Assembly: GCF_000024725.1 (NCBI RefSeq)
Contig: NC_013960.1
Coordinates: 890,261 to 954,260 of the forward strand
DNA: 64,000 nt
From: Nitrosococcus halophilus Nc 4
GTDB lineage: Bacteria > Pseudomonadota > Gammaproteobacteria > Nitrosococcales > Nitrosococcaceae
Direction: 5' to 3'
Shown here: positions 1 to 64,000 of the stretch, in pieces
How positions within the stretch are numbered: position 1 is the first letter of the stretch
Layout: each line of letters begins with the position of its first letter
The notes under the pieces: model-generated
Database searches by the model: none
Told to the model about the DNA's origin: nothing
What the model saw: only the letters and a program-made list of their open reading frames with translations
Translations under genes and position numbers: made by a program

Positions 1-92
1 GTGCCTCCATGGCGGCTCAGCGGCGGCTGACCATCCCGTTTGCACGGCAAGTGTTAGGCATACAACTTCGTTAATTACCACAGGCCTTCATT

Positions 93-1139
93 TTGTTGCT
101 TCGAACTGCACCTTTACATCTGACTTTGGTCGTTCCAGGCCTTATTCCAGCGCTGGAAGCGGAAGCTGCGGAGGGATTTCGGCTGCCATTCCTGGAGCGT
201 ATCGTGGGGCAGGCAAGCTTAGAGGCGGTGGCTCCATCCCTATATGAAGCTTTGCTCTTCCACTTGTTCGGTATCCCCCAATCCGGGCCGATGGATTTCC
301 CTTTAGCGCCGCTGATGTATTCCTGGGATAAGGGAAATGTTCCCCTTGAACGGGGGTGGTGGGTACGGGCTGATCCTGTGTGTTTACAGCCTGATCGGGA
401 TCGCTTGGTGTTGTTTGGACCCCGCTACCTGGAGCTCAATCAGGCCGAGTCCCAGTCTCTGGCCAGGACCGTGGCCCCCTTATTTACGGAGTATGGTTGG
501 CAGTTCGAGGCACTACAGCCGGATCGCTGGTATCTTCGATTGCCCCAACCAGAAAAGGTCACTTTTACTGCCTTGGCTGCAATTGAGGGGAAACATATTG
601 AGCCCGGTCTTCCCGGGGGCCCTGAGGCCTCCCGTTGGCGGGCCCTGCTCAACGAAATCCAGATGCTCCTCCATGATTGTCCCCTCAACCGTGAGCGAGA
701 AGAACAAGGTCTCTCGCCGGTCAATAGTTTATGGTTCTGGGGGGCCGGGGAAGCCCCCTCCTGCCCGGCTGAACCCTTATGGCAACAGGTGAGTTGGGGC
801 AAGGAGCCGCTGCTTCAAGCCTTGGCTGCCCATTGCAAGATTCCGGGCAAACCTGTACCGGAAGGGGCCAACGCTTGGCTAGCACAGAACTCGGCGCCGG
901 GTAACTATTTGGTGGGGTTGGATTCCCTGCTGCAAGGGACGGACCCTTTTCATTACCGTGAGATTTTGCTGGCGTTGGAGGAAGACTGGTTTAGGGGGTT
1001 ATATGCCGCATTGCGGGATAGAAGGTTAGCTAGCTTAGCCTTCTATCCGCTAAATGGGCATGGCTATCATTTAACTGGGTTGCAGAGTTGGCAGTTGTGG
1101 CGGCGTCCACGCCCCCTTATAAAAAACCCTGGAGCTTGA
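93..1139 (+). CDS. RpfE-type conserved protein (possible phosphoglycerate mutase-like fold)
   Basis: A 348-residue cytoplasmic protein with no signal peptide or membrane segment. Its opening (hydrophobic strand LHLTLVVPGLIP) and overall pattern resemble the RpfE regulatory-protein family of Xanthomonas (COG4255, distantly related to cofactor-independent phosphoglycerate mutases). The biochemical role of that family is not settled. The start is one of two adjacent TTG codons (93 or 96); no ATG lies near. It precedes recJ by about 50 bp on the same strand, so co-transcription is plausible. The family assignment is from memory of sequence character and is moderate in strength. Confidence 0.7.
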   Translation: MLLRTAPLHLTLVVPGLIPALEAEAAEGFRLPFLERIVGQASLEAVAPSLYEALLFHLFGIPQSGPMDFPLAPLMYSWDKGNVPLERGWWVRADPVCLQPDRDRLVLFGPRYLELNQAESQSLARTVAPLFTEYGWQFEALQPDRWYLRLPQPEKVTFTALAAIEGKHIEPGLPGGPEASRWRALLNEIQMLLHDCPLNREREEQGLSPVNSLWFWGAGEAPSCPAEPLWQQVSWGKEPLLQALAAHCKIPGKPVPEGANAWLAQNSAPGNYLVGLDSLLQGTDPFHYREILLALEEDWFRGLYAALRDRRLASLAFYPLNGHGYHLTGLQSWQLWRRPRPLIKNPGA

Positions 1140-1190
1140 GCCTGTGAGGATAAAGTTCATGACAATAACTAGAAAATCGAGCCGTTGTTA

Positions 1191-2927
1191 ATGGTGGGCA
1201 AGGTTCTCAAGCGGCGCCCCATTGACAACCCTGCATTGCCGGCGACGATCCATCCGGTATTGCGCCGAGTGTATCGGGCGCGGGGGATTAAGGCTCCGGG
1301 TGAGCTTGACTATGCCTTAGAACAGCTGCCCTCTCCTTGGTTGTTAAGTAATATTAAAACCGCAGTGGCCTTGTTGGCGGAGGCCCTGGAGCAGGGCTGG
1401 CGGATACTGGTGGTTGCCGATTTTGATGCTGATGGTGCCACCAGTTGTGCCCTGGCGGTGCGGGCGCTCCGCCTGATGGGGGCAGGGGAAGTGGATTATC
1501 TAGTGCCGAACCGGTTTATCCATGGCTACGGGTTGACCCCCGCCATCGTGGCGGAAGCCATGGCTCGGGGGCGGCCCGATCTAATCATTACCGTGGACAA
1601 TGGGATCTCCAGCATTGATGGTGTGCAAACGGCGCAAGAGGCCAATATCCGCGTGCTGGTTACGGATCATCACTTGCCAGGGTCGGTGCTGCCGGCTGCG
1701 GATGCCATCGTCAATCCTAATCTACCCGATGATCCCTTCCCGAGTGGTTGCCTGGCAGGAGTGGGGGTCATCTTTTATGTCATGTTGGCTTTACGGGCTT
1801 ACTTAAGGGAACAAGGGTGGTTTGCCCGATCAGGTCAGGGGGAACCCACCCTCGCGCCTTTGTTGGATTTGGTGACCTTGGGGACGGTGGCTGATGTGGT
1901 ACCGTTGGATCAGGTTAACCGAACCCTTGTCGCCCAAGGACTGGCTCGGATTCGTCGGCACCGTTGTTGTGTTGGCATTCAGGCCCTTGCCGCTTGCGCG
2001 CGGCGTTCCCTTGAAAATTTTACCACCAGCGACCTGGGTTTTGGGGTGGGGCCTCGGTTAAATGCCGCTGGACGTTTAGAGGACATGAGTCTGGGTATTG
2101 CTTGTCTGTTGACTGATTCCCCGGAGGTGGCCCAACAACAGGCCAGCGAGCTTGATGCGCTCAATCGAGAGCGGCGAGAGATCGAGTCAACCATGCAGAA
2201 TCAAGCGGCGATTCATCTGGAAAATCTGGTTTTTCCAGGAGAGGAAAAGGGACCCCTGGGCTATTGTTTATTTGATGAGTCTTGGCACCAGGGGGTCATC
2301 GGCCTGCTTGCTTCTCGAATCCGGGAGCAAGTCTACCGTCCGGTAATTGCCTTTGCCCCCCATGATAACGAGGAATTGAAAGGATCAGCCCGCTCTATTC
2401 CCGGCCTCCACATTCGCGATGCCTTAGATAGGGTGGCAACCTCCTATCCAGGCTTGCTGAGCAAATTTGGTGGCCATGCCATGGCCGCGGGTTTAAGTTT
2501 ACCACGGGTCCATTTGGAGCCCTTTCGGGCCGCTTTTTTGGAAGTGTTGGAGGCCCAGCTTGATGAGGAAACCCTGGAAGATGTTATTCTCAGCGATGGA
2601 GAATTAGATCGTTGGGACCTGGAGCTGGCTGAAACCTTGCGGGACGGGGGCCCCTGGGGGCAAGGATTCCCGGAACCGTTATTCGATGGGGTATTTTGGG
2701 TAGAAGGATTTCGACTTGTCGGCGAGGCGCACCTCAAGCTGACATTGACTACTCTCGGTAATCGCCAGCAATTGGAGGGGATCGCTTTTCGCTGCCTTCC
2801 CCCGGATTGGCTTGAGGTTGGCATGAAAATAAGACTTGCTTACCGGCTGGATGTCAATATATATCGGGATTTGCGCACCGTGCAATTGGTGGTGGAATAT
2901 TTGGAGCCGGTTGGGCGGGAAGCATGA
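1191..2927 (+). CDS. recJ: Single-stranded-DNA-specific exonuclease RecJ
   Basis: RecJ degrades single-stranded DNA 5' to 3' and acts in RecF-pathway recombination, mismatch repair and base-excision repair. The DHH-phosphoesterase motifs are visible: DFDADGATS near residue 85, VTVDNG-like and VTDHH further on, and a glycine-rich GGHAMAAGLS motif of the DHHA1 domain. A C-terminal OB-type domain follows. At 578 residues the length is normal. I prefer the ATG at 1191 over the TTG two codons upstream. The stop overlaps the nadK start by 4 bases, so recJ, nadK and recN look translationally coupled. Confidence 0.97.
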   Translation: MVGKVLKRRPIDNPALPATIHPVLRRVYRARGIKAPGELDYALEQLPSPWLLSNIKTAVALLAEALEQGWRILVVADFDADGATSCALAVRALRLMGAGEVDYLVPNRFIHGYGLTPAIVAEAMARGRPDLIITVDNGISSIDGVQTAQEANIRVLVTDHHLPGSVLPAADAIVNPNLPDDPFPSGCLAGVGVIFYVMLALRAYLREQGWFARSGQGEPTLAPLLDLVTLGTVADVVPLDQVNRTLVAQGLARIRRHRCCVGIQALAACARRSLENFTTSDLGFGVGPRLNAAGRLEDMSLGIACLLTDSPEVAQQQASELDALNRERREIESTMQNQAAIHLENLVFPGEEKGPLGYCLFDESWHQGVIGLLASRIREQVYRPVIAFAPHDNEELKGSARSIPGLHIRDALDRVATSYPGLLSKFGGHAMAAGLSLPRVHLEPFRAAFLEVLEAQLDEETLEDVILSDGELDRWDLELAETLRDGGPWGQGFPEPLFDGVFWVEGFRLVGEAHLKLTLTTLGNRQQLEGIAFRCLPPDWLEVGMKIRLAYRLDVNIYRDLRTVQLVVEYLEPVGREA

Positions 2928-3808
2928 TGGCAAGGCCTTTTAAAACGATAGGACTCATTGGCAAGCAAAAAGATCCTCAGATTACCGAGTCCTTGCAGCG
3001 GGTTGCCGATTTCCTGGTGGCGAAGGGACTGGAACTTATTATTGATCAGGATACGGCCACTCTCTTTCCCAGTCAGCATTGGCAGGCCGTGGCGCGTCAT
3101 GAGTTAGGCCAACGCTGTGATTTGGCTATTGTGGTGGGGGGGGACGGCACTTTACTCCATGCGGCCCGGAATCTAGCGGACTCGGGGATTCCTTTACTGG
3201 GTATTAAATTGGGTCGACTCGGATTTCTTGCTGATGTGTTGCCGGAAACCCTGGACACGGATTTGGCCCAGGTCTTGGAAGGGCAGTTCCGAGAAGAAGA
3301 ACGGTTCTTGATCCAGGCGGAACTAGAGCGTGAGGGAAAATCTTGCCTCATCGGTACGGCCCTAAATGATGTCACCATGCACATTCGAGAAGTGGTTCGC
3401 CTAATTGAGTTTGAGACTTATATCAACGGCCGCTTTCTCAATAGCCAGCGTTCTGATGGCCTGGTGGTCGCCACGCCGACCGGCTCCACCGCCTATGCGC
3501 TCTCTGCGGGGGGGCCCATACTGGATGTCAACCTCAACGCAATGGTGCTGGTTTCCATTTGCTCTCATGCCCTGAGTAATCGACCCCTTGTGATTGATGC
3601 CGATAGTGTGGTTGAAATCGTGATCAGTGAACACAATACCACGCCGGGCCAGGCCAGTTGCGATGGTCAACCTGGAATAGCATTGGGTGTGGGGGATAAG
3701 GTAAGGATATACAAACGGCCTGGTAGGGTTCGGCTGATTCATCCTGCGGCCCATGACCACTATTCTATTTTGCGTGCCAAGTTGCACTGGGGGCGAAAGC
3801 TTGAGTGA
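2924..3808 (+). CDS. nadK: NAD kinase
   Basis: Phosphorylates NAD to NADP using ATP or polyphosphate and so sets the cell's NADP supply. The diagnostic GGDGTLL motif (about residues 72-78), the NDV motif, and the glycine-rich ATPTGSTAYALSAGG segment that binds NAD are all present. The 294-residue length is typical. It overlaps recJ by 4 bases upstream and recN by 4 bases downstream (GTGA), an arrangement that points to one transcript. A second ATG directly follows the first and either could be used. Confidence 0.97.
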   Translation: MMARPFKTIGLIGKQKDPQITESLQRVADFLVAKGLELIIDQDTATLFPSQHWQAVARHELGQRCDLAIVVGGDGTLLHAARNLADSGIPLLGIKLGRLGFLADVLPETLDTDLAQVLEGQFREEERFLIQAELEREGKSCLIGTALNDVTMHIREVVRLIEFETYINGRFLNSQRSDGLVVATPTGSTAYALSAGGPILDVNLNAMVLVSICSHALSNRPLVIDADSVVEIVISEHNTTPGQASCDGQPGIALGVGDKVRIYKRPGRVRLIHPAAHDHYSILRAKLHWGRKLE

Positions 3809-5508
3809 TTAGGGAGCTGTTTGTCCGGGATCTTGCCATTATCACGGAGTTAGTGCTGCCACTAGAATCCGGGATGACGGCCTTAACCGGGGAAACCGGT
3901 GCGGGCAAATCTATCCTGGTGGATGCACTGGGGCTAGTGCTAGGGGACCGAGGCGATGTGACTTTAATACGCCACGGTCAGGAGCGAGCTGAAGTCGGGG
4001 CCGTTTTTGAGATTAGGGCTCACGAATCTCTTTTTGCCTGGTTGCGGGCACGGGACTTGGAGCAAGGTGAGGAGTGCGTATTGCGGCGTATTTTAAGCCG
4101 TGAGGGGCGATCCCGAGCGTATATTAACGGCCGCCCCGTGCCTATCCAAGCTTTGCGGGAAGTGGGAAGGTACTTGGTTGAAATCTATGGTCAGCATGCC
4201 CATCAATCCTTACTGCGTCCTGGGGGCCAGCGGGTACTCTTGGATGCCTACGGCGGGCACCGCTTACTTCTCAAACAATGGGACAATGCTTATCAGCGCT
4301 GGCAGCAGCTTAGTCAGGAGTTGGAGACCCTCACCCATTCGGCCAGTGAGCAGACTGCCCGCCTGGAGTTGCTCCGCTACCAAGTTGAAGAGCTTGAGGC
4401 TTTTCGGCCTGAGTCTGGGGAATTAGAGCAACTAGAGCAAGAACAACAACAGTTGGCCCACGGGACGGAACTGGTTCAAGGGGTGGAGTCAGCGTTGGAT
4501 TTGCTTTACCAGAATGAGCAGGGGGCAATCTATGCTCTGCTTGGCCAAGTCGCCCGTCAACTGGCTCAGTTGCAGACCATTGATCCTAAGTTAAATGCCC
4601 CGCTGGAACTGGTGGAGGGCGCTGCTATTCAAGTAGAAGAGGCTGCCGGCGGGTTGCGTCATTACTTGGAGGCGGTGGAGATAGACCCGGAGCGGCTGAA
4701 GTGGGTTGAGGACCGTCTCTCTGGTTTCTATGAATTGGCCCGCAAGCATCGCATGGCACCAGAGGAGCTTCCCGCCTTGGCAGAGCGCCTGGCTTCGGAA
4801 TTGAGGGATTTGGAGACCCTGGATGTTCGTCTTGGCAAGCGACAAGAGGAGTTTGCCGCCGCTTCCAAAGAGTGCCGCGCTTTAGCCGCTAACCTTAGCG
4901 AGGCCCGCCGCAAGGCGGCCGCAAAGCTGAAGCAAGGGGTGACCGAAGCGATGCAGTCCCTGGCTATGCCCGGAGGGTGCTTTAAGGTGTTCTTCTTTCC
5001 CTTGAAAGAGGGGGAGTTTTCCGCCCATGGTGCGGAACAGGTCCAGTTTCAGGTCAGCGCCAATCCTGGTCAACCTCCAGGTCCTTTGAGTAAAGTGGCG
5101 TCGGGGGGAGAATTGTCACGTATCGGGCTGGCTATCCAGGTCCTCACTTTCCAGTTTGGGGGAGTCTCGACTCTGGTGTTTGATGAGGTGGATGTGGGAA
5201 TTGGCGGAGCGGTGGCAGAGACTGTGGGGTCGCGGCTGCGGGAACTGGGGGAGCATCGGCAAGTGCTTTGTGTCACCCATTTACCCCAAGTCGCTGCCCA
5301 GGCCCATGCTCAGATCCAAGTCAGTAAGTCTCACCGCGAGCAAGTAGCTGCTGTTGAGTTGACTCTTCTTGATGGGGAAAAACGAGTAGGAGAAATTGCC
5401 CGCATGTTGGGGGGGAAGCAGATCACCGAGAGGTCTCGTGCCCATGCCCGGGAAATGTTGGAGATCGCCCGGCAGAGGAATTCGTCTGAGTTGCCTAACG
5501 CTAATTAG
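3805..5508 (+). CDS. recN: DNA repair protein RecN
   Basis: An SMC-like ATPase recruited to double-strand breaks that supports recombinational repair. The N-terminal Walker A GETGAGKS lies at about residues 29-36, a long central coiled coil is rich in Gln, Glu and Leu, and the C-terminus carries the ABC signature (SGGELSR) and Walker B (VFDEVDVGIGG). At 567 residues the length is normal. It starts with GTG overlapping the nadK stop. It converges with the CPBP protease gene; the two coding ends overlap by about 4 bases. Confidence 0.97.
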   Translation: MIRELFVRDLAIITELVLPLESGMTALTGETGAGKSILVDALGLVLGDRGDVTLIRHGQERAEVGAVFEIRAHESLFAWLRARDLEQGEECVLRRILSREGRSRAYINGRPVPIQALREVGRYLVEIYGQHAHQSLLRPGGQRVLLDAYGGHRLLLKQWDNAYQRWQQLSQELETLTHSASEQTARLELLRYQVEELEAFRPESGELEQLEQEQQQLAHGTELVQGVESALDLLYQNEQGAIYALLGQVARQLAQLQTIDPKLNAPLELVEGAAIQVEEAAGGLRHYLEAVEIDPERLKWVEDRLSGFYELARKHRMAPEELPALAERLASELRDLETLDVRLGKRQEEFAAASKECRALAANLSEARRKAAAKLKQGVTEAMQSLAMPGGCFKVFFFPLKEGEFSAHGAEQVQFQVSANPGQPPGPLSKVASGGELSRIGLAIQVLTFQFGGVSTLVFDEVDVGIGGAVAETVGSRLRELGEHRQVLCVTHLPQVAAQAHAQIQVSKSHREQVAAVELTLLDGEKRVGEIARMLGGKQITERSRAHAREMLEIARQRNSSELPNAN

Positions 5509-6134
5509 TACTTATCTTCCCGATTTGAAATCCGCTGGGCTTTTTCTAATCGGAAGGTTCGGACCACCACCAGGAAAGCGAAAAAGTCATAAAGGGTGTG
5601 CACCATCATGGGGGTCAATAGGTTCCGCTGCTCGCCGACATCAAGGAGTAATCCCAGGTAGACGCCCATCAAACCGGCCAGCAGAGCATAGGTTCGGGTG
5701 ATGAAATGGGCTAAAGCAAATATCAGATTGCTGCCTATTAAACCCAGGGTGGCTCCTCCCATGGCTTCTATCCAGGGTTGCAGGACCCCGCGAAAAAATA
5801 GCTCTTCACAAACGCCTGCAAGCAGGGCAATTAATAGCAGATCGTAGTAGCGGCAGTTATCCAGATAAGGGCCTAAGGTTTCAATTAAAAGCCGCTTGAT
5901 GGGGCCTAACGGCCCCACAGGAAAGCGGTAGGACACCCAAAAGAGGAACATTAAGGGTAGTGTTCCCATTAGGGCCCAGCCCAGCGCAGATCCGTTGAAG
6001 TTAAGATAGGCGAAGGGCTCAATCCCTACAAACCATCCCCAGATCAGACCGACTAGCGCTAGCCCCCCCTCAAATACGAGGGCAAGGGTGAGAAAGCGAG
6101 TGCGACTGAGAAAAGGCTGAGGCGAAGGAGTCAA
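5505..6134 (-). CDS. CPBP-family intramembrane metalloprotease
   Basis: An integral membrane protein of 209 residues with several hydrophobic segments. The family motifs of the CAAX-protease/bacteriocin-processing (Abi, CPBP) group are visible: EELFFRG, then an ALAHF histidine motif, then HTLYDF near the C-terminus. Family members are glutamic-type membrane proteases; the substrate here is unknown. The best start is a TTG at 6134. It is convergent with recN and upstream of fur's end in the same orientation, with a 36-base gap. Confidence 0.82.
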   Translation of the reverse strand: MTPSPQPFLSRTRFLTLALVFEGGLALVGLIWGWFVGIEPFAYLNFNGSALGWALMGTLPLMFLFWVSYRFPVGPLGPIKRLLIETLGPYLDNCRYYDLLLIALLAGVCEELFFRGVLQPWIEAMGGATLGLIGSNLIFALAHFITRTYALLAGLMGVYLGLLLDVGEQRNLLTPMMVHTLYDFFAFLVVVRTFRLEKAQRISNREDKY

Positions 6135-6170
6135 TATGCTAGCAATGATTTAGCGGGGTTTATAGGGATT

Positions 6171-6632
6171 TCAACCGTGCTTAAGCTTGCCCTCTTTACC
6201 AAGCTCGGCCCGCCGGCAATCAGCGCAGATACCATAAATATAAAGGGAGTGATCCGTCATATCGAAGCCAGCTTTACGGGCTAATTCTTCTTGGCGTTTT
6301 TCAATGACTTCATCTACAAATTCTTCAATTTTGCCACAACGGACACATAAGAGGTGATCATGGTGTTCGCCACTATCCATTTCGAATACGGAATGGCCCG
6401 TGCTGCTTTGACCGCCTTCAAAATGATGGCGAGAGACAAGGCCAGCGGCTTCGAATTGGGTGAGTACACGGTAAACGGTGGCAAGCCCAATTTCTTCTCC
6501 TTGCTCGAGTAAGGCCTTATAGACATCCTCTGCGCTCATATGACGCTGAGAACTATTTTCCAGGATTTCCAGCACCTTAAGGCGCGGTAAGGTTACCTTA
6601 AGGCCAGCTTTGCGTAGGTCTTGGCTTTCCAA
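6171..6632 (-). CDS. fur: Ferric uptake regulator Fur
   Basis: An iron-sensing repressor that binds Fur boxes as an Fe(II)-loaded dimer. It has a winged-helix N-terminus (GLKVTLPRLKVLEIL, GLATVYRVLTQFE), the metal-binding HHDH segment followed by CVRCG, and a second CADC pair, so both structural-zinc cysteine pairs are there. At 153 residues the length is usual. The start is a TTG at 6632, supported by alignment with the usual Fur N-terminus. It is transcribed divergently from bamE, the common gammaproteobacterial fur/omlA arrangement. Confidence 0.96.
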   Translation of the reverse strand: MESQDLRKAGLKVTLPRLKVLEILENSSQRHMSAEDVYKALLEQGEEIGLATVYRVLTQFEAAGLVSRHHFEGGQSSTGHSVFEMDSGEHHDHLLCVRCGKIEEFVDEVIEKRQEELARKAGFDMTDHSLYIYGICADCRRAELGKEGKLKHG

Positions 6633-6751
6633 GGTACTGACCCTCGTTAAAGAATGTTATTTAGTGCGGCTATCAGGTATCATCACCCCCCATTACTTGA
6701 ACGAGGTAGCCGCTTGCAAATCTCACTTTAATTATACGATAAATATCAATA

Positions 6752-7321
6752 ATGCCTAAGCTTCTCATTTTTATCATTGGATGTGCAAGTGTTGCGCTGG
6801 TTGCGTGCAGTATTGAGCGTGTGCCCGGCGTTTATCGAATCGATGTCCAGCAAGGCAATGTCATTACCCAAGAGATGTTAGGAAACCTAAAGCCAGGGAT
6901 GAGTAAACAACAAGTACGTTTTGTCTTGGGTAATCCGCTGTTGGTGGATACTTTCCGGCCCGACCACTGGCACTATATTTATAGCTTTAAACCGGGTAAT
7001 GGGCGCCGGGAGCAGCGTACCATTACGGTGTGGTTCGAGAACGATGAGCTTTCCTATGTGAGCGGCGATGTTAAGGCCAACTCTCAGCAGGAATTACAGC
7101 GCGAAGAGGGAGACCGCGCCACCCCTATCTTGGTGCCGTCACGACAAGGGGAAGAGGGCCTGCTAAGTGGTTTGATGAATGCACTGGGTTTTGGCAATGC
7201 TCCTTCCGAGGAGACGCCGCCAGAGTCGGACGCGCTGGAAGAGGGCGAAGATACCGCCTTGCCCTCTTCCGAAGTGGACGGCAGCATTGAAGCTCCGGTT
7301 CCCTCCCGCAATTTTCCCTAA
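6752..7321 (+). CDS. bamE: Outer membrane assembly lipoprotein BamE (SmpA/OmlA)
   Basis: A lipoprotein of the Bam complex that helps insert beta-barrel proteins into the outer membrane. The signal peptide ends in a lipobox (LVAC, lipidated Cys near residue 19). The SmpA/OmlA core follows, with GNLKPGMSKQQVRFVLGNP and DTFRPDHWHYIY. At 189 residues it is longer than the E. coli protein because of an acidic, low-complexity tail from about residue 115. The ATG at 6752 has no strong ribosome-binding site. It is divergent from fur and converges with the rnfH end (overlap of 4 bases). Confidence 0.93.
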   Translation: MPKLLIFIIGCASVALVACSIERVPGVYRIDVQQGNVITQEMLGNLKPGMSKQQVRFVLGNPLLVDTFRPDHWHYIYSFKPGNGRREQRTITVWFENDELSYVSGDVKANSQQELQREEGDRATPILVPSRQGEEGLLSGLMNALGFGNAPSEETPPESDALEEGEDTALPSSEVDGSIEAPVPSRNFP

Positions 7322-7638
7322 GGGGAGGGGGTATCCGCTGACCTTGTTTGCCGCGCCTGGATGGCCCGCTCCCGGCGGGCTTGTTTAGGATCGGCCACTA
7401 GGGGACGGTAAATTTCTACCCGATCACCAGGGCGGAGCGGGCCATCCCGCTTGGCCAGCTTGCCAAAGATACCCACTTTGTTTTGGTCAAGATCAATCTC
7501 GGGAAACTGTTCCAAAATACCCGAGGCCCGCATGGCAACTTCCAAAGTAGCGTTTTCAGGCACTGATACCTTAAGGATGACCTGCTTATCGGGACGGGCA
7601 TAGGCCACCTCAACGGTGATCATTTTAACGTCGGCCAT
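7318..7638 (-). CDS. ratB: RnfH/RatB-family ubiquitin-like protein
   Basis: A small protein of the RnfH (UPF0125, ubiquitin-like beta-grasp) family, found next to ratA in many proteobacteria; its function is not established. The conserved core is visible: ITVEVAYA, then KVGIFGKLAKRDGPLRPGDRVEIYRPL. The likely start is the ATG at 7638 (MADVKM), which overlaps the ratA stop. Another ATG lies five codons later. The C-terminal tail is basic then Ser/Pro-rich. Confidence 0.9.
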   Translation of the reverse strand: MADVKMITVEVAYARPDKQVILKVSVPENATLEVAMRASGILEQFPEIDLDQNKVGIFGKLAKRDGPLRPGDRVEIYRPLVADPKQARRERAIQARQTRSADTPSP

Positions 7639-8065
7639 AACACTCTTTAGCCCGCTCACAGAAAGCATCCACCAGTGTTGCTGTGATTTCACTAAATATG
7701 GGACCTAGCGCCATGCTAATGAGGCGACTTGAAAATTCAAACTCCATGGCGAGTGAAATCCGGCAGCCTTCGGATTCACCGATGGAATCAAAACGCCAAA
7801 AGCCTTCCAGATGGTGGAAAGGCCCCTCCACCAGGCGCACTTCAATGATTTTGTTTTTTTGCAGCCGATTATGTGTGGTAAAGGATTTATGGATAGCCCC
7901 CCGGGCCAGTTCGATAGTGGCGTAGACTTCGTCCTGATCACGGCTATGGACTTGGGTGTCGCGACACCAGGGAAGAAATTTTGGGTAGGACTCGATGTCA
8001 TCCACCAGAGCGAACATCTCAGCCGGGGTATAAGGGACTAAAGCGCTGCGATTTAATGTAGTCAT
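7625..8065 (-). CDS. ratA: RatA / COQ10-type START-domain protein
   Basis: A 146-residue SRPBCC (START-like) protein. In E. coli RatA is reported to block 70S ribosome association, while COQ10 homologues bind ubiquinone; which role applies here cannot be read from sequence. The YTPAEMFALVDDIESYPKFLPWC opening and the FWRFDS central strand are characteristic. It is the first gene of a ratA-ratB pair (the coding ends overlap) and sits next to smpB and ssrA, the conserved neighbourhood of this family. Confidence 0.92.
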   Translation of the reverse strand: MTTLNRSALVPYTPAEMFALVDDIESYPKFLPWCRDTQVHSRDQDEVYATIELARGAIHKSFTTHNRLQKNKIIEVRLVEGPFHHLEGFWRFDSIGESEGCRISLAMEFEFSSRLISMALGPIFSEITATLVDAFCERAKECYGRR

Positions 8066-8082
8066 GAGAACATACGGTTTAG

Positions 8083-9450
8083 CTAGTTAAGAGCACCAAT
8101 AGCATGAAGAAATATAATAATAACCGCGAAGGGGGCAACAAAACGAACCAGAATAAGCCATAGCCGGTACCCTAATCCATCGCCCATATCAAATTCCTCG
8201 ACACTGGAACTGCGCCACAGGACCCAGCCGGAAAATACGGCAATAAATAGCCCCCCCAGGGGCAACATAATATTAGAAGTCAGGTAATCGACCAAGCCAA
8301 AAAAGGTCATGCCGAAGAGGGTGGCGTCCGACCAATGATTGAAGGAAAGGAGGCTGCCAATGCCAAGCAACCAAACCATGCTGCCTATCCACGCGGAGGC
8401 TTTGACCCGGCTCATACCGAGATTTTCCACCAGGTAGGCGACCGCGGGTTCAATCAATGAAATCGCGGAGGTCCAGGCGGCAAAGGCGAGTAAAAGGAAG
8501 AAAAGGGCCCCAAAGAAAGACCCGCCCGGCATGTGCCCGAAGGCCAGGGGCAAGGTTTTGAACACTAACCCCACGCTTTGATCCGGGGTGAGGCCATTGG
8601 CGAAAACCAGGGGAAAAATCGCCAGTCCTGCCAGCATGGCGACTAAAGTATCGGCAAAAGAGATGGAAAGGGCGGCCCAGGCGATAGAAGTCTGACGGTT
8701 GAGATATGAACCGTACACCATGATCGCCCCCATGCCCAGGCTCAAGCTGAAAAAGGCCTGCCCCATGGCAGCCAACACTCCATTGGCGGTGAGCTGATCG
8801 AAATTAGGTTCGAACATGAACCGAAGCCCTTGGTTAAAATACTCTCCGGTGCTGATGGCATAGCCCACGAGCACCAAAAGCAAGACAAAAAGCGCCGGCA
8901 TCAGGAAGCGGACCGCTTGTTCAAGGCCACTCTTAACGCCTCGGGAAACCACCACGGTGGTGATGACCATGAAGAGGGTATGCCAAGCCAGCAGCCGCTC
9001 TGGATCGTTCACCAATTGATTGAATAGGCCTTCGACATTTTCTGCGGTGGCCTCCGCAAACATACCGGCGCCGGTGCGAAAGATGTAAGCCAGGGTCCAA
9101 CCAGCGATAACGCTGTAGTAGGACATGATTAAAAACCCGGCAATGACGCCGAGCCATCCCAGATATTGCCAGCGGGGACTCTTATCCTCTTCTATGGCGA
9201 TAGTGCGCATGGTATTAATGGGGCTTTGGCGGCCTCGACGGCCCAGCATAATCTCGCCCATCATGATGGGAACGCCCATCAGAACAATACAGATAATATA
9301 AATGAGCACAAAGGCCCCGCCGCCATTTTCACCGGCCACATAGGGAAATTTCCAGATATTGCCCAGGCCTACGGCAGAACCGGTCGCGGCAAGCAGAAAG
9401 ATCCAGCGGGAAGACCACTGGCCGTGAATAGAGGTGCGCTGGCTTGTCAT
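8083..9450 (-). CDS. Sodium-dependent transporter, NSS/SNF family
   Basis: An inner-membrane symporter of 455 residues with about 11-12 hydrophobic segments, of the LeuT fold. The first membrane helix contains the family signature AATGSAVGLGNIWKFPY with the unwound Na+/substrate site, followed by GGGAF. The likely substrate is an amino acid or related small molecule; the sequence does not say which. The ATG at 9450 follows a purine-rich stretch. It lies just upstream of ratA on the same strand and is divergent from smpB. Confidence 0.93.
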   Translation of the reverse strand: MTSQRTSIHGQWSSRWIFLLAATGSAVGLGNIWKFPYVAGENGGGAFVLIYIICIVLMGVPIMMGEIMLGRRGRQSPINTMRTIAIEEDKSPRWQYLGWLGVIAGFLIMSYYSVIAGWTLAYIFRTGAGMFAEATAENVEGLFNQLVNDPERLLAWHTLFMVITTVVVSRGVKSGLEQAVRFLMPALFVLLLVLVGYAISTGEYFNQGLRFMFEPNFDQLTANGVLAAMGQAFFSLSLGMGAIMVYGSYLNRQTSIAWAALSISFADTLVAMLAGLAIFPLVFANGLTPDQSVGLVFKTLPLAFGHMPGGSFFGALFFLLLAFAAWTSAISLIEPAVAYLVENLGMSRVKASAWIGSMVWLLGIGSLLSFNHWSDATLFGMTFFGLVDYLTSNIMLPLGGLFIAVFSGWVLWRSSSVEEFDMGDGLGYRLWLILVRFVAPFAVIIIFLHAIGALN

Positions 9451-9560
9451 CCTTTATCCTTTCGGAGAATTCATCGGAGGCCAGATTGTGGGCGAATTTT
9501 CCTTCAGGCTCAAGGTCACAGGGGCAAGGGTTCTCATGATTAACCTGTTATACTGATAGT

Positions 9561-10043
9561 ATGGCTAAAAGCAAAAAGAAACAGTCCGGTACTCCAAGCA
9601 ATACCATTGCCCTAAACCGGAAGGCCCGCCACGATTATTTCATCGAGGAGCGTTACGAGGTGGGTCTCGCCCTGGAGGGTTGGGAGGTCAAAAGCCTGCG
9701 GGCGGGGCGGGTGCAACTGAGCGAGAGTTACTGCCTTCTCAAAGGGGGGGAGGCGTGGCTGTTCGGCGCTCATATTACCCCTTTAAACACGGCCTCGACC
9801 CATATCCGCCCGGATCCCCTTCGAACCCGAAAATTGCTCCTCCATAGCGAAGAACTGCGTAAACTCATTGGGGCGGTGGAACGCAAGGGCTACGCTTTGG
9901 TGCCCCTGGCTTTATATTGGAAGCGGGGGCGGGTAAAATTGGAGATTGCTTTGGCCAAGGGTAAGCATAAGTACGACAAGCGTGCGGTTGAAAGGGAGAA
10001 AGAGTGGTCTCGGCAAAAAGAGCGGCTGCTAAAGATTCGTTAG
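9561..10043 (+). CDS. smpB: SsrA-binding protein SmpB
   Basis: Binds tmRNA and delivers it to stalled ribosomes in trans-translation. It has the OB-fold core ([29 protein letters not shown], read in pieces), KGEAWLFG-type and [15 protein letters not shown] segments, and a basic C-terminal tail that mimics an anticodon arm in the A site. The length of 160 residues is normal. It lies about 140 bp upstream of ssrA on the same strand. Confidence 0.97.
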
Positions 10044-10184
10044 ATAGATTCTAAGCCCCTTGGCGGGGAACTTCTGTTTTGGTTAAACTGTCTTACTAGG
10101 TAAATTCGGAAGAACCGGCTTCTGACGCAAGGTGGCAGAATACGGGTTCTAAAAGTAACGAAATTTTCCCTAAATAATTCCTGA

Positions 10185-10545
10185 GGGGGCGACTTGGCTT
10201 CGACGCGGGTAGCAAAACCTGAGGAGCATGCCGAGGTGCGGTGACCTCGTTAATCACGCTGCAAAATTATAGTTGCCAACGACGACAACTACGCACTCGC
10301 TGCTTAAAACCCAGTAGGGTGCCGTCTGACTGAAGCCGTGCTTGTGCGTTCAGATTTCAGGCGTCGACTCTCACAAGATCGCGGTGAAGCTCTCCCAGGG
10401 CGGACCCGTTAAAACCTCACTGGGATCGCCGTTTGTCTTCCCTGCCCGTCGGGTAGCAGGCGGTTAAATTAATGATTGGGCTAAGCATGTAGAACCAAAG
10501 GCGGAGTGCTTGCGGACGCGGGTTCAATTCCCGCCGCCTCCACCA
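10185..10545 (+). ncRNA. ssrA: Transfer-messenger RNA (tmRNA)
   Basis: The 5' end GGGGGCG pairs with CGCCTCC just before the encoded CCA at the 3' end (10543-10545), giving a tRNA-like acceptor stem. The conserved TGGCTTCGACG follows the 5' strand, and a T-arm (GGTTCAATTCC) precedes the 3' strand. The tag reading frame runs from GCC at 10275 to TAA at 10305-10307 and encodes ANDDNYALAA, a typical gammaproteobacterial degradation tag. The gene works with SmpB just upstream. Its 3' end is also a well-known integration site, and foreign DNA starts right after it here. Confidence 0.97.
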
Positions 10546-10684
10546 ATTCACTATCCAAGAAAGTCCTTAGTTCCAGACTTTGGAGATGATCACGGCAGTC
10601 TTCATACTGGATGACATCGCCTCGTGCCTCGATGTGGCGGATTCTAGCAATGGCATCGAGAATATTTTTGCATAAGGTTGCCAT
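10546..10684 (-). pseudogene. Truncated HEPN/HepT-like gene abutting ssrA
   Basis: An open frame starting at ATG 10684 gives about 46 plausible codons (MATLCKNILDAIARIRHIEA and onward) before it runs into the reverse complement of the tmRNA 3' end, where the frame has no meaning. The start resembles HEPN-domain proteins, and it follows a nucleotidyltransferase gene, the order expected for an MNT-HEPN pair. I infer that the 3' part was lost when the island joined ssrA. The family call rests on context more than on motifs; the RX4H motif is not present in the remaining part. Confidence 0.45.
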
Positions 10685-10691
10685 GACTTGA

Positions 10692-10983
10692 TTATAGCTC
10701 CACCGCCTCTTTCAATATCTGGTCGTGAAGATGTCTGTTGAGTTCATGCTCCGGGATCACCTCCACCCGCCGCTGGAGCAACTCTTCCAGTCGCTCCGTC
10801 AAGGGCAGGCGTTGCGCAAATAGGTCATAACCCCAGGGGAAACTCCACCAGAAAATCCACGTCGCTATCGGGCTGTTCCTCGCCCCTGGCCACCGATCCG
10901 AAAACGCGAATATGGCGGGCGCCATACTGATCACCCAACGCGGCGATGACCTCTTTTTTAGCACGCAGCTCATCCAGTAACAT
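10692..10983 (-). pseudogene. Frameshifted MNT-type nucleotidyltransferase (antitoxin-like)
   Basis: From ATG 10983 the frame reads a clean MNT N-terminus with the catalytic pattern GSVARGEEQPDSDVDFLVEF, then hits a stop after FPLGL near 10825. The downstream half (GYDLFAQRLPLTERLEELL and on to KEAVEL, stop at 10692) continues in a different frame. A single-base change around 10826-10848 would restore one reading frame. MNT proteins of this type AMPylate or otherwise neutralise HEPN toxins. Its partner directly downstream is also truncated, so the whole pair seems dead. Confidence 0.75.
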
Positions 10984-11059
10984 GGCGGTCTTTCATCACT
11001 TCATCACCCTTTCTTTCCCAAGCCCGATTATTATCGCTTCTTCGTCTCACGCGTTCTCT

Positions 11060-11167
11060 TCACTGATCCTGGTTTCGCTTTCGCTCCTGAACGTAACTTG
11101 ACTCGGCCACGAGGGAGACAACGATGATGAATTCCAGACCTTTTCCGCTGGTGTCCGTCGGCTTCAT
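11060..11167 (-). pseudogene. Remnant N-terminus of a second type I restriction HsdR-like protein
   Basis: A 35-codon frame starts at ATG 11167, overlapping the hepT stop (ATGA). It reads MKPTDTSGKGLEFIIVVSLV followed by AESSYVQ. This strongly recalls the first residues of one HsdR subfamily (MKPTDTSEKGLE... AGYVQ, from memory). It then degenerates and stops at 11060. I read it as the surviving start of a lost hsdR gene once coupled to hepT. It is too short to be certain. Confidence 0.5.
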
Positions 11168-11520
11168 CTCTGATATGCCTCCCGGAGCGATTCCAACAGC
11201 GGCAGCAGGACGGGAACATCGTCCTGGATAATGCTCCACAGGGTATCGTCGTCGATGCCAAGGTAACCGTGAATCAGTCGGTTACGGGTGGCGATGATCA
11301 TCCGCCACGGAATTTCCGGATGTGCGGTTCTGATCTCATCCGGAATGTGGGTGGCCGCCTCGCCGATCAGCTCCAGGTTCCGCAGGGTGGCGTCGTAGTT
11401 AAGCCCACTTGCTACGAAAGCGGCCTGGTCGAGGCCGTCGGTATAGGTGAGCACCTTGCGGACGAACTCGATCATGTCATCGAGATAGAAGCGCCATTCC
11501 CGCATCGGTGCATTAGACAT
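11164..11520 (-). CDS. hepT: HepT-like ribonuclease toxin (HEPN, DUF86)
   Basis: A 118-residue HEPN protein of the DUF86/HepT family, the RNase toxin of MntA-HepT systems. The catalytic RX4HXY motif is intact: Arg79, His84 and Tyr86 in RNRLIHGY. The helical core contains LRNLELIGEAATHIP, also typical. Its ATG lies inside the end of the upstream antitoxin gene (8-base overlap), so translation is coupled. In characterised systems the MNT partner AMPylates the tyrosine of this motif to silence the toxin. Confidence 0.92.
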   Translation of the reverse strand: MSNAPMREWRFYLDDMIEFVRKVLTYTDGLDQAAFVASGLNYDATLRNLELIGEAATHIPDEIRTAHPEIPWRMIIATRNRLIHGYLGIDDDTLWSIIQDDVPVLLPLLESLREAYQR

Positions 11521-11803
11521 AGACCCGCTCCTTTTCGATATAGGGGCGCAACTCGGGGCGCAGGGCCTTCTCAGTGACCAGATCTACTGGACAGCCCAGC
11601 AGGTCTTCCAGATAGAACTGCACCCCGAAATAGCGCTTTGAGGTAGCTGGGCCGTCGAAGGCGACTAGGATATCCACATCGCTGCCGGCCTCTGCCGTAT
11701 CCCGTGCCGTCGAGCCGAACAAGGCCAGGTGGGTGACGCCAAAGCGGGCCTGCAACTCCGGCTTGCTTTGGGCCAGCAATTCAAGGGCGCGTTGTCGTTT
11801 CAT
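11513..11803 (-). CDS. mntA: MntA-like nucleotidyltransferase antitoxin
   Basis: A minimal nucleotidyltransferase of 96 residues. The catalytic motif is complete: FGSTARDTAEAGSDVDILVAF with Gly30-Ser31 and Asp42/Asp44. Such MNT proteins neutralise the HepT toxin encoded just downstream by AMPylating it. Gene order antitoxin-toxin with an 8-base overlap fits the family. It lies 32 bases after the hsdR stop on the same strand, so it may be the tail of the restriction operon. Confidence 0.92.
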   Translation of the reverse strand: MKRQRALELLAQSKPELQARFGVTHLALFGSTARDTAEAGSDVDILVAFDGPATSKRYFGVQFYLEDLLGCPVDLVTEKALRPELRPYIEKERVYV

Positions 11804-11835
11804 GGCAGTCTCCGTGTCCCACTATCAATTACACG

Positions 11836-14800
11836 TTATACAGCCCAGCTCTCGGCCAACAACTCCGCCTGCTTCAGAATTGTCTCGGTTGCGGTCGCCT
11901 GCTTGTCTGGCGGGTAGCCATACTTGCGTAGAATCCGCTTGACGATCACCTTCAACTTGGAGCGTACGCTCTCCTTTACCGTCCAGTCGATGGTAGCGTT
12001 CTGCTTTACTTTCTCCACCAACTTCCGTGCGATCTCGCGCAACTGGTTATCGCCAAGCACCTGTACTGCGCTGTCATTCACTTCAAGGGCGTCATAGAAG
12101 GCCAGCTCATCCTCCGTTAGCCCCAGTTTTTCGCCTCGTCGATCCGCCTCCTTGATCTCCCTGGCCAGTTCGATCAGCTCTTCGATGATCCCGGCGGCCG
12201 ACAGCAGGTTGTTCTGATAGCGCTTGATGGCACTCTCCAGCATTTCGGACAATGCCCTGCTCTGCACCAGATTCTTTTTGGAGCGAACGCGAATCTCATC
12301 GTTGAGAATTTTCCTCAGCAGTTCCAGCGCCAGATTCCGATGCTGCATCCCTTTGATTTCCGCCATGAACTCATCGGAGAGAATGGAAATATCCGGCTTT
12401 TTGATCCCCGCCGCATCGAAGATGTCCACCACCTGATCGGAGACGACCGCCTCGTCTACCAACTGCCGAATAGCCGAATCCAGCTCTTCCTTGCTCTTGC
12501 CTTCGCCGCGCTCAAACTTGGCCAGCCGCGCCTTCACCGCCTGGAAAAAGGCGAGCTCGTCTTTGATGGCCATGGCCCGTTCATCCGGCACGGAGAGCGC
12601 AAACGCCTTCGCCAGCAAGTCGACCTCCTTCGAGAAACGCGCCTTGCCGTCCTCTAGAGCAAGAACGTACTCCTCTGCCTCCAGGATGATCGTCAGCTTG
12701 CCTGAGGTGTTTGCCCCGAAGTAGCGGCGGTAGTCAAATCCCGCCAGCATCTGTTGGACGACCTCGAATTTTTCCTGCATGGCGCGGACGGCATCATCAA
12801 TATCCAGCGTAGGCTGGCCCTTGCCGCCGCTCTCGGTATAGATCGCTAGCACCCGCTTCAGGTCGGAGGCGATCCCGATGTAGTCCACCACCAGCCCCCC
12901 CGGCTTGTCCTTATAGACCCGGTTCACGCGCGCGATGGCCTGCATCAGGTTGTGTCCCTTCATCGGCTTGTCCACGTAGAGGGTATGCAGGCAGGGCGCA
13001 TCGAAGCCGGTCAGCCACATATCCCGCACAATAACCAGCTTCAGCGGATCGCCCGGGTCCTTCAAACGCTCCCCAATCGCCTTCCGCGCCTCCTTGCTGC
13101 GGATGTGCGGCTGCATCGCCTGCGGGTCGGCACTGGAACCGGTCATGATCACCTTGATGGCACCCTGGGCATCGTCGTCGCTATGCCACCCAAGGCGTAG
13201 CGTAACGATGGCGTCGTAGAGTTCGACGCAGATGCGCCTGCTCATGGCGATGATTAGTCCTTTGCCGTCGAATATCTTCTGCCGCTCTTCAAAGTGCGCC
13301 ACCAGATCGCGGGCCACGTTCTCCACCCGTTGCCGATTGCCCACAATGGCCTCTAGCTGTGTCCATTTAGCCTTGGCTTTCTCGCTCAACTCGTCCTCAT
13401 CGCTGAACCCCGTTTCATAATCTGCAGCATCTTCCATGACCTGGTCGAAACGCTGATCCAGAGCCTCTTTCTCTTTTTCCTTTAACCGTACTTTGGCCAA
13501 TCGGCTCTCATAGTAGATGCGTACTGTCGCGCCATCCTCCACTGCCTGAGCGATGTCATAGACGTCCACATAATCGCCGAAAACGGCCGGAGTATTCTTG
13601 TCGTCCAGTTCCACCGGGGTGCCGGTAAAACCAATAAAGGTGGCATTGGGCAATGCGTCGCGCAGATACTTGGCGAAGCCGTAAGCGGTCTTCTTGCCGA
13701 CGATGTTGTCATCCGCATCCTTGATGTCCACCTCCTTGGCCTTGAACCCATACTGGCTGCGGTGGGCCTCGTCGGCGATCACCACGATATTGCGGCGGTC
13801 GGAAAGTAGCGGATAGATCGCCTCGCCATTCTTCGGCGAGAACTTCTGCATGGTGGTGAAGATAACTCCCCCCGAGGCCACCTTGAGCTTGTCGCGCAGG
13901 TCGTCCCGATTTTCTGCCTGCACTGGCTCCTGACGCAGTAATTGGCGACTGGCGGCGAAGGTATCGAAGAGCTGGTCGTCCAGATCGTTGCGATCAGTCA
14001 GCACCACGATGGTCGGGTTGTCCAATGCCAGCACCAGCTTGCCCGCATAGAAGACCATGGAGAGCGACTTGCCGCTGCCCTGCGTATGCCACACCACCCC
14101 GCCCTTGCGGCTGCCGTCCGTACCGGTAGCGTGCAGGGTCGATTCCACCGCCTTCTTCACCGCGTAGAACTGGTGATAAGCGGCAGTCTTCTTCACCGTC
14201 TCCACCGTTGTCAGCCCCGTCTTGGGGTCTTCCCGACGGGACTTCTCGAACACCGTAAAGTGGCGGATCAACTCCAGTAAGGTGGCGGGCTTCAATACAT
14301 CCTGAATCAGAGTCTCCAACTGCCCGACCCGGTGCGACGCCTCCTTCTTTCCATCCGTCGTCTTCCAGGCCATGAAGCGGCTGAAGCCAGCGGAAAGTGA
14401 CCCCATGCGCGCCTCCAGCCCGTCGGAAGCGACCAACAGCCCATTGGCCAAGAACAGACTGGGGATAGCATGCTTGTAGGTCTGGAGTTGTTCATAGGCA
14501 GAACGTACGGTGGCATTCTCGCTGGCGGCATTTTTCAACTCGACCACCACCAGGGGCAGGCCGTTGATGAACAGCACCAGGTCGGGCCGCTTGTTGACGT
14601 GCCCGTGGCCGGACTTGGTGGTGACGGTGAACTGATTCACTACCAGGCAATCGTTCGCCGCCGGATTGGCGAAGTCCACTAGCCAGACCTTGTCGCCCTT
14701 GGTCCGCCCTTCGTGCTGAAACTCCACCTCCACGCCATTGGTCAGGAGCCTATGAAAAGCTTCATTAGCCGCCAACAGCTCCCTAGTCGAGCCGGTCTCC

Positions 14801-15039
14801 ACGGCCAAGCGCAAGATTTCCTTGATTGCCTGCTCCTGAGCGTCCGGCGGGATCGTCGGATTTAGCCGTGCGACCGCATCCTGCAACCGGCCCACTAGGA
14901 ACTCATCGCCGAACGAGGGGCGCCCAGGGTTGGGCGCATCAGGGGCCAGATCGGCACCGTGGAGGTATTGGTAGCCCTGATTGGCCAGCAGCTCAATAGC
15001 CAGGTTCTCAATGGCCGATTCCGTCAACTTGTCCGACAC
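11836..15039 (-). CDS. hsdR: Type I restriction enzyme R subunit (HsdR)
   Basis: The motor and nuclease subunit of a type I restriction system: it translocates DNA with ATP and cuts unmodified DNA. It has an N-terminal PD-(D/E)xK nuclease (Asp153 in RPDLVLF, then VELK at 167-169), Walker A GSGKS at 321-325, and DEAH at 423-426. Further helicase motifs include GFTGTP and TGFDAP. A helical C-terminal domain follows that docks on the methylase. The 1067-residue length is full. It is separated from the preceding gene by 175 bases, the longest gap in the operon. Confidence 0.97.
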
Positions 15040-15214
15040 GATAACCCCTTGTGATTACAATTACTTTCTATATTCACTGTGCTTCTTGGCGCGGTTCTGA
15101 CCTGAAGTGGCTCTTGAAATCTTGTCTCATCGCGCCCATACTATGATTATCTCATCCACCCATGGTGGAAGGAGTTGGGCCGACGCTCCGCGTTGGCCTT
15201 TCTTATTTTGGGCG

Positions 15215-15697
15215 TCAGATTCTGCGGTCATATTTCTTTCGTAGTTTTCGCTTGGTGTTTCCGTATTCCACCCAAAACGAGGTAATCAGGCGCCGCCGCC
15301 CATCCGGATACTTCTTCATGATTACGACAAAGTCGTAATTCTCCAGCCAGACATAGGTCTTGACCGTCCCATCGCCTTCTTCATGGTCCCAGGCAAGCAC
15401 CTCCGGCTTTTCCGGATGGTCCAGCATTGGCCGCGTCCAGGGTAACCGCTCACTTCGGCGAAAATCGGGCAGTCGATCCCCGGCTTCCTTATCGCCCCGC
15501 GATGTCAGATGCCAGAATATCTTCTCCTTCCCGTCCTCCGTCTCAGGGAAGAACCAAACCGTCTGCCCCTCATACACTGGCTGAGACGCCTTGAAGTCTC
15601 GCTCAAAGAGATGGTACAGCGCTTCGTAGGTATCGTGTCGCCAGGGATTCACCGGAAAGAGTTCCGGCAGCCATTCCGGGTGACTCATGTCCGCCAC
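15215..15697 (-). CDS. Unknown protein, possible BECR-fold RNase-like
   Basis: A 160-residue soluble protein that I cannot name firmly. The C-terminal third (YVWLENYDFVVIMKKYPDG, then RRRLITSFWVEY and a KRKLRKKYDRR tail) has the strand-then-basic-tail pattern seen in small RelE/barnase/ColE5-like (BECR) nucleases, where an ITS/VTA-type strand precedes a Lys-Arg-rich end. That resemblance is inference. Its ATG overlaps the end of the DUF3800 gene by 13 bases, so the two are probably translated together. It lies within the hsd operon, upstream of hsdR. Confidence 0.5.
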   Translation of the reverse strand: MADMSHPEWLPELFPVNPWRHDTYEALYHLFERDFKASQPVYEGQTVWFFPETEDGKEKIFWHLTSRGDKEAGDRLPDFRRSERLPWTRPMLDHPEKPEVLAWDHEEGDGTVKTYVWLENYDFVVIMKKYPDGRRRLITSFWVEYGNTKRKLRKKYDRRI

Positions 15698-16395
15698 CCC
15701 TCCCGCGGCGTGAACAGAAACAAATTGAACTTCTCTTCACGTAACGGTGTTGAATGCAGTAGCGCGCGCCCAAGTCGCTCTTCCAGATAATTGATAATCG
15801 TTACCTTTGCCGCGTTACCCGCTAGCCCTCGGTGCCGATAAGAAACCGCGCCAAGCAGAAAGTCACAAATCTGGAGCAAATAGGATTCATGGGAACGAAT
15901 ATTCTGTAAGTGCCCGATCATCTGGCTGGTAAAGTCGTATTTGTCGTTGCACAGCACTTCCCTTAGTTTGCTCATTTTCAAGCGGCTACGGGTATCCTTG
16001 ATGTCCAAATAGACGTTGTAGCACTGATCTGGACTCAGGATCTTGCTGAGCAATGAGAAATACATCTTGTAATAGAAATCGTCGTGAGAGCCCTCGTTGA
16101 AAATCACGTGGTTTAACCGCTCCTTGTGCAGCACCACCAAGCTGCGAAAATGCAGGGGTGTCTCCGCCAAAAACCAATCGACAAGCTCTAGATAAAAATC
16201 CAGCCTCGCCATTGAGACTTTGGTCCATTTCAATTCACCCGCCGCCTTGTGTCGCGACTTCATGTCCTGCATTTCCCTTGACAACCGAACAACTTCATCC
16301 CGCGGGCACCATATCGCGCCCAGCAGCATTACGAGTTGATGATCGTTTTCAAGATGGCAGGATTCATCACAATAAATGTTATAAGTTTCTCTCAT
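15685..16395 (-). CDS. DUF3800-domain protein
   Basis: A 236-residue protein with the marks of DUF3800: YCDES at the N-terminus (Asp10, Glu11), an internal VYLDIKD (Asp131, Asp134), and LLQICDFLLGAV (Asp178). These acidic residues match a predicted RNase H-like active site. Members are scattered through mobile elements and defence islands and have no settled function. It follows the HEPN-like gene by 17 bases and overlaps the next gene by 13 bases, so it belongs to the same operon as hsdMSR. Confidence 0.85.
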   Translation of the reverse strand: MRETYNIYCDESCHLENDHQLVMLLGAIWCPRDEVVRLSREMQDMKSRHKAAGELKWTKVSMARLDFYLELVDWFLAETPLHFRSLVVLHKERLNHVIFNEGSHDDFYYKMYFSLLSKILSPDQCYNVYLDIKDTRSRLKMSKLREVLCNDKYDFTSQMIGHLQNIRSHESYLLQICDFLLGAVSYRHRGLAGNAAKVTIINYLEERLGRALLHSTPLREEKFNLFLFTPREGWRT

Positions 16396-16412
16396 GTCAC
16401 CGCCCTATAGCT

Positions 16413-17426
16413 CTAAACCGCATTCTGCAACACTCCTTCTATTGCATTTCTGACATCCTGGAACTGGTCTCCATCCAGATCGAATTCCTGAGCGAGTGTG
16501 CCGACCCGCTCGAAACGGAATGATCTGGCATTGAGTTTTTTCTTATAGAAGCAGAGATAGGTCTGGTGATTCTCGTCGACCACATGGGCGAATGGCGAAA
16601 CGCAAAAGATATCCTCTCCCAGCTCCGCATAGAGGCGGTTAGCCGTGAGCTTGGCGCCGATGTTGGCGAACTGCGTATCGGTCAGGCATAGCGGGTAATT
16701 CATGCGCGCCAGTGTATGGCCGTCAAACTTGCGGCACTTCAGATCCTTTGGCGTTGGCTCGCTCTTGCGGTACTGGATGAACGAAACATTCCGCAGTCCT
16801 CGCAGCTCATAGAGAATCGCCTTCACTTTAGGAAACAATTGCCCGAACCGCTCTTCCGACTGAGACGCATTGAGCGCGGCGATGTGTTGAATGGAGTTGC
16901 GCTCCTGGTTGAGTTGCCGCAACCCCTCGATAGCCTCTTCGCTGACGATGTCGGATATCACCAGGCAGCTAACACCGACATCTTGCTTGATCACCGCATC
17001 GACAAACCCGAGCTTATCCGCTAGTCGCTCCGACATCACGCGGTTGTAGGAGAGTGGTTGCCCGCCCACCTGGAGACCGGACAGGCCAACGTTTCGATAG
17101 AGCACCTCACCGACGGCCAGGCTGTATAGCGTGAAGATCACCGACTCCCACGTGGTCCGGAGCAGTTGCAGCCGGTGGTTGGCGTCGTCGAATCCGTGCA
17201 GGGTCTGGTGCAGGTAGTGGGCAATGGGCGCGGGGAACTCGTTAACGACGACCTCCGGGAATTCTTCGATCTGCTGATTTTTCCAGGCATCCAGCTGGTC
17301 GATGTATGCCTTCGGGTCCATCTCGAACAGCACCACGCTGGGCGTCTCCGAGTACTCGCCAATTTCGACCCTTGGATAGGTTTCGTCCAGCCAATCGTTG
17401 AATTCGGGGTTGTCGTTGAAGTCCAT
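16413..17426 (-). CDS. HEPN-like protein of unknown function inside the hsd operon
   Basis: A 337-residue soluble protein that I do not recognise by name. Residues 90-185 form a predicted helical region ending in QERNSIQHIAA, with an RX4H motif (Arg176, His181), the catalytic signature of HEPN ribonucleases. The N-terminus is acidic, and the C-terminal third (FAHVVDENHQTYLCFYKKK) looks like a separate strand-rich domain. The start lies one base after the hsdS stop, so it is almost certainly co-translated with the specificity subunit. HEPN is inference from one motif; a helical coincidence is possible. Confidence 0.6.
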   Translation of the reverse strand: MDFNDNPEFNDWLDETYPRVEIGEYSETPSVVLFEMDPKAYIDQLDAWKNQQIEEFPEVVVNEFPAPIAHYLHQTLHGFDDANHRLQLLRTTWESVIFTLYSLAVGEVLYRNVGLSGLQVGGQPLSYNRVMSERLADKLGFVDAVIKQDVGVSCLVISDIVSEEAIEGLRQLNQERNSIQHIAALNASQSEERFGQLFPKVKAILYELRGLRNVSFIQYRKSEPTPKDLKCRKFDGHTLARMNYPLCLTDTQFANIGAKLTANRLYAELGEDIFCVSPFAHVVDENHQTYLCFYKKKLNARSFRFERVGTLAQEFDLDGDQFQDVRNAIEGVLQNAV

Positions 17427-17427
17427 G

Positions 17428-19065
17428 TTATGCCACCCGCAGTTCGCCGGACATCAGTTTGGGGAGGAGGGTGTCGCGCAATTTGCCCAAAACAGCCATT
17501 TCGCGGCTGTTTTGCAACAGTTTCGAGAAAAGAGGCTCGATAACCTCGTCGAATTTCTCCAACACTTCCTCATCCATAAACAGGAAATCCAACTCCTTGA
17601 TATCGCCTGAGTTGATACCGGGGATTGCGGCCTTGGCTCCACGGAAACGCAGCTCCTCAATAACGGGATAGCTGCTAAGCCAAAGGTAGAGGTAATTCTG
17701 ATAAGTCGGTTTCTTTGCCTGAAGCCGAAATACATGTTCATTGAGGCAGGCTGTTTCATATGGGAAACCACCGCCAAACATACTGATTCGTGCATCGAAA
17801 CGTCCCGGCTGACCACCGTCTTTGTAGATCAAAACGTCCCGGTCCTTAATGATTCCTCGGCGCATCTTCTCGAAGTATTCCTTCGGCACAAACTTGGTTT
17901 TTGAATAATCGTACTCGCCGATACGTGTGATGCTTTCAGCCCCGATGCTGGGCACCCCTTCAAAAAATTGGCCGACCCCGCCCTTTGGCCGGCTTCCTGT
18001 CTCAAGTTCGTCGATCAGTTCTTCAAGCTTGCCGACACGCCACCCCACCGGAATCTCCCCCAGTTCGGAGGGTTGCATCGCGCCGCCTGCCTGCCTTGTC
18101 TGGCCTGCGGCGTGTTCGCGCTGAAGCCACTTACGGCCAAACCCAGTCTTAAGCCATTGCTCGCGCTCAACCGCTAATTCTCTCGACTCGTACTGTTCCC
18201 AATGGAGGAAGCGGACCGGCTTATTGCCTTTGGTATATCGTGCCCCCTCTCCGCTCACGTGTTCATGCCATCGTTTGAGCAGGTTTCGGGTTTGGCCGAT
18301 AGACATCGCGCCATTTTCGCATTCCAATACATAGACGAAGAAAAGGCCGGACTGCGGCGCAGGCAAGCCGCCAAAAGATTTGTAGCCATATTGCATGAGG
18401 GAATCGTTGGGTTTACCTGCGCCTTTCAGCCATTGGGCTGAAAGGCAGGCAGGGAACTCGAACTCCACGAACCAGCGTTTGAACAGCGCCTGGGCGATGG
18501 CCTCCAGGGTGCGGTTCTGCTTGCGGTTGAGTTCGATCTTTTCGTCGAGGGAAGAGAGGATTTCGGCGATGGCCTCTTGTTCTTTTGGATCGCTAGGAAT
18601 CTCAAGCTCGATTTGCTTAATGCGCTCAGGTGAGGTATGCCTAACAGTTGATCCTGTTGCACTTCCAAGCACGTAGAATCGATATTCCCTTGAGCGCATC
18701 AGCCAATGAAGAAAGGCAGAAGAAACCTCATCGGACTTGACTAACACCAAGCCGATTCTCTGGTTGTGAAGCAGACGCTTTCCATCGAATTTTGGTACTA
18801 ATGCTGAATATCCGAGCGTATCTCCATCACGACTCAAGTCCGTCATAGTTACAATTAAATCACCCTCGGCCAAAACATATTCTTCTGGCACTTCACCTTC
18901 GAAGTATTTAAGTTTCGACGCCTTGAAGCCACCGCCGATCTCAAAATTGCCTGGCGTTACCAATACGTCATTGGTTTCTTTAGTAGTTATTTCTTTTCCG
19001 GGGAATGCATACCCGTGCTTAATTTCGAGTAACGAACCAAGAATTACCGGCCTCCAATCACTCAT
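17428..19065 (-). CDS. hsdS: Type I restriction S subunit with embedded GIY-YIG domain
   Basis: HsdS sets the DNA target of the complex. Residues 1-200 form target-recognition domain 1 and its conserved helix ([43 protein letters not shown], read in parts). Residues about 335-545 form domain 2, with [18 protein letters not shown] and a second helix ending in [16 protein letters not shown]. Between them, residues about 242-313 form a complete small GIY-YIG nuclease domain ([44 protein letters not shown]). The protein is 545 residues, longer than the usual 400-450. Start overlaps the hsdM stop (ATGA). Confidence 0.93.
18085..18454 (-). repeat. GIY-YIG-coding insert bounded by inverted GGCAGGCAGG motifs
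   Basis: The segment of hsdS that codes the extra GIY-YIG domain is bounded by GCCTGCCTGCC at 18085-18095 and GGCAGGCAGGG at 18444-18454. These are 10-bp inverted copies. Just inside the second lies a perfect 11-bp palindrome arm pair, GCCTTTCAGCC (18421-18431) and GGCTGAAAGGC (18436-18446), with a 4-base loop. At the other edge CGCCGC (18081) pairs with GCGGCG (18107). The reading frame stays open throughout. Whether the boundaries are true element ends is inference. Confidence 0.55.
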
Positions 19066-20621
19066 ACCCCAAACCCCACCTTCGCCAGATTTTCCCGAAT
19101 CCGAGCATCCAGCGCCTGGCCCTGCGCCATCTGCGCGGCCAGTTCTTCGGTGAGCTTAGTCATCTTCTCCTCAAACGGCACGCCGTCGTCCTCCTCGTCG
19201 GGTATGCCTACATAGCGCCCCGGCGTCAGCACGTGCTTGTGCTTGCGAACGTCCTCCAAGGTCGCAGCCTTGCAGAAGCCCTTAACGTCCTCATAACCGC
19301 CGTCCTTGTTACGCCAAGCGTGGTAGGTGTCGGCGATGCGGGCGATGTCTTCATCGGAGAAGTCCCGGTTACGCCGGGTAATCATCTGGCCCAGGTTGCG
19401 AGCATCGATGAAAAGGATTTCGTCCTCGCGGTTGCGGAAATTGTGGTTGCGCCGGTCGTGGGAGATGAACCAGAGGCAGGCGGGAATGCCCGTGTTGTAA
19501 AAGAGCTTGTCCGGCAGGGCGACGATGCAGTCCACCAGCTTGGCCTCGATAATGGCCTTGCGGATCTCCCCCTCGCCGCCGCTGTTGGAGGAGAGCGAGC
19601 CGTTGGCGAGCACCAGCCCCAGGGTGCCGTTGGGGGCAAGGTGGTAGATCATGTGCTGCATCCAGGCAAAGTTGGCGTTGCCCACGGGGGGCACGCCGAA
19701 CTGCCAGCGGGGGTCGTCGCGCAGCAGCTCGCCGGACCAATCGGAGTCGTTGAAAGGTGGGTTGGCGATGATGTACTCGGCCTTCATGTCCTTATGGGCG
19801 TCGTTGAGGAAGCTGCCTTCGCCGTTCCAGCGCACATTGGAGCCGTCGATACCGCGAATGGCCAGGTTCATACGGCAGAGGCGGTAGGTGGTTTGGTTGG
19901 ATTCCTGGCCGTAGATGGAGATGTCGTCGATGCGCCCCTGGTGGACCTCGACGAACTTCTCGGACTGGACGAACATGCCGCCGGAGCCGCAGCAGGGGTC
20001 GTAGACCCTTCCTTTGTAGGGCTCCAGCATGTTGACCAGCAGCTTGACGATGGCCGCCGGGGTGTAGAACTGGCCGCCCTTCTTGCCCTCGGCGGCGGCG
20101 AATTCGCCGAGAAAATATTCATAGACCCGGCCGAGGATGTCCCGGCTGCGGGCGGTGGCGTCGCCCAGGCCGATCTTGCCGAGCAGATCGATCAGCGCTC
20201 CCAGGCTGGCCTTGTCCAGGTTCTGGCGGGCGTACTGCTTGGGCAGCACGCCTTTCAGGGTAGGGTTCTCCTTCTCGATGGCTTCCATGGCCTCGTCCAC
20301 ATCCTTGCCGATCCCAGGCAGTTTGGCGCGAGCCTGGAGATAGGACCAGCGAGCGCCCTCGGGGACAAAGAAGACGTTTTCGGCACGGTACTCGTCGGCA
20401 TCCTCCGGGTCGGCCCCGGCGTATTCGCCCAACCCTTCGGATAATTTGGCGTGCAGCTCTTCGAAGGCATCGGAGATGTACTTGAGGAAGATCAGGCCGA
20501 GGACGACGTGCTTGTACTCGGCGGCGTCCATGTTCTTGCGCAGCCTGTCGGCGCTCTTCCAGAGGCTCTTTTGCAGGGGTTCCTCAGTTTTTTTCGGGGT
20601 TTTGTCGGCGGTCTTGGCCAT
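19062..20621 (-). CDS. hsdM: Type I restriction M subunit, N6-adenine methyltransferase (HsdM)
   Basis: Methylates adenines in the recognition site to protect host DNA. It has the N-terminal helical domain ([23 protein letters not shown]), SAM-binding motif DPCCGSGGM, and the catalytic NPPF motif. The chosen start is the ATG at 20621 ([11 protein letters not shown]), which gives 519 residues; an in-frame extension to 20681 lacks family character. The gene looks more GC-rich than its neighbours, with long open frames on the opposite strand, in keeping with transfer. It overlaps hsdS by 4 bases. Confidence 0.96.
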
Positions 20622-20649
20622 GGGTCGATGATTCCTTCTTAATTTCCGC

Positions 20650-20826
20650 TCAGCGGGACGTGGGTTTCTTATCCAGGGCAACGCCGTGGCGACCGCAATA
20701 ATCGCGGATCATCACCTCGATCATGTTCGCCAGGCTGCGCCGCTCCTGTTCGGCAACGGTTCGCAGCCCCTCCTTGACGGCCGGATGGATACGGACGGTC
20801 AAGGTCATGGATTTGGTTTTTGTCAT
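20650..20826 (-). CDS. Small ribbon-helix-helix-type DNA-binding protein
   Basis: A 58-residue protein that starts at the ATG at 20826 ([20 protein letters not shown]). The short strand MTLTVRIH followed by helix-turn-helix [28 protein letters not shown] (in parts) is the classical RHH/Arc-MetJ pattern with a basic face. It ends 28 bases before hsdM and is the first gene of the restriction operon. I infer it could autoregulate the operon or be an orphan antitoxin. No RNase/RelE-type partner lies next to it. Confidence 0.8.
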
Positions 20827-20896
20827 CAGATGTCCCACCTTCAGAGTAGCTTTCGAATGTACTGCGGATATACTACACTGGATACACTGGACGCTT

Positions 20897-21007
20897 TTGG
20901 ATGAGAACGGCTTTGAGCAACACGGAGAAGCAGCACGAAGAGGCTGGGATGAGTGCCGAAAAAACAACCCTTCAAAACTTTCGCTGAATTCCCGCCTGCG
21001 CGGGAAT
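20897..21007 (+). repeat. Dispersed repeat, copy A, with palindrome
   Basis: The stretch TTTTGGATGAGAACGG ... GCACGAAG ... GCTGGGAT ... AACCCTTCAAAACTTTCGCTG resembles, in the same order, the minus-strand sequence at about 34117-34250 inside pilX. It ends in a perfect palindrome ATTCCCGC-CTGC-GCGGGAAT (20988-21007), a type common as a genomic repeat. It lies upstream of the hsd operon and next to the end of sfsA, so it marks the island's outer edge. Confidence 0.6.
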
Positions 21008-21062
21008 AACATGCCTTTGTTCGGAGGAAGGCAGCAGGCAATGGGCCTGGGTCTGCCGGCCA

Positions 21063-21767
21063 CTATAATCGTATGGGTAACGGTTGGATGACCTGAATGC
21101 CCTGGGGGGAGACCCGGCAGGCGTAGGCGAGCATTTCCACTCCTTGTTCAACCGCGGAACGAAGTTTGGCGCCATAGGTGGGATCGATGTCATCGGCGGG
21201 GGTAAAGTATTGGCAATCCTCCCGTTGTACAAGGTAAAACATGACCGCGCGCTGGTGGGGAAGGCGGACGGTGGCGATCAGGTCATCCAAGTGCTTAGCG
21301 CCACGGGTGGTGACGGCATCGGGGAAGCAAGCCGCCGGTCCCTCCCTGAGGGTGACGCTTTTGACTTCCACGTAGCAGCATCGCTGGGTAGTAGGGTCTT
21401 CCAAGAGGAGATCAATCCGGGAATTTTGGCTGTAGCGGACTTCCTGGCGGACTTTCCCATAGCCTAAGAGGCGAGCTATGGAGCCTGCGGTAATGGCTTC
21501 TTTTGCCAAAGCATTGGCGCGGCCCGTATGCACCCCCACCAAACTGGTGTGAGCATTTACCAACTCCAAAGTGTAGGCTAGCTTGCGCCGGGGATTGGTG
21601 GACTGGGAAACATAGACCCCAAGGCCCGGTTCGACTAATCCCCGCATGGAGCCTGTATTGGGGCAGTGGGCGGTGATCTGTTCGCCGCTGTTAAGTTCCA
21701 CTTCAGCAAAAAACCGCTGATAGCGCCGGCACAATATCCCGGGAAGTAATTTCTGGTCAAAATTCAT
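21063..21767 (-). CDS. sfsA: DNA/RNA nuclease-fold protein SfsA
   Basis: Sugar fermentation stimulation protein family; its real activity is unclear, though the fold is PD-(D/E)xK-like with an N-terminal OB domain. Visible marks are CPNTGSMRGL, SRIDLLL and the VEVKSVTL strand (nuclease-type E-x-K), and a DAVTTRGAKHLDDL segment. The start at ATG 21767 (MNFDQKLLPG) gives 234 residues, the usual length; an upstream in-frame extension is unlikely. It is core-genome, just outside the ssrA island. Confidence 0.95.
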   Translation of the reverse strand: MNFDQKLLPGILCRRYQRFFAEVELNSGEQITAHCPNTGSMRGLVEPGLGVYVSQSTNPRRKLAYTLELVNAHTSLVGVHTGRANALAKEAITAGSIARLLGYGKVRQEVRYSQNSRIDLLLEDPTTQRCCYVEVKSVTLREGPAACFPDAVTTRGAKHLDDLIATVRLPHQRAVMFYLVQREDCQYFTPADDIDPTYGAKLRSAVEQGVEMLAYACRVSPQGIQVIQPLPIRL

Positions 21768-21792
21768 GGGGTAGGTAACAGTTAGCTGTAAT

Positions 21793-21945
21793 CTATGAAA
21801 ACCTGCCAAAATTTAATTTTTTCTCATGGTGCTCAAGGAAAAAGATGAACGCTTCCCTAACCATTGCTGTAAGCGTCCACCCTTGCGATATGGCTTTGAG
21901 CCAGTTTATGAGTTCTTCAGGATTACAAATGCTTGTGCGCTTCAT
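21793..21945 (-). CDS. Small possible RHH-type protein divergent from tnpB remnant
   Basis: A 50-codon frame from ATG 21945 (MKRTSICNPEELINWLKAIS and onward, ending NFGRFS). Its strand-then-helix layout, with RTSICNPEELINWLK and LTAMVREAFIFFLEHHE, resembles short ribbon-helix-helix proteins. It is divergent from the decayed tnpB (gap 57 bases), a usual place for a small regulator or passenger in IS605-type elements. Codon content is plausible but it could be chance; no homologue is known to me. Confidence 0.4.
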   Translation of the reverse strand: MKRTSICNPEELINWLKAISQGWTLTAMVREAFIFFLEHHEKKLNFGRFS

Positions 21946-22002
21946 TTTGTTTTATGATAGGCGTATAAACTGATTATTTTTGACGGACATTATCTTACCA
22001 AG

Positions 22003-22815
22003 ATGCTCCTAGCGCACAAGATTGAGTTAAGGCCCACCGTGAGCCAGGCCACGTACTTAGATAAGGCGTGCGGGTCTAAGCGCCATTGCTATAATAAATT
22101 GCTGGAGCGAAAATAAATGGAGCCAATCGTCTGCCTATCAGCACTATATCCAGGTTATCCGGCCCGAACACCCTTGGTATGAGGAAATTTCAAGCCGAGT
22201 GACGCGCAACGCCATTGATGACCTAGAGCATGCCTTCAAGCACTTTTTTAGTCGGGTGAAGAAGGGAGAGAAGCCCGGTTTTCCTAGTTTCAAGAAAAAG
22301 GACGTGAATGATAGTTTTGCCCTACGTGAGCGGACTAAATTTGAGGTCAGGGGCCGCAAGCTGAGAATCGAAAAGCTGAGCACTCTTATCCCAATGCGCC
22401 AGCGGTTGCGCTTTGAGGGAACGCCTAAGCAAGTGACTATCAGCAAGCGAGCGGGAAAATACTTCGCCTCTATTTTGGTGGACACTGAGCACTACAAAGA
22501 CTATAGCCAAAAGAGAGCACCTTCTGTGGGCGTTGATTTCGGTATTCAATCACTGGCCGTGACCTCGGACGGTGAGGTTATTCCAGCCAATCATAGGTTT
22601 TTCCCTCCAGCAAGATGTGCTCAGGTTGCGGCCAAATTCATGACATCACGCTGGCAGATAGAGCGTTGGCGTGTGATTGCGGATTGACCATAGACCGCGA
22701 TCTCAATGCCGCGATCAATTTAAATCAGTACCGTCGGGACACGCTCAAGCCAGACGTTAAACGCACACCAGAGTCGAGTAAGACCGCTCTAGCGGCGTCG
22801 GTGTTGACGGTGTGA
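22003..22815 (+). pseudogene. Decayed TnpB (IS200/IS605 family, OMEGA-type RuvC nuclease)
   Basis: The N-terminal frame (HKIELRPTVSQATYLDKACG, from ATG 22003) stops at TAA near 22115. A second frame continues (VTRNAIDDLEHAFKHFFSRV to VGVDFGIQSLAVTSDGEV), holding RuvC-I with its Asp. A third frame then gives the zinc finger CSGCGQ and CDCG and the RuvC-III DRDLNAAIN. The stretch that should hold RuvC-II Glu, between about 22600 and 22615, is missing. So there are at least two frame changes and an internal deletion. No tnpA is seen. TnpB is normally guided by an RNA encoded at its 3' end. Confidence 0.88.
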
Positions 22816-22870
22816 ATAAGGCTAGGTTTTCAGCGATTATCCTAGGCTTTTATGAGCGGAAAATAAGCCT

Positions 22871-23368
22871 TCAGCGGTGAACTTGCGCGGCCTCTATAAA
22901 CTGCTGGATTAAGTCAGCGGTGTAATCCTGGAGATAATGTAGCTCTATGCTTCTCAGGAAGCCGGTGCGGCTTGTGGACCAGGTCGTCACCGGGATAAAG
23001 TGGCCTTGGGGACCGGCTAATTGGATTTTTTGGATCAGCTTGACTGTGATGGCGTAGGGGTAACCCGAATAGGCCCGTACTAGGTTCAGGTCTACTTGCA
23101 GCAAGGCGGCGGTAGGGGAATCTCGCGTTGCTTCAACCGGCGCTAGATTAAATCCCGCCGCTTGTAATTGTTGCGTCACCTGCTCGGTCAGTGTTGCTTT
23201 CTTTAAGCCATAACGCTGATAGTCTCGGTGAATCCCGCTAATTTCCAGGCCGAGGCTCTGTATCCCACGGGGAGGGGTAGGTAAGCTTAAAACCTCGGCA
23301 TTAATGTTATCGAGGTTGATGGTCACCAGGAGCAGGACCAGAAGCCATGACAAAGGTTGTGGGGACAT
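22871..23368 (-). CDS. Exported protein of unknown function
   Basis: A 165-residue protein with an N-terminal signal peptide (LSWLLVLLLVTINLDNINA, predicted cleavage after about residue 25). No lipobox. The mature part has the pattern of a small periplasmic domain: GIQSLGLEISGIHRDYQ, LLQVDLNLVRAYSGYPYAITV, and a final helix TADLIQQFIEAAQ. I do not recognise the family. It is divergent from ileS; the 169 bases between them hold both promoters. Confidence 0.75.
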   Translation of the reverse strand: MSPQPLSWLLVLLLVTINLDNINAEVLSLPTPPRGIQSLGLEISGIHRDYQRYGLKKATLTEQVTQQLQAAGFNLAPVEATRDSPTAALLQVDLNLVRAYSGYPYAITVKLIQKIQLAGPQGHFIPVTTWSTSRTGFLRSIELHYLQDYTADLIQQFIEAAQVHR

Positions 23369-23537
23369 GATAAGGGTATTCTAGGGTTTGTCTAAGGGAT
23401 GATTCTGGTTGCAGTCCATTACTATTTTGGAGGGAATAAGCAGGATCGGGTTCCCATCTCATGGGCGAGGCGTGATAACGCCGGTATAATCAGTTAAAAA
23501 CTATCTCCAGTAAAAAATGAATGGTTAGAGATTAAAC

Positions 23538-26360
23538 GTGGCGAAATACAAAGAGACTCTCAATCTCCCCAAGACCGCTTTTCCCATGAAGGCCAATCTA
23601 GCCAAGCGCGAACCCGATCTTCTCAAGCGCTGGCAAGAAATGGATCTTTACGGGAAATTGCGGGAAGCAGCACGGGATCGACCCCGCTTTATCCTCCATG
23701 ACGGTCCTCCCTACGCCAATGGCGCTATTCATATTGGCCATGCCGTCAATAAAATATTGAAAGACATTATCGTCAAATCCAAGTCCTTGAGTGGATTTGA
23801 TGCCCCCTATGTGCCTGGTTGGGATTGCCATGGTCTGCCTATTGAGTTGAACGTGGAGAAAAAGGTCGGTAAACCGGGGCGGAAAATCGATGCGGCAGGT
23901 TTCCGCCAAGCCTGTCGGGATTATGCCCGGGAGCAGGTCAATACCCAGCGTCAGGACTTCGAGCGTTTAGGGGTGTTGGGGGATTGGCCCCATCCCTATC
24001 TCACCATGAATTACCGGTTTGAGGCGGATATTATCCGCGCTTTAGGGAAAATTATTGAGAAAGGACATCTCCATAAGGGGGTAAAACCGGTCCACTGGTG
24101 CGTGGATTGTGGTTCCGCCTTGGCGGAGGCGGAAGTCGAGTATCAAGAGAAAACTTCACCGGCGATTGATGTCCGTTTCCCAGTGGCGGAGGAGGCGGAG
24201 TTACTTGCCCGCTGCGAAGTGGAAAGCCCCGGTGCCGGCCCCATGAGTGTGGTGATTTGGACCACCACCCCCTGGACGCTACCGGCCAATCAGGCCGTCG
24301 CCTTACACCCCGCTTTGAAATATGTTTTGGTGGAGTGCGACGCCGGTCAGGGCCAGGAACGTTTGCTTCTGGCTGAAGGGTTATACCGGGAGGTACTGGC
24401 CCGCTATGGCGTGGAGTCCTCGGTAGTTTTGGCCACTTGCCAGGGGGATGATCTGGAAGGGTTGAAATTGCAACATCCGTTTTATGAGCGGACGGTACCA
24501 GTTATCCTGGGGGAACATGTCAATTTGGAAGCGGGTACGGGAGCCGTTCATACGGCGCCCGGCCATGGCCAGGACGATTATGTGGTGGGCAGCCGTTACC
24601 GATTGCCCGTAGACAATCCAGTGGGAGGAGATGGCCGCTTTTTGCCCGAGACTCCCTTGTTTGCGGGTGAACCGGTATTTAAAGCCAACGAGCATATTAT
24701 TCAGGTCCTCAAGGAGCGAGGGGCCCTGCTCTGTGAGCAGCGCCTTCAGCACAGCTATCCCCATTGTTGGCGCCATAAAACCCCTATCATTTTTCGGGCA
24801 ACGCCCCAGTGGTTCATCAGTATGGATCGGCAAGGTCTGCGTGGCGCGGCCCTTGAAGAAATCAAAAAAACCCGTTGGCTCCCCGGCTGGGGACAGCAAC
24901 GGATTGAGGGCATGGTGGAAAACCGGCCAGACTGGTGTATTTCCCGCCAACGGGCTTGGGGAACCCCCATCCCTTTGTTTGTTCATTGCCAAAGCGGTGA
25001 GTTGCACCCCGAGACCCCTCGGCTCATAGAAGAAGTGGCTCGGCGGGTAGAAGAGAAGGGGGTGGATGCCTGGTTTGAGCTGGAGCCGAGCGAGCTGCTG
25101 GGCAGCAAGGCCCCGGAGTATGAGAAGGTCGGCGATACCCTGGATGTTTGGTTTGATTCCGGGGTGACTCATGCCTGTGTTCTGGCGACAAGAGAGGAGC
25201 TAGGCGTGCCGGCGGATCTCTACCTGGAGGGCTCGGATCAGCACCGGGGCTGGTTCCAATCCTCCCTGTTGACCTCGGTGGCGATGCGGGGTACGGCGCC
25301 TTACCGGACGGTGTTGACCCACGGTTTTACCGTGGATGCCGAGGGCCGGAAGATGTCGAAGTCCCGGGGTAATGTGGTGGTTCCGCAACAGGTGATGGGA
25401 AGTCTGGGCGCGGACATCCTTCGCCTGTGGGTAGCGGCTACCGACTATCGGGGCGAGATGAGCGTCTCGGATGAAATCTTAAAGCGCATTGCCGATTCTT
25501 ATCGCCGCATGCGCAATACCGCCCGTTATCTGTTGGCTAACTTGAATGGCTTTGACCCCGCCGCCCATGGGGTGCCGGTGGAAAATATGCTGGCCCTGGA
25601 CCGCTGGGCCATGGATCGGGCCTTCTTGCTCCAAGAGGAGATTCTCCAGGCTTACGAGGATTATAACTTCCATCTTATCTATCAACGGGTACACAATTTT
25701 TGTGCCGTAGATTTGGGGGCGATTTATCTCGATATCATCAAAGATCGCCAATATACGACCCAAGCGGACAGCCGCGCCCGGCGTTCGGCCCAGACCGCCA
25801 TGTACCATATTGCCGAGGCCCTGGTGCGCTGGGTCGCTCCGGTATTGAGTTTTACCGCCGATGAGATTTGGCATCATCTTCCCGGTGAGCGGGGCGAATC
25901 GGTGTTTCTGACCACCTGGTATCAAGGGCTGCCCCCCTTGGAAGAGGAGGCGCCCTTGGGTCGTACTTTTTGGGATGTGGTGTTGGCCGTGCGGGAAGCC
26001 ATTGCCAAGGAGTTGGAGCGGGTCCGGGTGGAAGGGCGGATTGGTTCTTCCCTGGACGCGGAAGTGGACCTTTATGCCGAAGAGGCCTTATACCACACCC
26101 TCATGGAGATTGGCGATGAACTCCGTTTCGTATTAATTACTTCCTATGCCCGTGTGCATCCGGCCCAAAAACGCCCCTCTGATGCCCTAGAGACTGAAAT
26201 GCCGGGCTTGTGGACGGTGGTGACTCCGTCCAGTTATCCCAAGTGCATACGTTGTTGGCATCACCGCGAGGATGTAGGAAGCCATGGGAATCACCCTGAA
26301 TTGTGCGGCCGTTGTGTGGAGAACATCGAGGGTGTGGGGGAACAGCGGGTTTTTGCTTAG
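23538..26360 (+). CDS. ileS: Isoleucyl-tRNA synthetase
   Basis: Charges tRNA-Ile with isoleucine and edits misactivated valine. The class I motifs are present: HIGH at residues 65-68 and KMSKS in [13 protein letters not shown]1 editing insert with [10 protein letters not shown] lies between, and the C-terminal zinc module (CIRC...CGRC) is complete. The 940-residue length is standard. It starts with GTG at 23538 after a purine-rich stretch. It stands upstream of lspA, but a Uma2 gene has come between them. Confidence 0.98.
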
Positions 26361-26368
26361 TATTTTTT

Positions 26369-26400
26369 GCCGGATACGCGACGCTTAATCCGGCCTACGG
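26369..26400. repeat. REP-like palindrome after ileS
   Basis: GCCGGAT (26369) and ATCCGGC (26388-26394) form a 7-bp stem around ACGCGACGCTTA, followed by CTACGG. This strongly resembles the palindromic units (REP/BIME) known in enterobacteria. It follows a T-run just after the ileS stop. It may act in transcript stability. Confidence 0.6.
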
Positions 26401-26534
26401 GCTATTTGTTAGCGCCGCCTAGAAGGCCTTGAGGCCGTTTCCAGCAAGGTCATTGCCCGAAACAGATGGGTTAGCCTCCATTAATTTGCTAAATTCTCCC
26501 CATTTAAAACACGACCTAGCCGGGGGATCAGACA

Positions 26535-26999
26535 ATGCGGTGGTCAGAGGTACTACAAGATAAGTCCCTGCGGGAGCTGCCCTATAAAATTGAATTGAAT
26601 GAATACGGGAAAATTGTGATGACTCCGGCCTCCAATAGGCACGGCTATTTGCAGAGTAAAATTAGTTATATGCTCCGGCAAAACGTACCAGATGGGGAAG
26701 TGATTAGCGAGTGTGCTATTGATACGGAGAAAGGGGTCAAAGTGGCGGATGTGGCTTGGTGTTCGGATAAGTTTATGACTGCCCATGGGTTTGAGACGCC
26801 TTATAGTGAGGCCCCTGAAGTGTGTGTGGAAATATTATCCCCCAGCAATAGTCATCAGGAGATGAAGGATAAAATGGCCCTCTATTTTCAACGGGGAGCG
26901 AAGGAAGTCTGGCTGGTCAGTGAGAGGGGAGAAGTCCGCTATTTCGATTCTCAGGGTGAGCGCGAGCGCTCACTTTTGGATTTCCGGATAATCTTATAA
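26535..26999 (+). CDS. Uma2-family (DUF820) putative endonuclease
   Basis: A 154-residue protein of the Uma2/DUF820 group, whose fold is PD-(D/E)xK-like. Marks visible are VKVADVAWCSD, EVCVEILSPSNSHQEMKDKMALYFQRGAKEVWLV (in parts), and a C-terminal VRYFDSQG strand. Function is unknown; members are abundant in cyanobacteria and scattered in proteobacteria. It sits in the usually tight ileS-lspA gap and has its own purine-rich leader, so it looks like an acquired gene. Confidence 0.88.
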   Translation: MRWSEVLQDKSLRELPYKIELNEYGKIVMTPASNRHGYLQSKISYMLRQNVPDGEVISECAIDTEKGVKVADVAWCSDKFMTAHGFETPYSEAPEVCVEILSPSNSHQEMKDKMALYFQRGAKEVWLVSERGEVRYFDSQGERERSLLDFRIIL

Positions 27000-27006
27000 G
27001 TTTATA

Positions 27007-27483
27007 ATGGGTAAATTGATGCTGAAATGGTTGTGGCTCTCCATGTTGATAATCCTGCTGGATCAAGGGACCAAATATCTGGCGGAACATCAATTACAGC
27101 TCTATGAGCCGGTTCCGGTATTACCTTTTTTTAATTTTACTTTGGCTTACAATACCGGCGCGGCTTTTAGTTTTCTTGCCGATGCCGGTGGCTGGCAGCG
27201 GTGGTTCTTTGTGGGGCTGGCGCTCACTGTGAGCATAGGGTTGGTTTTTTGGCTGTACCGGCTAGGGTCAAACGCCCTGTGGGAAGCGGTGGCTGTAGCG
27301 CTGATTCTTGGCGGAGCTTTAGGTAATGTGATTGACCGGCTCTGGCATGGTCATGTTATTGATTTTATCGATTTATATTATCAAGGTTGGCACTGGCCCG
27401 CCTTTAATATTGCCGATTCTGCCATTACCGTGGGCGCCGCGCTGCTCATTATACAAAGCGTATTTGGCAAGCCAGCCCCCTGA
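27007..27483 (+). CDS. lspA: Lipoprotein signal peptidase LspA
   Basis: An inner-membrane aspartic protease that removes signal peptides from prolipoproteins such as BamE. It has four predicted membrane helices. Conserved boxes are LDQGTKYL near residue 18, FNFTLAYNTGAAFSFL, GNVIDRLWHGHVIDFIDL with one catalytic Asp, and FNIADSAI with the other. The length of 158 residues is usual. It starts 7 bases after the Uma2 stop. Confidence 0.97.
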   Translation: MGKLMLKWLWLSMLIILLDQGTKYLAEHQLQLYEPVPVLPFFNFTLAYNTGAAFSFLADAGGWQRWFFVGLALTVSIGLVFWLYRLGSNALWEAVAVALILGGALGNVIDRLWHGHVIDFIDLYYQGWHWPAFNIADSAITVGAALLIIQSVFGKPAP

Positions 27484-27543
27484 GGTAAAGCAGGTTACTC
27501 AATCTCGTGAGTGATGTGGGTGGATTAAGATTTAGACCTTTTG

Positions 27544-27580
27544 ATTTCTCTGTGCTCTTCGTGTCTTTGTGGTGATCTCA
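27544..27580 (-). repeat. Half copy of the CCACAAAGACACGAAG-type repeat
   Basis: The stretch CTGTGCTCTTCGTGTCTTTG followed by TGGTGAT reads, on the minus strand, as ATCACCACAAAGACACGAAG and so on. The same word occurs as an inverted pair at 59815-59915. Such A/C-rich words recur in many genomes as interspersed repeats of unknown function. Confidence 0.55.
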
Positions 27581-27600
27581 TGGATTATCCGGGCTAAATC

Positions 27601-28098
27601 CTAGCCCTTTTTCCAATCATCTTCGCCAGTCCCAATTGTGCCATTATTGTTTTCATCCCATCTCCGGACGCCGGTACTGGTCAGTTCCAGGAAGCCATTG
27701 CCTGCCTGGGCGTTTTTGGGAGTTGCCCGTAAGGTGTAAGTCGTCGCATTAGTAGGATTTACAATGGTCAAGTCGTAGAACTTGTCCGCCCCATCGAGAG
27801 GTGCCTCGGTGGCGAAGATGGCGGGAGTCCCCGTATCGCCTCCCCCGCTGGCGGCACCCTCATAGGTATTGTTTTCCGTGAAATGGCGCTCCATGGCGGC
27901 GGCAAAAGCTATCAATGCCCCTTGGGCATCGCCTCGTCGGCTTTTTCGCATGCTTTCCTGATAACTAGGAAAGGCGACACTGGCCAGGATAGCGACGATT
28001 GCGACCACGATCATGACCTCTATTAAAGTAAAGCCCCGTTGTTTTCGTCGCGGTTCAATAGTCTTCTCTTGACTGTCTATTTTCATGTGGCTTCCCAT
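27601..28098 (-). CDS. pilE: Type IV pilin-like protein PilE (minor pilin)
   Basis: A prepilin of 165 residues with the type IV leader: a basic stretch ending in RG, then FTLIEVMIVVAIVAILASVAFPSYQ with the conserved Glu at +5. The globular part contains EGAASGGG-like turns and ends in DDWKKG. It is last in the minor pilin operon (fimT-pilV-pilW-pilX-pilW'-pilY1-pilE), the position and N-terminus of PilE. A second ATG four codons in could also be used. Confidence 0.9.
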   Translation of the reverse strand: MGSHMKIDSQEKTIEPRRKQRGFTLIEVMIVVAIVAILASVAFPSYQESMRKSRRGDAQGALIAFAAAMERHFTENNTYEGAASGGGDTGTPAIFATEAPLDGADKFYDLTIVNPTNATTYTLRATPKNAQAGNGFLELTSTGVRRWDENNNGTIGTGEDDWKKG

Positions 28099-28112
28099 GT
28101 CTTACAGAATTT

Positions 28113-31100
28113 CTAGCGCAGTTGGATCCAGGATATGCGGCCCGCATAGCCGGGCCCGGCATTTTCACGGGTGACTTCAATATTGCCAGTCGAACCACTG
28201 GTATATTTGAACTCCTGTCTCGGATTTGTCCCTGGACCGGAGATAACGCCCGGGGTGGGGATAATGCCTACCTTCGATTTTTTGCCGCCGGGAGGCGCAT
28301 AGTCATCGTTGCTATCGCCATTGGTATCGCCCACGTTGATGTAGTCGGCATTATCAAAAATTCCGTCATGATTGAGATCAAAGGGAGCAAAGGACAAGTG
28401 TCCGCCGTTGGTCGCATCCAGCTCCATGAGCCAACCGGTGCCACCAAAGTCGCAAAGTTCATCGGAAGGGATCAGGGTGGTGAAAATAATACGGCCGTTG
28501 CGTAGCAAGGAATCACTAACTTGCTTTTCACCATAGTTGTTGGTGTTGTTGTTCTCGGTGTTCACCAAATCCATATACCAGCCCTTGTGGGTGGACCAAT
28601 CAATAGTATTTCCCGTGGTGACTCGGAACTCGAAGGTGGTGTCAGCGGATCCATTCCCGTCGGTATCAAAGGCCTGGGCAACCTCCTGGGTAATCTCCTG
28701 CTGTAGCAGGTTGGAACGGTTAAAGGAAGTGAGGCTGGATTCATTTTTATCCCAGATGCCATAGAAAGTCTGGGTGGTTTGACCACTCTGGCTGTCGTCA
28801 TTGGTTTCGAGATATTTCCCGGTACCAAAATAAACCATAAAGGTATTGGGTTCCGTGGGATGGTGACCCACTTGGGGGCGGGTGGTAATGGGTTGGTAGC
28901 TGTTGTCAGCGGCCTTGGCGGTAAACAGGGGGAATAGGGTGCTGCCGCTCTTAAAGGAGATGTCCCAGGAACTGGCATTGCTGCTGGTGACATCAAATTT
29001 CCATAGATTACCGAAGAGGTCCCCCCCATAGATGTAGTCGACGATAAAATCCCCATTTACATCCACAGGGGCCACGGTGGCTAATCCATTGGGCCGATTC
29101 TGGAGGGTAGGGTCAAGGGCTTTCCCCACCAGCGTATCGATTTTCTTAATCAGCGTGCCGGTTTCCGCATCTACGATGAAAAGTACCGCATTACCAGTGA
29201 GGCTCCCGTTGCCATCGTTTTCGGTGTTGTTATAGCCATTGCCAAAAACCACCGCCCATTTGCCGTTGTTCATGCGCACGATGTTCGGCTCGCTAAAGGT
29301 ATAGCCGAGATCGGGATCATCGGCGTCGGTGAATTCCCAAAGCACCTTGGAAGCGATGGTGCTCTCGCTTGTGGTGGTACTAGGGGCGGTGGTGATATCC
29401 AAGGCGAAGATGCCTTGACCTCCCCCCCGAAGTCCTCCGGCAAGCACGGTGTGCCAATCACTACCGAAGAAGGCGTCCACCACGGTGGGGGTCCCATCCA
29501 CATAGTAGCGGTGGTTGTAATTGGGATCGCTGAGTTGATTGAGGTTTTCCAGGACAGCATTAGGGACATAGGCAAAGCGTTCTTCGCCGGTGGTGGCATC
29601 GAAAGCGTGGAGCATGCCGTCATTGGCTCCTACATAGACCATGGCCTCCCGGCTCGTTGTACTCTTGAATGTAGAGTAATTCGCTGTTTCCAATGTATCG
29701 GGATAGCGGAATTGAGGGGCTGTGCCCACGTATACAGGCGAAGAATGGACAATATCGCCGAGCTTATGAACCCGTTCGCGAAAGCCGGAAACTTCGGTAC
29801 CCCTAATGTAATCAAGACGTTCACTGCCTCGACCATCGGCGGTGCCAGTGGCGGGATCGGTATCCAGGGCCGTGGATTGGACGACATCCATCTCGGAACT
29901 GGCGGGGGAGGTGGGGTCCGTGGGCCAACGGAAGGGAATTCCGCTACTGGTAGAGGGTTTGTAGGTGACGATTTTTCGATTGTTGTTTGAAACCTCATCC
30001 AATAGCTCCGCCGCCTCCCAGTTTTTGGTGTCCAAGCTGCCATCGCTGTTAATGGGAAAGTCCAGCAGTTGCCCGGTCCAAGTGCCGCTGTTGAAGCGGG
30101 CTTGGTAAAGATGGCTATCGGTGCTGATGGAGCCGGTATTTAAGGCCACCGAAGAGTTAGAAGAAGTTTGCTCGATAATTTCATCAAAGGCCTTGGTCAA
30201 TTGATCTTCCAGTTTCAGGGCATTGGTGACCAAAAAATAATTATCAGGGATATTGTCACTGTTAATGTCCCATTCGGTTCCTTGGGGGATGTTGTCTTTG
30301 TTCCGGTCATTGAAACTGCCCCATTTGGAGGCGTACCACAGGGGATCCTTCAATAAGGTGGCGGCGCTGCTGGTTCCCGGTGTGAAAGTGCGGGTCGTGG
30401 TTAGGGGGAGGGCAGCACTATCTTGCCAGCCGTTGCCAGGGGTCGCTCCAGGGGGTGTGTCGAGGAAGTAATCGGGATCTTCCGCAACAGGGGTATCATC
30501 ATCCCTGACCTCTAAGTAGGTGCCGTCGGCGGTGGTGCCAGAGATCACGTACCCTATATGCTGGATGACGCAGCCGGCGGAGTAGGTGGAGTTTAGGGTA
30601 ATACTCACGGTGCCATCGCTATTGACCTGGTATTCATATTCCACAATCACATCCATGTCATGATCGGCCCCTTGTTCTACATCCTCGTAGTTGATGCGGA
30701 ATTTGCCGTAAGTGGAAGTCACTGTCTCGGCATAAAAATCCACAATTTGATCGGTGGGCTGGAAGTCCCCCTCGGCGCTGCTGATGTCACTGACTTCGCA
30801 ACCGCTAGTGGTGCCCACTGACTTGGCGAAGGGGACCAGGGTCAGGGTTTGGTTGTTGACCGGGATCTCGATTTTCGGTAAAGGCGAGGCCAAGGCGACC
30901 CCGAAGGTGCTCATTTTTTGTTCCCCATCAGCGGAATGGAGATCATTAGTATGGCCAAAGTAAGCCACGCTGGCGGCGTAGTAGCCCCCTAGCTTGGTGG
31001 GCTCTTCCGGGGATAAGCCGCGGATATTCCCTAGGCTGGTGACATTTTTCGCCGAGGGGGCGCCATCAGCGTCTGTGCCTGATTGGCCAATAAAATGGCT

Positions 31101-32543
31101 CCCGGCCACTCCTGGTTCATGGCTGGAGATGGTGTCCGCGAGGGTTTGGCTGTTGAGACCGGAAACATCCCCGCTGAAGCTGGAAAAGTAATTCCCTGGG
31201 ATTTGATCCGTGTCGTAGGAAGGATTGATATCGCTAATGACAATTTGGAAAGGTTTTGAACAAGCCGGGAAATTGGTGTCCGTGTAAGGATCATCCCAGC
31301 TAGCGGCGGGCAGCCCCAGATCGGTATCTGGTGAGGTATTCGTCCAATAATCGGGAGTGGGGGAGGCTTTGCCAGCAAAATAGCGCAATCCTTCGTACAT
31401 CATTTCAGCGATGGGATTGCCCCAATTAGGTTGTTCCCCTTCATTAATGGGGCGGGTACTAATCCAGGCGTCTGGCCAGCCGGGGCTATACTCATGGTCC
31501 CCATAGTCAAACTGAATGATCCTGAGGTTATCGATGGTTTTGATGATCCCGCTGGTGGAGGTAAAGGCGCCAGTATTAGAATCGATCTCATCGGTAATGC
31601 TCCCCATATTTTTTCTTAACACCCCGCCGGAAGTGTTTTTGGCATAGGAGCCAGTGAGCAAGCCAAAATACATGCTGTCGTTTTCGCCGTATTTTTGCAG
31701 TAAGCCGGTGGGTTTATATGATGAGGAACCGTACTGTTGGCAATTTTCTTCTAGCAAGGAGGAGGCGCAGGCCAATACTCGGATGGAATAATCCGTTGGC
31801 GTGCCCAAAGAGGTGTCAGCTACAGGCCGTTCTTTACTGACCCACTCCCAGATGGGGCTTGATTGGTTCTGGAGCAACCGCAGCACGGGTATATTCCCAT
31901 CAGCAAGACTGGTCACCGCAAACAGGTGCCGATTTCCCGAGGTGGGTAAGGCTAGTGGGGCGTATTGACTGAGATCATAACCATCCACGGCAGTACTGGT
32001 GTACTGTTTGCCCCAGCTATGGGCGTCTTGAGGAATGAAGGCCCCAGCTAGGACCGTCTCCGAGGCCGTGTCGATGTCCCGGTGTCCGCCATAGAACACT
32101 TTCCGGAGGGCATCCATGCGAGAAGTGGTGAGATAGTTGAGAAAATCCCCGCTCCAAGCACTGGAGCAGGTCTTGTCACTGGTGGCGGCGCTGGGTTCAA
32201 AGCGGTTGTCGCCGCTATCATAGAGGTAGCACTTGTAAGAATCGAAATAGCCGTAGTAATCGATAAGCGTGGGTTTATAGCCAATTTCAATGGTGCCATC
32301 CCCATTAAGATCAGAAGCATCGTTATAAGCTTCGTAGTAAAGCTTATGATCTTTCCCCATCACCAACATGGTTAGTGGAGAGGCATTGTCAGTGAGAAAA
32401 AGCGGTGAGACACTGAGGTCCAGATCAGCGCCTTGGGCAGGACTGAAATAACCCAGAGTGACTACAGTGGCTAGGGAATAGGCGGTAATTTTAAGCCGAG
32501 GCTTTTCCATCTGTGATTGTTGATTCATGTCGTTCCCCTTCAT
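28113..32543 (-). CDS. pilY1: Type IV pilus tip/adhesin assembly protein PilY1
   Basis: A 1476-residue exported protein with a signal peptide (ATVVTLGYFSPAQGA). The large N-terminal half includes VWA-like features. The C-terminal half forms the beta-propeller of PilY1, with AMVYVGANDGMLHAFDATTGEE and GQGIFALDIT. Calcium-binding Asp-rich loops occur (DINSDNIPDN; DLNHDGIFDNADY; DTNGDSNDD). PilY1 primes pilus assembly with minor pilins and acts in adhesion. The start is ATG at 32543, with another at residue 6. It overlaps pilW by 4 bases. Confidence 0.95.
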   Translation of the reverse strand: MKGNDMNQQSQMEKPRLKITAYSLATVVTLGYFSPAQGADLDLSVSPLFLTDNASPLTMLVMGKDHKLYYEAYNDASDLNGDGTIEIGYKPTLIDYYGYFDSYKCYLYDSGDNRFEPSAATSDKTCSSAWSGDFLNYLTTSRMDALRKVFYGGHRDIDTASETVLAGAFIPQDAHSWGKQYTSTAVDGYDLSQYAPLALPTSGNRHLFAVTSLADGNIPVLRLLQNQSSPIWEWVSKERPVADTSLGTPTDYSIRVLACASSLLEENCQQYGSSSYKPTGLLQKYGENDSMYFGLLTGSYAKNTSGGVLRKNMGSITDEIDSNTGAFTSTSGIIKTIDNLRIIQFDYGDHEYSPGWPDAWISTRPINEGEQPNWGNPIAEMMYEGLRYFAGKASPTPDYWTNTSPDTDLGLPAASWDDPYTDTNFPACSKPFQIVISDINPSYDTDQIPGNYFSSFSGDVSGLNSQTLADTISSHEPGVAGSHFIGQSGTDADGAPSAKNVTSLGNIRGLSPEEPTKLGGYYAASVAYFGHTNDLHSADGEQKMSTFGVALASPLPKIEIPVNNQTLTLVPFAKSVGTTSGCEVSDISSAEGDFQPTDQIVDFYAETVTSTYGKFRINYEDVEQGADHDMDVIVEYEYQVNSDGTVSITLNSTYSAGCVIQHIGYVISGTTADGTYLEVRDDDTPVAEDPDYFLDTPPGATPGNGWQDSAALPLTTTRTFTPGTSSAATLLKDPLWYASKWGSFNDRNKDNIPQGTEWDINSDNIPDNYFLVTNALKLEDQLTKAFDEIIEQTSSNSSVALNTGSISTDSHLYQARFNSGTWTGQLLDFPINSDGSLDTKNWEAAELLDEVSNNNRKIVTYKPSTSSGIPFRWPTDPTSPASSEMDVVQSTALDTDPATGTADGRGSERLDYIRGTEVSGFRERVHKLGDIVHSSPVYVGTAPQFRYPDTLETANYSTFKSTTSREAMVYVGANDGMLHAFDATTGEERFAYVPNAVLENLNQLSDPNYNHRYYVDGTPTVVDAFFGSDWHTVLAGGLRGGGQGIFALDITTAPSTTTSESTIASKVLWEFTDADDPDLGYTFSEPNIVRMNNGKWAVVFGNGYNNTENDGNGSLTGNAVLFIVDAETGTLIKKIDTLVGKALDPTLQNRPNGLATVAPVDVNGDFIVDYIYGGDLFGNLWKFDVTSSNASSWDISFKSGSTLFPLFTAKAADNSYQPITTRPQVGHHPTEPNTFMVYFGTGKYLETNDDSQSGQTTQTFYGIWDKNESSLTSFNRSNLLQQEITQEVAQAFDTDGNGSADTTFEFRVTTGNTIDWSTHKGWYMDLVNTENNNTNNYGEKQVSDSLLRNGRIIFTTLIPSDELCDFGGTGWLMELDATNGGHLSFAPFDLNHDGIFDNADYINVGDTNGDSNDDYAPPGGKKSKVGIIPTPGVISGPGTNPRQEFKYTSGSTGNIEVTRENAGPGYAGRISWIQLR

Positions 32544-33559
32544 AGGGTTCTATTTCTCAAATTTACTGTTGCGGTGAAGATTCGCCGCAGGCGCCTATCG
32601 TTGGGGGTCGTGGTGGCCCCATTGAAGGTATAGGGTTGGGGGGTAGCGGCTAGGTTATCTTCCAAGGTTTGTAGCAGCAGGCTGAGGCGCACATTGATGA
32701 CATTATTCCAGTCGGTCACGCTGTCCGCGGTCACGTAAAGGTTGGCCTCCCGGTTACCATCGGTATCTTCGCCGTAGAGGATTTGTATATCCTCCACTCC
32801 TTCGATGAGTTCTTGGGGAGCGGCGTTGCCTACTATCCGGTATAGGGCCGGGTCACCTTCAGGGTTGTTGCGGAGGTAATAGGTGCTGGTGGTGACCCGA
32901 ATGATGGCGGCCTTGTTGGTATATATTTTTCCGAGATCTTTTGTGGCATTGCCAGGGGTGCCAACCCCAGTGTTATGGGCCAGGCTGCCGGAGGTGTCCG
33001 GGTTCGCGCTGCTGATTTGAAAGATGGCCGAATCGATGCAGTCGGAGACCATGACAATATCAAATTGGCTCAGACCATTATCGGTATCGGTATGAAGGTC
33101 CGCAGAAGTATTAGGCATGAAGGGAGGCTTAACCTTGGCCAGATTCCCCGAGGCATGGCGAAGGGTCAGCACATCCCGGCCGCCCAAAGGGCTGGTGATG
33201 GTGCTGTCCAGAGCCGGAGTCCAGGTGGTGGCGCTGGTGGCCTCGAAGCCCTGCAATGCCGTGGAAAAATCCCAAGCATACTGGCTGGCGTTGTTGAGGG
33301 TATTGACGATACGGGTGGTGCTTCCGGCGCAACCGAAGAAGCCGGCGCTGCGCACATCCCGGCTGATAAGGTTGATGGCAAAGCGTCCGTTTTCCTGGAG
33401 CCGGGAGAGGGCTTCCTGGACCCGGTACCCCTGTTTGCTGTTGACAAAAACCTGGGTAACCCCAGCCGTGAGTAGAAGGCTGACTGTGGTGGCGACTAAA
33501 ATCTCCGTTATGGAGAGACCTCGTTGTCGGCGCCGTAAATGAAGACCAGACCGGTTCAT
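32540..33559 (-). CDS. pilW: Type IV pilus minor pilin PilW, downstream copy
   Basis: A minor pilin of 339 residues from the ATG at 33559 (MNRSGLHLRRRQRGLSITEILVATTVS read in parts). The prepilin leader is RG, then LSITEILVATTVSLLL with Glu. The rest is near-identical to the other pilW at 34280-35305, especially the C-terminal 50 codons. It is followed by pilY1 with a 4-base overlap (ATGA). An in-frame extension upstream of the ATG is not supported. The operon carries two pilW genes flanking pilX, which is unusual. Confidence 0.92.
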   Translation of the reverse strand: MNRSGLHLRRRQRGLSITEILVATTVSLLLTAGVTQVFVNSKQGYRVQEALSRLQENGRFAINLISRDVRSAGFFGCAGSTTRIVNTLNNASQYAWDFSTALQGFEATSATTWTPALDSTITSPLGGRDVLTLRHASGNLAKVKPPFMPNTSADLHTDTDNGLSQFDIVMVSDCIDSAIFQISSANPDTSGSLAHNTGVGTPGNATKDLGKIYTNKAAIIRVTTSTYYLRNNPEGDPALYRIVGNAAPQELIEGVEDIQILYGEDTDGNREANLYVTADSVTDWNNVINVRLSLLLQTLEDNLAATPQPYTFNGATTTPNDRRLRRIFTATVNLRNRTL

Positions 33560-33578
33560 CTCTCGGTACTTACAACTC

Positions 33579-34283
33579 TTAGAAGCGACGGGTATAGGTG
33601 GTCTGGAGAATGGCTTGAGCGTCGTCGCTCCCCCCCGTGCCCCGGGCGGTAATTCGATAGGTATGCCTTCCCACTTCATCATTTTGCCTGCCAATGACGA
33701 GGGTGTCTTTGAGAAAGGAGTGGTATTCGATAAGGTGTCTGGGGGCCGTCTTTACCTCGGTGAGGGTGGCATTACCATAGATGCGCGTGTCGCCGCTGGT
33801 TTTCCACCAATTGATGTCGAGAAAGTCGCCTCCATTGAGAACATTAATTTGCCACACCAGATCACAAGGGGGCGTGCTGCAGCTGCTTTGGGGAGTGGGT
33901 TCGGTGATTTGTTGCCCCAACCAATCCTCGCCAGCTCGCAGGGCTGCCTCAGCAGCCTGGAAGGCCAGGTTCTGGTCGCGCATATTGCCTGCCATCTTTT
34001 CCTCTAGGGCCGTGGTCTGTACGGCGGTTACCCCGATAAGGCTCAGGACAAGCAATATTAAGAGGCTGATGATGAGGGTCGCACCCTGTTGTGAGGGATG
34101 ATTGGTAAGCGCCCCAGCGACAGTTTTGAGGGGTTGGTTTTTTTGAACTCTATCCCAGCCAGCACACTCTTCTTCGTGCCCACAGCGCACCCTACTGGTC
34201 GGCTTGCAGGGGAGGGTGAGCTGCGCGAAACCGACCGCGTTCTTCTCAAAATTTTTGCCGAGATACCTAGAAGTTGCATTCAT
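33579..34283 (-). CDS. pilX: Minor pilin PilX with repeat-derived N-terminal extension
   Basis: PilX is recognised from QQGATLIISLLILLVLSLIGVTAVQTTALEEKMAGNMRDQNLAFQAAEAAL, read in pieces, where the leader glycine (Gly67) comes before the hydrophobic helix. Normally this glycine lies within the first 10-15 residues. Here the ATG at 34283 overlaps the pilW stop (ATGA), so translation likely starts there, and residues about 5-62 come from a dispersed repeat. No start codon is available closer to the leader. Whether a 67-residue leader can be processed is doubtful; a broken or altered function is possible. Confidence 0.85.
   Translation of the reverse strand: MNATSRYLGKNFEKNAVGFAQLTLPCKPTSRVRCGHEEECAGWDRVQKNQPLKTVAGALTNHPSQQGATLIISLLILLVLSLIGVTAVQTTALEEKMAGNMRDQNLAFQAAEAALRAGEDWLGQQITEPTPQSSCSTPPCDLVWQINVLNGGDFLDINWWKTSGDTRIYGNATLTEVKTAPRHLIEYHSFLKDTLVIGRQNDEVGRHTYRITARGTGGSDDAQAILQTTYTRRF
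34117..34250 (-). repeat. Dispersed repeat, copy B, inside pilX 5' end
   Basis: On the minus strand the order TTTTGAGAAGAACGCGG ... GCACGAAGAAG ... GCTGGGATAGAGT ... AACCCCTCAAAACTGTCGCTG matches copy A at about 20897-20986. The copies differ by small changes and spacing. The open reading frame stays intact across the repeat and encodes residues about 10-58 of PilX. Boundaries are approximate. Confidence 0.55.
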
Positions 34284-35305
34284 AATGTTCTATTTCTCAA
34301 ATTTACTGTTGCGGTGAAGACTCGCCGCAGGCGCCTATCGTTGGGGGTCGTGGTGGCCCCATTGAAGGTATAGGGTTGGGGGGTAGCGGCTAGGTTATCT
34401 TCCAAGGTTTGTAGCAGCAGGCTGAGGCGCACATTGATGACATTATTCCAGTCGATGACGTTATCTGCGGTTACGTAAGCATTCGCCTCCCGGTTACCAT
34501 CGGTATCCTCGCCGTAGAGGATTTGCATATCCTCCACTCCTTCGATGAGTTCTTGAGGAGCGGCGTTGCCTGCTATCCGGTATAGGGCCGGGTCACCTTC
34601 AGCGTTGTTGCGGAGGTAATAGGTGCTGGTGGTGACCCGGATGACTGTGGCCTTATTGGTGTATTCCTTTCCTAGCTCTTGAGTGGCATTGCCGGGGGTG
34701 CCGACCCCAGTGTTATGGGCCAGGCTGCCGGAGGTGTCCGGGTTCGCGCTGCTGATTTGAAAGATGGCCGAATCGATGCAGTCGGAGACCATGACCACGT
34801 CAAATTGATTGAGGCCATTGCCGGGATTGGTTTGGATATCGGCGGAGCCAGGGGGTGTGCCTCCAGGATGGAGAACGACTTGGGTGGGATCTCCCGAAGC
34901 ATGGCGGATAGTGATTACATCTCTGCTATCTAGAGGATTTGTGATACTGGTATCTAGGGCAGGGGCCCAAGTGCCTGGGCTGGCGGCCTCGAAGCCCTGC
35001 AATGCCGTGGAAAAATCCCAAGCATATTGGTTGGCGTTGTTAAGGGTATTGACGATACGGGTGGTGCTTCCGGCGCAACCGAAGAAACCGGCGCTGCGCA
35101 CATCCCGGCTGATAAATTCTATGGCGAAGCGCCCATTCTCCTGAAGCCTGGAGAGGGCTTCCTGGACTCGGTAGCCCTGCTTGCTGTTGGCAAAAATCTG
35201 GGTGATGCTTCCTATGAGAATGAAGCCTGCCGTGAGCGCTACTAAAATTTCGACTATGGAGAGCCCCTGTTGCAGGGGTCTTGAAGGGAAACTTGGCGGG
35301 CTCAT
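34280..35305 (-). CDS. pilW: Type IV pilus minor pilin PilW, upstream copy
   Basis: A 341-residue minor pilin with leader QQG then LSIVEILVALTAGFILIG, Glu at +5. The body matches the other pilW through ANSKQGYRVQEALSRLQENG, DVRSAGFFGCAGS and YYLRNN, diverging mainly near residues 1-40 and 110-150. The first 150 bases read from the C-terminal end are almost identical at DNA level. It overlaps pilV by 4 bases upstream and pilX by 4 bases downstream. This suggests recent tandem duplication or gene conversion. Confidence 0.93.
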   Translation of the reverse strand: MSPPSFPSRPLQQGLSIVEILVALTAGFILIGSITQIFANSKQGYRVQEALSRLQENGRFAIEFISRDVRSAGFFGCAGSTTRIVNTLNNANQYAWDFSTALQGFEAASPGTWAPALDTSITNPLDSRDVITIRHASGDPTQVVLHPGGTPPGSADIQTNPGNGLNQFDVVMVSDCIDSAIFQISSANPDTSGSLAHNTGVGTPGNATQELGKEYTNKATVIRVTTSTYYLRNNAEGDPALYRIAGNAAPQELIEGVEDMQILYGEDTDGNREANAYVTADNVIDWNNVINVRLSLLLQTLEDNLAATPQPYTFNGATTTPNDRRLRRVFTATVNLRNRTL

Positions 35306-35817
35306 AGCTCGGTACTCATGGAGAATTGCTTGGTTATGGGATCGTTACCGTCGTCATTTTCGACATTCTCTTTTCGTGCCCAAGTTTCGTCCCATTGCAC
35401 CGTGACAGTAATGACACTTGGGCTGGCAACTACGGGCTGGCTGATTCCACCATCGCCCGCAGGCAATGCGATAGTGAGATTTTGAATCCAGTCGTTCACG
35501 TCATAAGTCGCTAATTCGTCTGCTGCGCAGTTCGTTGCAGTACAGTCTTTTGCAGGGGTGACGGGCGTGGCGTCTAGGGCGAGGTTATAGTTGCCACTCA
35601 GAGCGACAGTGCGGTTGGCGCGCATCCGGTCGACGATGTCATAGGCTAGCAAAGTGGCTTGGCTGCGCAGATAGGCGCTGTGATTATTGCGTAAACCGGT
35701 GGCTTGAAGTCCCGCTAGCCCTAGTAGTCCAACAGATAGGATTACTACCGAGATGAGGACTTCCAGCAAGGAATAACCTTTTGCAAGAGGAGCTATTAGT
35801 GCAAAGTGATGCTTCAT
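35302..35817 (-). CDS. pilV: Type IV pilus minor pilin PilV
   Basis: A minor pilin of 171 residues from the ATG at 35817. Leader KG then YSLLEVLISVVILSVGLLGLAGLQATGL, with the usual Glu at +5. The downstream RSQATLLAYDIVDRMRANR is typical of PilV. The start overlaps the fimT stop (ATGA), so the frame is well placed. It is second in the operon after fimT and before the first pilW. Confidence 0.93.
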   Translation of the reverse strand: MKHHFALIAPLAKGYSLLEVLISVVILSVGLLGLAGLQATGLRNNHSAYLRSQATLLAYDIVDRMRANRTVALSGNYNLALDATPVTPAKDCTATNCAADELATYDVNDWIQNLTIALPAGDGGISQPVVASPSVITVTVQWDETWARKENVENDDGNDPITKQFSMSTEL

Positions 35818-36383
35818 GAGCAAGTCGCCTCGGTTGAGCGGACACGGCCCGTGCTGTTGATGACAATTTGGCGGGCCTTGGGAGGATGGCATAGGGTGAG
35901 GGTGCCCATTTGGAGTGCACCATCGGTGCGTTGCGTCGTCCCATTGGGTATGTAGGAGATATAGTTAGCCACATGGGTATTTCCCGTCAGGTTATGATTA
36001 GGACCTCCCTCCAGGGTCTCATGGACACGGAGGATGGTTTCTCCCGCATCTAGGACGGCATCTTCGTTGACATCGACGAAGATGATCCAACCGCTATCCC
36101 AGCCAACGGTGCTTGAAGTATTACACCCTGGTGAAGAACTCGTGCTGTTAGTGCTTTTGCAAACGGTGATCCGTTGTCCTCGTTTGACTGCTTCGCTACG
36201 GGCGAGATTTAAAGTGGTGATGAATTCATTGGCTTGAGTCACCATTCGATTATTTCTGATGGTTTCCTGAAAACTTGGAATTGCCATCGTGGTTATAATC
36301 GCGGCAATGGCCATCGTGATAATGAGCTCAACTAAGGTAAAACCTCTAAAACCTCGCCTAAAAATGCACATGGTGTTATTCAT
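35814..36383 (-). CDS. fimT: Type IV pilus minor pilin FimT/FimU (GspH family)
   Basis: The first gene of the minor pilin operon. Leader RG then FTLVELIITMAIAAIITTMAIPSFQE, Glu at +5, then the GspH-like body ANEFITTLNLARSEAVKRGQRITVCKS. The C-terminus has CRVCS-like cysteines. The 189-residue length fits. Minor pilins FimU/FimT, PilV, PilW and PilX with PilE form the pilus tip together with PilY1. The promoter region is the 356 bases upstream, before the omega RNA. Confidence 0.92.
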   Translation of the reverse strand: MNNTMCIFRRGFRGFTLVELIITMAIAAIITTMAIPSFQETIRNNRMVTQANEFITTLNLARSEAVKRGQRITVCKSTNSTSSSPGCNTSSTVGWDSGWIIFVDVNEDAVLDAGETILRVHETLEGGPNHNLTGNTHVANYISYIPNGTTQRTDGALQMGTLTLCHPPKARQIVINSTGRVRSTEATCS

Positions 36384-36739
36384 AGTGGCCTAGATCGTGC
36401 TGTTAGCCAGTGATGGAAAAAAGGCGTGTAAATATTTATGCCTAGAATATCGGGTCTTTCAAAGTGAGATGTGAAGCATTCTGCAAATTTGTTTTTGGCC
36501 TTGGAAAAAATTTGATAAATGCCTCCATCCACTCGGATTTGGTGCTTATTGCCCTTGGCTAGGAGCGCCCTAAAGCTTCCATTTATAGGTTTTGATCGGC
36601 AAAAATCGTCGTAACTTAAGACGTCGTCATATCGTTTCCCTAGGTATAATTCAGGTTAAGGTGGTTGCATGCAGTTACTGGGATTGCAAGATGGATGTTG
36701 AGTCGTCGCTTCACTCATTCTCCAAGTTCGTCCTGAACT
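36384..36739. other. Intergenic region between fimT and the omega RNA
   Basis: No credible gene. It must hold the divergent promoter for the minor pilin operon, but I see no clear sigma-54 or sigma-70 element I would commit to. The 3' part (from about 36710) probably contains the 16-20 base guide segment of the omega RNA, which in IscB systems lies just upstream of the conserved scaffold. Confidence 0.5.
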
Positions 36740-36991
36740 TTTTGAATGAGTGGGTTGGCTCAACCAGCCTCAGCCCTCCTGCCTGCAGCCTGCCTGCAGC
36801 AGGCAGGCAGGCAGGTCGGGGCTACGGTCGAAAGTGAAGAGAAATCGACTCACCCTAGGGTGCATCTCCCAGCCCTAGGCTCTGAGGTCAAAATCGAACT
36901 AGCACATTGCGGCAAGTGTGCGAACGATGAGACTGAACGACCTTTCGATTCTTTGGCGAGGGAACCTTAACTTTTAGAGTAGCGAAAGCTA
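36740..36991 (+). ncRNA. IscB-associated omega RNA (HEARO)
   Basis: Non-coding RNA expected immediately upstream of IscB genes. The stretch before the ATG shows conserved HEARO features: an AGCCC (36772) / GGGCT (36819) stem enclosing a long GCAGG hairpin; the block CACCCTAGGGTGCATCTCCC; the CCTAGGCTCTGAGGTC segment; and the 3' end GAGGGAACCTTAACTTTT followed by AGTAGCGAAAGCT, just before the start codon. In studied IscB systems this RNA carries a guide at its 5' end and directs DNA cleavage. The exact 5' end is uncertain. Confidence 0.8.
36778..36815. repeat. GCAGG hairpin repeat, copy within omega RNA
   Basis: CCTGCCTGCAG occurs twice in tandem here (36778-36799), then CAGGCAGGCAGGCAGG (to 36815), forming a long stem that lies within the omega RNA. 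The same sequence, without the 11-bp tandem unit, recurs just after iscB at 38312-38338, both preceded by CCCT. Confidence 0.7.
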
Positions 36992-38275
36992 ATGAATAGC
37001 GTTTTTGTATTAGACACTGATAAAACACCGCTGATGCCGTGTAGGCCATCAAGGGCTAGGCGGTTATTACGGGATGGGAGGGCCGCGGTTTTTAGGATGC
37101 AGCCCTTTACGGTCATCCTGAAATACCGGGTTGTCCCCACCCCTCAGCCGGTTGAATTTAAGGTTGATCCGGGCAGCAAAACCACGGGCATGGCCCTAGT
37201 CGGTCATTTCTCTGTGCAGGGACGCGTCGTGCTGTGGGCCGCCAATCTAATGCATAGAGGGCAATCCGTGCGCGATAGGTTAGAGAGGCGCCGCCTATTG
37301 CGCCGAGGCCGCAGAGGCAGAAAGACCCGCTATCGCGCCCCCCGGTTTTTAAATAGAACTCGCCCTCAAGGCTGGCTAGCGCCTTCGCTGCGATCACGGG
37401 TGGAGAACGTCTCGACTTGGTTTAACCGCTTACTCGATAGAGCGCCCATTTCAGCATGCCATATTGAGACCGTGCGTTTTGACTTGCAGAAGATTCAAAA
37501 CCCTGAAATTAGCGGCGTTGAGTATCAGCAAGGGGAATTACAAGGTTATGAAGTGCGTGAATATGTGCTGGAGAAATGGGGCAGAAAGTGCGCTTATTGC
37601 CATAAGACAAATATCCCGCTAGAGATTGAGCACCTTGTTCCTCGATCAAGAGGGGGTAGCCATCGGGTATCTAATTTAACCTTGGCCTGTACGCCCTGCA
37701 ACCAAAAGAAGAATAGTAAAACGGCGGCTGAGTTTGGCTATCCGCACCTGCAAACGAAAGCTAATCAGCCCTTGAAAGACGCCGCCGCGGTCAACGCCAC
37801 CCGCTACGCCATCGGGCGCGCTATTCAGTCCATAGGGCTGCCGACTTCTTTTTGGAGTGGCGGCAGAACCAAGAAAAACCGACTCTCTCAAGGCTATGCC
37901 AAGGACCATTGGATAGATGCGGCCTGTGTCGGTGAAAGTGGCGAGCAAGTGACCCTCGCCGAAGGTGATCGCCCGCTGCAAATAAAAGCCACGGGACGCG
38001 GCACGCGGCAAGTTGTCAGAACTGATAAATATGGTTTCCCACGGGGCAAGGCGGGACGCTGTAAGCGAGTGAAGGGATTTCAAACGGGTGATCGGGTAAG
38101 ACTCATTCAGCCCAAAGGCAAGTATGAGGGCGCACACACCGGAATACTGGCGGGCATCCGGGCTAACGGCGTCTTTGATATCAAGGCCAAGGCCGGAAAG
38201 ATCTCGGCCAACTGGAAAAATTTCAAACTAATCCAAAGAGGAGAGGGTTATGACTACGGCCTTTCGGCTGTCTGA
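36992..38275 (+). CDS. iscB: IscB RNA-guided endonuclease (HNH-RuvC, OMEGA effector)
   Basis: A 427-residue ancestor-type relative of Cas9. In order: PLMP domain (DKTPLMPCRPSRARRLL, residues 10-27), RuvC-I (DPGSKTTG, Asp59), Arg-rich bridge helix (residues 97-115), RuvC-II (HIETVRFDLQ, Glu159), HNH (zinc Cys200/203 and Cys233/236; EIEHLVPRSRGG with His214; Asn228), RuvC-III (KDHWIDA, His306 and Asp309), then a C-terminal domain that probably binds RNA and the target-adjacent motif. All catalytic residues are present, so it looks active. It lies directly 3' of its omega RNA. No TnpA is next to it. Confidence 0.95.
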   Translation: MNSVFVLDTDKTPLMPCRPSRARRLLRDGRAAVFRMQPFTVILKYRVVPTPQPVEFKVDPGSKTTGMALVGHFSVQGRVVLWAANLMHRGQSVRDRLERRRLLRRGRRGRKTRYRAPRFLNRTRPQGWLAPSLRSRVENVSTWFNRLLDRAPISACHIETVRFDLQKIQNPEISGVEYQQGELQGYEVREYVLEKWGRKCAYCHKTNIPLEIEHLVPRSRGGSHRVSNLTLACTPCNQKKNSKTAAEFGYPHLQTKANQPLKDAAAVNATRYAIGRAIQSIGLPTSFWSGGRTKKNRLSQGYAKDHWIDAACVGESGEQVTLAEGDRPLQIKATGRGTRQVVRTDKYGFPRGKAGRCKRVKGFQTGDRVRLIQPKGKYEGAHTGILAGIRANGVFDIKAKAGKISANWKNFKLIQRGEGYDYGLSAV

Positions 38276-38311
38276 GCCAAACACGGCGACGACAATAAGT
38301 CATCCGGCCCT

Positions 38312-38338
38312 CCTGCCTGCAGCAGGCAGGCAGGCAGG
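38312..38338. repeat. GCAGG hairpin repeat, copy after iscB
   Basis: CCTGCCTGC and GCAGGCAGG form a 9-bp stem around a single A, followed by further GGCAGG units. It sits 37 bases after the iscB stop and repeats the hairpin found in the omega RNA. It could act as a terminator-like structure or mark the right end of the IscB element. Confidence 0.7.
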
Positions 38339-38382
38339 GGGTGGGTCATTAAACATCCATGTTTAATTCCAAGGAAAGAAGG

Positions 38383-39474
38383 ATGCGTGATGTGGTGGTC
38401 GTGGGTGGCGGCCTTATCGGGATGTTGACGGCCCGTGAGTTATGTTTGAGTGGACTGAAGGTGACTTTGCTGGAGCGGGGTCGGGCGGGACAGGAGGCTT
38501 CCTGGGCGGGAGGGGGTATTCTCTCCCCCCTTTATCCTTGGCGCTATCCGGATGAAGTCACCACCCTTGCCGCTTGGAGCCAACCCCGCTATGAGGCCCT
38601 TTGCCAGCGCCTTTGGCAAGAAAGCGGGGTGGATCCTGAATGGACTCCTAGCGGCCTGTTAATGTTGGAGGAAGAGCAAGAGTCGGAAGCGCGGGACTGG
38701 GCTGAGCGCTGGGAGGTGGCGCTGGAAGTGCTGGATAAGTTTGGCCTGAGGCAATGGGAGCGGGCCTTAGGGCAGGATGCGGGAGCCACTGGGCTGTGGA
38801 TGCCGGGGGTCGCTCAGGTGCGCAATCCCCGGCTGGTGCGGGCGTTACGGCAGAGTTTGGAGAGTCTAGGGGTGGATATTCGAGAAGGGGTTGAAGCGAC
38901 TGGCTTGTTGATTCGCAATCAAATCGTGACCGGGGTGGCTGCTCGAACAGGTTCGGTGGCCGCTGAGCGGGTGGTGGTCACGGGAGGGGCTTGGAGCGGG
39001 CAAATATTGGCGGAAATTGGGGTCCGCTTAGCAGTAGAACCGGTACGGGGACAAATGATTCTGTTTCGAGGACAGCCAGGCCTGTTATCGAGAATGGTGA
39101 TGTGGCAGGGACGTTACTTGATACCGCGCCGGGATGGGCATATCCTCGCCGGGAGTACCGTAGAGTATGTCGGCTTCGACAAATCCACCACGGAAGAGGC
39201 GCTGGAGGAACTGCGCGATGTCGCCCATACCCTGGTTCCTGCGCTGAAGTCGCTGGCCGTGGAACACCAGTGGGCGGGATTGCGCCCCGGTTCGCCTCAG
39301 GGCATTCCCTACATTGGGGAACATCTCACCCTCAAGGGGCTTTATGTCAATACCGGCCACTTCCGCAATGGTGTGGTGACCGGTCCGGCATCGGCTCGTT
39401 TATTGGCGGATATCCTCCTAGGGCGGGAGCCTATTCTGGACCCGGCGCCCTACACTTTTTCTTTATCCCCCTAG
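38383..39474 (+). CDS. thiO: Glycine oxidase ThiO
   Basis: An FAD-dependent oxidase that makes iminoglycine for thiazole synthesis in thiamine biosynthesis. The dinucleotide-binding motif VVVGGGLIGMLTAREL is at the start, then EASWAGGGILSP, a substrate-loop GARAYLIPRRDGHILAGSTVE-like region, and the C-terminal NTGHFRNGVVTGPAS typical of ThiO. I prefer the ATG at 38383 (after AAGGAAAGAAGG), giving 363 residues. The IS4 element lies two bases after its stop, and the target duplication includes the stop codon. No TPP riboswitch is visible upstream. Confidence 0.93.
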   Translation: MRDVVVVGGGLIGMLTARELCLSGLKVTLLERGRAGQEASWAGGGILSPLYPWRYPDEVTTLAAWSQPRYEALCQRLWQESGVDPEWTPSGLLMLEEEQESEARDWAERWEVALEVLDKFGLRQWERALGQDAGATGLWMPGVAQVRNPRLVRALRQSLESLGVDIREGVEATGLLIRNQIVTGVAARTGSVAAERVVVTGGAWSGQILAEIGVRLAVEPVRGQMILFRGQPGLLSRMVMWQGRYLIPRRDGHILAGSTVEYVGFDKSTTEEALEELRDVAHTLVPALKSLAVEHQWAGLRPGSPQGIPYIGEHLTLKGLYVNTGHFRNGVVTGPASARLLADILLGREPILDPAPYTFSLSP

Positions 39475-39476
39475 AG

Positions 39477-40785
39477 CTGTAGGATAGACGCATAAATTGC
39501 CCTGTTTCATGGGGGGCATCCTTCATTTTCGATAGCATCGAAAACCTCACGGATACTTTGTTCACTTACGATTACCCTTACTTTTCGTCGAATCACTTGG
39601 CAGCCTAGATAGAATAGAGAGAGCACGCGCCGATGTTTTATCGAATTGGCCTGAAACTGATAATGTAATTGTTGCCGCTCTGTCAGCCAACCCACGGCCC
39701 AGGCCACCATGCCTGCCAAAGCCGCAATCAACAGCAACACCTCAATGCGGTGCGGGTCACGACTATAGGCCAGATTAAAACTGAAGCCATAGGCTGGACT
39801 TTTCAAATCCCGGAACCCTTCTTCAATCTGCATCCGCGTACGATAGAGTTTCACCACGCGCTTGGCCGATTGACGACCGCACAAGGAGCTGGCCAACAAC
39901 CACGGCTCCTTCGCCGCCAGACGGTATTCGGCTATCGACTTGCCATGCCGACCCCGGGCTTTTCCTTTGAACAAATAGAACCTACTCTTTAACGGGTTCT
40001 TACGACACATCTCTACCGCTCCGAGTGCCTTCGCTCGGCCACTGGCTTGCGCCCATAATTCTCGGCAGGGCCGCCATTCCCGCTCCCCCACCGGTCGGTA
40101 GGATTTTCGCCCCCGGATCCGGCCTACGTAATCCCAGCCATAACTCACAATTTGCTTAAACCAGGGGTTATGAAATCCGGCGTCCGTGATAATCACGGGC
40201 CGACTCGCCGCCGGTAACAACGCCTTGAGCGTCTTTAAAAAAGCTCGCTGCACGCGCTCATTCCCCTGCTGCGATTGCGCATGGACCGTCTCATACAGGG
40301 TCAACGCCCGTCCCGGCGCCACTAATGCTGCCCGCAATACATACAAGTCTGTGTTCGGTAGATGACTCCAATCTACCAGTATCCACGGCCGCCGTTTGTT
40401 TCCCACCAGCTGCTTGACTAACGCCTCATACACCGCTTTGCTTTGGGCTTGGACGTACTTATTCCCCATAAATCGGTCCGACCGCCGTATCCCACTGCGC
40501 TCTTGAATCGGTAACTTCAATGACCGACCCAGCTGGGTTACCGATAACCGCTTCGTCTCCAAGACCGTCTCCACCAACAACACCAACGTCCACAAGCGTT
40601 TTAAATGCATGATCTCCGACAACATCCGGTGTAAAATCTTCTTCACAGGCACGGGAACAACCTCTCTTCGGTTTTTAATCGTGACCCGTATGAGATCAGA
40701 TGTCTCCGTGCCTGTCTACTCCTTCTATTCTTGCAACCGCTTGTTTCTTAATTAAACAATTCCCTTTTATCCGTCTATACCTCAG
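39477..40785. mobile_element. IS4-family insertion sequence
   Basis: A 1309-bp element. The left end CTGTAGGATAGACGCATAAA and the reverse complement of the right end, CTGAGGTATAGACGGATAAA, are imperfect terminal inverted repeats. It is flanked by a 9-bp direct duplication CCCCTAGAG (39468-39476 and 40786-40794), so it transposed here recently. It carries one transposase gene on the minus strand, and the target is the stop codon of thiO. Confidence 0.92.
39507..40652 (-). CDS. IS4-family transposase
   Basis: A 381-residue DDE transposase. The catalytic triad is visible: Asp in VDWSHLPN, Asp in VIITDAGFHN, and Glu in the YRTRMQIEEGFRDLKS (Y-(2)-R-(3)-E-(6)-K type) signature of IS4 elements. 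The frame is intact, so it may be active. It fills nearly the whole element between the terminal repeats. Confidence 0.94.
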   Translation of the reverse strand: MPVKKILHRMLSEIMHLKRLWTLVLLVETVLETKRLSVTQLGRSLKLPIQERSGIRRSDRFMGNKYVQAQSKAVYEALVKQLVGNKRRPWILVDWSHLPNTDLYVLRAALVAPGRALTLYETVHAQSQQGNERVQRAFLKTLKALLPAASRPVIITDAGFHNPWFKQIVSYGWDYVGRIRGRKSYRPVGEREWRPCRELWAQASGRAKALGAVEMCRKNPLKSRFYLFKGKARGRHGKSIAEYRLAAKEPWLLASSLCGRQSAKRVVKLYRTRMQIEEGFRDLKSPAYGFSFNLAYSRDPHRIEVLLLIAALAGMVAWAVGWLTERQQLHYQFQANSIKHRRVLSLFYLGCQVIRRKVRVIVSEQSIREVFDAIENEGCPP

Positions 40786-41093
40786 CCCCTAGAGGGGACA
40801 AGCGTTTTCTGATTGGATAAGCGGATTTTTTTTTGATGGTGCGCATCGCGATGCTCTGCGCACCCTACTGCCACAGGGGCGGCCGTAGGGCGGGTTGAAC
40901 CCCGTGAAACCCGCCTTTGATTTGCCTTCCTCCCCTTTTCCCCCGGCGCGGCTTCAGGAAAGGAAAGTCGGCGCTACCGCGGGGAGGGGCTGCCGCCCCA
41001 GGCCCTCACCCTAGGGGCTCGGCCAATACCCTTAAGAAATTTTCGCCCTGCTCTGCTTCTAGGGAGAGAGTTCTACCTTGTCCAGAACTCAGG
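40786..41093. other. Intergenic region with palindromic repeats
   Basis: No gene is seen. It starts with the right IS4 target duplication. Two hairpins follow: GGTGCGCA (40838) pairing with TGCGCACC (40857), just after a run of nine T, and GGCGGGTT (40889) pairing with AACCCGCC (40908). Both are of kinds common as genomic repeats. The rest is GC-rich and ends near the yggX stop. Confidence 0.6.
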
Positions 41094-41366
41094 TTACTGC
41101 TCAGGCGGCACATATTCTTGGGGGGGGGCCGAACCTTCACCAAAGAAAAACTTTTCCATTTCTTGTTCTAAGAATTGCCGGGCCTTGGGATCGACGGGGG
41201 TCAGGCGGTATTCGTTGATCAACATGGTTTGATGTTTCATCCACATCTGCCAAGCTTCTTTAGAGACCTGCTCGTAGATGCGCTTGCCCAATTCCCCCGG
41301 ATAAGGGGGAAAATCCAAACCTTCGGCTTCCTGGTCTAGTTTGACGCAATGTACAGTACGGCTCAC
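41094..41366 (-). CDS. yggX: YggX-family iron-sulfur oxidative-damage protection protein
   Basis: A 90-residue small protein of the YggX family, linked to iron trafficking and protection of Fe-S clusters. Characteristic segments are [32 protein letters not shown] (in parts) with the conserved Cys, and [17 protein letters not shown]. It follows mutY with a 3-base gap, the common mutY-yggX pairing, where YggX may support the Fe-S cluster of MutY. Confidence 0.95.
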
Positions 41367-41369
41367 GGT

Positions 41370-42434
41370 TTATGTTCCTTCTAATTGTTCACGCAGTCTC
41401 GCCAACAGCCGCAGGATGGGAGCCGGGAGGCCACGCTTATGCATTGTTCCCATTTTACACCAAACCCGGTCGCTGGGTTCCATGACTTGGCACCTCTGAC
41501 CTTGTATGCGAGCCACGACGGGTTGGATATCTAGGGTAAAGTGAGTGAAATGATGGCGCACAGGAGGCCAAGTCATCACCTCCTCGATTGGCCAGCCGAG
41601 CTGCTCCTGGGACCAGAGGGCCAACTCTGTGCGGGGGGGACACTCAGGAAAGCTCCATAATCCTCCCCAGATTCCGACGGGGGGGCGGCGTTCCAATAAC
41701 ACCTCTCCTTGGTCATTGAGCAGCAGCAGCATGCGGGTGGTGCGCAGGGGTAAGCGTTTGCGGGGGCGAGGGGGGGGATAAGCCTCCGGGTTCCCTTGGG
41801 CATGGGCTCGGCAGGTTTTCTTGACTGGACAGGAGGGGCAGCGGGGATGGCGCCGGGTGCAAACGGTAGCGCCTAGATCCATGATGGCCTGGGTGTAGTC
41901 TGCAACGCGGGTCTGGGGGAGAAGTTCCTCGGATCGCTGCCAGAGTTGTTTTTCTACCTTCGGTTGGCCCGGCCACTCTGGAATGGCTTCCTGTCGGGCC
42001 AGCACTCGCTTGACGTTGCCATCCAAAATAGGGTGTCGCTGGCCAAGGGCCAGAGCCAGGATAGCGCCAGCAGTGGAGCGGCCGATCCCCGGCAACTCTA
42101 TGAGTGCCTCCAGGGTCGTGGGCAATTCGCCGCCATGGGATTCCCAGGTCAACTGGGCGGCCCGATGTAGGTTGCGGGCTCGGGCATAGTAACCTAGCCC
42201 TGTCCACAGCCCTAAGACCTCATCCACGGAGGCCTGAGCGAGGGCCGGCAGCTCGGGAAAGCGTTTGATAAATCGTTGGTAGTAGGGGATGACGGTGGCC
42301 ACCTGGGTTTGTTGCAGCATGATTTCCGAGATCCAGACCCGGTAAGGCGTAGGATTGTGTTTCCAAGGCAGATCTTGGCGTCCGTGGGCGTCAAACCAGG
42401 TGAGCAGGCGTTGACTGAAAGCAGTCCTGCTCAT
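41370..42434 (-). CDS. mutY: A/G-specific adenine glycosylase MutY
   Basis: Removes adenine mispaired with 8-oxoguanine. It has the helix-hairpin-helix ALIELPGIGRSTAGAILA, catalytic Asp in the VKRVLAR region, and the four-cysteine Fe-S ligand pattern Cys-x6-Cys-x2-Cys-x5-Cys (CTRRHPRCPSCPVKKTC). A NUDIX-like C-terminal domain (GEVLLERRPPVGIWGGLWSFPE) recognises 8-oxoG. The start at ATG 42434 (MSRTAFSQRLLTWF) is supported by overlap with the preceding gene (ATGA). The length of 354 residues is normal. Confidence 0.96.
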   Translation of the reverse strand: MSRTAFSQRLLTWFDAHGRQDLPWKHNPTPYRVWISEIMLQQTQVATVIPYYQRFIKRFPELPALAQASVDEVLGLWTGLGYYARARNLHRAAQLTWESHGGELPTTLEALIELPGIGRSTAGAILALALGQRHPILDGNVKRVLARQEAIPEWPGQPKVEKQLWQRSEELLPQTRVADYTQAIMDLGATVCTRRHPRCPSCPVKKTCRAHAQGNPEAYPPPRPRKRLPLRTTRMLLLLNDQGEVLLERRPPVGIWGGLWSFPECPPRTELALWSQEQLGWPIEEVMTWPPVRHHFTHFTLDIQPVVARIQGQRCQVMEPSDRVWCKMGTMHKRGLPAPILRLLARLREQLEGT

Positions 42435-42940
42435 GGGGCTGTCCAGCTTTCCAAATTTTGTACTATTTCCCGGGCTTTTTCCGGCAGGAGGCGTTTGAGA
42501 AGATAAGGACCGATGACCGGGGGAACCCAAAAAGTGGGGATTAACTCTGCCCTGAATTGGAGCTGGGTATTGCCATTGATGGGCATGAGTTTCCACTGGA
42601 TTTCGCCGTGGGTGAAATCGCTTTTCTCCGGCAGCATTACGGCCTGAATGGTGCGCTCACTCCAGCTAAAGTCCTGAACGCTTTGGAGGGTGAACCAGAA
42701 CCATAGAATCCCAAACTGGACGTGGACCCGTACCCGGTGGCGGCCGTCGGGAAAGCTGCATTGCAATTCACTCACCTGGATGCTCCGGTGGAGGCGGTCC
42801 ATGTGATTGAAATCCAGCAGCCGTGCCCGCACGACCTCCAGGGGGGCTCGCAGCCGGACTTGGCCGCTGATCACATAACCCGCATTGTGGCGCCATACCT
42901 CCAGGTTCTGAATCCCAGCGGCTGCCATCCGGCTAAGCAT
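42431..42940 (-). CDS. SRPBCC/START-like domain protein
   Basis: A 169-residue protein with the polyketide-cyclase/START fold pattern: GQVRLRAPLEVVRARLLDFNHMDRLH, FTLQSVQDFSWSERT and a hydrophobic C-terminal stretch WVPPVIGPYLLKRLL followed by helix EKAREIVQNLE. It may bind a lipid or hydrophobic ligand; no specific role is known to me. It overlaps mutY by 4 bases (ATGA), so the two are coupled, and lies between asmA and mutY on the minus strand. Confidence 0.75.
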   Translation of the reverse strand: MLSRMAAAGIQNLEVWRHNAGYVISGQVRLRAPLEVVRARLLDFNHMDRLHRSIQVSELQCSFPDGRHRVRVHVQFGILWFWFTLQSVQDFSWSERTIQAVMLPEKSDFTHGEIQWKLMPINGNTQLQFRAELIPTFWVPPVIGPYLLKRLLPEKAREIVQNLESWTAP

Positions 42941-42962
42941 AGTTTGCGGAAGATTTTTAGAG

Positions 42963-45386
42963 CTAGAAAATTCCTTTCAATCTATTTTTAAGCTCTTCCT
43001 TTAATTGCTGCTCAGGCGTTGAGGGTGTTTCGCTAGGAGTTTCCCCTTCGGCAGGCGGGGTTTCTTTGTCGGGCTCAATTCCCAAGAGCTTATCTAGCCC
43101 CTTTTCCAGTTCTTTCTCGATGTCTTGCCGCTTCTCTTCGATGAGTTTTTCTGCTTTAGCTTTGATAATGCCTTCCAGGTCAACACCGTATTTGGGTTGG
43201 TCGAAGGTGCCACTAATCTTGAGGGGAACAGTGACGCCTTCCAGCTCGGATAAGGCTTCTCCCTTCTGACCCTTGAGGGTCTTGACGATGGCGACACCCA
43301 ATTGGTAGTCGAGGGTTTCTTGGACGAGATTAGCCGTCCCTTGGCCTTGAACCCGGAGAAAGGGGGATTGGGCCTTGAGATCATTATTTTTTAGAACCCC
43401 ATTGGTCGCCTGCAGGGTCCCTTCCAGTATGGTGAAGTCGGTTTGCTCTGGCTCCGTGGTGGGGGGGAGGGGTTTGCCTTCCAAAGTAGCTTTGGCTTCC
43501 CGGATGAGGCGGGCAATATTGATGCCTTTGACAGCCCCGTCGGAAAAGGAGAACCCGGCGGCGCCGTTAAGGGTACGCCGGATGGCTTCCGGGGCAGCAC
43601 CGGTGGCCGTCAGTTGGGCATTCATATTGGCCGTGCCCACTATTTTGTCCTTACCCATCAGATCCTTGAGAAGAGGACCGGCTTGGATCCCCTCGAGTTT
43701 TTCATCAATGGCCAGTTTGGGGGGGGCACTGCGGGCATCTAGCTGGACATTACCGGTGTAGGTGCCTTGGTAGAGCTTAGCGTATAGAGGGTGAAGTTGT
43801 ACCCACCCATCTTTGGCTTCTAGGGTAATGCGGATACCCTCGCTATGGAGGCCGCCGGCGGTAAGCTCACCTATCTTTAATGTCCCGCTGGCATTGAGGG
43901 CCTGTAAAGCTTCCAGGGGGAGTCCCCCTGCACCGGCTGCCGCACCCGCGCCGGGAGGGGTCGGTGGCGTAGGTTGAGGTGCCTCCTCGGAAGGGGGTGG
44001 CAGGTAGCGATCCAAGTTAATGGTGTCTAGGGCCAGGTCAAAGCGGATAGCGGGCTGTTGGAAGTTGCGTACGGTCATTGCCCCCTTCAGGGTGCTGTCG
44101 TCCAATTTGAGCACCAGCCCCTGGGCGTCGAAATCCTGGGGTGAGGCGGAGAATTTCAGCGCCAACCGGGCCTGGTTGAGGACGGCTTCGTCCGCAGTGG
44201 GAGGAAGTTCCAAGGCCAACGCTTCCGCCGCGCGGCGAGGATTGAATTGGTTGCTGACAAGGCGGCCACTGAAACTAGGTTCAGTTAGTATCTTAGTGCC
44301 ATCGATATGGCCATTTAGATGAATGCCGAGGGTGGCGAGGGTGAGATCTTGGAGGGTTAAGGTCCCTTTGTTGAGATCCATATTCGCCGTCGTGGCCAGC
44401 CTTGCGTTTAAGGGTTCGGGGAATTGGGGTGTTTTAACCTGGGTTTCTAGCTGGAGGCCCTGGAAGCGATACCGTTGGGCCGCAAGATCCCCTTCCAGGG
44501 AAGTATTCAGGGTAAGTTGCGCTTCTTGTGGTCCTTTCACTTGACTGGTGAGTTTGAGATCACTCACGGTCAATTGCTGTTTAGCCAGTAAGGCATCTAC
44601 GTTAGCATCTAGCTGCAGCGCCAGTTGTTCGATGGGCAGTGCTGGACCGGCTGCGGTAAGCTTGAGGTCCGTATCCTGGAGACGGTAATGGTTGGTTTCC
44701 AGATCGGCCATCACCTCGCCACCAAAATCCAGGTGTCCATGGACCGCCGGCTCACTTAAGTCAAAGTCAAACGCCAGTTCCATCTGGATCGGCTCCCCGG
44801 GCACCAGGGGATCGGTAGCTAAGTTCAGCTGTTCGATGGTATAGCGGACATCTTTCACCTCATCGCGCCAGTGGATGCGGGCTGCTTCGATTTTGAGACC
44901 GGCGATGGCAATGCCTGCAATAGGAGGCGGGGTTCCTTCCTCTTCGGGAGGTTTGGCCTCGGGGGGCGCTTCCTGGGGTTTTTCTGCCAGCAAATCCTCC
45001 CAGTTGGTTTTCCCTTGGGCGTTACGAGCTAGATTGAGATCAAGGTCGCGCAGCACCACTGTATCCATCACCACGCGCTTTTCAAATAGGGGCAATAACT
45101 TGACCCGAACTTCCATATCCGCTGCTTTAGCAAAGGAGGCTTTTTCAAAGCTGGGAGGATTGCTGAGACTGACATCTTTAAGGGCGACTCCTAACCAGGG
45201 GAAGAGGCTGAGATCGATATCCCCCCCAAGGGTCAGTTCTCGGCCTGTGACTTTTTTAACCTGGGAAGTGATCTGCGGTTTGAAATCATTGGGGTCAATG
45301 ATGAAAGGTAGAACGGCAGCCGCAATCACAATGAGCAGAATAACAACAAGGAAGGTCGAGAAGAGAAATTTTAAAAATTTCTTCAT
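42963..45386 (-). CDS. asmA: AsmA-family protein
   Basis: An 807-residue envelope protein with one N-terminal membrane anchor (FLFSTFLVVILLIVIAAAVLPFII), then AsmA-type repeats: DPNDFKPQI..V.. and LTLGGDIDLSLFPWLGVALKDVSLSN near the start. The rest is predicted beta-rich and lies in the periplasm, as in AsmA-like lipid-transfer proteins. The C-terminus is a charged helix KAEKLIEEKRQDIEKELEKGLDKL followed by an acidic Pro-rich tail. The role is envelope maintenance, with no enzymatic motif. Confidence 0.92.
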   Translation of the reverse strand: MKKFLKFLFSTFLVVILLIVIAAAVLPFIIDPNDFKPQITSQVKKVTGRELTLGGDIDLSLFPWLGVALKDVSLSNPPSFEKASFAKAADMEVRVKLLPLFEKRVVMDTVVLRDLDLNLARNAQGKTNWEDLLAEKPQEAPPEAKPPEEEGTPPPIAGIAIAGLKIEAARIHWRDEVKDVRYTIEQLNLATDPLVPGEPIQMELAFDFDLSEPAVHGHLDFGGEVMADLETNHYRLQDTDLKLTAAGPALPIEQLALQLDANVDALLAKQQLTVSDLKLTSQVKGPQEAQLTLNTSLEGDLAAQRYRFQGLQLETQVKTPQFPEPLNARLATTANMDLNKGTLTLQDLTLATLGIHLNGHIDGTKILTEPSFSGRLVSNQFNPRRAAEALALELPPTADEAVLNQARLALKFSASPQDFDAQGLVLKLDDSTLKGAMTVRNFQQPAIRFDLALDTINLDRYLPPPSEEAPQPTPPTPPGAGAAAGAGGLPLEALQALNASGTLKIGELTAGGLHSEGIRITLEAKDGWVQLHPLYAKLYQGTYTGNVQLDARSAPPKLAIDEKLEGIQAGPLLKDLMGKDKIVGTANMNAQLTATGAAPEAIRRTLNGAAGFSFSDGAVKGINIARLIREAKATLEGKPLPPTTEPEQTDFTILEGTLQATNGVLKNNDLKAQSPFLRVQGQGTANLVQETLDYQLGVAIVKTLKGQKGEALSELEGVTVPLKISGTFDQPKYGVDLEGIIKAKAEKLIEEKRQDIEKELEKGLDKLLGIEPDKETPPAEGETPSETPSTPEQQLKEELKNRLKGIF

Positions 45387-45391
45387 AAATA

Positions 45392-46510
45392 TTAGTTCCT
45401 TATAAATTCCTCGTTTGGCAATGGTGTATCTGGGGAGGGGCGCTGGTAGGAAGCATTGAGATAAGGCGCTAGCTGTCGCAGCAGTTGGACATCCGGTTTA
45501 TGCACTCGCGTGACTGAGGGATTCTCAGCCTGTTGCAGCAACTCCCCCACCTTACGAAGCAGGGAATAGGTGTTGAAAAGACGGAGATTCTTGTTTTCTG
45601 AAGTAAACCCATGAGGGGCTAAGGCCCTAGGAGGATGATCACTGTGGAGATCAACGACAAAATAGTGCTTCTCTTCAAGGGGACTGTGAGGGGGAGAGAT
45701 GTCCACATGGGTTAATAACCGCTCTAGTAATTCATAGGTCGATAGAATTTCACTTTCGGATAGCCGGGATGGATCGGCAATAGCTAATAACATCAACTGC
45801 TTATAGATCGTGGCGATATCTTTGTCAATGCCAGCCCGTTTGGCGGCAGGAGGTACCTGATGCAGAATTTGGTAGTGTTCAGCGTAGCGATAGAGCTGAT
45901 TAAGTTCAAGATAAAGCTGGGGGGGAACCGGGTGAGCGATGCGAAATAGATGCAATAGGGCATGGCTTAGTTGTTCGCAGGCTCGGATGGCGGCAAGTAG
46001 TAGGGTTTTGTTCTTACTTGGCTTGTGACCTAGCTGATATCCTTGTTTGACGACCGTTTTATAGCCGTTTGCCAACATTAGGGGGAGTTGGGTGATATTC
46101 TGGGCAACTTGCTCCCGTTGTGTCGAGGGGACGGGAAGTTGGCGTAAGTACAACGGATTAAAGCTAAGCAGCATGGTATTGATGGGATCCCGGTAAATGT
46201 CGAGCAGTTGAACCCGGTGTTTCTCTTGGAGGGGCTGTTCATTCAATAGAGTTAGGGCATCTAGCAGGGCCCGGCTAGAGTGGAGTAAATTCATCACCGG
46301 CAATTTCCGGGTCCACTGTTTTATTTTGTTTTCACGGGTCTCTACCAGCGGATTTTTATCATCCAACAACCGGGGAGTGGACAGCAGAAACGGGCCAGAG
46401 GAATCTGCTTCAGCGGAATTGGGATGGGGCTTGGATTTCATTTCGAAATGGAATCCAAACCCAGTCAGCCGAAAATTTTCCCTCATTTCATAAATCCCCT
46501 CATTCCGCAT
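45392..46510 (-). CDS. Conserved protein of unknown function
   Basis: A 372-residue soluble helical protein that I cannot name. It has LLDIYRDPINTMLLSFNPLYLRQLPVPSTQREQV, which is faintly like the helical N-terminal domain of some PilZ-type c-di-GMP effectors, but no PilZ motif (RxxxR) can be seen, so I do not claim that. Later blocks are ACEQLSHALLHLFRIAHPVPPQLYLELNQLYRYAEHY and LLERLLTHVDIS. The start is uncertain; ATG 46510 or ATG 46441 (MKSKPHPNSAEADSSG) are both possible. It lies 5 bases upstream of asmA. Confidence 0.7.
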   Translation of the reverse strand: MRNEGIYEMRENFRLTGFGFHFEMKSKPHPNSAEADSSGPFLLSTPRLLDDKNPLVETRENKIKQWTRKLPVMNLLHSSRALLDALTLLNEQPLQEKHRVQLLDIYRDPINTMLLSFNPLYLRQLPVPSTQREQVAQNITQLPLMLANGYKTVVKQGYQLGHKPSKNKTLLLAAIRACEQLSHALLHLFRIAHPVPPQLYLELNQLYRYAEHYQILHQVPPAAKRAGIDKDIATIYKQLMLLAIADPSRLSESEILSTYELLERLLTHVDISPPHSPLEEKHYFVVDLHSDHPPRALAPHGFTSENKNLRLFNTYSLLRKVGELLQQAENPSVTRVHKPDVQLLRQLAPYLNASYQRPSPDTPLPNEEFIRN

Positions 46511-46592
46511 TTATTTAGAGACCACTTGATTCGTTCGGACTGGAGGGGAAAATCATGAGGGGCTCGATGGGGAAAGGAGGTTGTTTTATAGT

Positions 46593-47915
46593 CTAGACCT
46601 GGGAGGAATCGGAAGAGGGCTCGGGAGAGCTGCTTTCAATATCTTTGTCATTTTCATCCTGGGGGGGGCGTATCCGGGCGGTACGTACCGCGTTTCCACT
46701 GGTTTGGACAATGTCGATAAAGTACCGGCCAAGACGTAAGCTGATCCCCGGGTTGGGAATAGTCTCCAGATACTCAATAATGAGACCATTTAAGGTTTTT
46801 GGGCCGTTGGTAGGGAGGTCCCACTGCATGGTGCGGTTTAATTCCCGGATATTACTGCTGCCAGCAATCAAATAGCTGCCATCGGGTTGGGGGTGTATTT
46901 CTCGTTCACTGCCAATGTCATCCACAGTGAATTTGCCCACGATCTCCTCCAGAATGTCTTCCAGGGTCACCAGACCCAAGATATCGCCGTACTCGTCCAC
47001 GACCAAGCCGGTCCGCCGTTTGCCTCGCTGAAAATTCAACAATTGGAGATTTAAGGGCGTCCCTTCAGGGATGAAATAGGGTTCCTTGATAATGGCCCGC
47101 AAGCTTTCTTTATTGAAATTATTATTGGCAATGAGGTGTAACGCTTTTCTCAGGTGCAGGATACCCACGACATGGTCAATATTGTCTTGGTAGACATACA
47201 AACGGGTATGGGTGCAGTGAGTCAGTTGATTGACAATCGTATCCACAGGGCCGTTGATGTCGATGCCATCGATTTCATGACGGGGCACGATGACGTCGTT
47301 GACGGTCATTTTTCCCAAGTCGAGAATACTCAGTAGCATGCGTTGGTGGCGCTTAGGTACGAGTAACCCGGTTTCGCTCAGAATCACCCGCAGTTCTTCT
47401 TGGTTCAGGGTGGTGGCAGAGCCCCTGTGGGGATGGACGCCGAATAGGCCAAGCAGGGCATTGGCAATGACATTGATAAGCCACACCAGGGGATAAAGCA
47501 GCTTCAGTAAAGGCCCCAGAACGTAGGCAGCGGGAAAAGCGACTCGCTCTGGATGTAAAGCGGCCAAGGTTTTAGGGGTGACTTCGGCGAACAGCAACAC
47601 CACTATGGTGAGGACGATGGAAGCCACGGCGATTCCCTCATCCCCCAGTAGCCGCACAGCGATGATGGTGGCAATCGAGGCAGCCAGAATATTGACAAAA
47701 TTGTTGCCGAGGAGAATAAGGCCGATAAGCCGATCGGGACGCCTGAGTAAGCGGGCAACCCGTATTGCCCCTGGATGCTGGGCTTCTTCTTGGTGCCGCA
47801 GCCGGTAGCGATTAAGGCTCATTAATGCTGTTTCTGAGCTGGAAAAACAAGCGGAGATCAGCAACAGCACGACCAGTGCAGCAAACAGAAGCCCTAGGGG
47901 GATTTCATCAAGCAT
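46593..47915 (-). CDS. CorC/HlyC-type CNNM-CBS membrane protein
   Basis: A 440-residue inner-membrane protein. It has an N-terminal DUF21 (CNNM) domain of four hydrophobic helices (residues about 5-190; LNRYRLRHQEEAQHPG and LIGLILLGNNFVNILAA are typical), a CBS pair (VNDVIVPRHEID; LVTLEDILEEIVG), and a C-terminal CorC_HlyC domain (DGSYLIAGSSNIRELN). CNNM proteins move Mg2+ or Co2+; the ion is not known here. It lies downstream of the CcsA-like gene on the same strand. Confidence 0.92.
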   Translation of the reverse strand: MLDEIPLGLLFAALVVLLLISACFSSSETALMSLNRYRLRHQEEAQHPGAIRVARLLRRPDRLIGLILLGNNFVNILAASIATIIAVRLLGDEGIAVASIVLTIVVLLFAEVTPKTLAALHPERVAFPAAYVLGPLLKLLYPLVWLINVIANALLGLFGVHPHRGSATTLNQEELRVILSETGLLVPKRHQRMLLSILDLGKMTVNDVIVPRHEIDGIDINGPVDTIVNQLTHCTHTRLYVYQDNIDHVVGILHLRKALHLIANNNFNKESLRAIIKEPYFIPEGTPLNLQLLNFQRGKRRTGLVVDEYGDILGLVTLEDILEEIVGKFTVDDIGSEREIHPQPDGSYLIAGSSNIRELNRTMQWDLPTNGPKTLNGLIIEYLETIPNPGISLRLGRYFIDIVQTSGNAVRTARIRPPQDENDKDIESSSPEPSSDSSQV

Positions 47916-48064
47916 CTACCAAGAAACTAAGTACTTGTCACGAGAGGCTAAGCGGTAACGAGCGGCAATGATGTAAGTCAGTTGTATTTTGTTCTCTACA
48001 AGGGTGCCCTGCGTATTCTTAAACGGTGGCCCTTACCATTGTCCAATATGCGGGTATCATAAGG

Positions 48065-48904
48065 CTAGGTGCGTTGTAATACAATTTCTAGTACCAACTT
48101 GCTGCCAAAATAGGCCAGCATTAGAAAGAAAAAACCGCTCAGAGTCCAGCGGATTGCGGTGGGTCCCCGCCAGCCAAAGCGCCACCGTCCCCAGAGCAAG
48201 ATCCCGAATACCAGCCAAGCAATGATCGAGAACACGGTCTTATGGGCCAGATGTTGGGCGAATAAATCTTCTAGAAAAAGAATGCCACTAAAAAGACTGA
48301 GTGAAAGCAGCACAAACCCCACTGCGAGAATCTGGAATAGGAGATTTTCCATCGTCTGCAAGGGAGGCAGGGCGCGGATAAAACCGCCTGGGTGCTTGTT
48401 CCTAAGGTGCTTATTTTGAACCGCCAGCAAGATGGCATGCATGGCCGCCAAAGCAAAGAGGCTATAGGCTACCAGGGATATTAAGATATGGATTTCCAGA
48501 GGGTTGGCCGTGTTGGTTTCAGCCCCGAACTCGATGACAATATGTTGGGATGGAAAGAGGTTTTGTACCCCTAACGTAATCGCCGCAAAAGGATAAACGG
48601 CAATACCCATATTCTCTATAGGCTCTTTGAGGCTAGTGGCTAGCAATAGCAGGACCATCAGCCAAGCTGCGGCAGATAGGGCATCGGTAAAACTAAGGTT
48701 GATGCCGGAGGCCGTGAAGAGGCGGTTCGCCAGCACGACGCCATGAAAGACGACGCCAGTCAGCCCCAACAGGGCGGCTAGCCGTTTGCTAGCATTGCGC
48801 TTGCTTTTCTTGGCGTTTACATTCAATAAGTACCAGCCTACGGTGATGCCTGCGGCGCAATAGCAGAGAATCCCAAGCAGGCTTTCTATCGATATCGACG
48901 ACAT
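48065..48904 (-). CDS. ypjD: CcsA-like cytochrome c assembly family membrane protein (YpjD type)
   Basis: A 279-residue protein with about eight membrane helices. The C-terminal FSGILFLEDLFAQHLAHKTVFSIIAWLVFGILLWGRWRFGWRG (in parts) has the tryptophan-rich heme-lyase-like signature, with conserved His in HKT. It is the YpjD/CcsA-family gene that in gammaproteobacteria lies divergent from ffh, as here. Whether it assists cytochrome c or another heme protein is unproven. Confidence 0.9.
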   Translation of the reverse strand: MSSISIESLLGILCYCAAGITVGWYLLNVNAKKSKRNASKRLAALLGLTGVVFHGVVLANRLFTASGINLSFTDALSAAAWLMVLLLLATSLKEPIENMGIAVYPFAAITLGVQNLFPSQHIVIEFGAETNTANPLEIHILISLVAYSLFALAAMHAILLAVQNKHLRNKHPGGFIRALPPLQTMENLLFQILAVGFVLLSLSLFSGILFLEDLFAQHLAHKTVFSIIAWLVFGILLWGRWRFGWRGPTAIRWTLSGFFFLMLAYFGSKLVLEIVLQRT

Positions 48905-49128
48905 ATCAATCGGGTTTATTAACCAGGAAAAATCCCATCATCCCATAACGCTCGGCTTCCTTAAAGGGAACCGCTTATCGCTAAATTCAAGCAGGGACCA
49001 GTGGTCGCTTCAGTTTGAGTTTTTGCTCGGTGCGTGGTTTCTGGATAATGCCTGTTGGATGGGGAATATTCAGGCTATAATTATACATCTTTTTTAAGGT
49101 TTTATAGACATTTTTATGGGGTTGTTTG

Positions 49129-50487
49129 ATGTTTGATAATTTGACGGAGCGTCTTGGCCAAACCCTGAAACGGTTACGAGGCCAGGCTCGCCTCACCGAA
49201 GACAATATCAAAGACACCCTACGTGAGGTGCGCGTTGCTTTACTGGAAGCGGACGTCGCTTTGCCCGTGGTGCGGGATTTCGTCGCTAAAGTTCGGGAAC
49301 GGGCGATTGGACAGGAGGTTCTGCGTAGCCTGACACCGGGCCAGGTGTTTATCAAGATCGTCCATGAAGAACTGATGGCGGTCATGGGGGAGGCTGCGGA
49401 AGGCCTAAAGCTGGATGTTCGTCCTCCTGCCGTCATCTTAATGGCGGGGTTGCAGGGGTCGGGGAAGACGACCACCGTAGCCAAGCTTGCCCGTTGGCTG
49501 AAGGAGCGACAAAAGAAATCGGTGCTGGTGACCAGTGCCGATGTCTATCGGCCAGCGGCGATTCAGCAGCTTGAGACCCTAGCCCAAGAAGTGGAGGTGG
49601 ATTTTTACCCTAGCGAGGCTAGCCAAGATCCGGTCGTGATTGCCCAGGGGGCGTTTCAGCAGGCTCGTACTCGGTTATTTGATGTGCTCATTATCGATAC
49701 GGCGGGCCGCCTCCATGTGGATGACCAGATGATGGCGGAGATCAAGCGCCTCCATGGAGCGGTAGAGCCGGCTGAGACTCTCTTCGTAGTGGACAGTATG
49801 ACTGGGCAGGATGCGGCCAATACGGCCCGGGCCTTTAATGATTCCCTGGCGCTAACGGGCGTTATTCTCACCAAGGTCGACGGTGATGCCCGCGGGGGGG
49901 CGGCCTTATCTATCCGGCAAATCACCGGCAAACCTATCAAATTTTTAGGGGTAGGGGAAAAAACTGCTGCCCTTGAACTCTTTCATCCGGACCGCTTGGC
50001 TTCCCGCATCCTGGGTATGGGGGATGTCCTTAGCTTGGTGGAAGAGGTAGAGGAGAAACTTGATAAGGATAAGGCGGAAAAATTTGCCAAGAAACTGAAG
50101 AAGGGTAAAGGCTTTGATCTTGAGGATTTCCGCCAACAGTTGCAGCAAATGAGCAAGATGGGTGGGGTTTCCAACTTGTTAGATAAACTCCCCGGGGTTA
50201 ATTTGCCTGCGGGTGCCGCCGAACAAGTCAATGATCGGGATCTGGCCCGTCTGGAGGCGATTATTAATTCCATGACGCCGAAGGAGCGTCAACGGCCGGA
50301 GATTATTAAAAGCTCTCGCAAACGACGTATTGCAGCGGGTTCGGGCACCCAAGTCCAAGAAGTCAACCGTTTGCTCAAGCAGTTTACTCAGATGCAAAAA
50401 ATGATGAAGCAGATGTCTCGTAAAGGAGGGATGGCTAAGTTAATGCGGGGGATGAAAGGAGGGATGCCGCCAGGGATGCCTTTTTGA
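49129..50487 (+). CDS. ffh: Signal recognition particle protein Ffh
   Basis: The GTPase that, with 4.5S RNA, targets inner-membrane proteins. The NG domain has GLQGSGKTTTVAKLA, DTAGRLHVDD and TKVDGDARGG; the M domain is Met-rich (MQKMMKQMSRKGGMAKLMRGMKGGMPPGMPF, in parts). The ATG at 49129 is one codon after an in-frame TTG, and I prefer ATG. At 452 residues the length is normal. It is divergent from ypjD with a 224-base region holding promoters for both. Confidence 0.97.
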   Translation: MFDNLTERLGQTLKRLRGQARLTEDNIKDTLREVRVALLEADVALPVVRDFVAKVRERAIGQEVLRSLTPGQVFIKIVHEELMAVMGEAAEGLKLDVRPPAVILMAGLQGSGKTTTVAKLARWLKERQKKSVLVTSADVYRPAAIQQLETLAQEVEVDFYPSEASQDPVVIAQGAFQQARTRLFDVLIIDTAGRLHVDDQMMAEIKRLHGAVEPAETLFVVDSMTGQDAANTARAFNDSLALTGVILTKVDGDARGGAALSIRQITGKPIKFLGVGEKTAALELFHPDRLASRILGMGDVLSLVEEVEEKLDKDKAEKFAKKLKKGKGFDLEDFRQQLQQMSKMGGVSNLLDKLPGVNLPAGAAEQVNDRDLARLEAIINSMTPKERQRPEIIKSSRKRRIAAGSGTQVQEVNRLLKQFTQMQKMMKQMSRKGGMAKLMRGMKGGMPPGMPF

Positions 50488-50571
50488 GCCCATGCTTCTC
50501 AAGGCTGGAAATTTCCCGTAAAATCTGTCGGTTTTCAGTAACGATAGAGTTTAAACGAGGCAAGAGGTGCA

Positions 50572-50814
50572 ATGGTAACAATCCGCTTGGCAAGAGGTGG
50601 GGCGAAAAAACGTCCTTTCTACAGTATTGTGGTGGCCGACAAACGCAATAAGCGCGATGGGCGCCATATCGAGCGGCTAGGTTATTTCAATCCCGTTGCA
50701 AATGGGGGAGAAGTTCCTTTGCAGATTGATATGGAGCGAGTCAGCTACTGGTTATCCCAGGGGGCCCAACCTTCCGAGCGGGTCGCCCACTTGATTAAGT
50801 CCTACTCGGCCTAA
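50572..50814 (+). CDS. rpsP: 30S ribosomal protein S16
   Basis: A 80-residue ribosomal protein, first gene of the conserved rpsP-rimM-trmD-rplS operon. Typical strands [23 protein letters not shown] and [15 protein letters not shown] are visible. A ribosome-binding GAGG sits just ahead of the ATG. Its promoter should lie in the 84 bases after ffh. Confidence 0.98.
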
Positions 50815-50830
50815 GAAAGCCCGCTTATCG

Positions 50831-51358
50831 GTGGAGTTAGCTCAGGGTCTAGCCGACGATAACCGCTATGTTCTCATCGGGCGTATTTCGGGGGTATATG
50901 GCATCCAGGGCTGGGTTCGGGTGTATTCCTATACGGAACCTCGGGATAATATTCTGCGCTATGAACCCTGGTATTTGCAGCAAAATGGAAAGTGGATAGC
51001 GCGGCGGCTGCTTGAAGGGCGTACCCAGGGCAAAGGGATTGTGGTCGCCCTAGACGGTATCGATGACCGGGATGTGGCAACCCAATGGATAGGCCGTGAA
51101 ATTGCTGTCCATCGGGAACAGTTACCCCCCCCCGAGGAAGGCGAATATTACTGGGCTGACCTGATTGGACTGCGAGTGATCACGGTGCAAGGGGTTGAGC
51201 TAGGTCGGGTCGAACGTTTGTTGGAGACGGGAGCGAACGATGTGCTCGTTGTGCAGGGAGAGCGGGAGCGGTTGATTCCCTTTCGAAAGGACACCATCGT
51301 CAAGCAAGTAGACTTAGAGCAAGGGCTGCTGCGGGTCGATTGGGACCCGGATTTCTGA
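50831..51358 (+). CDS. rimM: 16S rRNA processing protein RimM
   Basis: Binds the 30S subunit near S19 during maturation. It has the N-terminal domain YVLIGRISGVYGIQGWVRVYSYTEPRDNILRY (in parts) and the C-terminal PRC barrel EGEYYWADLIGLRVI, KVDWDPD-type end. The start is GTG at 50831, only 16 bases after rpsP. The 175-residue length is normal. Confidence 0.96.
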   Translation: MELAQGLADDNRYVLIGRISGVYGIQGWVRVYSYTEPRDNILRYEPWYLQQNGKWIARRLLEGRTQGKGIVVALDGIDDRDVATQWIGREIAVHREQLPPPEEGEYYWADLIGLRVITVQGVELGRVERLLETGANDVLVVQGERERLIPFRKDTIVKQVDLEQGLLRVDWDPDF

Positions 51359-51388
51359 TTTTTTAATATCCTGCGAGGATGGTCAGCG

Positions 51389-52147
51389 GTGCGTCTCGGC
51401 GTGGTCACCCTATTCCCCTCTATGTTCGATGCATTGTGGGACTCTGGGGTGATAGGGCGTGCATTGAAGCAGGGGATCGTGGGGTTAAGTTTGTGGAATC
51501 CAAGGGACTTTACCCATGATCGGCATCGTACCGTGGATGATCGGCCCTATGGCGGAGGTCCCGGTATGGTGATGGGGGTTCAGCCTCTTCACGATGCTAT
51601 TCACGCCGGGCGTGCCGAATTAGGGGAGGGATGTCGCGTCCTATATCTTTCCCCCCAGGGGCGGCGGTTAGATCAGGCCGGATTAGAGGTATTAGCGACC
51701 CAAAAGGCCCTGCTTTTTGTGGCGGGACGTTACGAGGGCGTGGATGAGCGCCTCATGGACATGGATATCGATGAGGAATGGTCCATCGGTGATTATGTCC
51801 TAAGTGGCGGAGAATTGGCAGCTATGGTGATGATCGATGGCTTGGTGCGGTTGTTGCCGGGTGCGCTAGGCGCAACGGAGTCGGCGCAGCAAGACTCCTT
51901 TGTGAATGGTTTGCTTGATTGTCCCCACTACACTCGCCCGGAGGTGATCGAGGGTCGTCGGGTGCCGTCCGTATTGCTGAGTGGCAACCATGAAGCTATC
52001 CGCCGTTGGCGGTTGAAGCAAGCGCTGGGTCGGACTTGGCTGAGACGGCCGGATTTGTTGAGTGGGCGGATATTGAATTTAGAACAGCAACACTTGCTTG
52101 CTGAATTTATTCGGGAGTATCAAGCAGAATATGGGGAATCGACATGA
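51389..52147 (+). CDS. trmD: tRNA (guanine37-N1)-methyltransferase TrmD
   Basis: Methylates G37 in tRNAs reading CNN codons and prevents +1 frameshifting. Marks are [34 protein letters not shown] and [18 protein letters not shown], the deep-knot SPOUT site. It starts with GTG at 51389 after an AGGATGG-like stretch. The stop overlaps the rplS start (ATGA). The length of 252 residues is normal. Confidence 0.98.
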
Positions 52148-52491
52148 GTAACAATATCATTAAGGCGATTGAAGCGGAACAGCTAAAGCAAAATTTACCG
52201 GAGTTTAATCCAGGGGACACGGTTCAGGTGCAAGTTCGGGTGACGGAGGGTAATCGGGAGCGTCTACAGGCCTTCGAAGGAGTCGTGATTGCCAAGCGTA
52301 ATCGTGGCCTCAATTCTTCATTCACCGTGCGCAAAATCTCCCATGGGGAGGGGGTTGAGCGGGTTTTTCAAACCCATAGCCCCACTCTGGCAGGCATCCA
52401 GGTCAAGCGGCGGGGTGATGTGCGCCGCGCTAAGCTCTATTATCTCCGGGGACGGACGGGTAAGGCCGCCCGTATTAAGGAAAAAATTTAA
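52144..52491 (+). CDS. rplS: 50S ribosomal protein L19
   Basis: A 115-residue ribosomal protein at the subunit interface. Typical blocks are [35 protein letters not shown] and [10 protein letters not shown], then [15 protein letters not shown]. The start overlaps trmD by 4 bases. The operon ends here, shown by the terminator 36 bases later. Confidence 0.98.
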
Positions 52492-52526
52492 CGCTAAACA
52501 TTGGAGATAATGAGAGAAAGGCGACT

Positions 52527-52556
52527 AAAGGCACTTCAATTTGAAGTGCCTTTTTT
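52527..52556 (+). terminator. Rho-independent terminator of the rpsP-rplS operon
   Basis: A perfect 13-bp stem AAAGGCACTTCAA and TTGAAGTGCCTTT around a single T (effective loop a few bases) is followed by a T-run and TGTTT. It lies 35 bases after rplS, where transcription should end. Confidence 0.93.
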
Positions 52557-52575
52557 GTTTTTGGAGTAAGGCTAG

Positions 52576-53067
52576 ATGGTGAGGACAGACTCCGGTTATG
52601 GGGCGATTGTCGCTACGCCTCTTGGTAAGCTGGGATTGTCGGTTTCCGGGAATGTTTTGACGGGACTAGATTTTCTGGAGCCAGACATTCCAGAACATTT
52701 TCCCTCCGATCCGGTTACAGAAGCAGCCCTCATTCAACTTCAGGCCTATTTTGCCGATCCTAAGACCATGTTTACATTATCCCTCCTCCCCCAGGGATCG
52801 CCATTTCAGAAGCGGGTCTGGCAAGCTTTGTGCTTCATCCCCTCGGGCTCGACAGTGAGCTATGGCATGTTGGCTAAAGAATTAAACACCAGCGCGCGGG
52901 CCATAGGTGGCGCTTGCCGGGCTAACCCCTTGCCTATTTTTATCCCCTGCCACCGGGTGGTTGCTAAGCACAGTTTAGGGGGCTACAGCGGAGCGATGGA
53001 AGGCGCCCAGTTGGATATTAAGGCATGGTTGTTACAGCATGAGGCCCAGGGTGCCCGGAAGTCCTGA
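52576..53067 (+). CDS. ogt: Methylated-DNA--[protein]-cysteine S-methyltransferase (Ogt type)
   Basis: Repairs O6-alkylguanine and O4-alkylthymine by moving the alkyl group onto its own cysteine. The active site is PIFIPCHRVVAK with the acceptor Cys, preceded by the HTH-like TVSYGMLAKELNTSARAIGGACRANPLP (in parts). The N-terminal domain is short, as in Ogt. At 163 residues the length is normal. It lies after the rplS terminator and overlaps xerD by 29 bases. Confidence 0.94.
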   Translation: MVRTDSGYGAIVATPLGKLGLSVSGNVLTGLDFLEPDIPEHFPSDPVTEAALIQLQAYFADPKTMFTLSLLPQGSPFQKRVWQALCFIPSGSTVSYGMLAKELNTSARAIGGACRANPLPIFIPCHRVVAKHSLGGYSGAMEGAQLDIKAWLLQHEAQGARKS

Positions 53068-53971
53068 AAAGGTACGCCTAGCGGCTGACCAAAGACAGCT
53101 GGAATATTTTCTGGATGCCCTTTGGTTAGAGGAAGGATTAGCCGAGAACACCTTAGCGGCTTATCGCCGGGATCTAGAGGGGTTTTCCCGGTGGTTGTAC
53201 CCCCAGGGGCGAACATTGGTCGAGGCGCAACGGGAGGATCTGCTGGCCTATCTGGCACACCGTTTGGAGCGGAGTCACAAAGCTCGGAGTGCGGCCCGCT
53301 CTGTCTCTAGCCTGCGCCGTTTTTATCGCTATCTGGTGCGGGAGAAAGTCCGCGACAGTGACCCGAGTGACCGGGTTGAAGCTCCTCGGCTGGGGAGACC
53401 CTTACCCGAGTCCTTGAGTGAAGAAGAAGTGGAAGCACTGCTGGCCGCCCCAGAAGTCAACTGTAATTTAGGGCTGCGGGATCGGGCAATGCTGGAAACC
53501 CTCTATGCTACCGGGTTGCGGGTTTCTGAATTGGTCCATTTAACCTTGCCTCAACTAAATCTCCGGCAGGGAGTCGTGCGTTTAAGCGGTAAAGGCAATA
53601 AAGAACGCCTTGTGCCTTTAGGTGAAGTGGCATTGAGCTGGCTCGAGTGTTATTCCCGTGAAGCGCGTCCGGGATTAATCAAGGCTCAGATGAGTGAAAT
53701 TTTATTCCTGACCCGACGCGGGGGCGCTATGACCCGGCAAGCTTTCTGGTATTTGATTAAGCGTTATGCCCGCCAGGCCGGTGTCCGGAAAGCGCTCTCG
53801 CCTCATACCTTGCGCCACGCTTTTGCGACTCATCTTCTCAACCATGGGGCGGATCTGCGGGTAGTGCAGATGTTGCTCGGGCATGCGGATCTTTCCACTA
53901 CCCAGATTTACACTCATGTGGCGAGGGCTCGTTTACAGCAGCTCCATCAACAGCACCATCCCCGTGGATAA
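53039..53971 (+). CDS. xerD: Tyrosine recombinase XerD
   Basis: Resolves chromosome dimers at dif with XerC and FtsK. The N-terminal SAM-like domain has YFLDALWLEEGLAENTLAAYRRDLEGFSRWLY, and the catalytic residues are visible: Arg in ATGLRVSELV, Lys in SGKGNKERLVPLG, HTLRHAFATHLLNHG (His-x2-Arg), GHADLSTTQIYTHV with the His and the nucleophile Tyr. At 310 residues the length is normal. It overlaps ogt by 29 bases. It is a core gene, not an island integrase. Confidence 0.96.
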   Translation: MRPRVPGSPEKVRLAADQRQLEYFLDALWLEEGLAENTLAAYRRDLEGFSRWLYPQGRTLVEAQREDLLAYLAHRLERSHKARSAARSVSSLRRFYRYLVREKVRDSDPSDRVEAPRLGRPLPESLSEEEVEALLAAPEVNCNLGLRDRAMLETLYATGLRVSELVHLTLPQLNLRQGVVRLSGKGNKERLVPLGEVALSWLECYSREARPGLIKAQMSEILFLTRRGGAMTRQAFWYLIKRYARQAGVRKALSPHTLRHAFATHLLNHGADLRVVQMLLGHADLSTTQIYTHVARARLQQLHQQHHPRG

Positions 53972-54051
53972 GGGTCATCATCGGGTCCCCAGTAGTCACA
54001 GTGATATACTGCAAGATGAGGTTAACCGATTATATCGAGGAGGAAATTTGA

Positions 54052-54534
54052 ATGCCCTCATTCGACGTGGTTTCTGAAGTGGATAAGCATGAACTGCAAA
54101 ACGCCATCGATCAGGTTAATCGCGAAATTGGCACTCGCTTCGATTTTCGTGGAACCGAGGCTCGGATCGAGGGGTCAGAGGAGGAACTCACACTGATTGC
54201 TGAAAGTGATTTTCAACTTCAGCAGATGGGGACCATATTGGACACTAAGCTCGCTAAGCGGGGAGTGGACGTGGCTTGTTTGGAGGCTCAAGAACCTGAG
54301 ATTTCGGGGAAGCGCGCCCGTCAGTCTATCCGAGTCCGCCAAGGCATCGATAAAGAGACTGCCCGCAAAATCATCAAGATGGTAAAGGAGAGCAAACTCA
54401 AGGTCCAGGCTGCCATTCAGGGAGAGCAGGTGCGGATTTCAGGGAAGAAACGGGATGACTTACAGCAGGTGATTGCCTTGTTGCGAGAGGCCAATTTAGA
54501 TTTACCATTGCAGTACGTAAATTTTCGCGATTAA
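54052..54534 (+). CDS. yajQ: YajQ-family nucleotide-binding protein
   Basis: A 160-residue protein of the YajQ (UPF0234) family; homologues bind c-di-GMP and act as transcriptional co-regulators in Xanthomonas and Pseudomonas. Conserved blocks are MPSFDVVSEVDKHELQNAIDQVNREIGTRFDFRG and ISGKKRDDLQQVIALLREANLDLPLQYVNFRD. Two ferredoxin-like domains are inferred. A clear GAGGAGG lies ahead of the ATG. Confidence 0.95.
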   Translation: MPSFDVVSEVDKHELQNAIDQVNREIGTRFDFRGTEARIEGSEEELTLIAESDFQLQQMGTILDTKLAKRGVDVACLEAQEPEISGKRARQSIRVRQGIDKETARKIIKMVKESKLKVQAAIQGEQVRISGKKRDDLQQVIALLREANLDLPLQYVNFRD

Positions 54535-54548
54535 CTTAGGATGTAACG

Positions 54549-55286
54549 ATGGGAAGAAAACTATTAGGCTTTCTGTTAACAGGGGTGTTGGTAACCTTTG
54601 CTTTCTCCGCGGTTGGGGACGAAGAGAAGGAGGCGGTTCGGGCATCCCTACAAAAGTGGGCACCGGGGGTGCAGCCCCAGAGTATCAAAGCCGCGCCTAT
54701 TCCTGGCATTTATGAGGTGGTGGTAGAGGGACAGGTCTTTTATATCAGCCAGGATGGCCGCTACGCCATGCAAGGGCAGCTGCTTGATCTAGCGAATCGA
54801 ACCAACCTGACCGAGGAACGGCTGAAGGTGATGCGGGCTGCGGCCATTGATGGTCTCGATGAGCAAAATATGATTGTGTTTGGGCCTGAGCAGGCAAAGC
54901 ACACGGTGAACATCTTTACCGATATTGATTGCGGTTACTGCCGCCAATTGCACCGGCATATCGACGAATACAATGAATTGGGGATCAAAATCCGCTACCT
55001 TGCTTTTCCCCGTGCCGGTATTGGTTCTTCATCCTATGACAAAGCGGTAGAGGTATGGTGTGCCAAGGATCGCCACCAGGCCATGACTCAGGCCAAAGCG
55101 GGCAAGCCGGTGGAGAATACCGCTAAGTGCAATAATCCCGTGGCTGAGCAATTCAATCTCGGTCAATCCCTAGGAGTCAATGCTACCCCCACTTTGATTC
55201 TGGAAGATGGTTCCACCTTACCAGGGCTTGTCCGTCCCCAGAATCTGGTTAATATCTTGGAGCGAAAAATAGCGGCTCATCCTTAA
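54549..55286 (+). CDS. dsbC: Thiol:disulfide isomerase DsbC
   Basis: A periplasmic disulfide isomerase and chaperone that corrects wrong disulfides. The signal peptide (LLGFLLTGVLVTFAFSAVG) is followed by an N-terminal dimerisation domain, then a thioredoxin domain with CGYC in DIDCGYCRQLHRH and the cis-Pro segment NATPTLIL. A second Cys pair (CNNP; WCAKD) matches the structural disulfide. At 245 residues the length is normal. Confidence 0.93.
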   Translation: MGRKLLGFLLTGVLVTFAFSAVGDEEKEAVRASLQKWAPGVQPQSIKAAPIPGIYEVVVEGQVFYISQDGRYAMQGQLLDLANRTNLTEERLKVMRAAAIDGLDEQNMIVFGPEQAKHTVNIFTDIDCGYCRQLHRHIDEYNELGIKIRYLAFPRAGIGSSSYDKAVEVWCAKDRHQAMTQAKAGKPVENTAKCNNPVAEQFNLGQSLGVNATPTLILEDGSTLPGLVRPQNLVNILERKIAAHP

Positions 55287-55296
55287 GTTTAAGTAA

Positions 55297-56052
55297 TTAA
55301 GCAGGGAGATGATGGTTGAAGTGGGGTTCCGATATCTGGGGATCAAGAAAGTAAAAACCCTCCCCAGTGCAGGTTAGTATGCTCTTCCCTCGGTCCCAAT
55401 CGCCCAACACGATGCGTTGCTTGGGATGGCCATCCACGGAAAAGTGGTGTACTGCCGGACGGTGGGTATGGCCATGGATGAGTCGTTTGGCCCCGTGGGT
55501 CTGAAGGGCTGCTTCAACCGCAGCTTGATTGACATCCATGATGGCTAAGGGTTGTTGTTGGGTATGGGTCTGGCTCCGACGGCGCAGGTGCCGAGCAATG
55601 GCGCAGCGCCAGGATTTAGGCAGCGCCAGATAGGTTCGGAGGAACAGGGGCCGGCGCAGCCGAGCCCGGGCTTTTTGGTAGGCCACATCATCAGTGCAGA
55701 GCATGTCCCCGTGGGTTAACAGGGTAGAAACTCCGTACAGGTCGATGAGAGTAGGGTCTTGCAGGATCCGGCAACCGCTTGCTTGAGCAAAGGCCCGACC
55801 GACTAGAAAATCGCGATTTCCAGGGATGAAATAAAGGTTAAGCCCTGCCTCGGAGAGGCGACGGAGGGCCTGGGTAATGGCCAAGCCCTCCGTGGTGGGT
55901 GCGTCGTCTCCAATCCAATAGTCAAACAGATCGCCTAGGATATAGAGGGTTTCCCCATGAGGTGCCTCTTGGGAGAGAAACTCTAAGGCCTGGGATTGAA
56001 TCTCGGCCTTGTTCGATCCTAGGTGGAGATCGGAAATAAAAAATGTAGCCAC
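55297..56052 (-). CDS. lpxH: UDP-2,3-diacylglucosamine diphosphatase LpxH
   Basis: Makes lipid X in lipid A biosynthesis. The metallophosphatase motifs are all visible: ISDLHLGSN, LGDLFDYWIGDD, PGNRDFLVG, LTHGDMLCTDD, HGHTHRP. The 251-residue length is slightly more than in E. coli. It converges with dsbC and lies downstream of the cyclophilin gene, a common pairing. Confidence 0.95.
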   Translation of the reverse strand: MATFFISDLHLGSNKAEIQSQALEFLSQEAPHGETLYILGDLFDYWIGDDAPTTEGLAITQALRRLSEAGLNLYFIPGNRDFLVGRAFAQASGCRILQDPTLIDLYGVSTLLTHGDMLCTDDVAYQKARARLRRPLFLRTYLALPKSWRCAIARHLRRRSQTHTQQQPLAIMDVNQAAVEAALQTHGAKRLIHGHTHRPAVHHFSVDGHPKQRIVLGDWDRGKSILTCTGEGFYFLDPQISEPHFNHHLPA

Positions 56053-56067
56053 GTAGCCCTTGAATTA

Positions 56068-56661
56068 TCAATCGGCTACAATAGTGGCTTGTTCGATGAT
56101 CACCGGTTCCAATGGCACGTCCCGGTGGTGTCCCTTGGCGCCGGTTTTTACTTCCTTGATGGTATTGACCACCTCCATGCCTTCCACAACCCGGCCAAAA
56201 ACGGCATATCCCCAGCCTTGGCGGTCCTTGCTGCGATGATTGAGGAAATCATTGTCGGCGACATTAATAAAGAACTGCGCGGTTGCTGAATGGGGATCAG
56301 AGGTACGCGCCATGGCGAGAGTCCCTTCTTCGTTCTTAAGCCCGTTATCCGCTTCATTTTGTATAGGGGAATGGGTTGGCTTGGGCTTAAAATCGGTATC
56401 GAAACCGCCACCCTGGATCATGAAATTATCAATCACCCGGTGAAATAAGGTGTTATCGTAAAAGCCTTCGCTGACATAGCGGAGAAAATTTTCTACTGAA
56501 ACAGGGGCCTTTTCTCGGTTGAGCTCGACCGTAATATTGCCGAAATTGGTTTGCAGTTTAACCCGGGGCTGCTTTTGGGCAGTCGCACCGCCGCCAGCTT
56601 CGGCTGCCAAGGTAAATACACCGAGTAAAAGGAAAGCAAGAGTTTTTTGGGAAGCATACAT
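56068..56661 (-). CDS. ppiA: Periplasmic cyclophilin-type peptidyl-prolyl isomerase
   Basis: Catalyses cis-trans isomerisation of prolyl bonds in exported proteins. A signal peptide ([18 protein letters not shown]) precedes the cyclophilin fold, with catalytic [33 protein letters not shown] and [15 protein letters not shown]. At 197 residues the length is that of PpiA. It is close upstream of lpxH on the same strand and divergent from gltX. Confidence 0.92.
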
Positions 56662-56809
56662 ATGAGCAGGCCTATATATTCAAGGTTGAACATTTCAATT
56701 CAATCAAATTTCAGTCAGCGGTTATACTACGCGAATATCCCTATGGTGAGCAAAATCCCGCATCAAGAACTTTTGTGGCAGATCGGTTTTTCTATTACTA
56801 TGCCGTGTC

Positions 56810-58237
56810 ATGACTAAACTCAAGACTCGTTTTGCCCCTAGTCCCAGCGGTTTGTTGCACTTAGGAAATGTGCGCACCGCTTTGTTTAATGCCTTACTGG
56901 CCCGTCGTAGCCAGGGCATATTCCTATTGCGGATTGAAGATACGGATCAAGAACGGAGCGCTGAGGAATATGTGGAAGCGCTCATGGAAGATTTGCGCTG
57001 GTTGGGTTTAGGGTGGCAGGAAGGGCCGGAAGTAGAGGGAGAAGTCGGACCTTACCGGCAGTCTCAGCGGGAGCCCATTTATCGAGCCTATTTCCAGCGC
57101 TTGGAGGCTGAGGAGTTAGCCTATCCTTGCTTTTGCTCCCCGGAGGATTTAGAGCGGGTGCGCAAACGACAGTTGGCGGCAGGCCAAGCACCCCGCTATC
57201 CGGGCACCTGCGCTCGGCTGGCTCCAGAAGAAGTGGAAAGGAAACTGGCTGCGGGCTTAAAGCCTACCCTGCGCTTTCGCGTGCCGCTCTTGGCCACGGT
57301 TGAATTCGAGGATTTGGTCCGGGGTCCTCAACGCTTTGCGACGGGTGATATTGGCGACTTTATCATCCGGCGCGCCGATGGTTCGCCGGCGTTCTTTTTC
57401 AGCAATGCTTTGGACGATGCCTTGATGGGAGTGACCCATGTTCTGCGGGGGGAAGATCACTTAACCAATACGCCTCGTCAAATCCTGTTACTCCAGGCCT
57501 TGGGGTTGCCGGTTCCCCGCTATGGGCATATTGCCATGATTGTGGGCAACGACGGGGCGCCCCTGTCCAAGCGTCACGGCAGCCGCAGCGTTCGGGAGTT
57601 GCGAGAAACCGGTTATCTGCCTGAGGCATTGTGCAATTATCTGGCCCGGCTAGGACACCATTATGAGGATACGGATTTTCTGGACTTGGATGCCCTGGCC
57701 GCAAAATTTGACTTAAACCGGCTTGGGCGGGCACCCGCTCGTTTTGACCTGCAACAACTACATCACTGGCAGCGGGAGGCTTTGGCCCACCAGGATCTTG
57801 ATACCTTCGGGCAGTGGTTAGCGCCAGTGGTCGCTCAGCAAGTCCCGGCTGATAAATACCAGGAATTTGTCGAGGCGGTACGGCCCAATGTAGTTTTGCC
57901 TGAAGACGCCCGCCATTGGGCGACGGTGCTGTTTGGGGAAGAGCTGGTGCTCAAGGAGCCTGTTCTCCCCGTCATCCAGGAAGCGGGTCCCACATTTTTT
58001 ACCCAGGCCTTGGTGGCCGTTGACAGTTGTGGTACTGATTTCAAAGCGCTCACCACCCAGCTAAAACAAACCACAGGGGCCAAAGGCAAGTCGCTTTTTC
58101 TTCCTTTGCGGGCCGCCCTCACTGGCGAGCTAGACGGCCCAGAACTGGCCCGTTTGCTCCCCTTGCTGGGGACGGGACGGCTACGGCAGCGGCTGCAGAA
58201 CTGTATGCACCCCGAGCGTTCGCTCACAACTTATTGA
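56810..58237 (+). CDS. gltX: Glutamyl-tRNA synthetase
   Basis: Charges tRNA-Glu. The HIGH-like motif is HLGNVRTALFN near residue 17, and the KMSKS-like motif is LSKRHGS. The zinc-binding cysteines typical of proteobacterial GltX are near CFCSPEDLER. The 475-residue length is normal. It starts at ATG 56810 after a non-coding 148-base stretch. Confidence 0.96.
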   Translation: MTKLKTRFAPSPSGLLHLGNVRTALFNALLARRSQGIFLLRIEDTDQERSAEEYVEALMEDLRWLGLGWQEGPEVEGEVGPYRQSQREPIYRAYFQRLEAEELAYPCFCSPEDLERVRKRQLAAGQAPRYPGTCARLAPEEVERKLAAGLKPTLRFRVPLLATVEFEDLVRGPQRFATGDIGDFIIRRADGSPAFFFSNALDDALMGVTHVLRGEDHLTNTPRQILLLQALGLPVPRYGHIAMIVGNDGAPLSKRHGSRSVRELRETGYLPEALCNYLARLGHHYEDTDFLDLDALAAKFDLNRLGRAPARFDLQQLHHWQREALAHQDLDTFGQWLAPVVAQQVPADKYQEFVEAVRPNVVLPEDARHWATVLFGEELVLKEPVLPVIQEAGPTFFTQALVAVDSCGTDFKALTTQLKQTTGAKGKSLFLPLRAALTGELDGPELARLLPLLGTGRLRQRLQNCMHPERSLTTY

Positions 58238-58344
58238 TAAATAAGATTCTTCCGTTCTTCTTTGGGGCATTGCTGCTTTGGCGCCAAAGTGCAGTACAAT
58301 TTATAGAAAATTGGTAGTTTGCTGAATATCTTAGGAAACCCCTT

Positions 58345-59799
58345 ATGCTGCGTATCTATAATAGCCTGACCAGGAGAAAAGAGGAGTTCGTTCCCATCGA
58401 ACCAGGCAAGGTGCGCATGTATGTGTGTGGCATGACGGTCTACGATCTGTGCCATGTGGGTCACGCCCGAGTCATGGTGGTTTTTGATGTGGTGGCCCGT
58501 TATCTGCGAGCCAGCGGATTTGAGGTAACCTATGTCCGGAACATCACTGATATCGACGACAAAATCATCCGCCGTGCCCATGAAAGGGGAGAGAACATTC
58601 AGGAACTGACTGCCCGTTACATTGAGGCCCTCCATGAAGATGCGGAAGGCCTCCAGATATTACCCCCGGATCGGGAGCCACGGGCCACGGAATCCATGGA
58701 GGCCATCATTGCCATGGTACAGCGGTTGCTGGAGCAGGGCTATGCCTATCAAGGGGAAAATGGAGATATCTACTATGATGTCAGCCATTTTGAAGGCTAT
58801 GGTGCCCTTTCTGGAAAGCAATTAGATGAATTACGGGCCGGCGAACGGGTGCAAGTCAGCGAAGCCAAAACCGATCCTTTGGATTTTGTTCTATGGAAGG
58901 CCGCCAAACCCAATGAGCCCGCCTGGGATTCTCCCTGGGGACCGGGACGTCCCGGTTGGCACATTGAGTGCTCGGCTATGTCCACCCAAGCACTAGGTCC
59001 TCATTTTGACATTCATGGAGGGGGTCAGGATTTGCAGTTTCCTCACCATGAGAACGAGATTGCCCAGAGTGAGGCGGCCACTGGCTGTAAATTTGTTAAC
59101 TATTGGATGCACAACGGCTTTGTGCGGGTGGATGATGAGAAAATGTCCAAATCCTTGGGCAATTTTTTCACTGTGCGTGAGGTTTTGGAACACTATCACC
59201 CCGAAGTGCTACGCTACTTTATTCTCTCTAGCCATTATCGCAGCCCTTTGAATTATACCGAGCAACAGCTAGAAACCGCCCAAGCTGCCGTTACCCGCTT
59301 ATATACAGCGCTGCGAGGGATGCCGGGGGAGGGGATCTCCATATCGGCTCAAGGGTCAGCACAAGAACTGGCCGAGGGGGATGATCCTTTTGTCCAACGC
59401 TTCTGTGAAGCTATGGACGATGATTTTAATACTCCCGAGGCCTTGGCCCTATTAAATGAAATCCGGCATGCTCTTAATCGTGCTCGCGAGGAGGGTGATA
59501 AGGATAAGGTGCAATATTTGGCAAGGTTATTGCCATCATTGGGTGCTATTTTAGGATTGCTAACCCAGGAGCCCGAGCAGTTTCTCCGCGATCCCCGACA
59601 GGCCGCTGCACCTAGCATTGTCTCAGCAGAGGGAGAAGCCGCCCTTTCCGATGGTGACATTGAGCAATTGATTGCCCAGCGGACCGCCGCCCGTAAAAAC
59701 AAAGACTGGGCGGCAGCGGACCACCTCCGTGATGTTCTGAAAAAACAGGGAATTACCCTGGAGGATACCCCGACGGGAACCCTCTGGCGGCGGGGCTAG
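58345..59799 (+). CDS. cysS: Cysteinyl-tRNA synthetase
   Basis: Charges tRNA-Cys. Class I motifs HVGHARVMV and KMSKSLGN are present. The zinc ligands of the site are Cys in CGMTVYD, Cys in ECSAMS, His-His-Glu-Asn-Glu in [12 protein letters not shown]. The 484-residue length is normal. It follows gltX by 107 bases, the frequent gltX-cysS arrangement, and converges on folD. Confidence 0.97.
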
Positions 59800-59814
59800 C
59801 CCCAATAATTCGCG

Positions 59815-59915
59815 AAACCACCACAAAGGCACGAAAAACCCAAAGAAATCAAAAAACTTAAATATATTAAAATAGTTTACTTCCACCTTCGTGTTCTTTG
59901 TGTCTTGGTGGTGAA
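59815..59915. repeat. Inverted pair of CCACAAAGACACGAAG-type repeats between cysS and folD
   Basis: AACCACCACAAAGGCACGAA at about 59815 and, on the other strand, CACCACCAAGACACAAAGAA from about 59913 form an imperfect inverted repeat with an AT-rich loop. It lies in the convergent cysS/folD gap and may fold as a bidirectional terminator-like hairpin or MITE. A half copy occurs at 27544-27580. Confidence 0.6.
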
Positions 59916-59969
59916 AAATCTCGGCTAGAGCTTTCATACCGCCAGAGGCCGTTATTTGGGGGCGTAGGA

Positions 59970-60824
59970 TTAGTTATGCAGTTGCTCTGCGGCATAAAGG
60001 GTATTTTCCAGTAAGGTCGCTATGGTCATTGGACCTACTCCTCCCGGAACCGGCGTGATCCAAGCCGCCCGTTTGCGGGCCGCTTCAAATTCCACATCGC
60101 CGCTTAGGGTCCCGTCGGGTTGCCGAGTAAAGCCCACGTCAATAACCGTTGCCCCCGGTTTGATCCATTCCCCCTTGATTAAATGGGGTTTCCCAGCGGC
60201 GGCAACTAGAATATCCGCCTCTGAGACGTGCTTTAATAAATCCCGAGTCCAACGGTGGCAGACAGTCACTGTACAGCCAGCGAGTAATAGCTCCAGGACC
60301 ATGGGTCGTCCCACGATATTGGAAGCCCCCACCACGACCGCCTCTAAGCTCTTGAGATCTTGTTCTGTGGTTTTCAAAAGAGTAATGACCCCATGGGGCG
60401 TGCAGGGCCTAAGAAGGGGGAGGCGCAGAGTCAGCCGACCAATGTTGTAGGGATGGAAGCCATCCACATCTTTATCGGGATGGATCTGTTCGATGACTCG
60501 CTCGGGATCAATATGCTTTCCAAGGGGCAATTGAACCAAAATCCCATCTACGGTTGAATCCGCGTTTAATTGGTCAATCAGGGTTAGCAGCTGAGATTGG
60601 GTGGTATCTGCTGGCAGATCATAGGCCAAGGATTTGAAGCCCACCTCTTCACAGGCGCGCCGTTTGTTACGGACATAAGCCCGGGAGGCCGGATCGTTGC
60701 CAAGAAGTATCACCGTCAGTCCTGGAGGGCGCAGCCCAGCCGCAATCCTTTCTTGAACCCGTTTTTTGATATTTTGTCGAATGTTGGCGGCGATGGCTTT
60801 ACCGTCAAGGATTTTAGCGCTCAT
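59970..60824 (-). CDS. folD: Methylenetetrahydrofolate dehydrogenase/cyclohydrolase FolD
   Basis: A bifunctional enzyme of one-carbon metabolism. It has [29 protein letters not shown] with catalytic Lys, and [19 protein letters not shown]-binding residues lie in [12 protein letters not shown], and the C-terminus has [19 protein letters not shown]. At 284 residues the length is normal. It converges with cysS and lies upstream of two tRNA genes. Confidence 0.96.
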
Positions 60825-60996
60825 GAATGATCCTTATAATAATTCAGTAATAGAAAGCGTAATTTGTTATTATAATTCCTTAAGGGGAAGGGTCACTAAA
60901 TTACACAGTCAGACCCCCTGTAGAAACCCATTAAGGAAAGAAGGCGGGTAGAGATGCATTGACGCTTCGTCCGGCTCGCCTTAATATCAACAGTTT

Positions 60997-61073
60997 CGGG
61001 GTATAGCGCAGCCTGGTAGCGCATCTGCTTTGGGAGCAGAGGGTCGGGGGTTCAAATCCCTCTACCCCGACCA
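60997..61073 (+). tRNA. tRNA-Pro (anticodon TGG)
   Basis: A 77-base cloverleaf with acceptor CGGGGTA/TACCCCG, D-arm GCGCAGCCTGGTAGCGC, anticodon stem CTGCT/AGCAG around loop TTGGG..., anticodon TGG, T-arm GGGGGTTCAAATCCCTC, and encoded CCA. It serves CCN codons. Confidence 0.96.
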
Positions 61074-61132
61074 CTTTATACAAGGAGTGGTGCCTGTTGG
61101 CCCGTCTATGGGTTATAAGAGTGCCATTCCAT

Positions 61133-61209
61133 GCGCCCGTAGCTCATTCGGATAGAGCATCGGCCTTCTAAGCCGAGGGTAGTAGGTTCGAATCCTACCG
61201 GGCGCGCCA
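61133..61209 (+). tRNA. tRNA-Arg (anticodon TCT), probable integration site
   Basis: A 77-base cloverleaf with acceptor GCGCCCG/CGGGCGC, anticodon TCT within CTTCTAA, T-arm GTAGGTTCGAATCCTAC, and encoded CCA. The integrase remnant ends 22 bases after its 3' end, oriented toward it, a classical sign that this tRNA is the attachment site of the element that begins here. Confidence 0.96.
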
Positions 61210-61231
61210 TATAAATCAATAAGTTACCTGG

Positions 61232-61825
61232 TTATCCATTGGAAATGATTTCCATAACGTGACCAGATCGTGACTCACTATCAAGACGCCCCACAGCCGC
61301 TCGGACGTTCTCAGGCGCTAAATGGGCATAGCGCTCTGTCATCGCGATGGTGTGATGACCGAGTAGGTCTCTAACCTCCGCCAAAGGCACCCCGGCAGTC
61401 ACCAACCAAGCCGCGCAAGTGTGCCTTAGGTCGTGGACCCGGAAGTTCTCAATCCCGGCCCGCCGGCAGGCCGTTCTGAACCCGCCCCTGGCATGGATAT
61501 TTTTAACTCGTGTTCCGTCTGGATGGCAAAAGACCCAAGGAGTCTGGGGACAATGCTGTGCCCGGAACTTGAGCCGCCGCATTAGTGCGCTATGGGCGGT
61601 ATTGTTGATAGGCACCGAGCGGCGCTTACCGGCTTTTGTGTGCGTCCCTTCGAGTAAAATCAGACGGGCTTTCATGTTGACCCGCCGCCATTCCAACCCT
61701 AAAAGTTCGCCCTTTCGGCAGCCGGTATGAAGAGCCAATGTGATAAAGTCCGGCAAGTGCTGCGCCCGAGGATCTCTTCCAGCCTCGCGAATCAGCTTGC
61801 CGGCTTCTTCACGGGTATCCAGCGG
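61232..61825 (-). pseudogene. Tyrosine integrase, 5' part lost at an IS256 element
   Basis: The catalytic half of a phage-type integrase: Arg in HTGCRKGELLGLEW, Lys in TKAGKRRSVPIN, HDLRHTCAAWLVTAG with His-x2-Arg, LGHHTIAMTERYAHL with His and the Tyr nucleophile. The frame stays open back to the IS256 left end (61826), reading DTREEAGKLIREAGRDPRAQ, but the N-terminal DNA-binding domain is absent. The sequence beyond the element does not continue the protein, so the gene is broken. It was very likely the integrase of an island at tRNA-Arg. Confidence 0.88.
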
Positions 61826-63137
61826 GGGTGTACAAATAACTGTGTAACTGGTGATCTGTAATTAACAACAAGGAGAAAGCACTGATGACCAGTATTGAAA
61901 AAAAGACCGATGAGTTGCTGGATGAACTTCTGAAGGAGTGCAATAGCCCGAAAGAGGTTCTGGGCGAGCATGGGTTATTGAAGCAGCTGAGCAAGCGCTT
62001 GGTGGAGCGGGTTTTGGAGGCTGAGCTGACTGAGCACCTAGGGTACGCGCCCCATGCTCAGGAAGGTCGGGGCAGTGGCAACAGCCGCAACGGCAAGAGC
62101 AAGAAGCGGGTTCAGAGCGAGGCGGGGCAATTGGAAATCGAGGTGCCACGGGACCGCAATGGGAATTTTGAGCCGCAATTGGTCAAGAAACGTCAGCGTC
62201 GGCTGGAGGGCTTTGATGAGAAGGTGCTAGCGCTGTATGCCCGGGGGCTCTCGACCCGAGAGATTGAGGCGCAGCTGGAAGAGCTCTATGGGGTGGAGGT
62301 CTCCCCGGCGCTGATTTCCCAGGTGACCGATGCGGTGTTGGAGGAGGTGCGGGCCTGGCAAAGCCGGCCCCTATCGGCCGTCTATCCCATCCTATATTTT
62401 GATGCCTTGTTTGTGAAATCACGCCAGGAGGGCATGGTGAAAACGAAAGCAGTGTACTTAGCCCTGGGGGTCAATCTAGAGGGAGAGAAAGAGCTGTTAG
62501 GGATGTGGATGAGTGAAAACGAAGGGGCTAAATTCTGGCTGTCGGTATTCAATGAGCTGAAAAACCGGGGGGTCGAGGATTGCTTTATTGCCTGCGTGGA
62601 CGGGCTCAAGGGCCTGCCTGAGGCCATCGAGGCGGTGTTTCCACAGGCCCAGGTTCAGCTGTGCATCGTGCACAAGGTGCGCGGCTCGCTGAAGTATGTC
62701 CCCTGGAAACAGCGCCGGGCCGTGGCGGCCGACCTGCGGGCCATCTATGGCGCCGCGACCCTGGCCGAGGCCGAACAGGCCCTAGAGCGCTTCTCAGCGC
62801 GTTGGGATGAGACATGTCCGGCCATCAGCCCCAGCTGGCGGGCCGATTGGTCACGGCTGACGGTCTTCTTTGATTACCCACCCCAGATCCGGCGAGCCAT
62901 TTATACCACCAACGCCATCGAATCCTTGAACTATTCACTACGAAAAGTCTTGAAAAACCGGGGCGCTTTTCCCACGGATGAAGCCATTTTCAAGGTGCTC
63001 TATCTGGCCCTGAACAATATCACCAAAAAATGGACTCAACCCATTCGGGACTGGAAGGCCGCCCTCAATCAATTCGTCATCCTCTTCGCTGAGCGGATGC
63101 CCAAGTGAAAATTAGTTACACAAAAAACTTGACACCC
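61826..63137. mobile_element. IS256-family insertion sequence
   Basis: A roughly 1312-bp element. The left end GGGTGTACAAATAACTGTGT and the reverse complement of the right end GGGTGTCAAGTTTTTTGTGT are imperfect terminal inverted repeats. The flanking 8-bp sequences (TCCAGCGG and TCGGTTGC) do not match, so no target duplication is seen, suggesting a deletion or recombination next to the element after insertion. One transposase gene, plus strand. Confidence 0.9.
61885..63108 (+). CDS. IS256-family transposase
   Basis: A 407-residue DDE transposase of the mutator-like IS256 family. Marks are YFDALFVKSRQEG with the first Asp, DCFIACVDGLKGLPEAIEAVFPQA with the second Asp, QLCIVHKVRGSLKYVP with the C/H signature, and TTNAIESLNYSLRKVLKNRGAFPTDEA (in parts) with the Glu. 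The frame is intact, so the element may be active. Confidence 0.94.
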   Translation: MTSIEKKTDELLDELLKECNSPKEVLGEHGLLKQLSKRLVERVLEAELTEHLGYAPHAQEGRGSGNSRNGKSKKRVQSEAGQLEIEVPRDRNGNFEPQLVKKRQRRLEGFDEKVLALYARGLSTREIEAQLEELYGVEVSPALISQVTDAVLEEVRAWQSRPLSAVYPILYFDALFVKSRQEGMVKTKAVYLALGVNLEGEKELLGMWMSENEGAKFWLSVFNELKNRGVEDCFIACVDGLKGLPEAIEAVFPQAQVQLCIVHKVRGSLKYVPWKQRRAVAADLRAIYGAATLAEAEQALERFSARWDETCPAISPSWRADWSRLTVFFDYPPQIRRAIYTTNAIESLNYSLRKVLKNRGAFPTDEAIFKVLYLALNNITKKWTQPIRDWKAALNQFVILFAERMPK

Positions 63138-63445
63138 TCGGTTGCGGGTTAATCAGCGTGTTCTTGCCTGCGTGTCTGCGAATTTCTACGCCGCCGCAAC
63201 CTAAACGCTTTGCCCTTAATGTGTCCCCTGTGGAGACATTTGGGGCGTCGATAGGGAGAGATTACAACTTAGGTTGTCAATATGTCAACAACTAAAGTTG
63301 TAAATAATTACAAATTTATTTTCTAAGGCTCCACAGCATTACCGCGATATTAGCGGGAAAGCGGGACATTAGCGGGCTCACTCCAGCCGCTGCCATATCG
63401 GAAAAGGGAAGGGGATGAGGAGGTTAGAGGGAGTATATTGCCTAT
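63138..63445. other. Intergenic region upstream of hicA
   Basis: No convincing gene. The first 100 bases after the IS show no continuation of the integrase. It contains two tandem operator-like palindromes (63264-63301) described separately, then an AT-rich part before a GC-rich stretch. Confidence 0.6.
63264..63301. promoter_or_regulatory. Tandem palindromes, candidate operators
   Basis: Two near-palindromes, ACAACTTAGGTTGT at 63264-63277 and ACAACTAAAGTTGT at 63288-63301, lie 24 bases apart centre to centre, roughly two helical turns. This arrangement suggests binding sites for a dimeric repressor. The likely gene under control is hicA about 145 bases downstream, or a lost regulator of the island. 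Confidence 0.45.
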
Positions 63446-63712
63446 ATGCAATATATCGCCTACCATGATGATATGAAGACTAAATTGTTGGAGGCTGTTT
63501 GCAACAATCCCAAAGCGGTGCGGTTTGAGGATGCCTGCAAAGCTGCTGAGTATTTGGGATTTGCCCATAGGGGAGGTAAAGGCTCCCATCGTGTTTTTAA
63601 AAGGAAAGGCGAACCGGTACAGCTTAACTTCCAAAAGCGCCAAGGTTATATCCCGCCTTACCAAGCACGGCAGTTGATAGCGATGATCCAGAAATATGGA
63701 GGCGGCCTATGA
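63446..63712 (+). CDS. hicA: HicA-family mRNA interferase toxin
   Basis: An 88-residue toxin with a dsRBD-like fold. The catalytic GGKGSHRVFKRKG motif contains the active His. Either ATG 63446 or ATG 63473 (MKTKLLEAV) may start translation; an AGGGAG lies ahead of the first. It precedes hicB with a 4-base overlap, the usual toxin-first order. Confidence 0.93.
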   Translation: MQYIAYHDDMKTKLLEAVCNNPKAVRFEDACKAAEYLGFAHRGGKGSHRVFKRKGEPVQLNFQKRQGYIPPYQARQLIAMIQKYGGGL

Positions 63713-63918
63713 AGTATTTGATTGAGATTTTCTGGAGCGAGGAGGATGAAGGTTATATCGCGGTAGTTCCTGATCTTCCGGGCTGTAGCGCCTGGGGCGC
63801 CACCCCGGAGGAAGCTATTCGAGAAATTCAGGACGCGGCTGCCGCGTGGGTTGAGGCTTGTAGGAAGTCTGGAGATTCCATACCCGAGCCTGTCACCAAA
63901 ACCAGAAATGCAGCCTAA
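63709..63918 (+). CDS. hicB: HicB-family antitoxin
   Basis: A 69-residue antitoxin with the partial RNase H-like HicB fold: YLIEIFWSEEDEGYIAVVPDLPGCSAWGATPEEAIREIQDAAAAWVEAC (in parts). It lacks a C-terminal DNA-binding domain, so it is the short form of HicB. The ATG overlaps the hicA stop. It should neutralise HicA. Confidence 0.93.
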   Translation: MKYLIEIFWSEEDEGYIAVVPDLPGCSAWGATPEEAIREIQDAAAAWVEACRKSGDSIPEPVTKTRNAA

Positions 63919-63932
63919 TCAAAGCGTGATTT

Positions 63933-64000
63933 ATGGCCAACAAGGTTTTTATCGGCGTGGAGTCATTCGATGAAATGGCCCGCCGTGCGCGTGAAACCGC
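63933..64000 (+). CDS. Start of an unidentified gene cut by the window edge
   Basis: An open frame from ATG 63933 reads MANKVFIGVESFDEMARRAR and continues past the window. It starts 15 bases after the hicB stop, so it may be in the same transcript. Too short to identify. Confidence 0.5.
   Translation, partial: MANKVFIGVESFDEMARRARET

Follow-up and report, generated by a model that had tools for sequence, protein, structure and literature searches.

The type I restriction gene hsdS in the window (the whole 64,000-nucleotide stretch of DNA that was analysed) contains an in-frame insert that is quite probably a decaying copy of a minimal mobile element. We describe this element as one GIY-YIG domain with inverted-repeat ends that inserts precisely and in frame without splicing, that would owe its mobility to its nuclease, and that would have given rise to short palindromes as non-autonomous derivatives. 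Comparison of the copies shows precise in-frame insertion, shared ends, repeated occupation and conservation of the nuclease. Relatives of the insert are fitted just as cleanly into defence genes, and into other genes, of bacteria that are only very distantly related, which suggests a little-known type of jumping gene. If this reading is true, whole folded domains have a way into other proteins that needs no splicing, and this route is concentrated in bacterial immune genes.

The GIY-YIG insert of the window HsdS

The host gene hsdS encodes a type I specificity subunit of 545 aa (17428-19065, minus strand). It adjoins hsdM (19062-20681, minus strand; ORF and Pfam), in which site comparison finds the insertion site empty, and lies near hsdR of the same type I system (11836-15039, minus strand; ORF and Pfam). 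A HepT-like/nucleotidyltransferase gene pair adjoins hsdR at 11164-11803. The original prediction of an HsdS with an in-frame GIY-YIG domain between its two recognition domains is confirmed by the ORF, Pfam, AlphaFold and Foldseek, and the chain has the two target-recognition domains with helical spacers between them that characterize type I HsdS. Pfam places Methylase_S at residues 1-188 (E 1.3e-16), in the first half only, and GIY-YIG at residues 243-308 (E 4.7e-11). The AlphaFold model, built from an alignment of 35 window and locus sequences, has a mean pLDDT of 86 and a pTM of 0.75, with ten-residue means of 91-97 over residues 241-310 and 86 over 311-320, and with residues 206-232 below 50. 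Foldseek matched HsdS structures (1yf2 and others) along the chain with a best E of 3.7e-20. Modelling the fold, which had been proposed as a check, yielded a predicted GIY-YIG fold that Foldseek matched to 1zg2 (UPF0213 BH0048; E 3.8e-3, 33% identity) and weakly to Slx1 chains (E 0.12-0.77). A profile of the insert family found 1zg2 (2.4e-15) and 1ywl (2.8e-14) as its best matches among PDB sequences, and profile and fold together place the insert in the GIY-YIG superfamily. Unlike the window insert, the UPF0213 and Slx1 nucleases are not inserted elements. An AlphaFold model of a filled HsdM was poor (mean pLDDT 52, 8 sequences in the alignment) and was not relied on.

Two inverted 10-bp motifs, GGCAGGCAGG at 18086-18095 (minus strand) and at 18444-18453 (plus strand), had been taken as the edges of one insert spanning 18085-18454. 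The motifs are real and fall inside a perfect 12-nt inverted repeat (18086-18097 / 18442-18453), but they do not bound a single insert. The GIY-YIG element has its right end at 18086-18097, and the outer arm of a separate hairpin of 38 nt occupies 18444-18453; the segment 18085-18454 joins these two units. The element itself covers 282 nt or ~94 codons (18086-18367, minus strand) and encodes LPAPQSG...RQAG, limits that were set by comparison with other copies and with exact empty HsdM sites; the unit used as search query was 18082-18366. Its coding strand, from ~18367 to 18086, reads CTTGCCTGCGCCGCAG...GACAAGGCAGGCAGG, with the left end CTTGCCTGCGCCG at about 18355-18367 and the right end AAGGCAGGCAGG at 18086-18097, both on the minus strand. 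The element edge inside HsdS is uncertain by about 3 nt because GGC codons are repeated. The ends are imperfect inverted repeats, and both a start codon and splicing features are absent.

The 38-nt hairpin (18416-18453, minus strand) sits in frame upstream of the element within hsdS, giving the order FEFP[hairpin]GKPN..YKSFGG[element]. It resembles a mini-element in reverse orientation, with arms CCTGCCTGC / GCGCAGG that resemble the element ends read oppositely. The perfect 11-bp palindrome reported at one edge is present within this hairpin, at 18421-18431 / 18436-18446. A hairpin occupies this position in three other HsdS loci too (L085, L087 and L093), with stems that have changed yet still pair. 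There is no hairpin at that place in the empty, plasmid-borne HsdS L270 and L271; L271 reads FEFPNGAGEPYKSSGGEMVESELG over this part of the protein and L270 is likewise empty.

Among 24 aligned inserts, the YIG tyrosine is found in 23 and the other key positions are invariant in all 24. The sole exception is the window copy, which has a serine at HsdS residue 255 (codon 18301-18303, minus strand), leaving it without the complete catalytic residues of an active GIY-YIG enzyme, among which we take the YIG tyrosine to belong. Additionally, the left end of the window copy has a better pairing partner than its own right end in 21 of the 22 right ends taken from other copies. Because the tyrosine is missing and the ends pair badly, the window insert is best read, from its sequence, as a decaying copy. 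In the family as a whole, 77 insert pairs had dS<2; the median dN/dS was 0.22 over those of them with dS > 0.05, and 0.06 for the L105/L275 pair, values obtained by simple counting from non-independent pairs of which most have dS > 0.9. On these estimates the GIY-YIG insert domain is under purifying selection.

Copies of the element and their host genes

The family comprises 29 distinct copies that share the reading frame of a host ORF (one copy, L115, being degenerate) and four broken or short copies, spread over many phyla. Hosts of the 29 are HsdM (9), HsdS (7), HsdR (5), the HmaB/DUF1156 methylase (3), HmaA- or DrmD-like helicases (2), and one each of TrmD, a RibD_C (RibD-like) protein and a PD-(D/E)XK protein. 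Defence proteins make up 26 of the 29 by Pfam, PADLOC or alignment, several HsdM and the L093 HsdS being assigned by alignment only. Inserts at 24 loci are 47-65% identical to that of the window. The suggestion that a mobile intragenic element entered the gene and left its frame intact is thus well supported: a search for further in-frame copies in unrelated genes found them in other phyla (HsdM, HsdR, HmaB, TrmD, RibD-like and others), most copies have the same DNA ends, and exact empty sites exist in HsdM.

These copies come from several searches. Of 95 near genomes, the window's own included, 19 match the query at E<=1e-10, two of them solely via a separate small GIY-YIG ORF, and the domain is absent from all 14 HsdS ORFs inspected among these 19. 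In Gammaproteobacteria, 133 of 369 genomes have a GIY-YIG match at E<=1e-6, and the best two matches after the window are in frame, in HsdS (L056) and HsdM (L057). A species-genome collection was scanned with patterns drawn from five seeds, of which three lie in hsdS or hsdM; there were 146 hits to the patterns, and 42 loci in many phyla were confirmed. Thirty-two of these were examined individually (L116-L125 were left out), with 25 in frame within a longer host ORF, one with an internal stop and six small ORFs. A profile search at E<=1e-24 found two of 379 Patescibacteria (G432, TrmD; G817, RibD-like) and six of 297 Thermodesulfobacteriota, including a broken copy (G927) and a short ORF (G955), with both counts including an already known centre genome (G432 and G434, respectively). 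The total of 29 is made up of the 25 scan copies, the window and four profile-search copies, less one near duplicate (L088, a near copy of L086). Also excluded are L104 (internal TAG), L277 (internal TAA), L155 (4-nt frameshift to its host) and L278 (short ORF). Two weak copies are counted: L115, with a garbled domain in a host ORF of 183 aa in which the upstream HsdM motif NPPF was not found, and L274, with a host ORF of 248 aa and a Pfam match confined to the part after the insert. Apart from short chance matches, neither DNA nor protein comparison found a second copy in the genome to which the window belongs. Viral contigs gave 216 pattern hits of which none was confirmed, and matches in plasmids (5 records) and phages (22 records) were all below 45% identity.

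The TrmD that hosts a copy still passes the NCBI TrmD cut-offs, and its contig bears a 16S rRNA gene. This gene (L089, 950-1957) is the TrmD of a Spechtbacteria MAG; the insert lies just before a normally conserved loop, which reads DDMAYGGISGM as compared with DD..YGGGxGM in relatives.

The sense frame is used in 29 of 33 copies, which has a probability of 5e-19 if one frame in 6 is allowed and 1e-10 if one in 3. Random insertion would be very unlikely to give such a bias, but the excess could arise solely through selection against broken genes.

The large share of defence genes brings up a different explanation, namely that restriction and other defence proteins took up the GIY-YIG domain for the nuclease activity that it adds, and that selection for defence has kept it there. 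The 26 of 29 hosts that are defence proteins keep this explanation alive for copies other than that of the window, and purifying selection on the domain is also in its favor. The defence share exceeds what a neutral inserter would be expected to give, though three of the five search seeds came from hsdS or hsdM. Defence genes also travel, and may tolerate insertions better. We nevertheless consider such recruitment unlikely, as the insertion points differ among host families, the hosts include TrmD, RibD-like and PD-(D/E)XK proteins, the ends carry inverted repeats at the DNA level and exact empty sites exist. Additionally, nuclease-free mini-elements occur in similar genes, and the window copy is without the YIG tyrosine. 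The specific proposal of a functional fusion that adds nicking activity to the type I enzyme is left unsupported by the varied hosts and positions, by these minis and by the state of the window copy.

Ends, target sites and repeated occupation

Both ends are strict (CCTGCGCC on the left and GGCAGGCAGG on the right) in 21 of 29 copies; L095, L115 and L274 have one small change, while the ends of L087, L096, L098, L099 and L107 are diverged or unrecognisable. The inverted repeats, CCTGCCTGCGCCG... / ...CGGCAGGCAGG, are imperfect and their asymmetry is fixed, with CTGCGCC on the left and CGGCAGG on the right. At the HsdM site the empty sequence is GACGACGGC (GACGA^CGGC) and the filled one is GACGA[element]CGGC, the target being neither shortened nor lengthened; the target-site duplication typical of MITEs is thus absent there. 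The HsdM inserts are 282 nt in eight of nine cases and 300 nt in L101, and the flanks of L101 are 87.7% identical to those of the close empty locus L210 over 300 nt on the left and 85.4% identical over 103 nt on the right. Over 15 non-redundant sites, positioned by taking CCTGCC...GGCAGG as the unit, the target consensus is G (12/15), A or G (15/15), the insertion, and C (12/15).

The two ends of a copy co-vary. Own inner ends pair at a mean of -17.96 kcal/mol as compared with -15.64 (sd 0.55) for swapped ends, a difference reached in none of 20,000 permutations over 23 copies, with energies computed outside the constant nine bases and with permutations that ignore relatedness among copies. 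When only one HsdM copy was kept (15 copies), one of 20,000 permutations was as good. At the level of single copies, the pairing in 8 of the 23 is at best equal to that of about half of the swapped ends, and L087, L108, L115 and the window pair poorly. Examples of co-varying ends are GCCGCGACGC/GCGTCGCGGC in L105 and GCCGCAACGC/GCGTTGCGGC in L106, and many of the changes, as judged by eye, fall at wobble positions.

As with homing elements, the same empty site has been occupied repeatedly in HsdM. In a tree of nine filled and 27 empty rows (35 different), which includes two filled rows that are fragments (L097 and L115) and which does not separate gains from losses, the filled label needs six changes. 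At least five changes between filled and empty are forced by well-supported branches, the filled rows do not form one clade, and the filled label is somewhat clustered (17 of 500 shuffles were as low). An HsdM-like hit at E<=1e-60 is found in 73 of 369 gammaproteobacterial genomes. Of 30 such loci examined, that of G103 is filled and the 27 others in which the site is readable are empty (27 of 29; L217 and L230 end before the site or lack it). TrmD gives a similar picture, with a hit in 142 of 145 Patescibacteria and with all 25 other loci that could be read at the site being empty (25 of 29 readable). GIY-YIG homing endonucleases such as I-TevI reside in introns or in free-standing genes. The element described here resembles them in tying a GIY-YIG nuclease to repeated invasion of one site, but translation of its nuclease follows the host frame, and copies occupy many genes.

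A sharp in-frame insertion in conserved genes, a homing-type nuclease and one recurrently occupied site would also be expected of a spliced element, either an intein or an intron whose frame is open by chance. We regard this as very improbable. Inteins depend on well-known splice residues, whereas the insert begins with LPAP and ends with RQAG; with no splice-junction residues and no splicing domain in the model, in which a GIY-YIG fold is all that is seen, an intein was rejected. A group I or group II intron was also rejected, as there was no Rfam match in the window at 17-20 kb at E up to 1. No Rfam introns were found at gathering score in nine element loci. From these features we argue that the element is not spliced.

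A variation at the ends is seen in L155, the HsdR of G434: here the left end (~1490-1510 of the reverse complement) contains a third CTGC unit in addition to the usual two, and the element is 4 nt out of frame with HsdR. Slippage of such an end repeat could switch a host gene off and on.

Palindromic mini-forms and the putative mode of movement

The palindrome pattern CCTGCCTGC-N0-12-GCAGGCAGG occurs in 13 of 29 genomes searched, while a reversed-pattern control gave none in all 29. The positive genomes are G000, nine of 23 with an in-frame element and three of five with only a small-ORF relative. The palindromes are ~19-39 bp in size, most being 19- or 20-mers. The 29- and 30-mers such as CCTGCCTGCGCCGAGGCTTCGGCAGGCAGG, found in G432, G433, G434 and G440, correspond to the asymmetric ends of the element joined together. 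As in MITEs, the 30-mers (CCTGCCTGCGCCG..CGGCAGGCAGG) have terminal inverted repeats in common with a fuller element, the autonomy of which is putative. No target duplication was visible by eye when the 30-mer in HsdM of L189 was compared with other HsdM.

Minis lie in frame in HsdM, HsdR and HmaB, and those inside recognisable genes are 30, 33, 36 or 39 nt. For example, HsdM of G433 reads KKNG[PACAAGAAGR]RFRDRRG, HsdM of G434 reads MAKENNN[LPAPSLRQAG]GANLGF and an HsdR reads FFPTDSED[LPAPGAARQAG]QHPLLSD, with others present in both orientations. Because the scanned loci were picked for having an element or a palindrome, mini counts by gene do not measure preference. One type I locus in G434 (contig C82; L091, L155 and L207) has a full and a mini element in HsdM and also in HsdR. 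In the HmaB genes of L105, L106 and L275 the full element is accompanied by a 36-bp mini; the three minis share one upstream site and the opposite orientation, but their loops differ.

Our claims on palindromes are limited to the insert family and do not extend to the GIY-YIG superfamily at large. Flanks of stand-alone GIY-YIG genes contain palindromes with arms of at least 10 in 6 of 80 cases as compared with 10 of 800 random pieces, with two of the six flanks coming from the same genome (L058 and L110). An CCTGCCTGCC-type palindrome precedes L109, L110, L113 and L125. Within Thermodesulfobacteriota the palindrome occurs in 30 of 281 genomes, in three of six with the element versus 27 of 275 without it (one-sided Fisher p 0.018).

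That the palindrome occurs where no element was detected weakens the claim that the GIY-YIG nuclease moves palindromes. The palindromic ends may instead come from a distinct REP/MITE family whose movement depends on some other enzyme (a Y1 transposase, for example), with the GIY-YIG domain a passenger caught between palindromes. There are 130 palindrome copies in G440, which has one element copy, and 120 in G903, in which no element was detected. In the window, an IscB gene (NCBIfam equivalog; 36992-38275, plus strand) has CCTGCCTGCAGCAGGCAGGCAGGCAGG-type palindromes on both sides (~36776-36815 and 38312-38338) that resemble the mini-forms of the element; of the six copies of GGCAGGCAGG in the window, where 0.26 are expected, four are at 36.8 and 38.3 kb. 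Ends with a fixed asymmetry that co-vary within copies, and a conserved domain under purifying selection, speak against a passenger, and we consider this explanation rather doubtful, if less so than recruitment for defence.

We favor instead a mobile element that moves by means of its own nuclease. Purifying selection on the domain, together with the pairing of the ends, suggests the nuclease and a hairpin or cruciform of the ends as the working parts, and we infer that the nuclease is the mobility enzyme. Insertion would take place at sites like GR^CGG, would be exact and would leave no target duplication. The element would persist because it reads through in the host frame, and the host protein would presumably carry the nuclease as one of its domains, with no splicing involved. 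The weak fold kinship to Slx1 suggests action on branched or hairpin DNA of the ends: the Slx1-like nuclease most likely nicks or cuts either the target DNA or a branched structure formed by the ends, and repair at the cut would copy the element in. The ~19-39 bp palindromes of joined ends would be its non-autonomous derivatives. More broadly, we propose a new class in which a single GIY-YIG domain with inverted-repeat ends transposes into coding sequence, in frame without splicing, and is expressed only within the host protein. Such an element would also mobilise protein-coding palindromes of ~19-39 bp that are not autonomous, and defence genes would be its main reservoir. This wider proposal is a plausible one, with the balance tipping slightly against it.

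Titles and abstract openings of the open-access literature gave no description of this element family. The nearest precedents, as far as the available texts describe them, are the palindromic elements of Rickettsia and the ShiLan insertion of phages. The Rickettsia elements (Ogata 2000, 2002, via PMC10969869, PMC2996958) are palindromic too, and they keep the frame of the unrelated protein-coding genes that they occupy, as a rule in segments that are not structured. They differ in being about 150 bp and in encoding a conserved peptide, with no nuclease and no mobility enzyme named in the available parts of these sources, which mention similar elements only for Wolbachia and Methanocaldococcus. 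Our minis are in-frame palindromic coding elements of this kind, a likeness by description and not by sequence comparison. Knowledge of protein-coding palindromes in Rickettsia genes dates from 2000, and their contribution to protein evolution is called unexplored in the portion available of PMC10969869. Since the palindromes described here have ends in common with a nuclease-encoding partner, the mover of such elements becomes testable in a laboratory strain. The ShiLan domain of phage DNA methylases, as presented in the accessible text of PMC11855218, is likewise an insertion in a methylase gene that keeps the host frame without a stop, has no intein or intron features, has a disjunct distribution and encodes a nuclease. 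Its nuclease is HNH, out of frame and with its own GTG start, whereas that of the element is GIY-YIG and in the host frame; the terms "inverted repeat" and "GIY-YIG" have no occurrences in that accessible text. REP/REPIN sequences with RAYT resemble the element in being short dispersed palindromes with a dedicated enzyme, but in the descriptions available they are extragenic, rely on a tyrosine transposase and have a GTAG or CGTC tag, whereas the element is in genes and has GIY-YIG.

Other in-frame repeat peptides were also observed. The HsdS spacer of L272 contains FDFAQGKPNEDD, L114 has a PEPVEG repeat peptide before its GIY-YIG ORF (~2900-3001) and the HsdM of L217 has a tandem QPVGAGLVPA. 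These peptides hint at further repeat families in such genes.
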